A DNA stretch of 36,102 nt from a virus. The stretch covers positions 1-36,102 of IMG/VR virus record IMGVR_UViG_3300032116_000663; one strand, given 5' to 3'. A program made the translations under genes and the position numbers. Under the pieces are notes generated by a model that had not been told where the DNA came from, searched no databases, and saw nothing but the letters and a program-made list of their open reading frames with translations. Shown one piece after another: positions 1 through 36,102 of this stretch (position 1 is its first letter; each line of letters starts with the position of its first letter).

Positions 1-892
1 TATCTATCTCTTCGTTTAAGTCTGTGGAGGTAAATATGCCTACCAATGGATACTCTATTTTGTTGTTTATGCTTTCCAATACTCCATCCATTCCATACTT
101 AACCAAGCATTCATTTGCATCCTTGCAGTCTTTGAACGCTACTTTTGAGCAATTCTCAACTCCTAATCTTCGGGCAAATTCATCTCTTAGTGAGTTTCCT
201 GCTTGGTCGTTATCAAGTGCCAATATAAACCTTGTATCTTCATCAAATAAGTCTATGCAATTGTCTAAGTAAGTCAGGTTGTTTTTACCTATCGTTGCAC
301 CATTAGGAACGCTAATAACATTTTCAATTCCACATTCCATAAGTGTTAGGCAATCAATTTCACCCTCAACAATTATTATTTCTTTGCAGTTTTTTACTGC
401 ATCCAAGTTGTAAAAAATTAACTCAGCATCTTTGGCTAATTTGAATTGTTTGTTGCCAGTGCGATATTTTACGTTTATCAATTCACCATCCCTAAAATAG
501 TTAAATTGTACCGTGTTGATGTTTCCATTTACTTGTGGCATCCATTCAATGCCTTCTGTAATCTTTGCCTTTAAAAGTGTTTTTTGGCTTATTTTTCTGC
601 CCTCAAACCACTTTACTAATTTTTCTGATAGTGTAGTGTCATTTTTCCAAATGGGCCTTTTATATTCAATTCTTTGATAATTGTTTTCTGCTTTCTCTAA
701 CTTTTTGTAAAAGGCTCTGCCACAATGTGAGCAACTTCCTACTTCCTTTTGTGCGTTGTAGCTAAAACATTTATCTTTTGACTTTTTCCTTTCGTGTGAA
801 CACGCTGGGCAAATCTGTTTATTTTCGCCACCTTTGGAAATATCAATTGAATATTCCTTTTTATCTGCTTTGTCAATTATTGTTATGTTCAT
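1..892 (-). CDS. Primase-helicase, N-terminal part (runs off the window edge)
   Basis: This is the primase half of a T7 gp4-like primase-helicase, which primes and unwinds DNA at the phage fork. The ATG is at 892 and 297 codons reach position 1 without a stop. A zinc ribbon (C28xxC31 ... C54xxC57) comes first. It is followed by a Toprim domain with the signatures IIIVEGEIDCL and FILALDNDQAG. The last residues, STDLNEEID, match the linker that precedes the helicase domain in this family. Reading on from position 1 to 36102 keeps the frame and enters the helicase C-terminus at 36102-35309, so both fragments are one gene. The start lies 2 bp after the stop of the replication initiator, so the two are probably co-transcribed. 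The Walker A region falls in neither fragment. Confidence 0.9.
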   Translation of the reverse strand, partial: MNITIIDKADKKEYSIDISKGGENKQICPACSHERKKSKDKCFSYNAQKEVGSCSHCGRAFYKKLEKAENNYQRIEYKRPIWKNDTTLSEKLVKWFEGRKISQKTLLKAKITEGIEWMPQVNGNINTVQFNYFRDGELINVKYRTGNKQFKLAKDAELIFYNLDAVKNCKEIIIVEGEIDCLTLMECGIENVISVPNGATIGKNNLTYLDNCIDLFDEDTRFILALDNDQAGNSLRDEFARRLGVENCSKVAFKDCKDANECLVKYGMDGVLESINNKIEYPLVGIFTSTDLNEEID

Positions 893-894
893 AA

Positions 895-1563
895 TTAATG
901 TACCATTGGTCTTGGTTGTTCTTTAATTGTTTTTTCGTTATCAAAATTATTTTTACTCCAAGTTGCTAATCTTTTTTGAGTTTCCCAAGTTTTTTGAGTT
1001 TCCATTTTCATTTTATAACCTACTCTTGTTTTTTCACTCCAATAGTCATAAAACTTTTGTAACATAGTTTCGTGATAGACATAGGAAAAAGAAAATACTT
1101 CATTTCGGAAGTTCAATTGGCGTTCTGCCAATAAATTCTTTTCATTATTTTCATTGTTATCATTCTTATCATTCTTGTTTGGGTGACTTTGCGTTTGGTT
1201 TGCGTTTGGTTTGCGTTTGTTAGTCGTTGGATTTGCGTTTGGTGTATCTTGGTAAGTATCATAATTGCAAATAGTTATCCGTGTAGATATTTTAATGTTT
1301 TCAATTGTAATCATACCATCCTTTTCAAGAAGTTTAAAAAAGTTTCTTATGTAGTCTTTAGACACTTTAAATGTGTTTGCCCAGCTTAGTAAACTCATTA
1401 CAGATTGACCTCTCTTGCAATCATAAATATTTAATCCAATGTTTACTTTTTGGTCTGAGTGATTTACAATTAATAGTAAACCAATCCATATTCTAAATTT
1501 AACTGAATCTTGAAAAATCCAATGATTTAACAAACTTCGTTCTACTTTTATCCATCCATTCAT
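895..1563 (-). CDS. Replication initiator / replisome organiser-like protein
   Basis: This 222-aa protein has an N-terminal winged-helix region of the kind found in phage replication initiators. Recognisable stretches are GWIKVERSLLNHWIF, FRIWIGLLLIVNH and VSKDYIRNFFKLLEKDGMI, the last followed by ITICNYDTYQ. An Asn/Lys/Thr-rich linker (about residues 105-142) leads to a C-terminal region with YDYWSEK. The family is expected to bind origin DNA and load the helicase, and the primase-helicase is the next gene (2-bp gap). The linker is encoded by 11-bp tandem DNA repeats at 1188-1241 that change reading frame from copy to copy. This resembles lambda O, where the origin lies inside the initiator gene. 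The function is inferred from the N-terminal pattern and from position. Confidence 0.72.
   Translation of the reverse strand: MNGWIKVERSLLNHWIFQDSVKFRIWIGLLLIVNHSDQKVNIGLNIYDCKRGQSVMSLLSWANTFKVSKDYIRNFFKLLEKDGMITIENIKISTRITICNYDTYQDTPNANPTTNKRKPNANQTQSHPNKNDKNDNNENNEKNLLAERQLNFRNEVFSFSYVYHETMLQKFYDYWSEKTRVGYKMKMETQKTWETQKRLATWSKNNFDNEKTIKEQPRPMVH
1188..1241. repeat. 11-bp phased tandem repeats (candidate origin iterons)
   Basis: Copies of TTTGCGTTTG (plus strand) begin at 1188, 1199, 1210 and 1232. A degenerate copy lies at about 1220-1230, so the array keeps an 11-bp pitch, about one helical turn. It lies inside the initiator gene next to an AT-rich, ATCATTCTT-repeating stretch (about 1138-1177). 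Because 11 is not a multiple of 3, the repeat encodes different residues in each copy, which argues for a role at the DNA level. The arrangement resembles lambda ori (iterons plus AT-rich region within O). Origin function is an inference. Confidence 0.55.
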
Positions 1564-1568
1564 AATAA

Positions 1569-1775
1569 CTATTTTAATTCATTTGCTTTTTTAAGCATAT
1601 CTTGAGCAAACGAAATAGCAGTTTGTTTTGAAATACTAAATTGCTTAATTACATTTTTTCCATCAACATATTCAGATGTTTCTATTACAATTTCATTTGA
1701 AGTTGTTTTAAATGCTTTTATAAGGAATACATTATCTTCGCTTACGTATTGTTTAATAATTTTAGGGTTTTTCAT
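1569..1775 (-). CDS. Small hypothetical protein
   Basis: This 68-aa protein is not recognised. The N-terminal half looks beta-rich, with alternating hydrophobic residues (NVFLIKAFKTTSNEIVIETSE). The C-terminal half looks helical (QTAISFAQDMLKKANELK). There is no signal peptide, membrane segment or Cys cluster. It lies 5 bp after the preceding 63-aa gene and 5 bp before the replication initiator, so it belongs to the replication transcript downstream of the attenuator-like RNA at 1985-2100. Tight spacing and a plausible amphipathic composition make it a likely real gene. Confidence 0.6.
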   Translation of the reverse strand: MKNPKIIKQYVSEDNVFLIKAFKTTSNEIVIETSEYVDGKNVIKQFSISKQTAISFAQDMLKKANELK

Positions 1776-1780
1776 AATAT

Positions 1781-1972
1781 TTATTTTAACATTTGATTTA
1801 AAAGTGAAATTGTTTCTGATAGCTTTTTGTTAGTTTCTTGCAGTTCTGCAATGCTTAAATCTTTTATTCCTGTACTTGTAGTATCTTCGATTTTTATCTC
1901 TTTCCCTGAGCGTAATTTAATTGATACTTTGAATTTATCATTGTTATCAATGTTCCAAGTAATATCTTCCAT
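1781..1972 (-). CDS. Small hypothetical protein, first gene after the structured RNA
   Basis: This 63-aa protein has an N-terminal strand-rich part (TWNIDNNDKFKVSIKLRSGKEIKI). Its C-terminal helix (SIAELQETNKKLSETISLLNQMLK) has leucine spacing typical of a coiled coil. It is the first gene downstream of the terminator hairpin at 1987-2026, so its expression probably depends on read-through. The mRNA start region reads AUGGAAG. Its UGGAAG is complementary to CUUCCA in the terminator loop, which may be coincidence. The function is unknown, and by position it may regulate or assist replication initiation. Confidence 0.6.
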   Translation of the reverse strand: MEDITWNIDNNDKFKVSIKLRSGKEIKIEDTTSTGIKDLSIAELQETNKKLSETISLLNQMLK

Positions 1973-1984
1973 AATGTATTAAAA

Positions 1985-2100
1985 GCAAAAACCTCAATAA
2001 ACTTGTGGAAGAAGTCTATCGAGGTTCGCTTATATCGGTGTTTCCACCTTTATTTTTGATTAGTTGTCTTCCACACAACTATTAATTATCTATAAGAACT
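1985..2100 (-). ncRNA. Structured RNA / attenuator leader with complementary hairpin loops
   Basis: Transcription from the promoter at 2104-2133 would start near 2097 and produce about 110 nt ending in a U-tract. Hairpin 1 (2081-2061) has a 7-bp stem, UAGUUGU/ACAACUA, and the loop GUGGAAG. Hairpin 2 (2048-2037) is GGUG-GAAA-CACC, a GNRA-type tetraloop. Hairpin 3 (2026-1990) has a 15-bp stem with two G-U pairs and the loop CUUCCAC, followed by UUUUU. The loops of hairpins 1 and 3 are perfectly complementary over all 7 nt, as expected for an intramolecular kissing interaction. The GUGGAA of hairpin 2 could compete. No ORF fits here. It may be a free small RNA, a leader controlling the replication genes, or both. 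I recognise no known RNA family. Confidence 0.65.
1987..2026 (-). terminator. Intrinsic terminator forming the 3' hairpin of the structured RNA
   Basis: On the minus strand the arm AACCTCGATAGACTT pairs with AAGTTTATTGAGGTT across the 7-nt loop CTTCCAC. Two pairs are G-U. The descending arm runs into TTTTT and then GCTTTT. It separates the promoter at 2104-2133 from the first downstream gene at 1972. Confidence 0.75.
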
Positions 2101-2103
2101 TTT

Positions 2104-2133
2104 GCAAAGATAGTAAATTAAATTGGATTACAA
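2104..2133 (-). promoter_or_regulatory. Bacteroidota-type promoter for the structured RNA / replication genes
   Basis: The minus strand shows TTG (2133-2131), 18 nt, then TATCTTTGC (2112-2104), a perfect TAnnTTTGC -7 element. Spacing and sequence match the two other early promoters at 5207-5236 and 8889-8918. It begins directly after the stop codon of the upstream gene (2139). Confidence 0.7.
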
Positions 2134-2138
2134 CATTT

Positions 2139-2531
2139 TTATTTGTTTTTTCTATAACAAAGTGGTGATATTTCTTTCATCATTATTGCAACTTGATAAG
2201 CATCCTCATAGGATTCATATTCTTGCAAAAATATTTTATTTATTGCAATGTTTTTATGATACCAAAGTTTATTTTTAATGTTGTCTAAATGCAAATTTAA
2301 TGCAGATGGACTTGAAGTTACAAAAACTTCTGTTTCTGGAAATTTTGGATTAGGATTTATTTTGTCTTGATAATCAATTTCATAAGTTAATAAATATACG
2401 GTTTCAAGTGTTTGTTTAATTCTGCATCTACAAGCCCCTATTAACTCATTAAATGTTTCATATTTATAACAAGGCACATCTGCTTCTAAACCTAAATTTA
2501 TATCTGCATAATGCAATTCGTATTTTGTCAT
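2139..2531 (-). CDS. Hypothetical protein
   Basis: This 130-aa soluble protein is not recognised. It contains CRCRIKQTLETVYLLTYEIDY in the middle and ends in a basic, Cys-containing tail. No membrane segment or known catalytic motif is visible. It is the last gene before the promoter and RNA at 1985-2133 and follows the 110-aa gene by 28 bp. Its codon composition and its AT-rich leader with a run of A before the ATG resemble its neighbours. It is probably an accessory gene of the replication/recombination block. Confidence 0.6.
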   Translation of the reverse strand: MTKYELHYADINLGLEADVPCYKYETFNELIGACRCRIKQTLETVYLLTYEIDYQDKINPNPKFPETEVFVTSSPSALNLHLDNIKNKLWYHKNIAINKIFLQEYESYEDAYQVAIMMKEISPLCYRKNK

Positions 2532-2559
2532 TTTTTTGTTTTTTTTAAATTGTTATTAA

Positions 2560-2892
2560 TTAACTAACTTTTACCCAAACTTTTTTTGGGCATCCGTGCG
2601 ACTTGCTCTCCTTCATCTCCTGATACGTTCCATTCCATTGTATCAATCCCTTCTTTTGCACTTTCAATATTAATGCTCCGTAGGCTCTCGGCTCTGGTGG
2701 TTGGCTTAGTCCATTAGCCTCTGCCCATAATCGAAAGTCCTCAGTAATAAATTGATGGTTAAAGGATAGAAACTCTTTGAACTTGGCAATGGCGAAGTCC
2801 TGCCATCCTGGTTCTATTTCTTCTTGCTTATTTTCGGCACGAAGTATTCCAATTTGTTTTGATGTTAGTGGTGGTTGGTTGAATAAGTCCAT
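2560..2892 (-). CDS. Conserved phage hypothetical protein
   Basis: This 110-aa protein resembles small conserved phage proteins with the pattern FxTEDFRLWxExxGLxxPPxPRAYGALI, followed by a GLIQWNGTY segment and a terminal VWVKV. Such proteins commonly sit in replication/recombination clusters, but their function is not established. It follows the NinB-like gene by 3 bp, so it is very likely in the same operon. The conserved RAYGA motif and the winged-helix-like spacing suggest nucleic-acid binding, which is inference only. Confidence 0.65.
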   Translation of the reverse strand: MDLFNQPPLTSKQIGILRAENKQEEIEPGWQDFAIAKFKEFLSFNHQFITEDFRLWAEANGLSQPPEPRAYGALILKVQKKGLIQWNGTYQEMKESKSHGCPKKVWVKVS

Positions 2893-2895
2893 AAT

Positions 2896-3390
2896 TTAAT
2901 AATTTATTGTTTGTTGCTCGTTTGGCGATGGCAAGGTAATGTTCAGAAAGTCTTTGGCCCAAGTAATTAGATTGTCGATAAAATCAATAAACTCTGATTT
3001 TGTTAAGGTGGTTGTTGATCCAATCTTCTCATAAGGCTCAACTTTTTCAATGTCGTAAATTTCACCGGTGTTCACATCAACATAAATTCCATCCTCCAAT
3101 GCTAAGATAACAGATTTGCCATTTACAATGGATATAAAGCGTTTTAATTTAAGAAACTTATATTTTACCAACTCGTGCATTTCGTCTTTGCTATGGCCTA
3201 ATTCTTTGGATAGAATGTCGATATAAACCCAATAGAGTTTATTCTGCTGCAAACTTCTTGAACTTCTTTGTTTTTCAATAGTTACCACTACTCTTTTACC
3301 CTCCAAGTGTGCTAATTCTTGGAGGATATTTTGAGTTGTGTTTTTTTGCAACTTACCATCTTTGACCGTGCTGAAAAAAGTTGATTTCAT
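2896..3390 (-). CDS. NinB-like recombination protein
   Basis: This 164-aa protein has the layout of NinB (lambda Orf) family recombination mediators. An early RSLQQNKLYWVYIDILSKELG matches the RSxxQNxxxW core. It is followed by DEMHELVKYKFLK and a C-terminal LTKSEFIDFIDNLITWAKDFLNITLP(S)P. Family members bind SSB-coated single-stranded DNA and help annealing proteins. Its position between Gp157-like and replication genes, downstream of Erf, fits that role. It overlaps the previous gene by 1 nt (stop/start), indicating translational coupling. The assignment rests on motif pattern, not alignment. Confidence 0.7.
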   Translation of the reverse strand: MKSTFFSTVKDGKLQKNTTQNILQELAHLEGKRVVVTIEKQRSSRSLQQNKLYWVYIDILSKELGHSKDEMHELVKYKFLKLKRFISIVNGKSVILALEDGIYVDVNTGEIYDIEKVEPYEKIGSTTTLTKSEFIDFIDNLITWAKDFLNITLPSPNEQQTINY

Positions 3391-3887
3391 TACTTTATTT
3401 GAATGTTTTTGTTTTGCTGCAATCTTGCACCAATAACTACTTCCCCTTTCTTGATGGCTTCCTTAATTGCAATTTTGTCAATTGTGTAGGTAACTTTCTC
3501 CTTTAGGAATTGTGCAGGAATATCAGCCTCGTTGTCAATCTCGATGGATTCACTTTTGCGGAAGCTAATTTTTAAGGTCGGAGTTTCTAATTTCTCAATC
3601 TGATACAATTGCATTGCATTAGATACGGTTGTTTCTAATCTGTCAATAGTTTTAAGTCTTGACTTTTTCAACTCGCCCAATCGCTTAATTTCGGCATCTA
3701 TAATTGATATGTCGTTCTCCATTTGCTTAACAACAAATCCGTACCCCCTTGCTTTTTGTTCAAGTTGCTCCTGGTTAATTGTTAGCTGCAGTTCGAGTTC
3801 GGGGGAACATTCTCCCCCCGATTCGATTAGTTGATTAGCTAAGTTAAGATACTCTTGTTCTATTTGATAAATATTCAAGTTGCTCAT
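3390..3887 (-). CDS. Siphovirus Gp157-like protein
   Basis: This 165-aa protein matches the Gp157 family. A helical N-terminal half includes LTINQEQLEQKARGYGFVVKQMENDISIIDAEIKRL. This leads to LKKSRLKTIDRLETTVSNAMQ, and the conserved C-terminal part reads PTLKISFRKSESIEI ... KEAIKKGEVVIGARL. Family members travel with single-strand annealing recombinases in phages. Their biochemical role is unsettled; resistance to phage infection was once reported in a streptococcal host. Here it lies 1 bp after erf, in the expected context. A strong coiled coil is visible in the first 100 residues. Confidence 0.85.
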   Translation of the reverse strand: MSNLNIYQIEQEYLNLANQLIESGGECSPELELQLTINQEQLEQKARGYGFVVKQMENDISIIDAEIKRLGELKKSRLKTIDRLETTVSNAMQLYQIEKLETPTLKISFRKSESIEIDNEADIPAQFLKEKVTYTIDKIAIKEAIKKGEVVIGARLQQNKNIQIK

Positions 3888-3888
3888 T

Positions 3889-4422
3889 TTATAAAGTTGT
3901 TAATAGGGTTTCTACTTCTTTTGATAGTCTGTATTTGGCTTTGATTTTGTCAATAGTGCCATCACCTTGCAACCATTTCTTTGCCTTAGCGAATTGCTCA
4001 CTATCTTTATTGAGCCACGCTTTTTCTACTTGCGGAGTTGTTGGTGTTGGATTACTTGCTTTGTTGCCATCGTCATCCTCAGCACCAACATTTACCAATG
4101 ATTGAAGTCCATATCTTCTTGCATAGGTTATTCCGCTACCTTGCGATTGGGCATCATTAATCTTGCTGTAAATGATTTCTGTTAGTGCTTCGATACTTTC
4201 TCCTGATTCGTGCAAAAGGATTGTTTTAATGAAGTTTTTGCCATCAATAAAGGCAGTTGGCTGTAATACCACAATGCCATTGTTATTGAGGTGTGGCATA
4301 CACGCTTCCCGGATAGAGTTAAGGTCAGCGTAGTTTTTGTTAAAAAATGGATTTTTAGCATCTTTTTTAGCAGTTCCCATTTCTTTTTGAGCCTTCAATA
4401 AGGCAGTTGCAATTAGTTTCAT
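3889..4422 (-). CDS. erf: Erf-family single-strand annealing recombinase
   Basis: This 177-aa protein carries the Erf core. Visible stretches are MGTAKKDAKNPFFNKNYADL, the later LNNNGIVVLQP, IKTILLHESGESIEA and the hallmark SQGSGITYARRYGLQSL with VGAEDDDGN. Erf proteins anneal complementary single strands and can circularise or repair phage DNA. I chose the ATG at 4422 because it follows an A-rich leader (AAAAACAAAAACAACT) like those of neighbouring genes. The upstream in-frame ATG at 4452 would overlap the DUF3127 gene by 16 nt and add ten non-family residues. The C-terminus carries the helical segment KAKYRLSKEVETLLTTL. Confidence 0.9.
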   Translation of the reverse strand: MKLIATALLKAQKEMGTAKKDAKNPFFNKNYADLNSIREACMPHLNNNGIVVLQPTAFIDGKNFIKTILLHESGESIEALTEIIYSKINDAQSQGSGITYARRYGLQSLVNVGAEDDDGNKASNPTPTTPQVEKAWLNKDSEQFAKAKKWLQGDGTIDKIKAKYRLSKEVETLLTTL

Positions 4423-4436
4423 AGTTGTTTTTGTTT

Positions 4437-4688
4437 TTAGATTACTTTCCAAATTTCAATAGTGTTGTAATACTTACCGTTGTGTTCTCGGCCTTTAATG
4501 TTGATAGAGGCAGTTACCTCTTGGCCCTCTGCTTTTCCATCGAATAAACCAATGGTTTTGTTAGACACTTGGCAACTTATCTTCTGAGGATAATCGCCCG
4601 GTGTTTCGATAACGATTTCTCTTTTAGAGAATTTATCGGAGATAGTTTCTATATCTCCGATTTTTACAATGATTCCTTTTAATTCCAT
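4437..4688 (-). CDS. DUF3127-like OB-fold protein (candidate ssDNA-binding protein)
   Basis: This 83-aa protein has the DUF3127 pattern. It starts MELKGIIVKIGDIE, continues SKREIVIETPGDYPQKISCQV, and ends GREHNGKYYNTIEIWKV. The family is typical of Bacteroidota and their phages and is thought to adopt an OB-like fold. Its place next to erf and gp157 makes a single-stranded-DNA-binding partner of the annealing system the best guess. No other SSB is visible in the window, which strengthens the inference. It lies 14 bp upstream of the chosen erf start, probably in one operon. Confidence 0.75.
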   Translation of the reverse strand: MELKGIIVKIGDIETISDKFSKREIVIETPGDYPQKISCQVSNKTIGLFDGKAEGQEVTASINIKGREHNGKYYNTIEIWKVI

Positions 4689-4707
4689 TTTGATTGTTTT
4701 TGATTAT

Positions 4708-5043
4708 TTATACTATTCTTTCTGTAATTTCTACTTCTCTGATAATCTCCATTGCACTTTCTACAAGGTCATACAACTCCTTGAAGTTTACATTGCCAGA
4801 CTTTGTCAATGGAACATTAATGTTGTAAAAGTCAGTTACCATCGTTAGAGGTGAGCCATTTCCGTGCTTCTCGTGTTCTATATCAACTCTTGTTACATAC
4901 TCAATAACTATTGATCCATCAAGATATTGAGTTGATTCAATACTCTGATAATCACTTGGCCATCCGTTGTTTTCTCGCCAATTAATTTCTGAAATAGCAG
5001 TTATTGCTAATGCTTGTACTTTTTGGATTTCTTGAATTGTCAT
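4708..5043 (-). CDS. Hypothetical protein
   Basis: This 111-aa acidic protein is not recognised. It has an N-terminal helix (TIQEIQKVQALAITAISEI), a beta-rich middle (GSIVIEYVTRVDIEHEK) and a C-terminal helix (FKELYDLVESAMEIIREVEI). It has no membrane segment. Its ATG overlaps the stop of the 47-codon membrane-protein gene (ATGA), a clear sign of coupled translation, and the DUF3127 gene follows. The position suggests an accessory role in recombination or replication. Confidence 0.6.
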   Translation of the reverse strand: MTIQEIQKVQALAITAISEINWRENNGWPSDYQSIESTQYLDGSIVIEYVTRVDIEHEKHGNGSPLTMVTDFYNINVPLTKSGNVNFKELYDLVESAMEIIREVEITERIV

Positions 5044-5183
5044 ACTTTTTGTTTTTGATTAATGATGAATAAGATTGATGTTAGTGCAACTAATAATGGC
5101 AGACAAATTATCTCGCCATCATACACAAGTGTTGCTGTTATGTATATCCCAAGCAACAGGATAAAATTCATTAGTGTTTTCAT
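5040..5183 (-). CDS. Small membrane protein (47 aa)
   Basis: The ORF runs from ATG at 5183 to TGA at 5042-5040. It has two hydrophobic stretches: about residues 4-20 (LMNFILLLGIYITATLV) and about 26-42 (ICLPLLVALTSILFIIN). A short DGE turn joins them and a basic tail (QKQKV) follows. It is the first gene after the promoter at 5207-5236 and its stop overlaps the ATG of the next gene (ATGA). The leader AACAATTTAAAAAAACAAT before the ATG matches those of other genes here. The function is unknown; small two-span proteins in early regions may act on the host envelope. Confidence 0.6.
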   Translation of the reverse strand: MKTLMNFILLLGIYITATLVYDGEIICLPLLVALTSILFIINQKQKV

Positions 5184-5206
5184 ATTGTTTTTTTAAATTG
5201 TTGGAT

Positions 5207-5236
5207 GCAAAAATATACAAATATATTAATATACAA
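5207..5236 (-). promoter_or_regulatory. Bacteroidota-type promoter, nearly identical to the one at 8889-8918
   Basis: The minus strand shows TTG (5236-5234), 18 nt, then TATTTTTGC (5215-5207), a perfect TAnnTTTGC. The 30-bp unit recurs at 8889-8918 with a single mismatch. The 47-codon gene begins 24 nt downstream. It would drive the recombination genes from 5183 downward. Confidence 0.7.
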
Positions 5237-5281
5237 GTAACAAATATGTAAGTTGTTGAAATTCAAGCTAATTAATTTTAG

Positions 5282-5869
5282 TTAGCCTAATTTTTTATTC
5301 AATAAATCGTACTTTTTTTTGATTTCGATAAGTTCCGACCTGGTATATTTATAATCTCGTTTGCTATCGCTTTCACTCTCCAACTGGTCCACAAACTCAA
5401 TCCCAAATCTTTTAATCAATCCCTTGCGATACTCAAGTAAATTGCCTGACTTCCCCATATTACAATACTTATTGCACTGCTTATGGCAATTCCTTTCATC
5501 AAACATTAAAGCAGAATATTTCCCTGCCTCAAAGTAATGCCCCCCGGCATACTGAACATCTCTTGTTGTGCCACAACTAATGCAAGGCAATTCTGCATCT
5601 CGTAACCGTATAAATTTTTGAAATGATTTTTTTGCCTCACTTTCGTAATCTGATAATGTTTTTAACTTTTCTCGCTGATCCTTGTCTTTTTTCTTTTCGG
5701 CCTTGACAATTATCTTCTTTGCCTTTTCTCTTGCCTCAGCTTGTTTTTTTTGACCTTCAGGTGTATTGATTAACCAAGTTATGTAATGCGATTGATTAAC
5801 TTGTTTTTGCCCTATTTTCGTAGGGATAAACTCAGTTCCACAACCACAATTACATATCTTAGTTTTCAT
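5282..5869 (-). CDS. NinG/Rap-like recombination endonuclease
   Basis: This 195-aa protein fits the lambda NinG (Rap) family of Holliday-junction/recombination nucleases. A Lys-rich coiled helix (about 38-70) precedes the zinc-binding core: C96xxC99, GGHYFEAGKY with H111, and LMFDERNCHKQCNKYCN (C128, H129, C132, C136). This is followed by SGNLLEYRKGLIKRFG. An extra N-terminal Cys cluster (C6, C8, C10) is visible. The gene ends 46 bp upstream of the promoter at 5207-5236 and starts 9 bp after the DnaA-domain gene. NinG with NinB-like and Erf proteins makes up a lambda/P22-style recombination set. Confidence 0.85.
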   Translation of the reverse strand: MKTKICNCGCGTEFIPTKIGQKQVNQSHYITWLINTPEGQKKQAEAREKAKKIIVKAEKKKDKDQREKLKTLSDYESEAKKSFQKFIRLRDAELPCISCGTTRDVQYAGGHYFEAGKYSALMFDERNCHKQCNKYCNMGKSGNLLEYRKGLIKRFGIEFVDQLESESDSKRDYKYTRSELIEIKKKYDLLNKKLG

Positions 5870-5878
5870 TGAGCAAAT

Positions 5879-6451
5879 CTAAACATTTGCCTCTATACTT
5901 TCAAATGGTTGATTGTCAAACGTGGATTTCTCTAATCGTTCCTTCCAATACACTATCCCATTGATGAATGTTTCTGCATCGGCACATTGACTTGTAATGA
6001 ATGGCAATCTTTGCCCGGAATCTGTTGTAATATAGAACTCGCTTAATAATGTTTTATGAATGATGAATCCCTTGTAGCCATATTTAACCTTGCTTCCTTC
6101 AAAGTTATGCTCAAATGCAACCGCTAAAGCATCAATCAACGCTTTGTTCTCAGGCAAATATCCTTCCATTGCCTTTTCGTACATTTTGCCATAATAAATA
6201 ATCGTGGAGTGGTCCTTGCCTATCAATTCACCAAATATATCTAAGGAGATAATTTCTTTGTATTTTAAATAGGCCAAATATCCCACTACTTCTCTTTTCA
6301 TCACTATGTGGCGAAGTCTGCTCTTGTTTGCGAATATCGTATCAAAATCAGTTCCTATCGTGTCGCAGAGGTAGTCTATGTATTGCCTCACCTCGCTATC
6401 AATGATGTTGTACTCGTGTTTTTGTTTTAGTTTTCTTCCTGCTTTTTGCAT
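5879..6451 (-). CDS. Protein with DnaA domain IV-like DNA-binding region
   Basis: This 190-aa protein contains a helix-turn-helix like the C-terminal domain IV of DnaA. It reads KSRLRHIVMKREVVGYLAYLKY (about 43-64), SLDIFGELIGKDHSTIIY with the D80-H-S-T signature, then YGKMYEKAM. In DnaA these residues contact the DnaA box. There is no AAA+ ATPase domain, so it is not a full DnaA. The C-terminal half (about 115-190) is unrelated to DnaA and has GYKGFIIHKTLLSEFYITTDSG. It could bind the phage origin, recruit or block host DnaA, or act as a regulator. The ATG follows an A-rich leader. Confidence 0.75.
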   Translation of the reverse strand: MQKAGRKLKQKHEYNIIDSEVRQYIDYLCDTIGTDFDTIFANKSRLRHIVMKREVVGYLAYLKYKEIISLDIFGELIGKDHSTIIYYGKMYEKAMEGYLPENKALIDALAVAFEHNFEGSKVKYGYKGFIIHKTLLSEFYITTDSGQRLPFITSQCADAETFINGIVYWKERLEKSTFDNQPFESIEANV

Positions 6452-6475
6452 TGTTTTTTTTTTAGATTGTTAGTA

Positions 6476-6667
6476 TTAAAATGGACACTTATTGTCCTTT
6501 CTTTCTTTTATTCCCTTCCATTCACGGGATAGTTTTTCTCGTATTGCAATTCTGATAAACTCGTTTACATTTACATCGTAATCCTCAAGTTTTTTGAGTG
6601 CCTTTTTTTGAGTTTCGGTAAAACTTAATACCTTTTTGTAAGTTAGTTGTAATTCAATTGGTTTCAT
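6476..6667 (-). CDS. Ribbon-helix-helix-like small DNA-binding protein
   Basis: This 63-aa protein has a basic N-terminal strand (IELQLTYKKVLSFTETQ) followed by two helices: KKALKKLEDY and the VNEFIRIAIREKLSREW pattern. This is typical of Arc/CopG-type repressors (N/SEFIRxAIxEKL). It would dimerise and bind DNA. I prefer the ATG at 6667; the one at 6700 adds HLRTITISIS, which is not part of the fold. It lies between the methyltransferase and the DnaA-domain gene, a suitable position for an early regulator. A possible target is the inverted repeat at 35136-35166, but that is a guess. Confidence 0.6.
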   Translation of the reverse strand: MKPIELQLTYKKVLSFTETQKKALKKLEDYDVNVNEFIRIAIREKLSREWKGIKERKDNKCPF

Positions 6668-6715
6668 AGATATAGATATTGTTATGGTACGCAAGTGCAA
6701 TAGTTACAGGAAATA

Positions 6716-7645
6716 CTACGGAACTTCATAAAAAGACAATATGTGTTCTATTATTGGCAATGTCCATCCATCTCCTAATAAACTACCTGCTTCTTCTTCT
6801 GAAAGTATATCGCAATAATTGTCTAAAAACCCTTGTAATCTGCACATTTCTATTTTTGAAAATACCCTCAATTTATCATTTTCTATTATTTCACAATAGC
6901 TTCCAAAATCAACTCTATTTTTCAAAAACTTTTGTAGGGCAATTTCACTTTTAGGACAAGCACCAATATATCTTTGAATAAGTGCATTTGATTTTTCTTT
7001 GTTTACTTTGCCACTTAAAATTATATCTTGTAATTTTATTTTTAAATCTTTTGGTTGCGGTATATCAGAAACAATATCAAACATTGTTTCTTTTGTTTTT
7101 ATGTTAGTCCAATAATACCTATCTCTTAATTGTGCTGTTAACAAACTACTATTTATTCTTGCCGGATAAACACCTAATGCTCTACTCATTATTCCAATAT
7201 CTTTTTTTGATGCAGAACCTACATTTTCTTGCAAAAACTTTACATTTGGGTTTAATGATTTGCAATAATTTAGTATTTCAACAAACGTAAAAAACAAACT
7301 ACTTTTATCCCCATTTAAACCTGCGCCTTTACCAATACTGCTTAAATCTTGACAAGGGCTTCCACTTCCTATAAAATCAATACTACTCCAATCAATATTC
7401 CATTTTCTCCAATTTCTAATATCTCCAACTTGTATTACATCAGGGAAATGATGTTGTTGCAATTTAATAGCATAGGTTTTAATTTCACTTGAATAGTAGT
7501 TGTTTACTTTTATTCCTAAGTTTTCAAATGCTTGTCGTAAAGTTCCCATACCATTGAAAAGAGAAACCACGTTAATAGACCGTACTTCCTGTAACACTTG
7601 CTTTGCAAAAGCGGGGGTTTCGTCTATATTTTCAACTTTCTGCAT
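6716..7645 (-). CDS. DNA cytosine-5 methyltransferase
   Basis: This 309-aa enzyme is predicted to transfer a methyl group from SAM to C5 of cytosine. All key motifs are present in order. Motif I is VVSLFNGMGTLRQAFENLG (about 26-44). Motif IV is GSGSPCQDLSS with catalytic C98. Motif VI is FLQENVGS (E140-N-V). Motif VIII is QLRDRYYWTN (R174, R176). The C-terminal motifs include RLQGF and LLGDGWTLPII near residue 295. The target-recognition region (about 185-250) is short. No restriction endonuclease is adjacent, so it is likely an orphan phage enzyme that protects phage DNA from host restriction. It is followed by the ribbon-helix-helix gene and preceded, after 73 bp, by a second methyltransferase-like gene. 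Confidence 0.92.
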   Translation of the reverse strand: MQKVENIDETPAFAKQVLQEVRSINVVSLFNGMGTLRQAFENLGIKVNNYYSSEIKTYAIKLQQHHFPDVIQVGDIRNWRKWNIDWSSIDFIGSGSPCQDLSSIGKGAGLNGDKSSLFFTFVEILNYCKSLNPNVKFLQENVGSASKKDIGIMSRALGVYPARINSSLLTAQLRDRYYWTNIKTKETMFDIVSDIPQPKDLKIKLQDIILSGKVNKEKSNALIQRYIGACPKSEIALQKFLKNRVDFGSYCEIIENDKLRVFSKIEMCRLQGFLDNYCDILSEEEAGSLLGDGWTLPIIEHILSFYEVP

Positions 7646-7718
7646 CTAATTATCTTTTGTGGTTAATTCAACATTTGTTCTTTTAAGCCCCGCCTTCGCA
7701 AAGCACCATACGTTATAT

Positions 7719-8369
7719 TCAATTTGTTTTAATTTTTCCCACCGCACGCATTACCTCTAAACATAATTCGTTTGGTATTTTACTACGATCAAAGCTGCCT
7801 TTTTTGCCTTGTGTTCCTGTTTTAGATCCTCTTGGCGCACGTTCGTGGTTGCAATTTGGATTACCATTTTTACACATTGGTCTTGGTTGCCAATTTTCGT
7901 TATTAGTCCATATATCCGTTGGCTTTGCTCTATCATCTCCATATTGGCAATACCAAACAGTATGTCGTTTAAACCTTTGCATAAATGGCATTTTACGCAG
8001 CATCCCTCTTGGGTTCTCAATGTAAAATATGAAGTTTGGATTTAGTTTTAACCATTCATCTATCATTGATATAAAATGTTGGTTTACTCTATCGCACTTT
8101 ATAGCGTATTCGCTTTTGGGTTCAATACTATTTGTTCTGTGAGTTGAACAAGCAGCTATTGAGTAAGTTGTGCAATCGGGAGAAAACCAACCCCAATCAG
8201 GTATAAATGGCACATCTTCAATCTTCATATTTTCCACATCGCCAACGTAATCAATATTTTCAAATGGCTGCCAATCCACACTAAAAACTTTCATTCCTAA
8301 ACTTTCGGCAGCTTTGCCAATGGATCTACTCCCTGCAAAAAATTCTACTCCTTTTATTTCTTCTTTCAT
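7719..8369 (-). CDS. Divergent DNA cytosine methyltransferase-like protein
   Basis: This 216-aa protein is shorter than a classical C5 enzyme. It has motif I EFFAGSRSIGKAAESLGM (about 9-26) and an acidic motif II end (VDWQ). The motif IV-like WGWFSPDCTTYS has the Cys after an inserted Asp (P64-D-C66 instead of PC). The motif VI-like FYIENPRGML is E118-N-P where ENV is usual. KPTDIWTN follows, with a late Cys pair (C166, C173). Such short proteins occur widely in phages as cytosine methyltransferases, possibly acting on DNA with a different target or modification. It is flanked upstream by the attC-like inverted repeat at 8403-8453, so it may have been acquired separately. Confidence 0.75.
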   Translation of the reverse strand: MKEEIKGVEFFAGSRSIGKAAESLGMKVFSVDWQPFENIDYVGDVENMKIEDVPFIPDWGWFSPDCTTYSIAACSTHRTNSIEPKSEYAIKCDRVNQHFISMIDEWLKLNPNFIFYIENPRGMLRKMPFMQRFKRHTVWYCQYGDDRAKPTDIWTNNENWQPRPMCKNGNPNCNHERAPRGSKTGTQGKKGSFDRSKIPNELCLEVMRAVGKIKTN

Positions 8370-8402
8370 AATTCCTTCGCTAAAAATTAAAACAAACTAA
8401 AT

Positions 8403-8453
8403 ATAACAGCACATTGGCGGCATTAAAACGACCGCCAATCTGCAAAACGTTAT
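8403..8453. repeat. attC-like imperfect palindrome upstream of the methyltransferase gene
   Basis: Plus strand: ATAAC (8403-8407) pairs with GTTAT (8449-8453), GCA (8409-8411) with TGC (8441-8443), and ATTGGCGG (8413-8420) with CCGCCAAT (8432-8439). An 11-nt loop, a C/C mismatch and a 5-versus-1 internal loop complete the fold. Boxes separated by an unpaired spacer and an extrahelical-type mismatch resemble an integron attC hairpin, although the GTTRRRY core is not matched exactly. It is markedly GC-richer than its surroundings. No U-tract follows on either strand, so it is not a standard terminator. Confidence 0.5.
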
Positions 8454-8503
8454 CAGAATGACTTATCATACATTAAAGACTATATTCATAGTTAATGAAT
8501 GAT

Positions 8504-8698
8504 TTACTCGCCATCCAATTCTATGTTAGCATTTTTCTTTTTGAACGACTTGAACTCAGGATGGCTCTCGATAAATATCTTGCCAAATGCCTCGCCTTTT
8601 TTTAAACTACTACTCGGCTCTGTTGCCTTGTAAATTATTGAGTTCACAAATGCCATTTGCATCGGTGAAATGATGTATTGAATTTTTTTCTTTGACAT
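8504..8698 (-). CDS. Small hypothetical protein
   Basis: This 64-aa protein is not recognised. It is basic at the N-terminus (SKKKIQYIISPMQMAFVNSII) and has a Lys-rich segment before an acidic end (NIELDGE). It has no membrane or Cys motifs. Its start overlaps the region of the preceding gene's stop (1-bp gap), so both are translated from the promoter at 8889-8918. The attC-like palindrome follows 51 bp downstream. It is an early gene of unknown role, possibly aimed at a host target. Confidence 0.55.
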   Translation of the reverse strand: MSKKKIQYIISPMQMAFVNSIIYKATEPSSSLKKGEAFGKIFIESHPEFKSFKKKNANIELDGE

Positions 8699-8699
8699 A

Positions 8700-8867
8700 T
8701 TAATTGTGTTTTGTGGTTATTCCGTTGTGAGTAGTCTGCCAAATTCTTATCTTTTTTTCTTCTTTTTTTGGCTGTTGAACGTGGTATCTATCACGATGTG
8801 AGGTACACCATTCATACTTTAGTAGTAGGTTGTTTAGATAGTCTGTAAATTGATTTAGTTTTTTCAT
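8700..8867 (-). CDS. Small basic hypothetical protein, first early gene
   Basis: This 55-aa protein starts MKKLNQFTDYLNNLLLKYEW and ends in a basic, His-rich tail. I chose the ATG at 8867. It lies 22 nt downstream of the -7 element of the promoter at 8889-8918 and after the leader AACAAAACACAATTAAT. The longer frame up to 8921 would start inside the promoter. It is the first gene after the lysis terminator and promoter, hence probably among the first expressed. No family is recognised. Confidence 0.55.
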   Translation of the reverse strand: MKKLNQFTDYLNNLLLKYEWCTSHRDRYHVQQPKKEEKKIRIWQTTHNGITTKHN

Positions 8868-8888
8868 ATTAATTGTGTTTTGTTGTTT

Positions 8889-8918
8889 GCAAAAATATAC
8901 AATTATATTAATATACAA
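8889..8918 (-). promoter_or_regulatory. Bacteroidota-type early promoter
   Basis: The minus strand shows TTG (8918-8916), 18 nt, then TATTTTTGC (8897-8889). It is a 29/30 match to the promoter at 5207-5236. It sits between the terminator of the lysis cassette (8971-8994) and the first early gene (8867), which is where an early promoter is expected. Confidence 0.75.
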
Positions 8919-8970
8919 CACAACTATATTTAATTATCTGATACTCAAATAGATTAATTTTATAGAAACG

Positions 8971-8994
8971 AAAAAACCCACTATAAAGTGGGCT
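8971..8994 (-). terminator. Intrinsic terminator of the lysis/late operon
   Basis: On the minus strand GCCCACT-TTAT-AGTGGG is followed directly by TTTTTT: a 6-bp GC-rich stem, a 4-nt loop and a U-tract. It lies 36 bp after the spanin stop and just before the early promoter, separating late from early transcription. Confidence 0.85.
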
Positions 8995-9029
8995 TTCCGA
9001 ACAATCAATTACCAGTCTATGAAAACTAA

Positions 9030-9551
9030 TTAAGACAAAGGAAAGTATTTCTTTTTGATTTTCCAAACTGCTACCAAAATAAACAGAAAGAATGTTATTC
9101 CTATTGTTATCCACATCCACAATGGCAATGACCATTTCTTGACTTCCTTAACTTTTACTAACTCGCTTTTTGACTTGCTTTCTTTTGACTTGTCAGATTT
9201 TGACAAATCTATTTTTTTGCTTTCTGTGGATGTTTCTTTTTTATCCTCTTTACCTTTTGCAATTATATTGCCTTTAATATTGGTTTTAGTCGTTGTGGTG
9301 CGATTAATAACCTTGCCACTATCATTCATAACCTCATAGATAGTTACCTCGCTTAAATCGAAAAATTCAGTCTTTACATCGGAGGTGAATGTTGATACTA
9401 TCTCTTTCTCAATCTCTACTTTGGCAACACTATCAGTTTTTATTTCTTGCTCAGTCTTACTTTCCTCTTTCTTTTTCTCTTTGCGAATATTCTTGATGAC
9501 ACTACAACTAATCGTTGTTGCTATCAGTAGGACCAGGATTAGTTTTTTCAT
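9030..9551 (-). CDS. Candidate unimolecular spanin (lipoprotein with C-terminal membrane anchor)
   Basis: From the ATG at 9551 the 173-aa protein begins with a lipoprotein signal, MKKLILVLLIATTISC, with the lipidated Cys at residue 16. A long charged region rich in Lys/Glu follows (likely helical or extended). A transmembrane helix lies near the C-terminus (WMWITIGITFFLFILVAVW, about 140-163) and a basic tail ends the protein. An outer-membrane lipid anchor plus an inner-membrane helix in one chain is the u-spanin architecture (phage T1 gp11), used to fuse the membranes in the last step of lysis. It overlaps the holin-like gene by 44 nt, and a terminator follows. The longer in-frame ATG at 9740 would bury the lipobox, so I reject it. 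Confidence 0.75.
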   Translation of the reverse strand: MKKLILVLLIATTISCSVIKNIRKEKKKEESKTEQEIKTDSVAKVEIEKEIVSTFTSDVKTEFFDLSEVTIYEVMNDSGKVINRTTTTKTNIKGNIIAKGKEDKKETSTESKKIDLSKSDKSKESKSKSELVKVKEVKKWSLPLWMWITIGITFFLFILVAVWKIKKKYFPLS

Positions 9552-9807
9552 TTTTCTTGTTTTTTTCTGATTGTAATAAGTTAAATCCTGCCGCAATAAA
9601 AAGAGGCGAAATAAATAAAATAAAATCCGTAATACTTGCCTTGAGAACCACCATAATAAAATAAGTCCAATACATAGCAAGGATAGTAGTAACAAATAAA
9701 CTACGCTCAATCTTTTTGCTACTAAGGAAACTCTTTTCATTGCTGAATGTATGGTATAAATCCTTTAAAGTATTTAATGAAATATTTTTTAGGAATGTTC
9801 GCCACAT
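9508..9807 (-). CDS. Holin-like membrane protein
   Basis: This 99-aa protein has a soluble N-terminus (about 1-32) and two predicted transmembrane helices: SLFVTTILAMYWTYFIMVVL (about 36-55) and ITDFILFISPLFIAAGFNLL (about 58-77). A charged tail rich in Lys, Glu and Asn follows. Size and topology fit a class II holin, which would form the inner-membrane lesion that releases or activates the lytic enzyme. It starts within the stop codon of the DUF5675 gene (TAATG overlap) and its end overlaps the spanin start, making a compact lysis cassette. Holins are too diverse for the motif alone to prove this; context carries the call. Confidence 0.65.
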   Translation of the reverse strand: MWRTFLKNISLNTLKDLYHTFSNEKSFLSSKKIERSLFVTTILAMYWTYFIMVVLKASITDFILFISPLFIAAGFNLLQSEKNKKNEKTNPGPTDSNND

Positions 9808-10274
9808 TATGCTAATGGAATTATCTTTTGGTCAACAATTTGTATCTCCATTTCTTCGTACTTCTTGAGCAATGCCATCAACTCCCTAAATGCTGTTCTG
9901 CTTTCGCTGATCCAATCTTTAGCTTGTTTCTTGCCTACCAAAACACAACCTTTGCTGTGTTGTGGGCCATTGCCCGGATGGATTAAAATGTATTCATAAC
10001 CTTTAACATTCTGCAGGTGTGGAGTTGTAATCTTAAATCCCGGTGAATACCTCATATTCATTTCATATGTTCCTCCCTGTATGGCTGTTTCTCCAAATAC
10101 TTTCTGCTCTCCCTTATCGTCTAAATCTCCATCCCTATTCCAATCTCTGCAAGTATCTTCAAGAGTGTAGCAGATGAATTTAGGAACTATTGTTTGGACA
10201 TCTTTGTAATATAGTTTACCAATGGTGGATTTGTCTGTGTAAACTTCCCTTTCTAAAATTAGGCTGATTTTCAT
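9807..10274 (-). CDS. DUF5675-family protein, candidate lytic enzyme
   Basis: This 155-aa protein follows the DUF5675 pattern. An early ICYTLED is followed by GETAIQGGTYEMNM, and the hallmark YILIHPGN-GPQHSKGCVLVG contains H99, H106 and C110. H...SxGC recalls the His/Cys site of YkuD L,D-transpeptidases, so a cysteine-dependent activity on peptidoglycan is conceivable. An insertion at about 44-53 (DWNRDGDLDD) looks like an EF-hand/dockerin calcium loop. The gene lies directly before the holin-like and spanin genes, and no lysozyme, amidase or peptidase is recognisable elsewhere. It is therefore the best endolysin candidate. Family membership is fairly sure; the enzymatic role is inference. 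Confidence 0.75.
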   Translation of the reverse strand: MKISLILEREVYTDKSTIGKLYYKDVQTIVPKFICYTLEDTCRDWNRDGDLDDKGEQKVFGETAIQGGTYEMNMRYSPGFKITTPHLQNVKGYEYILIHPGNGPQHSKGCVLVGKKQAKDWISESRTAFRELMALLKKYEEMEIQIVDQKIIPLA

Positions 10275-10495
10275 AAATTAGTTTTTGCTGTTGCCTCTTT
10301 TACTTCTTCTTCCAACATTCTTAGATTGGCTTCGCTTTCTGTCATTACTTGGTGTAATTCATCGTAAGGCACATTCTTAGTTACTCCGTTGTAAATTAGC
10401 TTTGCCTCTTTCTTTTCGGGGTAGTTGGCAATTACTTTGTAAACTTGGTTTTTGTAGATGGCGGATGGGCCGTGTGTGTAGTTAGTTGGTGTCAT
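10271..10495 (-). CDS. Small hypothetical protein of the lysis region
   Basis: This 74-aa soluble protein has a beta-rich N-terminal half, AIYKNQVYKVIANYPEKKEAKLIYNGVTKNV, reminiscent of a small SH3-like barrel. An acidic helical tail follows (TESEANLRMLEEEVKEATAK). It overlaps both neighbours by 4 nt (ATGA-type), so it is translationally coupled between the coiled-coil membrane protein and the DUF5675 gene. The ATG follows AACAATCTAAAAAAACAACT, a typical leader here. An accessory role in lysis, such as wall binding, is only a guess. Confidence 0.6.
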   Translation of the reverse strand: MTPTNYTHGPSAIYKNQVYKVIANYPEKKEAKLIYNGVTKNVPYDELHQVMTESEANLRMLEEEVKEATAKTNL

Positions 10496-10857
10496 AGTTG
10501 TTTTTTTAGATTGTTTAACTTAGCTTCAATTTTTTCTAATCTATCTTCAATTACTTCGTGCATTTCTAATACTTTTTGCACCCTTTCAATGGTGTGTATT
10601 GCTTGATTGATAATGTTGCTATCTCGATGTATTTTAGCAGATATTTCTTTCTTAAATTCTTTAAAATCGTTTTTTAAATCAATTATATCACTTTCAATTC
10701 TTTGTACTTTCAATTCGTTAAAATCGTAAAGTTTCTGTATATCTGTTGAGTGTTCTTCTACTTTCTTTTCTACCTTAACAACTCGTGAATGGAATAGTCC
10801 GTATAGCACTGAAATCAACCCCATACATACTACTAATAATTGACTGAATGTAATCAT
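10492..10857 (-). CDS. N-terminally anchored coiled-coil protein
   Basis: This 121-aa protein has one N-terminal transmembrane helix (ITFSQLLVVCMGLISVLYGLF, about 2-22). Almost unbroken heptad-like helices follow to the end (VVKVEKKVEEHSTDIQKLYD ... RLEKIEAKLNNLKKQL). The topology resembles XhlA-type lysis accessory proteins and other phage membrane-anchored coiled coils. It sits in the chain of 4-8 nt overlapping genes leading to the lysis enzymes. A holin partner or antiholin is possible; the sequence alone cannot decide. Confidence 0.6.
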   Translation of the reverse strand: MITFSQLLVVCMGLISVLYGLFHSRVVKVEKKVEEHSTDIQKLYDFNELKVQRIESDIIDLKNDFKEFKKEISAKIHRDSNIINQAIHTIERVQKVLEMHEVIEDRLEKIEAKLNNLKKQL

Positions 10858-11243
10858 AACTTACTTGCAAAAATGTATTTAAAAAATAATTCAAATGTAA
10901 CGCCAAATAAGGCTCTTAATAAAATCAGATGTACAATCGCCTCACGATAACCAAAATCGTGCAATGCAATCAAAAATAACGCTAAAAAAAATGTATTTAA
11001 GAATATGAATTGTAACAAGTGCCAACCATCGGTGAGGAATACAAACAATGTAGAACTGAATGGATAATCTTCTCCAAGTTCAGGCTTTCCATCCCTCCAT
11101 TTGTTTTGCCAACTATATTCTGAGTTCCAAAATCTATGATTTAATTTTGCGAATATACTTTCGTAAAAATGAAAGTTAAGTTTGTCCATCGCTGCTTTGG
11201 CAATCGCTGAAAACATTACTAATATGTAAATGTGGCTAATCAT
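10854..11243 (-). CDS. Conserved phage membrane protein
   Basis: This 129-aa protein starts with a hydrophobic helix (ISHIYILVMFSAIAKAAMD). A conserved-looking soluble loop follows, NSEYSWQNKWRDGKPELGEDYPFSSTLFVFLTDGWHLLQF in two parts. After it come two or three membrane helices (FIFLNTFFLALFLIALHDF; AIVHLILLRALFGVTFELFFKYIF). I recognise the YSWxNKW...G...FPFSSTxxVxLTDGWH pattern from Bacteroidota and their phages, with no assigned function. It overlaps the previous gene by 8 nt and the next by 4 nt. Confidence 0.6.
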   Translation of the reverse strand: MISHIYILVMFSAIAKAAMDKLNFHFYESIFAKLNHRFWNSEYSWQNKWRDGKPELGEDYPFSSTLFVFLTDGWHLLQFIFLNTFFLALFLIALHDFGYREAIVHLILLRALFGVTFELFFKYIFASKL

Positions 11244-11421
11244 TGATTATAGCGTATAATACCATTGCAAACAAATGTAGCACTAATGCAAATGCTATTA
11301 GTAAAGCTGTAATTCCAAAGGCATCCTTAGTTATAACTAAGTTGATTTCAAATATTAACAATATCGCTATTAATATTTCCCATTGATATGTTCTCCAAGT
11401 TTTCATAGTTTTTTTTGACAA
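11236..11421 (-). CDS. Small two-span membrane protein
   Basis: This 61-aa protein is mostly hydrophobic: helix 1 about residues 13-30 (WEILIAILLIFEINLVI) and helix 2 about 34-56 (FGITALLIAFALVLHLFAMVLYAI). A short basic N-terminus (SKKTMKTWRTYQ) suggests a cytoplasmic N-end. It lies 5 bp after the fibre-associated 112-aa gene and overlaps the next membrane protein by 8 nt. It could be a second holin or a holin partner. No family is recognised. Confidence 0.55.
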   Translation of the reverse strand: MSKKTMKTWRTYQWEILIAILLIFEINLVITKDAFGITALLIAFALVLHLFAMVLYAIIND

Positions 11422-11426
11422 AAATA

Positions 11427-11765
11427 TTAAAATTTTATAATTGTACTACAAAATTCTGAACTATCTCCATAATCGGTTATAGTTTTCAAATGTGCCATAA
11501 CTTGCTCACTTGATAATTTCCACCAATTAATAATGCTGTTTGCTTCGTCATTATATTCAGTCTGAATCCACAATGCAACCTCGCCTATGCTAATATAATT
11601 ATGGTCTTTCAATACTTTCTCAAGTAATAAATTGTGATAATCGTTTACCTCTTTTTTGTAAAGGTCAATTGGCGAAATATAACTCATTGTTTTTTCTCCG
11701 TTGGTGTCGGTTACTATCCAACTATCAACTCCATTGCCTTGTAATTTGTATGTGAATGTTTTCAT
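11427..11765 (-). CDS. Hypothetical protein following the tail fibre
   Basis: This 112-aa soluble protein begins with a beta segment (TFTYKLQGNGVDSWIVTDTNGEKTMSYISPIDLYKKE, in parts). The rest is helical, with VALWIQTEYNDEANSIINWW. It starts 1 bp after the fibre stop. Small proteins directly after phage fibres are often fibre-assembly chaperones or fibre tip caps, and this is the most likely role by position. No motif confirms it. Confidence 0.55.
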   Translation of the reverse strand: MKTFTYKLQGNGVDSWIVTDTNGEKTMSYISPIDLYKKEVNDYHNLLLEKVLKDHNYISIGEVALWIQTEYNDEANSIINWWKLSSEQVMAHLKTITDYGDSSEFCSTIIKF

Positions 11766-11766
11766 A

Positions 11767-13635
11767 TTATGTAAATTGAATAAGTAAATTAACTCTCATA
11801 AATACGTTTGTTGGATTTGTTCCTGCCGCAGGAAAATCCCACTGCAAAGCAAAGAAATCTGTTGCCGCAACCGAAATATTTAATCCAGTATAAGTTACTT
11901 CTGTTTGAGCAAGTGCGGCAGCGTTTGTTTTAAACGTGCCTATTGATGAACTTGTGCCTTGTGTAACGTTTCTTAATTGCAAAGTTGAATCTTCTGAACT
12001 CCCAACTGTTCCGCTATTGTTAAACGCTTGTATTGTTGCTCCAATAACTCTAAAGGCATAGCCCAAATTTACATCAAATGAACCTGCTGTTGTTCCTATT
12101 CCAAGTGCCGAAGAAAAATAATAAGTTGTTGAATCTAATGGATTAATTGAAGATGGGGCAAAGAATATTGTTCCTCTCCTTGCTGTGTCTATCTGTGATT
12201 GAATAGCACTTGTAACACCATCTAAATATCCAAATTCAGTATTGCTAACATTAGCATCAATATCCGTTGCAGCAACTTGCCTTGACTCCCATAATGAAGT
12301 TGTTGTGTTGTAAAACAATCCATCTTTATTGGCCGGTGTTTGTGCAGATACATTATGCAGTTCATCCATCTCATAACCATTCTGAATTTTTACATACATT
12401 CTACCTGCTGAACCTGCACTTGCAGTTGTTACTGTGCCAATGTAAACTAAATGATTAGGTGCATATTGTTTTGTTCTTGTTATTGAACCATTCGTAGAAC
12501 CTAAATAAACACTATCGCCATCAACAAATGGTGAACCCAATATACTTAATCCATCAATTAAACCTTGCAATATAATTATACCTTTTTGATTTGCCCCTAT
12601 ACTTGCTGAGAACACTACTCCAACTGTCCTTGCAGATGTTGCATCTGTTGAATTGTTAGCTAATTTAACGGTCATCCTATCCCCTGTGCCACCAAAAGCA
12701 TAAACTACTTGCCCTTTTGTTATAGTTACGCTATCAGCATTTGTAACGTAAGCAAATATACTATTAGGTGAAGTGCCAATACATTGAAATCCGTTTAATG
12801 TAGAATTGTAAACACACAACATTTCGCCACCATCCCAAAAATCACCTCCTATTATAGCACCATCATTGTTTCTGTATAATGTCTTAGCACCAAGTGAGTT
12901 TATATTTAATGTTGCTCCCGTTGTGTTTCCATTGGTAAATCTAATTAAATAAGTATCTCCATCAGTATAAGAGGCAACTCCTGATATTGTTGCTGTGTAT
13001 GTATCAGTTCCACTTGCAGTTGCTTTAGGAATACCACTACCACTTGAACCACCAATATAACTAACTACCAAAGTTGTAAGATTAGTTAATACTATCCTAT
13101 CATTTGTCGGGTCGTAATACCTATGATAGTTTGCTGTGTTTTCTGCGTTTCTAAATATTTCAGATGGATAATCATTGCCATAAAGAAAATCAAAGTCAGG
13201 AGAAGCAGTATAATCTTCACCAACTGACCCACTTTTAATTGTAGTGTATTCTAATCCATCACCAAAGGTAAATCCACTGCAAAATTGCTCAATTATATTA
13301 AATCTTGTTGTTGTTCCAAAAACATTGCTAACCGCACCTTGTAAAAATATATTATTAGTTCCGTCTAATGTTGCTGTAACCCCATTATAGAATACATTGT
13401 CGTTTGCATCTTTGGTAAATGTTTGTGCATCCTCAGTAATAAATACATTGCTCGAACTCGGCAAACTTGAACCTTGTATCGCATCTAATTCATCGGAGGT
13501 TAATGAGCCTCCTGCTAAATTCGCTACATCTTGAACCGTTGTCTGCTTTGTTGCACCTCCTTGAACTATTGCCAATGGCTCTGAGCCACTTAATGCCCCT
13601 GCTGAGGGTAATCCGCTTATTGGTAAATCTGCCAT
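11767..13635 (-). CDS. Tail fibre / receptor-binding protein
   Basis: This 622-aa protein is rich in Gly, Ser, Thr, Asn and Ala with few charged residues, typical of trimeric fibres. The N-terminus, LPISGLPSAGALSGSEPLAIVQGG and then TTVQDV, is a common attachment module of Bacteroidota phages. A middle part (about 290-420) has the VTKGQ/VYxFGGTGD...TVGVV...GSPFVDGDSVYLGST pattern found in many environmental phage fibres. The C-terminal about 150 residues form a distinct beta-rich domain likely to touch the host. There is no visible catalytic depolymerase or intramolecular chaperone motif. It follows the tail-protein paralogue by 1 bp. Confidence 0.75.
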   Translation of the reverse strand: MADLPISGLPSAGALSGSEPLAIVQGGATKQTTVQDVANLAGGSLTSDELDAIQGSSLPSSSNVFITEDAQTFTKDANDNVFYNGVTATLDGTNNIFLQGAVSNVFGTTTRFNIIEQFCSGFTFGDGLEYTTIKSGSVGEDYTASPDFDFLYGNDYPSEIFRNAENTANYHRYYDPTNDRIVLTNLTTLVVSYIGGSSGSGIPKATASGTDTYTATISGVASYTDGDTYLIRFTNGNTTGATLNINSLGAKTLYRNNDGAIIGGDFWDGGEMLCVYNSTLNGFQCIGTSPNSIFAYVTNADSVTITKGQVVYAFGGTGDRMTVKLANNSTDATSARTVGVVFSASIGANQKGIIILQGLIDGLSILGSPFVDGDSVYLGSTNGSITRTKQYAPNHLVYIGTVTTASAGSAGRMYVKIQNGYEMDELHNVSAQTPANKDGLFYNTTTSLWESRQVAATDIDANVSNTEFGYLDGVTSAIQSQIDTARRGTIFFAPSSINPLDSTTYYFSSALGIGTTAGSFDVNLGYAFRVIGATIQAFNNSGTVGSSEDSTLQLRNVTQGTSSSIGTFKTNAAALAQTEVTYTGLNISVAATDFFALQWDFPAAGTNPTNVFMRVNLLIQFT

Positions 13636-13636
13636 A

Positions 13637-14242
13637 TTATATTATTATTTTTGAACCATCTTCTTGCAATAAATAAAATCCATTCTCTTGCAATAAATAA
13701 TTTACATTTGTTATTATACAATTAAATGCATCGTCTAACTTATCGTATATTGTTGGGAAACTATCCGAAGTCCACTTGCTTACGCAACTCCAAATAACTT
13801 CTTGTTTTAAATCGTTTTTAATGTCATTTCTCGGCACAATAGTACATATCCTATTAGTGATGTGCATTTGTGTTTCTGTGCAAAAGATAATGTAGTAATT
13901 TCTTGAACCTCTCAATGCGTTCCAATGTGCAATATTGCCCTCATAATTAGGAATATTAAATTGCACCTCATAATTGTAAGCCATCAATGTTTCCTCTGCC
14001 TTGGCAAAGCCTCTCCCCGTAATCGCTGAACCTCCATTAAACTCCCCATTTACATCGGGATAAACAAATATTTTATTTGCCAATCTCCCTGCATTCCAAG
14101 TATTCAAATCCTCAATACCTGCCACCAATGTAGAATAATAGCTTTTGTGAACAAAGGCAACCGCCCTCACTCGACCTAACTCTATCTCACATCCCCCACA
14201 ATCGTGAGTTGATATTTCATTGCAATTTGATGGATAATACAT
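13637..14242 (-). CDS. Tail protein paralogue with duplicated C-terminal repeat
   Basis: This 201-aa protein is a clear paralogue of the upstream 179-aa protein. Both start with YYPS-C, then H-CGGC, ELxRVRxxAF, and share WNAG, PNYxGN, GSRN, DLKQEVxW and KWTSD. It differs by a C-terminal extension with two copies of YLLQE(N/D)G, encoded by a 14-bp direct repeat (13663-13676 and 13687-13700). It lies after the terminator at 14254-14281, so it should be made in smaller amounts than its twin. It abuts the fibre, fitting a tail-tip or minor tail-tube protein. Tail function is inferred from position and copy number. Confidence 0.65.
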   Translation of the reverse strand: MYYPSNCNEISTHDCGGCEIELGRVRAVAFVHKSYYSTLVAGIEDLNTWNAGRLANKIFVYPDVNGEFNGGSAITGRGFAKAEETLMAYNYEVQFNIPNYEGNIAHWNALRGSRNYYIIFCTETQMHITNRICTIVPRNDIKNDLKQEVIWSCVSKWTSDSFPTIYDKLDDAFNCIITNVNYLLQENGFYLLQEDGSKIII

Positions 14243-14253
14243 ACAATTGAATT

Positions 14254-14281
14254 AAAAAAAGGGGATATTACTACCCCCCTC
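14254..14281 (-). terminator. Intrinsic terminator between the tail-protein paralogues
   Basis: On the minus strand GGGG (14277-14274), a 9-nt loop (TAGTAATAT), CCCC (14264-14261) and TTTTTTT (14260-14254) form a short GC stem with a U-tract. It lies directly after the 179-aa tail protein and would lower expression of the paralogue, fibre and lysis genes. Confidence 0.7.
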
Positions 14282-14285
14282 TTAT

Positions 14286-14825
14286 TTATGGAACATAACA
14301 AGTGAAAACATCTGGAGTATCGTACTCGTCAGCAAAATTATCTGATGTCCATTTTACTTGAACATCCCAAACTACCTCTTGCTTCAAATCGTTAGCAATT
14401 GGATTGGTTGGTATAATTGTTACCGGCTCATCCGATATTCTCAAAATTGTTTCCGATGCAAATGCAAAGTGAAAGTTTCTACTTCCTTTGATAGAATTGT
14501 AAAAATTTCTATTGCCTGCATAATTTGGATCTTTAATCATTGCTGTAAATAGGTAGGCATTAAGAGTTTCTTCTGAATCTCCATAACCTTGCCCCATTTG
14601 TGGAGCACCGCCATCATAATCTCCTTGTGTTTCAGGGATTATAATTATGGCACCAGAAGCAATTCCTGCGTTCCATACTGATACATTTTCTGCATCGGCA
14701 ATTAATGTTGGGTAGTATGTTTTATTGATGAATGCAGCACGTCTTACACGGGCCAATTCAACCCCACAACCACCACAACTATGCTCTTGAATATTCTCAT
14801 CGCAACCTGATGGATAATAAGCCAT
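14286..14825 (-). CDS. Probable major tail (tube) protein
   Basis: This 179-aa protein begins MAYYPSGCDENIQEHSCGGC and continues with ELARVRRAAF. It is predicted beta-rich, with conserved blocks PNYAGNRNFYNSIKGSRNF and DLKQEVVWDVQVKWTSD shared with the next gene. A structural protein of this size, placed after the connector/completion genes and followed by a terminator, fits the abundant tail-tube protein of a siphovirus. No tail-tube motif is diagnostic by eye, so this is a positional call. The CGGC near the N-terminus could bind metal or form disulfides. Confidence 0.65.
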   Translation of the reverse strand: MAYYPSGCDENIQEHSCGGCGVELARVRRAAFINKTYYPTLIADAENVSVWNAGIASGAIIIIPETQGDYDGGAPQMGQGYGDSEETLNAYLFTAMIKDPNYAGNRNFYNSIKGSRNFHFAFASETILRISDEPVTIIPTNPIANDLKQEVVWDVQVKWTSDNFADEYDTPDVFTCYVP

Positions 14826-14837
14826 TTTATTTTATTT

Positions 14838-15413
14838 TTAACATTCGCAAATAACACGACACCCTCTGCGATAGGTGGCTCTAATATTGTAGCGGATTGC
14901 TATCAATCCATATTCAACTCCAACTCTCACCTTGGCGTTGCTTTTGATTTCATCTTTATAAATCTTGGTTGTATCTAATTCGTGTGATATCAGTTCAATT
15001 TGGCAACTATCAATCTCATTGCTCTCACACTCCGATTTTGATAATACGCTTGGAATTGCACTTATAAATATATCCTTGATTGTTTCAAGAGAAAATCCCG
15101 TTTTAATTCTATTTGTATAGGCAACTAACTTAACATCTGTTATCTCTTCAACTTTGTTTTGTTTGTTGCCATAATTATTTTCTATTGTGTTGTATGTGCC
15201 TGTGGTGTTTCTTGAATACCAACTAAGATTAAAATTATCTTTTAAGGCAACCTCAATTATTTGCCCTCCCTCGACTTTACCCGGATAGTATTCTTCACCA
15301 CTATAATATAATTCCGTTAATCCAAATGCTTTAATAGGTTGCAATGTAGAGATGTCCTCCATTACTGCAAGTATTTTTGTATCTATTAATTCAATTAAAT
15401 TAGCTAAATTCAT
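14838..15413 (-). CDS. Head-tail connector / tail terminator-like protein
   Basis: This 191-aa protein has an N-terminal helix (NLANLIELIDTKILAVMEDI) and a mostly beta body. A Cys-rich end (RRGCRVICEC) is visible. It lies between the virion-morphogenesis-like gene (4-nt overlap) and the major tail protein, where siphoviruses carry the tail terminator or completion protein. Function is inferred from gene order only; I recognise no family. Confidence 0.55.
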   Translation of the reverse strand: MNLANLIELIDTKILAVMEDISTLQPIKAFGLTELYYSGEEYYPGKVEGGQIIEVALKDNFNLSWYSRNTTGTYNTIENNYGNKQNKVEEITDVKLVAYTNRIKTGFSLETIKDIFISAIPSVLSKSECESNEIDSCQIELISHELDTTKIYKDEIKSNAKVRVGVEYGLIAIRYNIRATYRRGCRVICEC

Positions 15414-15850
15414 TGCATTATTTTTTTAGTTTCTTCGTTTGCCACTAATGAGGCAATATCTTGTTCTTCGATTGTTAAATCCCAAATCTTACCATACTTT
15501 TCTTCCATCCACGTTGCCTTGTCAAATGATAATGGGGTAGAGAATGAAATGTTATAGGAGTTTTGTGTTGCCCCTAAAACATAACTATTTTCTAATTGCC
15601 TCGTCAATGAAATTATCACATCTGAGTCTGCTGTTCTATTGTATTTTCTTTGTCTTAATTTTAAATATGCGGCACTATAAGTTCCAATCTTACTTCCTTT
15701 AGAATTGTTGCCATCAACGTGAATACGTTTCCTCATTTCAGGCATTATTGCTGATGCAACCGCCCTCGATACCGTTTCAGGATTGTCTAACATATTTATC
15801 TTAGATAATATGTCAGCAATAACAATAGGAAAGTTAGATGTTATCTCCAT
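15410..15850 (-). CDS. Virion morphogenesis / tail-completion-like protein
   Basis: This 146-aa basic protein has the pattern MPEMRKRIHVDGNNSKGSKIGTYSAAYLKLR (in parts), then VIISLTRQLENSYVL and a PLSFDKATWMEEKYGKIWDLT block. This pattern is seen in Mu gpG-like and HK97 gp10-like head-tail joining proteins of Bacteroidota phages. Its place among connector genes supports it. It overlaps both neighbours by 1-4 nt. Its exact position in the virion cannot be told from sequence. Confidence 0.65.
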   Translation of the reverse strand: MEITSNFPIVIADILSKINMLDNPETVSRAVASAIMPEMRKRIHVDGNNSKGSKIGTYSAAYLKLRQRKYNRTADSDVIISLTRQLENSYVLGATQNSYNISFSTPLSFDKATWMEEKYGKIWDLTIEEQDIASLVANEETKKIMQ

Positions 15851-16866
15851 TATGGTAGTTGTGGAAAGAATTGAACTTGGTTATCACACTGCAAACAAGC
15901 ATCACAATCAAATGTAAATCCATCTAAGGCATTCTTCAACGCTTCTTCATATTTCGTTTGATACAAGGCTTGTAATTCAACTGCTTCCTCTTTTAATACG
16001 GTTGTCATAAAGTTGATACGTTCAGAATATTGCCTCTCTAACATAAACTCTATGCCTAACAAATACCAATATGCCTCAGCAAATAATAACTTGTTGCTAC
16101 ATACTGCCGCATCATAACTACATCCAATGGTCATCATTGCTTGTAAGCCAACAACAGTATCGTTTAATGATAGCGTTCCGCTTATCTTATCGTTGCTACT
16201 TACAAAGCCTCTAATCTGCCCACACTCACTCTGAAAGCATTCATCACAAGCATAAGCATAATATCCATTGGCATCATTTGTTAAATAGCTTAATGTATCT
16301 TTTGTTTGCTTATAGCCAATACCTAACTGAGCAACATCAAAGTTTTTATTCACGGGAATATCATTCCAACCCGTTGTAAATGTACTCACATCAACCGTCT
16401 TTGTAAACAATATTTCTTTAGTCAGATAGTTAAAGAAATTAATATTTAATGTTGTTTCTGTGCTCCCTCCAACCTTGTAATAACGCAATGATTGAATGGA
16501 TATATTTTGGAATGGAGATAACCTCCAATTTTCGTTTGTCGAATAACTTAAATTAATAAGTATGCCTTTATAAAGATTGTCTGCTACGCTATTATCTTGC
16601 GTAATACTTGCTATTTCAACCGTTCTTATAACTCTGCTAATCTTATATCGACCTCGCAAGTAAGAAAGAATTGTGTTTTTAATTGATGCCTCGGCCCTCT
16701 CATTAATGTTTTCCCAAACACCTACATAAGTACCTTGCTCACTATTTGCAGCATCTTCAAAGGCTTTTATTGAAATGCCGGGTAGGCTATTCAAAGAATA
16801 AACACTACCCGGAACTTCAGTTACTGAGCACCCTTTAAGATTTATTAATCCATCAAAGCAGCTCAT
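15850..16866 (-). CDS. Structural protein, probable head-tail adaptor
   Basis: This 338-aa protein has an N-terminal CFDGLINLKGCS and a region with many short beta strands (FKxxNGYYAYACDECFQSECG-like). A helical C-terminal third contains a long helix (SERINFMTTVLKEEAVELQALYQTKYEEALKN, in parts). It ends with a Cys cluster, CDACLQC. It follows the capsid gene by 5 bp. Adaptors normally occupy this slot but are shorter, so it may be a multi-domain adaptor or a decoration protein. The paired Cys motifs could bind zinc. Confidence 0.55.
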   Translation of the reverse strand: MSCFDGLINLKGCSVTEVPGSVYSLNSLPGISIKAFEDAANSEQGTYVGVWENINERAEASIKNTILSYLRGRYKISRVIRTVEIASITQDNSVADNLYKGILINLSYSTNENWRLSPFQNISIQSLRYYKVGGSTETTLNINFFNYLTKEILFTKTVDVSTFTTGWNDIPVNKNFDVAQLGIGYKQTKDTLSYLTNDANGYYAYACDECFQSECGQIRGFVSSNDKISGTLSLNDTVVGLQAMMTIGCSYDAAVCSNKLLFAEAYWYLLGIEFMLERQYSERINFMTTVLKEEAVELQALYQTKYEEALKNALDGFTFDCDACLQCDNQVQFFPQLP

Positions 16867-16871
16867 AAGAA

Positions 16872-17984
16872 TTAAGAATTAGCTGCTGTGTAACGTAATG
16901 CACCATTGTTGCCAGTTAATCTATCTCCTGCTAAGAAAGCATCGTTAGGCACTTGCCATAATGCAAATCTTTTGGACATAATTAATGAATAACCTGCATC
17001 AAGAGTAGTTGTTTCGTAACCAACTGTTGCTTCTTGAGCACAATCTAATTCTCTTAGTTGAAAATCGATATACATCATTTGCAACAATCCATCAGCACCC
17101 GGCATATTCAAAGGCACAGCCATATTCCAAAAGGTTGATAAACCTAATTTTTTAGCTCTGAATCCTTTGTATCTGTCAAGTTCAACAAGTCCAAATGTAC
17201 CCGGCATAAATACTCCAAATTGGTTTGTTCCCCAAGATGTTTGAGAGTTAATGTCGTGGTAGTAATCAAATGAATTTGCAGCAGCACCATTGTTTAATGG
17301 AGAGTATTGTGTTAATCCTGCAATTTTTGATTGAATCATAGCTGCATTAATTAACCCACTACCAACAACAATTGGAGTGCCTTGGCCTTCGTTTAAAGCA
17401 TAGTCGTTTAACAATTTAGTGTATCCCTCAGAAAATAAATTTACCGTTGAATCATCGTTAAAGTTAACACTTACTGCTGTGTTGTTTCCTGTAACTGCAT
17501 TTGTACCCCAAACAACTTGACCTAACAATGTTTGGTCAATTTTGCTAACAAAGCCATTCATTGCAGCCATCAATCCTGCAAGGTGTTCTTGCATAAATGG
17601 AGTTGGAGCACCGCCAATGTTAACTGACCTACTTGCTTCATCACAATATCTTGCAATTGTTGAATCGTCAAAGTGCAATCCGAATTTAACGATTGATGTA
17701 GTATCAATAGTTATCTCGTCATACGCTTGAACTAAGTCAATATCGCAATTATCTGATGTTGACATCTGAGATGGAATAGTACGATTGTAATATTTCAATC
17801 TCAAATCTTTGATGTGTCCCGCTTGATTGCTAAGACTCAATGCATCTTGCACTGGAGTTGCATTTGCTCCTTTTTCAAGTGCTGCTTTTAAAAATCCCGA
17901 AGGAGTGATTTTGTGTTCTGGTGCGTTCTCTCCTATGATAAATTTCATATGATTGAGAACCGCTGGGCAATAACCTAAAGCCAT
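16872..17984 (-). CDS. Major capsid protein
   Basis: This 370-aa protein has a composition and length typical of a HK97-fold capsid protein. It shows an N-arm-like segment, a central mixed alpha/beta body (EHLAGLMAAMNGFVSKIDQTLLGQVVWG) and later strands (TFGLVELDRYKGF; GLLQMMYIDFQLRELDC). It lies right after the scaffold-like gene and before connectors, the canonical place. There is no N-terminal protease-processing motif that I can identify. The fold is inferred from context and size. Confidence 0.72.
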   Translation of the reverse strand: MALGYCPAVLNHMKFIIGENAPEHKITPSGFLKAALEKGANATPVQDALSLSNQAGHIKDLRLKYYNRTIPSQMSTSDNCDIDLVQAYDEITIDTTSIVKFGLHFDDSTIARYCDEASRSVNIGGAPTPFMQEHLAGLMAAMNGFVSKIDQTLLGQVVWGTNAVTGNNTAVSVNFNDDSTVNLFSEGYTKLLNDYALNEGQGTPIVVGSGLINAAMIQSKIAGLTQYSPLNNGAAANSFDYYHDINSQTSWGTNQFGVFMPGTFGLVELDRYKGFRAKKLGLSTFWNMAVPLNMPGADGLLQMMYIDFQLRELDCAQEATVGYETTTLDAGYSLIMSKRFALWQVPNDAFLAGDRLTGNNGALRYTAANS

Positions 17985-18003
17985 TTTATTTTGTATTTTA
18001 ACC

Positions 18004-18888
18004 CTATTCTAAGCCTTCTAAAGCAGTATCAATATTGCTTAACGCTAAGTTAGTAGTTGCGTTCTGTTTTGGAGGGTTAGCTCCGTTGTTTCGGTTAAAA
18101 CCATTTGTTGGTGCCGGTGTTCCGCCACTAACTTTTAAAAATTTATTTTCGGCCAAGGCCATTTCTGTGAGAGAATCGTAGGAAACTTCTTTTCCTGCGT
18201 CAAAGATAAATAATTTTTCATCATCTTTTGAAACAAGTCTTAATTTTCCTTCAATATTTTTTACAATTGCACCTTTTTCAGCTAACTTTTTTTCTACAAA
18301 CTCCCTTGCAATCTTCATTTCAATATCCTTTGGGAATTGTCCGGGCAATTGCTTAGAACCAATTATTGAATCTATTTGATAGTTCATTAATTGATTTTCG
18401 TATTTATTAGTTATCTCGTTTATTGCAGATGTTTTTTCTTCTTCCTTTTGTTTGGCAACTTTGCTAAGTTCAGATGCTAACTCATTAATCTTTTTTTCTA
18501 ACTCTGCTCTCTCTCCTTTGCTTCCACTATTAGATTGCTTTTCTTTTAGTTCTGCAATCTTTCTAATGGTCTTTTCTAATTGTCCGTAGGTAGATGTATC
18601 AGAAAGTATTTCGCTCTTCGTAGCATCGTCTAATTGGTATTCATCAAAAAAAGCATTAATCTTTTTGTTGATTGGATCAAGTGCATTACCGTAGAAGTGT
18701 TTCTTTAACTCAGGTGAGTTCTTCGCTTCTTCTTTGGTAATTAGTGATTTGTTTACTTTTTCGGTAAGTCCATCGGCAATACTTACCTTGGCTAAATCAC
18801 TCTTAGAAAGTAAATCAATTAGTTCTGTGTCTTTTGTGTCTATTCCTGCTTTCTCAGCTAAGGAAACAATGAAATCTGTTATTAACAT
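18004..18888 (-). CDS. Scaffold-like head assembly protein
   Basis: This 294-aa highly charged protein has a helical N-terminal region (ITDFIVSLAEKAGIDTKD). A long coiled coil spans about 100-165 (ERAELEKKINELASELSKVAKQKEEEKTS, in parts), and a Gly/Pro/Asn-rich linker precedes a short helical tail (LALSNIDTALEGLE). Scaffolding proteins usually have a coiled-coil body and a small C-terminal capsid-binding helix, and precede the capsid gene, as here (19-bp gap). There is no Ser-His-Asp protease signature, so I do not call a maturation protease. Confidence 0.7.
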   Translation of the reverse strand: MLITDFIVSLAEKAGIDTKDTELIDLLSKSDLAKVSIADGLTEKVNKSLITKEEAKNSPELKKHFYGNALDPINKKINAFFDEYQLDDATKSEILSDTSTYGQLEKTIRKIAELKEKQSNSGSKGERAELEKKINELASELSKVAKQKEEEKTSAINEITNKYENQLMNYQIDSIIGSKQLPGQFPKDIEMKIAREFVEKKLAEKGAIVKNIEGKLRLVSKDDEKLFIFDAGKEVSYDSLTEMALAENKFLKVSGGTPAPTNGFNRNNGANPPKQNATTNLALSNIDTALEGLE

Positions 18889-18908
18889 ATTTGTTTTTTT
18901 TAAATTAA

Positions 18909-18962
18909 TTATTTACCGCCACAACCTTTGCAGCCGCCTTTGGGTTTTTTTGGATATTTCAT
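18909..18962 (-). CDS. 17-residue Cys/Gly/Lys-rich micro-protein
   Basis: The ATG is at 18962-18960 and the TAA at 18911-18909. The product is MKYPKKPKGGCKGCGGK. It fills the gap between two head genes almost exactly: it starts 2 nt after the stop of the 118-aa gene, and the scaffold gene starts 20 nt after its own stop, behind an A-rich leader. The CxxC with flanking Gly and Lys could bind metal or nucleic acid. No function is known. It could instead be an untranslated spacer, but the fit between neighbours and the compositional bias argue for translation. Confidence 0.5.
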   Translation of the reverse strand: MKYPKKPKGGCKGCGGK

Positions 18963-18964
18963 AA

Positions 18965-19321
18965 CTATTTTTTAGTGGGTTTAGTTTCCTTGTTTACACT
19001 TTCAATCACTGCTAACCTCTCGGCTAACTCTTGATTTTGTTTCATCAACATTGCAACAATGTCATTTGATTGTTGTGATGCTTCTGCTCTTTTTTTAGGA
19101 GGGTTTAGAATTTGATGTGCCTCAAATACACCAATTGCAGCGGCTTCTTCAACTGATAATTCAACTTCATCAATTAAAAACTTTTCTTGTTTTTCTCTTG
19201 TAAGTTTTTGCTTATGTTCTCGGTAAAATTGAACATTCGAATTGTTGAAAGGAACGTAGTTGCAATTTCCTCTTGTGTCTGTAATCTTTAAAAGTTTAAA
19301 CTTTTTTGCTTCTTGTGTCAT
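18965..19321 (-). CDS. Hypothetical head-region protein
   Basis: This 118-aa protein has a beta-rich N-terminal half (KFKLLKITDTRGNCNYVPFN). A Lys/Glu-rich middle includes SVEEAAAIGVFEAHQIL, and the C-terminal helix is SNDIVAMLMKQNQELAERLAVIES. It is the first gene after the promoter at 19343-19376 and just precedes the micro-protein, scaffold and capsid genes. It probably contributes to head assembly. The C-terminal helix is a likely oligomerisation segment. Confidence 0.6.
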   Translation of the reverse strand: MTQEAKKFKLLKITDTRGNCNYVPFNNSNVQFYREHKQKLTREKQEKFLIDEVELSVEEAAAIGVFEAHQILNPPKKRAEASQQSNDIVAMLMKQNQELAERLAVIESVNKETKPTKK

Positions 19322-19342
19322 AAATTATATTTATATGTTTAC

Positions 19343-19376
19343 GCAAAGTTATAGTTTTTATCTATATTAAAACAAA
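19343..19376 (-). promoter_or_regulatory. Promoter of the head/tail-tube gene block
   Basis: The minus strand shows TTTG (19376-19373), 21 nt, then TAACTTTGC (19351-19343), a perfect TAnnTTTGC. It is in the 55-bp gap before the 118-aa gene (start 19321), predicting a short 5' leader of about 15 nt. The -33 spacing is longer than at the early promoters. Confidence 0.6.
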
Positions 19377-20309
19377 TTATTTTGTTGTTATTAAGTTCCT
19401 AACTTTTTGAGGCACTAAGTAAGTAGGGATGGCATACGCTTGATGACCGCAATTATAACCCCCTCGATAAATAGGAAAGTTACTTGTATTCGTATCGTCA
19501 TACATCCCTTGTGGTAGTCCTGTCTTGTTGTAAATCTCGCCTTTCATCTCTTTAAATTCTTTAAAGTTTCCCTTAATTATCTGTGCTAATTCTGAGCGGT
19601 GATAGTATTCTTTTTTTGTTAGTGCCTCGCAAAATGTTCTTGTAGTTTTAATATTGCTTCCAACATATCTGTACCACTCCCATCCTAAGTCTGCACTTGT
19701 AATCTCGTTTACTTGGGCATTGTATTGATTGATGGCATCGGTTGTTATTTGCTTGGTGAATTTTACAAAACTTCCATCTATTGGCCCTGCATCAGAGTTA
19801 TATCCATTAATGTAGTTATTAAGTTCACCACTTAATTTTGAATAGCTTCCCCCGGTAGTAACATAGGTGTTGATTATTTCTCTAACTGGATTGATAAAGT
19901 TAGTTTGCAATCCTGCTTCTGTTAGTCCATCAATGACTAAAGATACTGATTGTTTTCTTACTTCATCAATAACTTTTGATGGCTTAAACTTGCTTTCTAT
20001 GGACTTGAAATAACTATAATTAAGTGCTGTTACCTTGTCGTATAACTTAGAAAACTTTGCTACCGCTTCAAGGTAGTCTGTATCGTCTAATATTATGCTT
20101 TCTATATCTTGCTTTATGTTTGACAATAGCTTTACATTCTTAACCGTGTTGGTGATGGTTTCCCCTTGCACGGATAATTCCTTTTGAAATAATAATAACT
20201 TAGAGTAAATCTTTTCTTGAATTTTTGGGATTGCTTCTTGGAAGTCAATTATCCCTTCATCAATAGCCTTTAAGATTGCCTCTATTTCTTTATCTCCCTT
20301 AGTTGCCAA
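19377..20309 (-). CDS. Minor head protein (Mu F / SPP1 gp7-like)
   Basis: This 310-aa protein has a long helical N-terminal half. Its C-terminal domain carries the head-morphogenesis signature WEWYRYVGSNIKTTRTFC, EALTKKEYYHRSEL and the closing YRGGYNCGHQAYAI. The conserved Cys, Gly-Gly and Cys-Gly-His residues are typical of the Mu F-like family, which joins the portal and capsid early in assembly. It overlaps the portal gene by 11 nt. Start and family call are well supported. Confidence 0.8.
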   Translation of the reverse strand: MATKGDKEIEAILKAIDEGIIDFQEAIPKIQEKIYSKLLLFQKELSVQGETITNTVKNVKLLSNIKQDIESIILDDTDYLEAVAKFSKLYDKVTALNYSYFKSIESKFKPSKVIDEVRKQSVSLVIDGLTEAGLQTNFINPVREIINTYVTTGGSYSKLSGELNNYINGYNSDAGPIDGSFVKFTKQITTDAINQYNAQVNEITSADLGWEWYRYVGSNIKTTRTFCEALTKKEYYHRSELAQIIKGNFKEFKEMKGEIYNKTGLPQGMYDDTNTSNFPIYRGGYNCGHQAYAIPTYLVPQKVRNLITTK

Positions 20310-22032
20310 TGTTATCTCTAATTATTGTTTCAACTTTATTTTTTGCAGATATTTCTTTTAGCTTGACCTCAGCATAGCCTTGCATAATTCTCAACTTTTC
20401 ATCTCTTGTTTTCATTCCAAAGTCAGGATATTCTTCATAAGCCTTTTCTGTGAAATCATAAATGTAAGTTGATAATATTTGGTCTTGCTTAGTCATTGTG
20501 TTACTCGCAAACATCAAAGCTTTTTCTTCTTCACTCCTTCCACTTGCTGGGTCTAACTTCATTGCATCAATCTTTATGTTCTGCAATCGTGGGTCATTGG
20601 CCCATCTCTTTTTTATAAACTCAATCTCCATTTCAGTAAGCACCGCATCATTTAATCCTGAATCTTTAGCGTTCTTAATTTCTTGAACTAAGAAATCTGA
20701 ACTAAGGATGTCGAATGTATTAGGAACAACAACTATTGGACACATCATCTTAATTGTATCGCTGTCGTATAACTGATTATATCTCCATACTGCTACATAA
20801 TAAGCAGACAACTCAATTATCCTTCCTAAATCCTTTGCAATGGCAAAAAATACGTTGTTGGCTTCATCTCTATCATAAGCCTTGCTAACTCCACTCACTG
20901 AGGCAGGGATAACTTCTAAGAACTGCATATTTATTGCAGCCAATGCCCTATATCTATGGTTGTTTATCCTTTCATCTTGTAACTTGGCTATCTCGGTGTT
21001 CTTCTGCACATATCCCATTGGAGGTGTTGGTGCCGGGCTTTCTCCTAAGTTAGTCTTAGCAGGTCTTATTCTCAATGGCTCATAAGGAGAAAAAGAAACA
21101 TATCCATCCTTACATCTCTTATTAGTACAAGGTACTTTCTGATTGTCTTTTTGCAAGTAACCACGACCTCCACAATCGCCACATTCCTCACTCTGATAAA
21201 TCCATTGTTGGCTGTGGATGTGCATAACAATCTCAGCTTGTAAATCGCTAAATTCAACCGTTGCAGTATTTAACCAAGGCAACATTGCCTTTAATCGTGA
21301 TTGGTATTCTGTGCCTAAATCTTCTGTTGATTCAACTATCCCTCCAAGTCTAAAGAAACACGCTTTTTGTGATAAGTTAGGTATCTCTTGGTCTAAGTAC
21401 CAATTGCCCTTATTATCTTGCTTCCACTTGGCCCATTTAACTTTATCAACTGAATACATCTCTCTTGGCTTTTCTCCCTTGTAAACAAAAGATTCACCCT
21501 CGTTAAAGTAAATTATCTTATCGGTGTTTATGATGTAAGGATGTGGCTCAATATATTCAACATCGTTCTCCGTTCCATCGTCATTCATTGGTTGCTTTCC
21601 CCATATCAAACAAATGCCATTAGCATCAATAATATACTGCTTCAACATAGTGCTAAAGGTATAATTCATTATTGATTGTTTCCCCTTAAATTCCTTTTCT
21701 AAATACTCTTCCAATGATTCACCTTTGGCAATTTTAGTGAATTGTGATTGGTCGGGATATTTAATAAAAAATCCATCTGCTCTATGTATCTTAGAAAGTG
21801 AATTTAATACTCTATCAAATACTTCAGTGAACACTGGCTGATATGTTTTCTCTCTATATTCCTTAACCATATAATTCTCATTGGGCCTACGCTCATCAAT
21901 AAGTTTCTTTGGATATTCTGCATCTGAGTAATACAAAAAGTTTTCATATTCTTCATCCTCATAGTGGGGATGTCTTACAATTTCAGCAATTGAATTTACA
22001 TCAATTATCGAGTAGCTTTTTTCTAATTCCAT
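20299..22032 (-). CDS. Portal protein with Cys4 zinc-finger-like insertion
   Basis: This 577-aa protein occupies the portal position, after terminase, glycosyltransferase and tail genes and before the minor head protein. It has a portal-like size and alternating helical/strand regions with a long C-terminal helical crown. An insertion at about 282-312 holds C284xxC287GGRGY and C302xxxxC307KDGY, like a DnaJ-type zinc motif. I chose the ATG at 22032, one base after the preceding stop at 22034. The in-frame ATG at 22080 would overlap that gene by 47 nt and add 16 unrelated residues. The portal role rests on context and length; the Cys4 is seen directly. Confidence 0.75.
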   Translation of the reverse strand: MELEKSYSIIDVNSIAEIVRHPHYEDEEYENFLYYSDAEYPKKLIDERRPNENYMVKEYREKTYQPVFTEVFDRVLNSLSKIHRADGFFIKYPDQSQFTKIAKGESLEEYLEKEFKGKQSIMNYTFSTMLKQYIIDANGICLIWGKQPMNDDGTENDVEYIEPHPYIINTDKIIYFNEGESFVYKGEKPREMYSVDKVKWAKWKQDNKGNWYLDQEIPNLSQKACFFRLGGIVESTEDLGTEYQSRLKAMLPWLNTATVEFSDLQAEIVMHIHSQQWIYQSEECGDCGGRGYLQKDNQKVPCTNKRCKDGYVSFSPYEPLRIRPAKTNLGESPAPTPPMGYVQKNTEIAKLQDERINNHRYRALAAINMQFLEVIPASVSGVSKAYDRDEANNVFFAIAKDLGRIIELSAYYVAVWRYNQLYDSDTIKMMCPIVVVPNTFDILSSDFLVQEIKNAKDSGLNDAVLTEMEIEFIKKRWANDPRLQNIKIDAMKLDPASGRSEEEKALMFASNTMTKQDQILSTYIYDFTEKAYEEYPDFGMKTRDEKLRIMQGYAEVKLKEISAKNKVETIIRDNIGN

Positions 22033-22033
22033 T

Positions 22034-22909
22034 TTAGTAGGTATGTCTTTCGGGTAGCCATTTCTTCTTTGGCTGTGCAAAGTATTTGTATCTCATATTC
22101 GTAATCTTTGTGAATAATGAAACTAATATATCATAATTATTTTTAACAAGTGGTGCAAGGTTGTTGCCTCCAATAGATATTCCACAATAATCATTTCTAA
22201 GGTCTGTAATCCTCATTTGCTTTTTGGAATCCATTGGCCAAAATGTAGGATGAAACATTTCTTGATGTGGTGTTATTTTGTTTTGGATCATTGCAATCCA
22301 CAAAGGTAGTTCATCGGGAATACAACCTCCAAACTCGATGTTACTTACTTTTAAATTCTCAAAGTTATAAATCCAATCTTTAAATAGTTTGTCGTTTGCT
22401 TCGGTTTTTTTCCACCAAATAAATTCTGAGTGTACATTCCAAATATCTTCATTAGTAAATCCGTATGCTTCCTTAATTTCTAATAAGTTTGCCCATTGCA
22501 TAGAATCCTTTGTTATTGTTTCGGATTCATAGTTTCTAAATCCTGAGTTCTTAACGGTGAAATCAACATCTTTTAGGCTCTCAATCGTTTCTAAAAGTAG
22601 ATTGTTGTTTATCATTATTATGTCAGCATCTAAAAATAATGTTTCCTTAAATGGGCTTAAATCGTTAGCGTGTGCCTTTACTTTTATAAAACAATCCTCA
22701 CCTTTATTCTTTAAATATTCAGCAGGACATTCGGCTTTTGTATCAAAAAATCTTTCATAGTCTTCGCCAATACCTCGCAATGTTCCCTCAGTATAAACCA
22801 AATGAATAGGCAATGTGCAATTACTGCCTTTAATGGACATTGCTAAGTTAGCAGCTAACTTTCCATAGTTAGGATGTCCTACTGCTATTATTAATATTCC
22901 TTTATCCAC
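22034..22909 (-). CDS. GT-A glycosyltransferase-like protein (GT8-type)
   Basis: This 291-aa protein has a Rossmann-like start, GILIIAVGHPNYGKLAANLAMSI. It has a DxD nucleotide-sugar/metal site in ETLFLDADIIM (about 90-100). A later acceptor region has SEFIWWKK and GGCIPDELPLWIAMI. These are features of GT-A fold transferases such as GT8. It lies inside the structural block between a tail protein (8-nt overlap) and the portal, so it may glycosylate virion proteins or host surface sugars. The enzyme class is fairly safe; the substrate is unknown. Confidence 0.72.
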   Translation of the reverse strand: MDKGILIIAVGHPNYGKLAANLAMSIKGSNCTLPIHLVYTEGTLRGIGEDYERFFDTKAECPAEYLKNKGEDCFIKVKAHANDLSPFKETLFLDADIIMINNNLLLETIESLKDVDFTVKNSGFRNYESETITKDSMQWANLLEIKEAYGFTNEDIWNVHSEFIWWKKTEANDKLFKDWIYNFENLKVSNIEFGGCIPDELPLWIAMIQNKITPHQEMFHPTFWPMDSKKQMRITDLRNDYCGISIGGNNLAPLVKNNYDILVSLFTKITNMRYKYFAQPKKKWLPERHTY

Positions 22910-23747
22910 AATTATTATTTATTTCGTTAAATGGTGTTTCATAAACTTGAAAATCTGCAGGCCACACATTCATCCCTTGCATAATACTTGGAAAGTCTTG
23001 ATTGTATTCGTTCTCAAAAGTACATTCCAATTGATAGTTTGTTGATGTTGCTATTAATACGTTGTCGTGGTTAAGTGCTACAACTAACTTTTGATGTATT
23101 TCTTCGGGCAAGAAGTCGGTAACAAATTTATATTTTTTGGCTAATCTTGCAAATACTTTTGTTCTTTCTCCATTGCTTCTAACATAAGTTTGTTGCTCGA
23201 TGTCAAAGGCAGGACTTGTGGCATACATTGGCAATCTTATTGCATTTCTTCTGTTCTCAGCATCGGGATAAATAAATCCAAAGGCATCCTCATTATTAGT
23301 ATAAGTTATGCGACTTGTAAAACATTTATCTACACAATATTTAAAACAAGTTATTGATGTTATTGATAGGTACGCTGGTGGCTCATCTTTTAAAAAGTTA
23401 AATTGTAATTGGAAACAATCTCCATCATTTAATCCATTCAGCAAAGACGATATGTCAAATTGAAGAAATATAATGTAATTGTTTGTTGATATGGTTTGAA
23501 TGGATTTACCTACCGTTGTTATTGTAGTCAATCCACTACTTGTTAACCTTCTTACTTGAAAAGCACTTAATAAGTTTGTTGATGTTGCATAATCGTTTGA
23601 TGTAACTTTAAATTGCATCTTTAAATCTCCTGCCTCACATATCGGTAAACAAGTATCTACAACAATTCCACAATCATTGTCCGTAATAAATTCTTGGTCG
23701 TGAAATCTTACAAAACTATTTTGTAAATCTATAAGGCTCGTTGCCAT
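22902..23747 (-). CDS. Tail / baseplate structural protein
   Basis: This 281-aa beta-rich protein carries several Cys residues (GIVVDTCLPICEAGD; CFKYCVDKCF). It ends with PADFQVYETPFNEINNNCG. It follows the 726-aa tail protein with a 1-nt overlap. The order tape measure, large protein, this protein suggests a distal tail or baseplate component. I recognise similar sequences only as unnamed structural proteins of Bacteroidota phages. Confidence 0.6.
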   Translation of the reverse strand: MATSLIDLQNSFVRFHDQEFITDNDCGIVVDTCLPICEAGDLKMQFKVTSNDYATSTNLLSAFQVRRLTSSGLTTITTVGKSIQTISTNNYIIFLQFDISSLLNGLNDGDCFQLQFNFLKDEPPAYLSITSITCFKYCVDKCFTSRITYTNNEDAFGFIYPDAENRRNAIRLPMYATSPAFDIEQQTYVRSNGERTKVFARLAKKYKFVTDFLPEEIHQKLVVALNHDNVLIATSTNYQLECTFENEYNQDFPSIMQGMNVWPADFQVYETPFNEINNNCG

Positions 23748-25927
23748 TACTCTGTTATTGCGTGGAGTAGCGTAAACTTCGCCATTCCTTGATTCGGCTC
23801 ATAAGTAGCGGTTAACAAGTAACCAGTAAATAAAGTATCATTGCACTCAAATGTATAAATATTCTCATACACATCTACCAACATTTGATTCATAAACTTA
23901 TCCATCGTCAAAGGTATTGAAAATTCATAAATAATTGGCAAAAAATATGGTTCTGCATTTGCAAGAACATCAAAATTGGCAGTAATAACATTGTCATTCT
24001 CAGCTATGGCTACATCCTCTAAATCACATTGCCCGGTCATCCTACCACTTGCAATGTAGTTACCATTTGCGGAGTTGAAAATTAACTCTTGAGGTGAGTA
24101 TAAACATAAACGATTGTACCAATTCAATAAGTTTCTTATCGGTGTTAGTCTGTAATTGTACCTTGTTGATGGACTTACTATGTTGGATGGGTCTGTTACC
24201 CCTTGCACTGCATTTGAGCCATTCCTATTGATTATAAACGTATCGCTGTCATATCTCCAATCGCTTGAAAATGGACTCTTTCGCCTTGTTATTTCAATCG
24301 TATATCCTGCCGTGATGAAATCACTAACTATATTTAATGTTCTATCGCTGTTGCTTCCTTTTCTTGAATACTTTCTACTTGTATTCATCTCGTCAAGTCC
24401 ATTGTACTCTTCGGATTCCCACTTGCTATAACCTACGTTTATCTTTCCGAATAAAAAGTCCCTTGCGTGGCTAATCTTAACTTCATTTACTGAACCTAAC
24501 GATATGGTGTTTATTTGTTGATAGAACTTCTTAGCCTTGTCTATTATTAGGTCGGTGCCAGATATACCCCACCCCATATTAAATATCTTGGAAGTGTTGT
24601 TAAATAGGTTTTCCCAACTTATAAATAGGTTACTTGCATCTGATTTTCTTCTTAGCTTCAATCCATTAGTAAGTATGTAATTGCTCATACAATCGTCGTT
24701 ACATACTACATCGTAACAATCGCCAACTAATGCAGTTGGCACAAACTCTAAACAATCTTTTAGGTTAACTCCTTTTATAGTTGTTTCGGGGCAGTCTGTG
24801 TTTACTACCATTTCTACATAAGAAGTATCATCATACTCCCAATCGAATTGCATACTTTTACAATCTTCTGTTTCTCCATCAAATACGCTATAATTAATTT
24901 CAAAATAAATATACAATCTTTGCGTATTGGTAAAACTTGTTGGAGAGAAATTAGCATAAGAAAATGGAATAGTTACTGGGGCCATATCATCAGTTACATT
25001 ATATCCCGTAGTAAGCATATTTACTGAATAAAGTAAATTATAGTTTGTGCCATCAAATTCATATAAGGTGTATAGTATACCATTTATATTAGCATTAAGA
25101 GTTGACTGAACAATAACATTACCGCTAATGTTAACATCTAAACTAAACCCATAATTAGGTGGCATACAAAGTTCAGTTAAACTAATATTTTCTAAATCTC
25201 GTTCCCATATTGCGTAATTAGATAATTCTTCTGTTTCCCAATCAGGTTGGTCAAACATAAATTCTGTTGCACAATTAAAAGATTGTCCTGTTGGAGTAAG
25301 ATAGTTAAATGCAGGTATTTCTTCTATCTGTGTTAGTCTTAATGCCAATGAATTATACACTCGCCCAAATGCAGGGAAAGCAGTAAAATCTTGAGTTCCA
25401 AGTGTACTTGAAAATTGATATGTCAAAGTTGGGTCAGGGATTGCCCTATTTCTTATTACTATCTCTTGACCTCCCAACACCAAATCTGTTTCCGCTAATG
25501 GTGTTATTTCATTGCCATCAATATCTACCTCAGTTGCTAAGTCTATATCTTGCGACATCCTCACCATCAAATCATTCAAACAGCTATTGGCATTTACGCT
25601 TATCTCAATCATACACATATCACCGCAAGTGCGTTTATAAGTATTGAAATCGAACTTAAACGTATCTAACAACTGATATGCCTCATCCTCGCATTGAAAT
25701 TCTATTTTTAAATATGCCACCGAATCAGCACCCGTTAAATCATAAATGGACTTCAACAACACATATCCATCCTCAACAAATTGAAAGTCGGTATTATCTA
25801 TCGTCTTAATTATTCCGTGATTGTTTGGATTTCTATTTAAGGCAATCGTCAATCCATCCCACTTGATAGGCTCTAAGATTACCGTTTCTGTGCTATCGGT
25901 TTCTATTATTGTAAACTTCCAATTCAT
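23747..25927 (-). CDS. Large tail / baseplate protein
   Basis: This 726-aa protein starts MNWKFTIIETDSTETVILEP and is followed by IKWDGLTIALNR. It is predicted beta-rich throughout, with Cys clusters (TCGDMCMIEI; DCYDVVCNDDCMSN). It directly follows the tape-measure gene (4-nt overlap), where distal-tail and tail-associated hub proteins are found. Its length fits a fused hub/baseplate protein. No lysozyme or peptidase motif is visible, so it is not an obvious wall-degrading tail tip. Confidence 0.65.
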   Translation of the reverse strand: MNWKFTIIETDSTETVILEPIKWDGLTIALNRNPNNHGIIKTIDNTDFQFVEDGYVLLKSIYDLTGADSVAYLKIEFQCEDEAYQLLDTFKFDFNTYKRTCGDMCMIEISVNANSCLNDLMVRMSQDIDLATEVDIDGNEITPLAETDLVLGGQEIVIRNRAIPDPTLTYQFSSTLGTQDFTAFPAFGRVYNSLALRLTQIEEIPAFNYLTPTGQSFNCATEFMFDQPDWETEELSNYAIWERDLENISLTELCMPPNYGFSLDVNISGNVIVQSTLNANINGILYTLYEFDGTNYNLLYSVNMLTTGYNVTDDMAPVTIPFSYANFSPTSFTNTQRLYIYFEINYSVFDGETEDCKSMQFDWEYDDTSYVEMVVNTDCPETTIKGVNLKDCLEFVPTALVGDCYDVVCNDDCMSNYILTNGLKLRRKSDASNLFISWENLFNNTSKIFNMGWGISGTDLIIDKAKKFYQQINTISLGSVNEVKISHARDFLFGKINVGYSKWESEEYNGLDEMNTSRKYSRKGSNSDRTLNIVSDFITAGYTIEITRRKSPFSSDWRYDSDTFIINRNGSNAVQGVTDPSNIVSPSTRYNYRLTPIRNLLNWYNRLCLYSPQELIFNSANGNYIASGRMTGQCDLEDVAIAENDNVITANFDVLANAEPYFLPIIYEFSIPLTMDKFMNQMLVDVYENIYTFECNDTLFTGYLLTATYEPNQGMAKFTLLHAITE

Positions 25928-28191
25928 TTCCTAAATCTTGCGTTTAAATATTCGGTTTTTACGTTCTCAGCTATAACATACTTCCTAAATCCTGCCTCAT
26001 CCATATTGATGTTGGTAGTGCTCTTGTTTCTGCTAAATAACTTATCTAACCTATCGTAGTCAATAGCTACTGAACTATTAACATACACTGGATTATTATA
26101 GTCATTAGAAATATTATAGTTTCCTTTCGATGCTTCAATTAATAATTCATTGGCGATACTTGGGCTTACCTTTTTATCAAAGATTAAATCTAAGGCAGGA
26201 AAATAGCTTTCTTTGGTCTTTGTTGGTATAACCATTTCACCTTTTGAAAGGTATGCAAGTATAGAGTCGCTTGTGTCCGTTCCTGCCCCTTCAACTCCTT
26301 TTGTTCCTTTAGCGAATTTAGGTAACGGTTGATTTTTAATGGCTGCAATCTGCAATCCCGTTACTACCCCTATACCTACTGCGGCAATACTTGCTGAGAT
26401 TGGATCAACCATTGTTGCATAGGCTCTTGTTATTGCCAATGCTCCATTAACTGCTGCTTGTACTATATCCGCTTGTCTTTGCTTTCTTGCTGCATCGCTT
26501 TTAATTTTGGCAATTTCTCTTTGTGATTGCCTTTCCAATGCTTGTTGTTGTGCAGCAGATAACTCTCTACCCTCCATTTGCTTTTTCAACTCTTCTTCTG
26601 CGGCAGCAATCTTTAACTCAGTTTCTTGTTGTAGGTTCTGCTCAATTTGGTCAAATGCAAATGCAGCAGTATTCTCTAACATTTGTAAGGCTGTTTGCTT
26701 TGCTAACTCTCGATATTGTTCTTCTTTCTTTGCCTTTTCTTCTAAGTATTTATCATCAATATCCGTTTGCTTTTTCTTTAAATCCTCATAGTCTTTTAGT
26801 TCCTTTTCAATCTGACCATAGATTTCTTCTGATGTCTTATAACGACCTTCTGACTGTATTCTTGCATACATTTCGTCAATCTCAAGACTGCTTTTTTGGT
26901 ACTTTTTTTGAATGTCTAACTGCTTGTAGTAATTCTTTTGTAGTTGCTCGGTTAAACCAACATCTTCTATTGCTCTTTTGTTGGCTTCTTCCTCTGCCTT
27001 GGCTATTGCCTCTGCTTTTTTTTGTGCTTCTTCTTCCGCCTTTCTTAATGCTTCGGCATCTGCTTTTTCCTTTAATTTTGCTTTTTTATCTTGTTGATCT
27101 TTTAAATCTTTCTTTTCTTTTTCATTCCACTTTTGATTTATTTCATCCCTTTGCTTATTAAACAATTCAATATTTACTTTTGTCTCTGCATCGAATGATT
27201 TTTGACTTTGCCCTGTTTCTTTTTGTGCTCTTTTACGTTCCCTAAATTCTTGGTCATAACCTACTTGAAGTGCTTTTAATTCACCCTCTCTACTTCCTTG
27301 CAATAGTTGTTGTCTTTTCTTTAATACATTGGCATAAACCTCAGCATCTTTCTCATACATCTTGCCTAATCTTTCTTGTATCTGCTTTGCTGACTTCTCG
27401 GTACTACTCATTTCAACAACTAAATAGGCAATCCCTGCAACTATTAATGATATACCAGCAGTTGCAGCAGCCATAGCAGCAGTAATTTCAACACCCATAA
27501 TCGTGGCACTTTTACCCGCTAATCTTTGTGCTACTGATAAATATGTTGTCTTTAATATTCCCTCGCCAGTTGCTAAATTTGCTATCTCTTGAATACCCGT
27601 TAGCAATGCCATTGCTGATTGAACTTTCAATAAAGTTTTTTCAACTTTTTCATTCTCGCCACCCAATAAACCTATTGCACCTTGAGTAATTGCTACCCCT
27701 GCCGCTAATCCTCTAAATCCTTCAACTACTGCATCAATTCTTTTTGTATCGCTTGATAATGCCTTTATCTTTTGGTTTACATCTCCTAAATGGTCGGTAA
27801 GTTCTGCCGCTCTCTTGGTTGCTTCGGATAATTGTTTTGCATCCAATCCACCACTTGCAATCTGTGCTTTTAGTTCTTTTAATTCTTGCTTTAGCGTTTT
27901 GCTTTTTTTACCTGCAACCTCCATCTCCTTACCCATCTCAGCAAAATGTTCAGCAACTCCCTCCAATACTCCTGCTTGAATTTCGCTTTTTAATTGTGAT
28001 ATTTCATTGGAAAAGTTTCCTGCTTCCTTAGTTGTAGCTTTTAATGTATTTAGATACTTGGCTTGTGATTGATTAATCTCATCAATCTTTTTGGCATCCT
28101 CTTCGCTAATCTTTCCAAGTAATTTAAGTTGGTCGACCGCAGGTTGTAATCCCGTTGTGTCGGCAGTAAATTTTATTATTACGTTTTCCAC
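25924..28191 (-). CDS. Tape measure protein
   Basis: This 755-aa protein is the longest in the genome. It is helical with extensive coiled coils rich in Lys/Glu/Ala (about 300-420 and 450-570). Hydrophobic segments lie at about 140-160, 235-262 (MAAATAGISLIVAGIAYLVV) and 625-650 (SASIAAVGIGVVTGLQIAAI). The C-terminus has the FAKGTKGVEGAGTDTSDSILAYLSKGEMVIP signature (in parts) common in tape measures. It sets tail length and probably helps DNA cross the membrane. The start is GTG at 28191, sharing its G with the stop of the 37-codon gene (TAGTG), so translation is coupled. Confidence 0.9.
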   Translation of the reverse strand: MENVIIKFTADTTGLQPAVDQLKLLGKISEEDAKKIDEINQSQAKYLNTLKATTKEAGNFSNEISQLKSEIQAGVLEGVAEHFAEMGKEMEVAGKKSKTLKQELKELKAQIASGGLDAKQLSEATKRAAELTDHLGDVNQKIKALSSDTKRIDAVVEGFRGLAAGVAITQGAIGLLGGENEKVEKTLLKVQSAMALLTGIQEIANLATGEGILKTTYLSVAQRLAGKSATIMGVEITAAMAAATAGISLIVAGIAYLVVEMSSTEKSAKQIQERLGKMYEKDAEVYANVLKKRQQLLQGSREGELKALQVGYDQEFRERKRAQKETGQSQKSFDAETKVNIELFNKQRDEINQKWNEKEKKDLKDQQDKKAKLKEKADAEALRKAEEEAQKKAEAIAKAEEEANKRAIEDVGLTEQLQKNYYKQLDIQKKYQKSSLEIDEMYARIQSEGRYKTSEEIYGQIEKELKDYEDLKKKQTDIDDKYLEEKAKKEEQYRELAKQTALQMLENTAAFAFDQIEQNLQQETELKIAAAEEELKKQMEGRELSAAQQQALERQSQREIAKIKSDAARKQRQADIVQAAVNGALAITRAYATMVDPISASIAAVGIGVVTGLQIAAIKNQPLPKFAKGTKGVEGAGTDTSDSILAYLSKGEMVIPTKTKESYFPALDLIFDKKVSPSIANELLIEASKGNYNISNDYNNPVYVNSSVAIDYDRLDKLFSRNKSTTNINMDEAGFRKYVIAENVKTEYLNARFRK

Positions 28192-28304
28192 TATCTTTTA
28201 TTAGCGGTTCGCTTGTCGTGTTGGCTCTTTGCCTCATTTGCAAAGAAAAAGAAATCATACAAAGTTAATGTATTTATTTGATATGTAGGAGGCAGAAATT
28301 TCAT
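28191..28304 (-). CDS. Small tail-chaperone-like ORF directly upstream of the tape measure
   Basis: The 37-codon ORF runs from ATG 28304 to TAG 28193-28191. It reads MKFLPPTYQINTLTLYDFF and then a charged tail ending DKRTANKR. It starts 12 nt after the stop of the 203-aa gene and its stop overlaps the tape-measure GTG. This is the place of the second tail-assembly chaperone (lambda T/GT type). The frame is -1 relative to the upstream gene and is open back to at least 28442, so a frameshift product is possible as well as independent initiation. Confidence 0.55.
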   Translation of the reverse strand: MKFLPPTYQINTLTLYDFFFFANEAKSQHDKRTANKR

Positions 28305-28315
28305 CACTATTAATT

Positions 28316-28927
28316 TTAATCGTTCTCTGCTTTCAATTCCTCCTCTAACATTATCAACGAATGAGCCACCGCCTGCATCTTTTCTATTTGTTCCACCACC
28401 CTCAAATACGCTTGGGAACTGTCTCCGTATGTAATTAAAAACGGTATCAATCTCTTTAAAGGTTCGTGCAAAAAAAAACCATCACCATACTTCTTCCAAC
28501 TCTCAATTTTATGTTTATTATACTCGTGGTCGTATCTTAATACGCTTTCTTTGTCATCAATAAAGGCAACTGAGGCAACCTTATAGATTATCTCAGGACT
28601 TATAATGTATTTTAGTCGTTCCTCAAATCGTGCTATTTCTATAAACATATTTTTTAAGTCCAAAGATTTACCATTCTTGACCTCGGTACATTTCTTCATT
28701 ACTTCGATATGGTTAAGCAAGTAATCCCTTGTAACTCCATTTTGAAGTTCCTCAAAGAATATTAAGGCATCTAATCCACGTTGGAATGGCATAGAGTTTT
28801 TATCCTTAAATTCATAATACTTCGTACCATTGCACTCAAAGGCAAATTCCAAAGTAAATCCATCCTTAACTATGACATTAGAACTCGGATTCAAGTTCTG
28901 CAAGTGCTTTTTTATCGCTCCAAACAT
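28316..28927 (-). CDS. Probable tail assembly chaperone
   Basis: This 203-aa protein has a beta N-terminus (GFTLEFAFECNGTKYYEFKD) and a long helical remainder (GLDALIFFEELQNGVTRDYL ... QIEKMQAVAHSLIMLEEELKAEND). It lies just before the 37-codon ORF and the tape measure, the normal place of the tail-assembly chaperone that keeps the tape measure soluble. The heptamer GTTTTTA (28442-28436) in the frame needed for -1 slippage is a weak shift-site candidate. It overlaps the preceding gene by 50 nt, which is unusual in this genome. Confidence 0.62.
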   Translation of the reverse strand: MFGAIKKHLQNLNPSSNVIVKDGFTLEFAFECNGTKYYEFKDKNSMPFQRGLDALIFFEELQNGVTRDYLLNHIEVMKKCTEVKNGKSLDLKNMFIEIARFEERLKYIISPEIIYKVASVAFIDDKESVLRYDHEYNKHKIESWKKYGDGFFLHEPLKRLIPFLITYGDSSQAYLRVVEQIEKMQAVAHSLIMLEEELKAEND

Positions 28928-29081
28928 TATTTATTTTTATTTGATATTGGTTTAATTTCTTGTAAACTTTTACTTCTGTTGTGTCGTTGGAAAATCTATG
29001 ATATTGATTGTTCCCTTGGCATCCGCAGGAATGGCCTTTAGCAACAAATCCATTGTTATTTAGAGTTAGCAACCAATTCAT
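28878..29081 (-). CDS. Small hypothetical protein
   Basis: This 67-aa protein contains FVAKGHSCGCQGNNQYHRFSN, a CxC with nearby His residues that could bind metal. A KVYKKLNQYQIKINNVW strand segment and an acidic C-terminus follow. It begins directly after the stop of the membrane protein gene and its last 50 nt overlap the chaperone gene in another frame. Function is unknown. Confidence 0.5.
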   Translation of the reverse strand: MNWLLTLNNNGFVAKGHSCGCQGNNQYHRFSNDTTEVKVYKKLNQYQIKINNVWSDKKALAELESEF

Positions 29082-29429
29082 TTAATCTCGGTAAATGATT
29101 GAGGTAAATAATTTATTCAATCCACTTAATGCCATACAATATGCAAACATCCAAAAGTAGCTGTAAGGCTGACCATCGTACACAAAGAATGCCAATGGCA
29201 ATCCATAGATTACAATCATACAAGGTGGGCAGTTGTATAGTGGCTTGGTGATCCAAAACCATTTATCACCAATTAAATTTTCAAAGTAGGTTGTTATTGG
29301 CTTAAAAATCATTCCATCCCCGGCAAACATATTGTGAATACCAATAATTGCAAGTGAGTTGAAAATTAGTAATACAAAGACTTGAAATGCTTCAATCTTT
29401 GAGTTTAAAATCCATAGTTGTTCTTCCAT
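29082..29429 (-). CDS. Membrane protein with CPPC-type motif
   Basis: This 115-aa protein has three hydrophobic segments: FQVFVLLIFNSLAIIGIHNMF (about 15-35), MIVIYGLPLAFFVY (about 70-84) and YFWMFAYCMALSGLNKLF (about 90-107). Between them lies the motif PLYNCPPCMIVIYG. The arrangement, a CPxC just before a membrane helix, recalls DUF1360-like membrane proteins and occurs in Bacteroidota phages. Its location in the tail region is odd for a membrane protein, so it may act in the host envelope during infection. No function is established. Confidence 0.55.
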   Translation of the reverse strand: MEEQLWILNSKIEAFQVFVLLIFNSLAIIGIHNMFAGDGMIFKPITTYFENLIGDKWFWITKPLYNCPPCMIVIYGLPLAFFVYDGQPYSYFWMFAYCMALSGLNKLFTSIIYRD

Positions 29430-29441
29430 TGTTTTATTTAT

Positions 29442-29813
29442 TTAGCAACAAGGAACATTCTCTGTTCTTTGGTCGGCATCAATTAATATTTTAGTAAAAT
29501 TAAGTATTATCTGTGAGTATTCTACCTCACAAAGTGTTAATGTTACGGGAACACATAAGGCAGTAAGCTCATTTATTTCGATAACTATCTCACCCGTTCC
29601 ATCGTTCCAAAATCCATCTAACAAATCGTTTTTAGTTAGATTAATTACTCCACCTGCATTGGTTGTTTTCCTTGTCTTTAATACCATCCCATTAGGAAAG
29701 GTAAATGATATTTGATACTCCGTTGTTCCTTCTAAATCGAAATTTAAAGCAATGAAGTCAACACATCCAGGTACATCTTGTTTGTATGTTTTGTTGCAAT
29801 TTAATAGTGCCAT
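29442..29813 (-). CDS. Hypothetical beta-rich structural-like protein
   Basis: This 123-aa protein is dominated by beta strands (EYQISFTFPNGMVLKTRKT; GEIVIEINELTALCVPVTLTL). It ends with ENVPCC. Strand-rich composition and a place between the methyltransferase and tail-region genes suggest a small structural protein such as a decoration or tail-associated domain with an Ig-like fold. The spacing to the neighbours is 4 and 12 bp. No family is recognised. Confidence 0.5.
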   Translation of the reverse strand: MALLNCNKTYKQDVPGCVDFIALNFDLEGTTEYQISFTFPNGMVLKTRKTTNAGGVINLTKNDLLDGFWNDGTGEIVIEINELTALCVPVTLTLCEVEYSQIILNFTKILIDADQRTENVPCC

Positions 29814-29817
29814 AATT

Positions 29818-30369
29818 TTATCTTTTTATTCCCCAAAAGTACAAATCTTGAGGATATTCTAATCGTGTTTTAAATTGGTAAATCAAAAAGTCTTTTTCAA
29901 AGTCAAAGTTTCCAAAGAAGTTGCCCTCAGTTAAATTCATATAGTAATCCTCCCAATCTTTTGCCTTACTTGTAAATGGTGAGTCCGATGGTGATGTTCT
30001 CTTAGTTCCGTGTTCAGGTCTGCCTGTGGTGGCACAAGTGAATATGAATAAACCTCCACTCTTCAATAGATTGTCTATAACATTCCTTACCGTTTCCCTC
30101 CAATATTTATCGTGCTCAAAACATTCTGTTGAAATAACAACATCGAATTGATGGCCTCCGTTTGGCTTAAATTCGTGGCCTTTGCAAACTATATCTACAT
30201 TCTTGCCCTCACCAATATCAATGCCAGTGTAATCGTAATTATCAAACAAATAACGGTTGTTTCCATTGATGTCTAAGCTACCAATATCTAATACGCTAAC
30301 TCCTTTGAAAAAGTCAGGCATAAATTCTTTAACTGATTTGCAGAAGTTGATTTGCTCTTGGTGTGCCAT
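29818..30369 (-). CDS. SAM-dependent methyltransferase (class I)
   Basis: This 183-aa protein shows the class I methyltransferase core. The motif I-like glycine loop is VLDIGSLDINGNNRYLF, the acidic motif II is YTGIDIGEGKNVDIV, motif IV is FDVVISTECFEHDKYW, and motif V is LLKSGGLFIFTCAT. It lacks DNA-methylase target motifs (no DPPY/PCQ), so a small-molecule, sugar or protein substrate is more likely. It directly follows the GT2 gene with no gap, suggesting a shared pathway such as methylated glycans on virion or host surface. The substrate is unknown. Confidence 0.82.
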   Translation of the reverse strand: MAHQEQINFCKSVKEFMPDFFKGVSVLDIGSLDINGNNRYLFDNYDYTGIDIGEGKNVDIVCKGHEFKPNGGHQFDVVISTECFEHDKYWRETVRNVIDNLLKSGGLFIFTCATTGRPEHGTKRTSPSDSPFTSKAKDWEDYYMNLTEGNFFGNFDFEKDFLIYQFKTRLEYPQDLYFWGIKR

Positions 30370-30984
30370 TTATTTATAGTTTTCTGTAAAGATTTTGTAA
30401 TCCTCTGCTTGAATAAGTCCGAACTCAGGAAGTCGTGTTGTGGTGCTTATATCGCTTTCAATTTTGCATCCGTATAGCTTCTTAGCTTTGCCTTTAGCGT
30501 ATTTAATGAGGTAGTCATCTCCACACGCTATCTTCAAGTCAAATGGAATATCTACATAGTTGTTCTTGTGGATGAACATTGCACATCCATAACCATAAGG
30601 TCTTTCAATAACATCTGTGAGGTTCATTGATACGGATTGTTTTAAGGCATAATTCTCAAAACACATACCTACTACTCCAACTTCGGTTAACTTATCGAGT
30701 AGGAAACTAAATACATTTGTATCGATTAAGATGTCATCGTTAAGTATGGCAATGTTTTTCATTGAGGCACAATTCACACCCCAATTCCAAGAATAATTAA
30801 CGTAATAATTTTCTTTAGCAGAGTATACGAATACTTTTTTTAGGTAGGTAAATTCATCCTCCATTGGGTTTCTTTCGTTGGAAATAATAAAGACATCATT
30901 TACCAACTCACAATCTATTAGGGATTGAATTAATGGCTTAATCTTGTCTGATTTCCAAAGGGTAGGGATAATTACGCTAAACAT
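30370..30984 (-). CDS. GT2-like glycosyltransferase
   Basis: This 204-aa protein begins FSVIIPTLWKSDKIKPLIQSL, the nucleotide-binding start of GT2 enzymes. The metal site ILNDDILID lies near residue 80, and later CGDDYLIKYAKGKA gives another acidic pair. It is shorter than many GT2 proteins but has the core. It is likely transcribed from the weak promoter at 31000-31008 and coupled to the methyltransferase. It would transfer a sugar from a nucleotide donor; the acceptor is unknown. Confidence 0.75.
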   Translation of the reverse strand: MFSVIIPTLWKSDKIKPLIQSLIDCELVNDVFIISNERNPMEDEFTYLKKVFVYSAKENYYVNYSWNWGVNCASMKNIAILNDDILIDTNVFSFLLDKLTEVGVVGMCFENYALKQSVSMNLTDVIERPYGYGCAMFIHKNNYVDIPFDLKIACGDDYLIKYAKGKAKKLYGCKIESDISTTTRLPEFGLIQAEDYKIFTENYK

Positions 30985-30999
30985 ATTTCAATTGTTAAT

Positions 31000-31008
31000 G
31001 CAAACATA
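31000..31008 (-). promoter_or_regulatory. Possible promoter -7 element
   Basis: TATGTTTGC on the minus strand fits TAnnTTTGC and lies 16 nt upstream of the GT2 start, in the 32-bp gap after the large terminase gene. No convincing TTG -33 element is found at 18-21 nt, so the call is weak. Confidence 0.35.
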
Positions 31009-31016
31009 CTAATTAT

Positions 31017-32261
31017 TTAATTACGATTGAGAAATTTTAAACAAAAAGAATTACAAGCATAGCGAAACGTATCTAAGGCATCGGCTTGTTGTGCCGGGTC
31101 GCTTCTATCTGCTTTCTTAATTGATCCATCAGGCAATACCGTTACATTCTCAAAGTCGAATTGTAATGACTTGGTGTTATCTCTATCCAATAGCACATTT
31201 CCTCTGCTCAATAAACTATTCACCAACACTCGGTTATCTGCTAACCTTGGATTTACCACTGGCACAACTAACTGATTATTGGAAAGGTTCAATTGTGATT
31301 TAATAATTTTGTAGTAATTCATATTGTCTTGCACCATTGCAGAAGTTGAACTACCACTTGCATCCCCTGTAACTAAAAATAAAGCATTGCCATACTTAGT
31401 CTTGATAACTTGGCATAGTTCAAATATATCTGAGTTAGCAAGTTTAATCGTTTCAATCACTCGGATAGTGTCGTAGTTAGGTACTTGAACAACTGAGCAA
31501 CTGATTGGATTTTTGTTGAAGTCAAATGATAGAATTATCTCTAAGTTAGATAAAATTTCTACCTTGCCAAGATGCTTTTCTTCTTCATAAGCATAGGCCC
31601 ATAACATAGTATCAAGAGTAACATCTTCAGCTAAGTATTCACAATTGAAATACATTGGATCAAGTGTTGCTTTGGCTGAATCTATTTCTTGAGCATCCAT
31701 AAATGGGTTGTCGTAAGTGCTGAACTTCCATCCTTGCCATTCGTGTTTATACTTGTCATCGTCTGAACGCTTAAATAATTCTTTGAAGTATGTTTTACCG
31801 AATTGCGGAGTTGAGAGAAACCAACAATCGCCTTTATAGTCTGTTAGGGTTGCTCTTATTGTTCCATTCCAAGCTATCTTTAGTTTCTTTGCTTTCTCGC
31901 ACTCATCAATTACTACTCTCCAATATTTTCTTCCTCTGCCTGAGTCGGGTTCGTCTAATGACCACATATCAATAACACCTCCCGTTATTAATCGAATTTG
32001 TTTTAGTTGCTCATTCTTCTGCTTGATGGCATCGCCTAAAATCTTAACAACCTCAATCCAAAAGTCGTTAAGGTCTTTGTATGTTGGGCAAAAATAAGCA
32101 ACGGGAAATCCATCCAATGCAGGTTCAATGATTAACTCTTTGGCTATTGATGTCTTGCCAAATCTCCTTCCACATTTAAGAACATTGAATCTCCTTTTTG
32201 TTTGGATTATCAACTCTTGGTTGGTGTGCCTTTTTTGTAACCTAATTATGGTTTCACTCAC
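31017..32261 (-). CDS. terL: Terminase large subunit
   Basis: This 414-aa packaging motor has the ATPase motifs near the N-terminus. Walker A is LKCGRRFGKTS (G31-T37), Walker B is WRVVIDECEK (DE at 119-120), and the coupling motif is WFLSTPQFGKT. The C-terminal RNase H-like nuclease is visible as LSFDFNKNPIS (first metal Asp), FLVTGDASGSS (second) and QADALDTFRY (third). It cuts and pumps DNA into the prohead through the portal. Its start overlaps the small-subunit gene by 8 nt. Family membership is certain; I cannot assign a packaging type (cos or pac) by eye. Confidence 0.95.
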   Translation of the reverse strand: MSETIIRLQKRHTNQELIIQTKRRFNVLKCGRRFGKTSIAKELIIEPALDGFPVAYFCPTYKDLNDFWIEVVKILGDAIKQKNEQLKQIRLITGGVIDMWSLDEPDSGRGRKYWRVVIDECEKAKKLKIAWNGTIRATLTDYKGDCWFLSTPQFGKTYFKELFKRSDDDKYKHEWQGWKFSTYDNPFMDAQEIDSAKATLDPMYFNCEYLAEDVTLDTMLWAYAYEEEKHLGKVEILSNLEIILSFDFNKNPISCSVVQVPNYDTIRVIETIKLANSDIFELCQVIKTKYGNALFLVTGDASGSSTSAMVQDNMNYYKIIKSQLNLSNNQLVVPVVNPRLADNRVLVNSLLSRGNVLLDRDNTKSLQFDFENVTVLPDGSIKKADRSDPAQQADALDTFRYACNSFCLKFLNRN

Positions 32262-32718
32262 GGATTACTTTTATTATTCCAGTGTTTTGTTGATTTACTT
32301 GGGTTGGTGCATAGCTTCCATCCATCTTATTGAGTTCTGCAAGTGCTTTCACTCTATCGCTGTGGCTTGGTTCTTCGGGATATTCCATTATCTTGCCACC
32401 TACAACAAATGGTCTTTTTGCTTTTATTGTTCCATCAACAAGCTTTGTTAGCCATTCCATTCTTTCGGCTGCTGACATTATGCGTTTTTGAGCGATTTCA
32501 GCGACTTTCTCCTTTTGTGCTTCCTCTACTACCTTTTTTAGGTTATCTCTTTGCTCAGCGATTAAATCAGCGTATTTTTTGGCTAATTGACTGCCCTTAA
32601 CCTCACTTACCTGCTTACTTACCCCTTTCTTACCTATGCTTAACTTATAAGCATTGGATTGGGTTTCTCCATTTGCTACAAGTCTTATAAAATCTGAATG
32701 TTTAGAGGGTAAGTTCAT
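32254..32718 (-). CDS. terS: Terminase small subunit
   Basis: This 154-aa protein starts MNLPSKHSDFIRLVANGETQ and continues NAYKLSIGKKGVSKQVSEVKGSQL, an N-terminal helix-turn-helix of the type that binds phage packaging DNA. A central coiled coil follows (KKYADLIAEQRDNLKKVVEEAQKEKVAEIAQKR, in parts). I chose the ATG at 32718, which lies 1 nt after the stop of the preceding gene; the ATG at 32760 would overlap that gene. The order small then large subunit supports the call. Confidence 0.82.
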   Translation of the reverse strand: MNLPSKHSDFIRLVANGETQSNAYKLSIGKKGVSKQVSEVKGSQLAKKYADLIAEQRDNLKKVVEEAQKEKVAEIAQKRIMSAAERMEWLTKLVDGTIKAKRPFVVGGKIMEYPEEPSHSDRVKALAELNKMDGSYAPTQVNQQNTGIIKVIRE

Positions 32719-32719
32719 A

Positions 32720-32932
32720 TTATATTTTTGTACCGCATAATGGGTAAAGAAATGTTTCAACTTCTGTTCCTATTTTAATTAATTTATTGTTTTTAAATTT
32801 AATCTGAGTAGTAATCATTTCTTTTTGTTTACCATTATAACCAATTATATCTCTATCCTTAACACTTGGCAATGTACCTACATATTTATTGTTAACGTAA
32901 TATTCTTTAAAATAGCCTAATTCTTTGAACAT
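32720..32932 (-). CDS. Small hypothetical protein
   Basis: This 70-aa basic protein (FKELGYFKEYYVNNKYVGTL ... IKFKNNKLIKIGTEVETFLYPLCG) looks beta-rich. It overlaps the end of the glycosyltransferase-like gene by 16 nt and ends 1 nt before the small terminase start, so it is part of the same transcript. No family is recognised. It could be a DNA-binding or packaging accessory protein by position. Confidence 0.5.
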   Translation of the reverse strand: MFKELGYFKEYYVNNKYVGTLPSVKDRDIIGYNGKQKEMITTQIKFKNNKLIKIGTEVETFLYPLCGTKI

Positions 32933-33855
32933 ATTATACTTTTTAAATTATTAATCATATTTGTTCTTAATTGTACCTCTTGCATTCTCCATCCTTTTTG
33001 AATTGCCAAATGCTTTGAAAAATCTTTATTACAATAATCTATTTTTTCTTGTAAGGATTTATAGTCTGTTACGATGTAATCTTTAATTTGTTCCTCATAG
33101 TATGCAATTTCTGATTTACGAATAGTATTCCAACAATTTATATCAAAAAACATAACTACATTACAGAATCCCGCCTCATACCATCTATTAGCTAAATTAT
33201 TAAATACTTGGTGAGTGTATTTATCTTCTATGTACAATGAGTATTTAAATAAGTTCAATGTTTCCTTTCTTTCTGCCCAACTAATTGTATCTAAATATTT
33301 AGGATTGCATCCCTCGTGTTTAAATTTCTTCATATTTTTAGTTGATGTACTTAAAAACAATCCTCCTTGAATATATTTTTTGAAGTAATCTGCTCTATCT
33401 TCTCTCCATCTACCATAATAGATGCAATCATATTTTTTTGTAATTAATTGGTTTGGTTGTTTTGCAATTAGCAAGTTGAGATTTAAGATATTGTCACTAA
33501 TCTGCCTATCTTTATGCTGAACTTCGTTTCTACCTTCGTAATTTCTAACTAACTTAAAGTTATTTTTTGCATAAGATAAAGCAGGATTGATTTTTTGCTC
33601 ATACTCGCCAACAATAAAAATAATATTATTATGTCTTTTAATAAAATCTCTTGTTAATACTGCCTCACTATTCATACTGCCAAAACCTACTAAAACAGCA
33701 TCATATTCCTTATTATTATTTATTAATTGGTCTGTTGAATAATAAAAATCAGCACCTAATTCTTTTTGCAACAATAGCATATTACGCATATTAACTGCGG
33801 TGAAATTACTGCCTACTTTAGTGCCTACCTTTATATCTAACAATGCAATCCTCAT
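32917..33855 (-). CDS. Putative GT-B-like glycosyltransferase
   Basis: This 312-aa protein starts MRIALLDIKVGTKVGSNFT, continues YDAVLVGFGSMN, and has later strand-helix units (FIVGEYEQK; YDCIYYGRWREDRADYFKKY). Two Rossmann-like halves fit a GT-B fold, and the opening resembles phage T4 alpha-glucosyltransferase-type enzymes. The C-terminal half (FKYSLYIEDKYTHQVFNNLANRWYEAGFCNVVMF, in parts) carries the Glu/Ala/Gly pattern of nucleotide-sugar binding regions. Similar phage enzymes act on DNA bases or surface glycans. It lies between the ParB-like and terminase genes. The fold call is moderate and the substrate unknown. Confidence 0.5.
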   Translation of the reverse strand: MRIALLDIKVGTKVGSNFTAVNMRNMLLLQKELGADFYYSTDQLINNNKEYDAVLVGFGSMNSEAVLTRDFIKRHNNIIFIVGEYEQKINPALSYAKNNFKLVRNYEGRNEVQHKDRQISDNILNLNLLIAKQPNQLITKKYDCIYYGRWREDRADYFKKYIQGGLFLSTSTKNMKKFKHEGCNPKYLDTISWAERKETLNLFKYSLYIEDKYTHQVFNNLANRWYEAGFCNVVMFFDINCWNTIRKSEIAYYEEQIKDYIVTDYKSLQEKIDYCNKDFSKHLAIQKGWRMQEVQLRTNMINNLKSIICSKN

Positions 33856-34400
33856 AATGCCGCCTTAATTAAAAAATCTTCGTAAGATATTTTTTTGCCA
33901 GATACGTTTAATTTAGTCTGCAGTTTTTCCAACTGCTCAATATTATCGCAATCAATAGTGAACTTTACTTGCTCATTAAAATCGTCAACTTCTTCAATAT
34001 CTTGTTGAATAATTCCAACTCCCCACTCTTGACAAACTGCCTCTCCAACCTCAGCCTCAATCAATTCAGCATCAAAAACAATGTTAGCCTTTGCCGAAGC
34101 ATTATCAGCAAGTGCCATTTCTCTGCCCTCTGCACTATCCAAGTCAATGTCCGTTCTCTTAACTGCGATAATCTTTGTGCCATCGCTTTCTACTATCTGA
34201 ACATCATCCATTCCAATAGCCATTGCATTTTCAACTGACTTGTTGCCGGCAATGATACGATTGTTTTTGTCTATGAGGATGCTTCTTCCCGCACCAAATT
34301 TTCTAAAGGACTTTTCAATTAGTGAGTTTCCAAATTCTGATCCTTTATTGAAGTTTTTATCATCGGGAGTTAAATCTGATAGTTTTACTTGTTTTGCCAT
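33852..34400 (-). CDS. ParB-like N-terminal domain protein
   Basis: This 182-aa protein has a ParB/sulfiredoxin-type domain: VKLSDLTPDDKNFNKGSEFG, then SILIDKNNRIIAGNKSVENAM and the late EGREMALADNASAKAN. Phage members typically sit just upstream of terminase genes and may act as CTP-binding or nuclease-like DNA proteins. I prefer the ATG at 34400; the ATG at 34433 overlaps the preceding gene and adds LINNLYFCI-like residues that do not belong to the domain. A promoter-like element lies immediately upstream (34405-34433). The specific role, in packaging or DNA modification, is not known. Confidence 0.75.
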   Translation of the reverse strand: MAKQVKLSDLTPDDKNFNKGSEFGNSLIEKSFRKFGAGRSILIDKNNRIIAGNKSVENAMAIGMDDVQIVESDGTKIIAVKRTDIDLDSAEGREMALADNASAKANIVFDAELIEAEVGEAVCQEWGVGIIQQDIEEVDDFNEQVKFTIDCDNIEQLEKLQTKLNVSGKKISYEDFLIKAAL

Positions 34401-34404
34401 AATA

Positions 34405-34433
34405 CAAAAGTACAAATTATTTATTAATTGCAA
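34405..34433 (-). promoter_or_regulatory. Possible promoter upstream of the ParB-like gene
   Basis: The minus strand shows TTG (34433-34431), 18 nt, TACTTTTG (34412-34405) and then TATT. This matches the other promoters in spacing. The ATG is only 5 nt below the -7 box, so transcription would begin at or inside the start codon, implying a leaderless message. It may be chance in AT-rich DNA. Confidence 0.35.
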
Positions 34434-34606
34434 GTTTCTTTAGTTATCCAATTATCTGTCAACTCTTTTGCCTTAGCTTTGAATATTGCAACCTTGCTGA
34501 GTGGTACTAAGGTCTGAACGTATTTTGAAGGCTCTGAGAATTTAGGTTTGACACCCGCACCGGGACGGATGCCTCCCCTTTGTTTTTTTTCGTTAGATGG
34601 CAACAT
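34424..34606 (-). CDS. Small basic protein with RGGxRPGAG motif
   Basis: This protein of about 60 aa reads MLPSNEKKQRGGIRPGAGVKPK at the start (taken from ATG 34606). A segment rich in Lys and Ala follows (KVAIFKAKAKELTDNW). The RGGxRPGAGxKPK stretch is common in small phage proteins and resembles an AT-hook-like or other basic nucleic-acid-binding tail. Earlier in-frame ATGs at 34648, 34624 and 34618 are possible, but the 34648 start would overlap the preceding gene by 56 nt. From 34606 the overlap is 14 nt. Function is unknown. Confidence 0.5.
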   Translation of the reverse strand: MLPSNEKKQRGGIRPGAGVKPKFSEPSKYVQTLVPLSKVAIFKAKAKELTDNWITKETCN

Positions 34607-34775
34607 AGCAGAATCCATTTGCATTGTTGACAATGTACTTAGTGCCATTGATACTTACCTTTACTTTGTGAACCGATTTAAGGTTTTCTTGACTTCTGTG
34701 AGCACTACCTAATCTGTAAGTAGTGTTGTCGGTCATTGTGATTTGTGTTCTGTTGTAGGTGTGATTTGTGTTCAT
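34593..34775 (-). CDS. Small hypothetical protein
   Basis: This 60-aa protein is taken from ATG 34775, after the leader AACAAAAAAACAGACT. It has an N-terminal Thr/Asn-rich part, then VHKVKVSINGTKYIVNNANG, a short strand-turn-strand unit. The upstream ATG at 34802 would overlap the 99-aa gene. No family is recognised. It belongs to the small-gene cluster after the strong promoter at 35121-35151. Confidence 0.45.
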   Translation of the reverse strand: MNTNHTYNRTQITMTDNTTYRLGSAHRSQENLKSVHKVKVSINGTKYIVNNANGFCYVAI

Positions 34776-34795
34776 AGTCTGTTTTTTTGTTGTTA

Positions 34796-35095
34796 TTACC
34801 AAGATATAGTTTTGAATGCGTCTTTTTTTCTCATCTCTTCGTAGTCTGACTTTGACATATTGAAGTATTCGCTTTTTTTGTATTGCTCAACATTGATGAA
34901 GTTAGCCTTGTTTACTTTTTTTGTTTTTGTTGCTGGTGCAACATAAGTTGTTCCGAAGTCGCTACCATCTTCTTTTTTTAATTTCGCAAATTTAATCACC
35001 ATAATTTTGATTGTACCATTGAAGTCAACGGTTACGTTGTTGGCATCTTGGCTGATTACTTCGCCTTGTCCTAATGTTGTGTGTGTTACTTTCAT
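34796..35095 (-). CDS. Stand-alone UvrD/PcrA-type Tudor-like domain protein
   Basis: This 99-aa protein has an N-terminal half (about 1-42) reading VTHTTLGQGEVISQDANNVTVDF, then NGTIKIMVIKFAKL. It fits the HxxxGxGxV...VxF...K.L...xAxL pattern of the C-terminal Tudor-like domain of UvrD/PcrA helicases. In those enzymes the domain binds RNA polymerase. The second half is a Lys-rich linker with a helical end (YKKSEYFNMSKSDYEEMRKKDAF). As the first gene after the control region it could act on host transcription, but this is inference. The domain resemblance is a pattern match by eye. Confidence 0.6.
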   Translation of the reverse strand: MKVTHTTLGQGEVISQDANNVTVDFNGTIKIMVIKFAKLKKEDGSDFGTTYVAPATKTKKVNKANFINVEQYKKSEYFNMSKSDYEEMRKKDAFKTISW

Positions 35096-35120
35096 AATTT
35101 CTAATTGTTAATTGTTGAGT

Positions 35121-35151
35121 ACAAATGTAGGTTTAATTTTTGAATACACAA
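35121..35151 (-). promoter_or_regulatory. Promoter of the gene block below 35.1 kb
   Basis: The minus strand shows ATTG with TTG at 35151-35149, 19 nt, then TACATTTGT (35129-35121), a perfect TAnnTTTG. The start of the 99-aa gene is at 35095, giving a leader of about 20 nt. It lies in the largest intergenic gap of the window (35096-35308). Apart from this promoter and the inverted repeat below, I see nothing in that gap. Confidence 0.7.
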
Positions 35152-35166
35152 TAGACATTCAAAAAT
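35136..35166. promoter_or_regulatory. Perfect 10-bp inverted repeat overlapping the promoter (operator candidate)
   Basis: ATTTTTGAAT (35136-35145) and ATTCAAAAAT (35157-35166) are perfect inverted copies separated by 11 bp, a centre-to-centre distance of 21 bp or two helical turns. The spacer contains the -33 TTG (35149-35151). A dimeric repressor bound here would block the promoter. No U-tract or GC stem is present, so it is not a terminator. Confidence 0.6.
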
Positions 35167-35308
35167 AATTTACTTATTTTTTCTAACTTGCTAATTTTCA
35201 ACACTATTATTTTTGTTTTACCTTAATACATTTTCCATCTATACTCACTTTTCTAAGTTTATTTTTTTGTTTAGCTTAAAAATATCTCGTAAAATTGTAG
35301 CCCACTTT

Positions 35309-36102
35309 TTAGAAGGCATCGTCTGCAATGTTTTCAAATTGGTTTTTTGGCTTAAACTCCCAATTGTCTTTATCGTTTATTGGTGTGTCAAATGCTCCGT
35401 TTGGCTTTATTGGGGTTGGTGGTAGTTCAAATGCTTCTACTTGTTTCTTCTCAGGCAATAACCAATTTGTGTTATCAGGAATAAAAGTATAATATCGGCC
35501 ATTTATAAAGTGCCATCCCAAAGAACACATTGTGCCTGATTGGCCCCAGTGTTTAAATTTTACTTTCTGTATGTATATTTCTGTTTTCTTTGAGTCATAG
35601 TTTCTATACACGGTTAATCCGTTGTGAGTTTTATTGAAGAAGTTTGCAGATCCATTTATGTTGTAAAGGTTTGGAACTTCAAACAATCCGCTTTTTTTAT
35701 CTTTCATAATCTTTGTTGGATGGGCCACCAAAAAGCAGTGCACCATATTTCTTTCGCAAAAGGTTGCCAATATATCTAACTGTTTACTTACATAGTGAGT
35801 GGAATCTTCATTGTGTTCTAACTTATTCCAAGCATCAATTACAAAGGCATTAACTCCGTATTTTCTAATTAAACTTTTTACCATTCGCAAAATATCCTCA
35901 AGTTTAAAATCATTTTCGGGTTTTATAAAAAAAAAGTTTTTAGAAAAGTAATCTTTGGCCAATTCCAATTCCATTTTATTCATTTTGTAATTTCCATCAA
36001 ATGCTTTGCCTATTAATTTCTCAGCAAACTTGCTAAAGTGAAGTTCTAAAGGATAGTTTTCAGGGCTGAATAAACCAAACTTCCACCCGGCACGAATGTT
36101 TA
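35309..36102 (-). CDS. Primase-helicase, C-terminal part (enters from the window edge)
   Basis: The frame entering at 36102 reads NIRAGWKFGLFSPENYPLELH after the junction codon. It continues with KLIGKAF and then GVNAFVIDAWNKLEH (Walker B region), FCERNMVHCFLVAHPTK and INGSANFFNKTHNGLTVYR. It ends with KVKFKHWGQSG and the stop at 35309. These are helicase motifs of the T7 gp4/DnaB family. About 263 residues are present. The fragment lacks the linker end and the Walker A P-loop that normally stand before GWK, and the N-terminal part (1-892) ends just before them. Both pieces share one frame across the window ends, so a segment of roughly 50 codons is missing at the join. Confidence 0.92.
   Translation of the reverse strand, partial: NIRAGWKFGLFSPENYPLELHFSKFAEKLIGKAFDGNYKMNKMELELAKDYFSKNFFFIKPENDFKLEDILRMVKSLIRKYGVNAFVIDAWNKLEHNEDSTHYVSKQLDILATFCERNMVHCFLVAHPTKIMKDKKSGLFEVPNLYNINGSANFFNKTHNGLTVYRNYDSKKTEIYIQKVKFKHWGQSGTMCSLGWHFINGRYYTFIPDNTNWLLPEKKQVEAFELPPTPIKPNGAFDTPINDKDNWEFKPKNQFENIADDAF

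Follow-up and report, generated by a model that had tools for sequence, protein, structure and literature searches.

The window analysed here, a virus record of 36.1 kb, carries its assigned genes on the minus strand. The ends of the record cut through the gene for a TOPRIM primase-helicase (Table 1), so that the record looks like a circularly permuted, near-complete genome. After its leader, the replication operon runs through ORFs of 63 and 68 amino acids to a DnaD-like initiator and the primase-helicase. The leader element, also on the minus strand, occupies the interval between a 130-aa ORF (2531-2139) and the 63-aa ORF (1972-1781); which ORF is found at the latter position differs from phage to phage. 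A structured RNA upstream of the initiator and primase-helicase genes had been predicted from the sequence of this region, and this is what the analysis found.

Table 1. Features of the leader and replication operon in the window, and of related elements in cultured phages
Feature	Position	Strand	Basis and remarks
TOPRIM primase-helicase, N-terminal half	2-892	minus	PHROG 239 and Pfam Toprim; remainder at 35309-36100
DnaD-like helicase loader / initiator	895-1563	minus	PHROG 2514, E = 3.9e-29
63-aa ORF, opens the replication operon	1781-1972	minus	Start codon 14 nt past the U-tract
Promoter -33 element, TTG	2131-2133	minus	Sequence; 18 nt ahead of the -7 element
Promoter -7 element, TATCTTTGC	2104-2112	minus	Sequence; Bacteroidota type TAnnTTTG
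Hairpin H1, UAGUUGU-loop-ACAACUA	2061-2081	minus	Folding; homologue comparison
H1 loop GUGGAAG (L1)	2068-2074	minus	Complement of H3 loop; seven alleles in the window's family
Hairpin H2, GGUG-GAAA-CACC, GNRA tetraloop	2037-2048	minus	Homologue comparison
Terminator hairpin H3	2027-1989; 1983-2031 with outer helix	minus	Folding, terminator scan, covariation
H3 loop CUUCCAC (L3)	2005-2011	minus	Pairs with L1
Terminator U-tract UUUUU	1987-1991	minus	Sequence; kept in homologues
Second kissing leader, GUCGUCG/CGACGAC	L284 (tooticki6-1) 11641-11678, plus upstream hairpin		Directly before endonuclease gene (PF07463)
GGUAAUCUU(A)AAACC motif sites	L284 12731-12779; L269 about 2324-2367; L271 about 3228-3280		

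The promoter, the three hairpins and the complementary loops GUGGAAG and CUUCCAC proposed for this RNA were all located on the minus strand. Between 2100 and 1974 this strand folds with a z score of -4.6, none of 200 shuffles being equally stable, and seven other distinct homologous leaders score from -2.9 to -5.8; folding of the plus strand is weak (z = -1.5). H3 is the sole terminator-like hairpin returned by a scan of positions 1700-2600, where 0.2 were expected. The original prediction was right in describing it as a terminator hairpin with a CUUCCAC loop but made it too short: an outer helix, formed by AAGC (2031-2028) and GCUU (1986-1983), extends it past the U-tract. As L3 is unpaired within the hairpin, kissing with L1 and formation of the terminator are compatible.

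Hairpins of this kind might also matter as single-stranded DNA near a replication origin, for instance as a loading site for primase or initiator. The element does adjoin the initiator and primase genes, and iteron-like repeats are found inside the former; a promoter at one end, a U-tract at the other and GNRA tetraloops nevertheless indicate a minus-strand RNA, as do 16 G-U against 5 A-C cells on that strand, a count which prediction by RNA rules biases towards RNA. We consider a role as DNA very improbable. The repeats themselves, at least four direct copies of TTTGCGTTTGG (plus-strand reading) at window positions 1186-1245 in the DnaD-like initiator gene, likely mark the replication origin, as in lambda-type origins.

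A relative of the 63-aa ORF is encoded by 15 viral contigs, all 15 of which have a homologous leader upstream; pattern scans for extra members of this family yielded two more loop alleles along with many chance hits. Seven loop pairs occur (GUGGAAG/CUUCCAC, GUAGGAG/CUCCUAC, GUCGGAG/CUCCGAC, GGGCAU/AUGCCC, CGGCAU/AUGCCG, GGCCAU/AUGGCC and GUGCCA/UGGCAC), every one of them perfectly complementary by Watson-Crick rules, and swapping loops among alleles of equal length costs one to four pairs. The stems are paired in 97.7% of cells, with two-sided changes at 10 pairs and a covariation score of 0.35; shuffles gave 0.19, none of the 500 reaching the observed value, and slid controls no more than 0.14. 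The 5-bp core stem of H1 is kept in eight of eight distinct homologues, with a single U-A to U-G change, and the stem of H2 covaries while its loop stays GNRA (GAAA or GCAA). Covariation of the stems and of both loops together, which had been set beforehand as the test of the structure, is thus borne out by the seven loop pairs and the shuffles. One detail fell away: the competing GUGGAA noticed in H2 is present in the window, but it matches nothing in the other alleles and must be a coincidence.

The outer helix of H3 covaries as well (AAGC/GCUU, ACGC/GCGU and AAAC/GUUU in different members), which suggests that RNA reaching beyond the U-tract is also under selection, the read-through RNA being itself a selected structure. 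This is a point against an attenuator and could mean control of translation or of mRNA stability, for which the pseudoknot of the T4 gene 32 mRNA is a precedent: a hairpin locked by the kissing interaction about 10 nt before the start codon would govern ribosome access or decay. In the window's family the distance to the start codon is indeed short and constant, the end of the U-tract lying about 10-14 nt from the first ORF of the replication operon. Such a function seems unlikely to us, however, given that the U-tract is kept in all members (4-5 U in every case) and in unrelated leaders, and that in several isolates as much as 41-55 nt separate the U-run from the start codon further downstream.

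A BLASTN search with the leader found no match among phage and plasmid records, so the wider class was reached via neighbouring proteins, namely primases at 29-57% identity or distant DnaD-like proteins. Leaders at these distant loci lack sequence similarity, yet their plan is identical: a promoter, H1 near the 5' end and, some 40-75 nt further on, the terminator hairpin H3 shortly ahead of an initiator/primase operon. The H1 loop is always complementary, over 6-13 nt, to a single-stranded segment of H3, and the sequences of both are hypervariable; examples are GUAGGAU/AUCCUAC in L238, GUAGAAG/CUUCUAC in L241, GUCAGAG/CUCUGAC in L026, GUAAGAG/CUCUUAC in L028 and a 13-nt match in L237. Since our covariance model R1 detects the window's family only (other architectures score 13-25 bits), these leaders are assigned to the class by layout and loop match.

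An automated scan took in all terminator-like hairpins of these loci, with the window's own family left out. A complementary upstream hairpin loop was found for 16 of the 37 terminators that stand ahead of initiator/primase genes and near a start codon, against 5 of 429 other terminators in the same loci (Fisher P about 1e-15); the expectation from shuffled upstream sequence was 0.0 and 3.3, respectively. The 16 positives are partly related and amount to some ten independent cases, that of L047 (AGAGGA) being weak. Across 29 alleles from about 15 unrelated leader types, loops match their own partners over 6-13 nt (mean 7.3) as opposed to 2.9 for swapped partners, and none of 20,000 permutations did as well; this list was collected by hand after the matches had been seen, which makes the automated scan the fair test. 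The two loops are spaced 40-76 nt apart. In 23 of 28 leaders a TAnnTTTG-like box (a loose pattern) lies 16-45 nt ahead of the H1 loop, which places H1 near the 5' end of the RNA. In Vibrio phages with DnaD-like initiators (L272, L273) and in Bacteroides phage B40-8, the kissing signal was not above background. The window and its relatives have in common a 5' hairpin loop that complements the interior of a terminator upstream of replication genes, and the window's element, almost certainly a conserved kissing leader, belongs to a widespread class, found mainly in phages of flavobacteria, which we name kissing-loop leaders. The design suggests a kind of RNA switch that has so far gone unrecognised, one that comes in many unrelated sequence forms, is invisible to sequence-based RNA searches and was found via a self-complementary loop beside a terminator.

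Carriers among cultured phages are Flavobacterium phages tooticki6-1 and relatives, morran (morran9-1), snusmum and elemoA, Cellulophaga phages phi10:1, phi19:1 and phi18:3, and Tenacibaculum phage JQ, in which the match spans 10 nt; in Polaribacter phage P12002S a kissing leader precedes a primosomal gene. Compensated loop alleles of the Baltic Flavobacterium phages are GUGAGACG, GUGAGAAG and GUGGAACG, with GUGAGAUG in elemoA. Whole-genome scans of single phages gave totals no more than 1.4 to 3 times what shuffling predicts, so that the kissing signal is specific to these sites and does not reflect a general excess. Between the kissing terminator and the start codon, Flavobacterium and Cellulophaga phages share the motif GGUAAUCUU(A)AAACC. 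The study of the Baltic phages describes its 38 lytic isolates as virulent (PMC7077304), and lysogenic immunity can therefore not be the function of the leader in these phages.

Several Baltic Flavobacterium phages have a second kissing leader, with different loops, ahead of an endonuclease gene, and the design is thus not confined to replication operons. In Flavobacterium phage morran9-1 (L278) the place of the relatives' second leader and endonuclease gene is taken by a DUF805b RNA of Rfam (RF02914, 52 bits; 87-121) before a ParB-like gene. Cellulophaga phage phi18:3 (L286) has a possible second kissing leader, CCUUCAC/GUGAAGG, at 23627-23685, just before gp059.

The leader before the endonuclease gene and the many phages that have DnaD-like initiators and no kissing leader count against an attenuator. 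The former would also suit a stable phage small RNA of ~105 nt, closed through a kissing loop and terminator of its own and directed at other targets (host mRNA, sponge, counter-defence), for which a position ahead of replication genes would be merely convenient. Its own promoter, a strong terminator and a compact structure with a GNRA hairpin agree with such an RNA. Yet the U-run lies 10-29 nt from the start codon in 23 of 28 leaders, the element is kept before many different replication operons, and the hypervariable loops pair with each other, no other variable single-stranded segment standing out as suited to targeting; a small RNA with other targets is in our judgement improbable. Small RNA and attenuator had both been offered in the original prediction, and it is the attenuator that is favoured, and the stand-alone small RNA less so, by the location of H3 about 10-14 nt before an ORF, a place that is kept as the genes change.

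In every member of the window's family that was examined, the element stands ahead of a short ORF, an initiator and a helicase, and all three of these vary independently of the loop allele, initiators falling into at least six sequence types and helicases into the TOPRIM primase-helicase or DnaB type. In contigs L090 and L258 the 2 kb upstream of the leader agree at 96-99% and the 1.5 kb downstream at 90-96%; the leaders in between, 52% identical, are unrelated, and each kisses internally. Similarly, identity between L003 and L007 falls from 99-100% upstream and 96% in the first ORF to 78% in the leader, and that between L009 and L007 from 95-99% over 1.5 kb downstream to 64% in the leader. 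The architecture of L258 is distinct, with a GNRA hairpin nested inside the terminator, and its H1 loop, UUCCGC, still has its complement in the interior of the terminator. Across phages of the L258 type and of the window's family (family A), identity in the 60-nt promoter region is 85-100%. One metagenome, 3300042691, contains two leader types, CGGCAU and UUCCGC (L008 and L227). Since near-identical phages (96-99% in the flanks) can have wholly different leaders, the leader is evidently exchanged between phages as a cassette. Three loci with 54-57% identity to the window's primase (L238, L241 and L248) swap both initiator genes, DnaD-like or other, and leaders; judging from these comparisons, the whole initiation module is a mosaic there.

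Loop-dependent RNA-RNA recognition best explains that cassettes are swapped between conserved flanks. Identical hypervariability and cassette exchange would be expected if the loops diversified to evade some leader-reading factor of a host or prophage, kissing being kept for structure only. Escape alone, however, does not require the loop match that unrelated architectures have kept. Nor did a covariance search of 299 Flavobacteriaceae genomes with the narrow model R1 uncover a relative of the window's family on a chromosome; beyond unrelated sites and plain terminators that lack H1, nothing came from this search or from a scan of genome contigs for one exact pattern. We give escape little credence.

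The expectation that the leader belongs to no known RNA family held in a search of the window against Rfam, where no family rose above threshold. The sole hit above cut-off at 14 related loci was the unrelated DUF805b RNA, and c4 RNA was not among the sub-threshold matches. The Rfam model of CopA (RF00042, cut-off 60) scored 33.6 bits in the window, 34.3 in L076, 14.4 in L005 and nothing in L003 and L113. The CopA/CopT system of plasmid R1 likewise uses kissing loops in replication control, and H2 and H3 of two members match the model because the terminator hairpins share an AAGC...UUUUUGCUU frame. Membership was rejected: the scores are under the cut-off, the resemblance is limited to one hairpin, and CopA is antisense to the rep mRNA whereas the kissing leader is a sense RNA directly upstream of replication genes. 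In ColE1, RNAI and RNAII interact through fully paired 7-nt loops, as L1 and L3 would, and loop identity sets the specificity of plasmid incompatibility; there, the two RNAs are read from opposite strands and it is a primer that they control, whereas the kissing leader has both in one RNA before protein genes.

Attenuation in pT181 takes place ahead of the replication initiator gene, a position shared by the leader, and relies on a countertranscript that changes which stem forms. The loop match of the kissing leader, in contrast, leaves the terminator stem intact, and the consensus fold contains no mutually exclusive conserved alternative stem. No countertranscript was identified, and no opposite-strand promoter pair of the sigma-70 type aimed at the leader stands out, in a scan whose scope does not extend to Bacteroidota promoters. 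The pT181 attenuator, originally proposed as a close parallel, gives way by layout to the CI RNA of P4, which is in our analysis the closest functional parallel and is preferred because it needs no countertranscript; immunity specificity differs in phiR73. CI RNA derives from a leader, pairs with complementary leader sequences and controls replication genes by premature termination (PMC4825925). Like the c4 antisense RNAs, it belongs to the untranslated leader of a phage replication operon, as does the element of the window and its relatives. Unlike P4, in which three complementary segments (seqA, CI and seqC) are involved, the kissing leader has a single pair, L1 and L3, both in hairpin loops and one inside an intrinsic terminator; it has no known processing signal and no Rfam match, and its carriers include virulent phages (PMC7077304). 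Given the Rfam scores, the opposite strand of CopA and the different layout of P4 CI, the leader is filed as a variant of RNA-based replication control outside the known families. Searches of open-access literature turned up no account of kissing loops, whether in phages of Flavobacterium or in phage attenuators, and we know of no class of kissing-loop replication-control RNA in Bacteroidota or in virulent phages.

Where a U-tract follows a stable stem, bacterial RNA polymerase terminates with some efficiency, and fully paired loops of 6-7 nt form stable kissing complexes, as in TAR-TAR* and RNAI-RNAII. The gap from H3 to the first ORF has no space for a further promoter, so the operon would be transcribed by read-through of H3, and the leader probably acts, as an attenuator, on termination ahead of the replication genes. 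RNA polymerase would either stop at H3, releasing an RNA of ~105 nt, or read on into the operon, and pairing of L1 with L3, compatible with the H3 hairpin, would set how frequently it stops. As this pairing leaves H3 intact in the predicted fold, raised and lowered termination are both compatible with it. The terminated leader, which holds both partners, could furthermore pair with a nascent leader transcribed from any genome that shares its loop type, whether own progeny or a superinfecting sibling, and would then be a self-specific, copy-dependent brake on the replication genes, as in the case of P4 CI RNA. Such a brake in trans would explain the swapping of loops and whole leaders among near-identical phages. 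We regard this self-specific action as possible, if doubtful; a cis-only version, in which pairing tunes termination within one molecule, is about as likely. A brake on a phage's own replication genes needs a reason in virulent phages (PMC7077304). More tentatively still, one can imagine a polymorphic RNA self-recognition in which terminated leaders, by double loop-loop pairing, would shut the replication operons of the same loop type only.

Kissing-loop replication control is a classic of plasmid biology. For flavobacterial phages, which play an important part in algal blooms and have few known means of regulation, the leader is a concrete and testable regulatory device; the naturally compensated loops of the cultured tooticki, morran and snusmum phages lend themselves to a comparison of action in cis and in trans. 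If loop type decides which genomes replicate together, exclusion between related lytic phages would have a simple RNA basis. If self-recognition holds true, resident genomes would exclude or count identical ones while phages of a different type escape, and frequency-dependent selection would keep many loop types in circulation and turn the leader into a hot spot for the exchange of cassettes.
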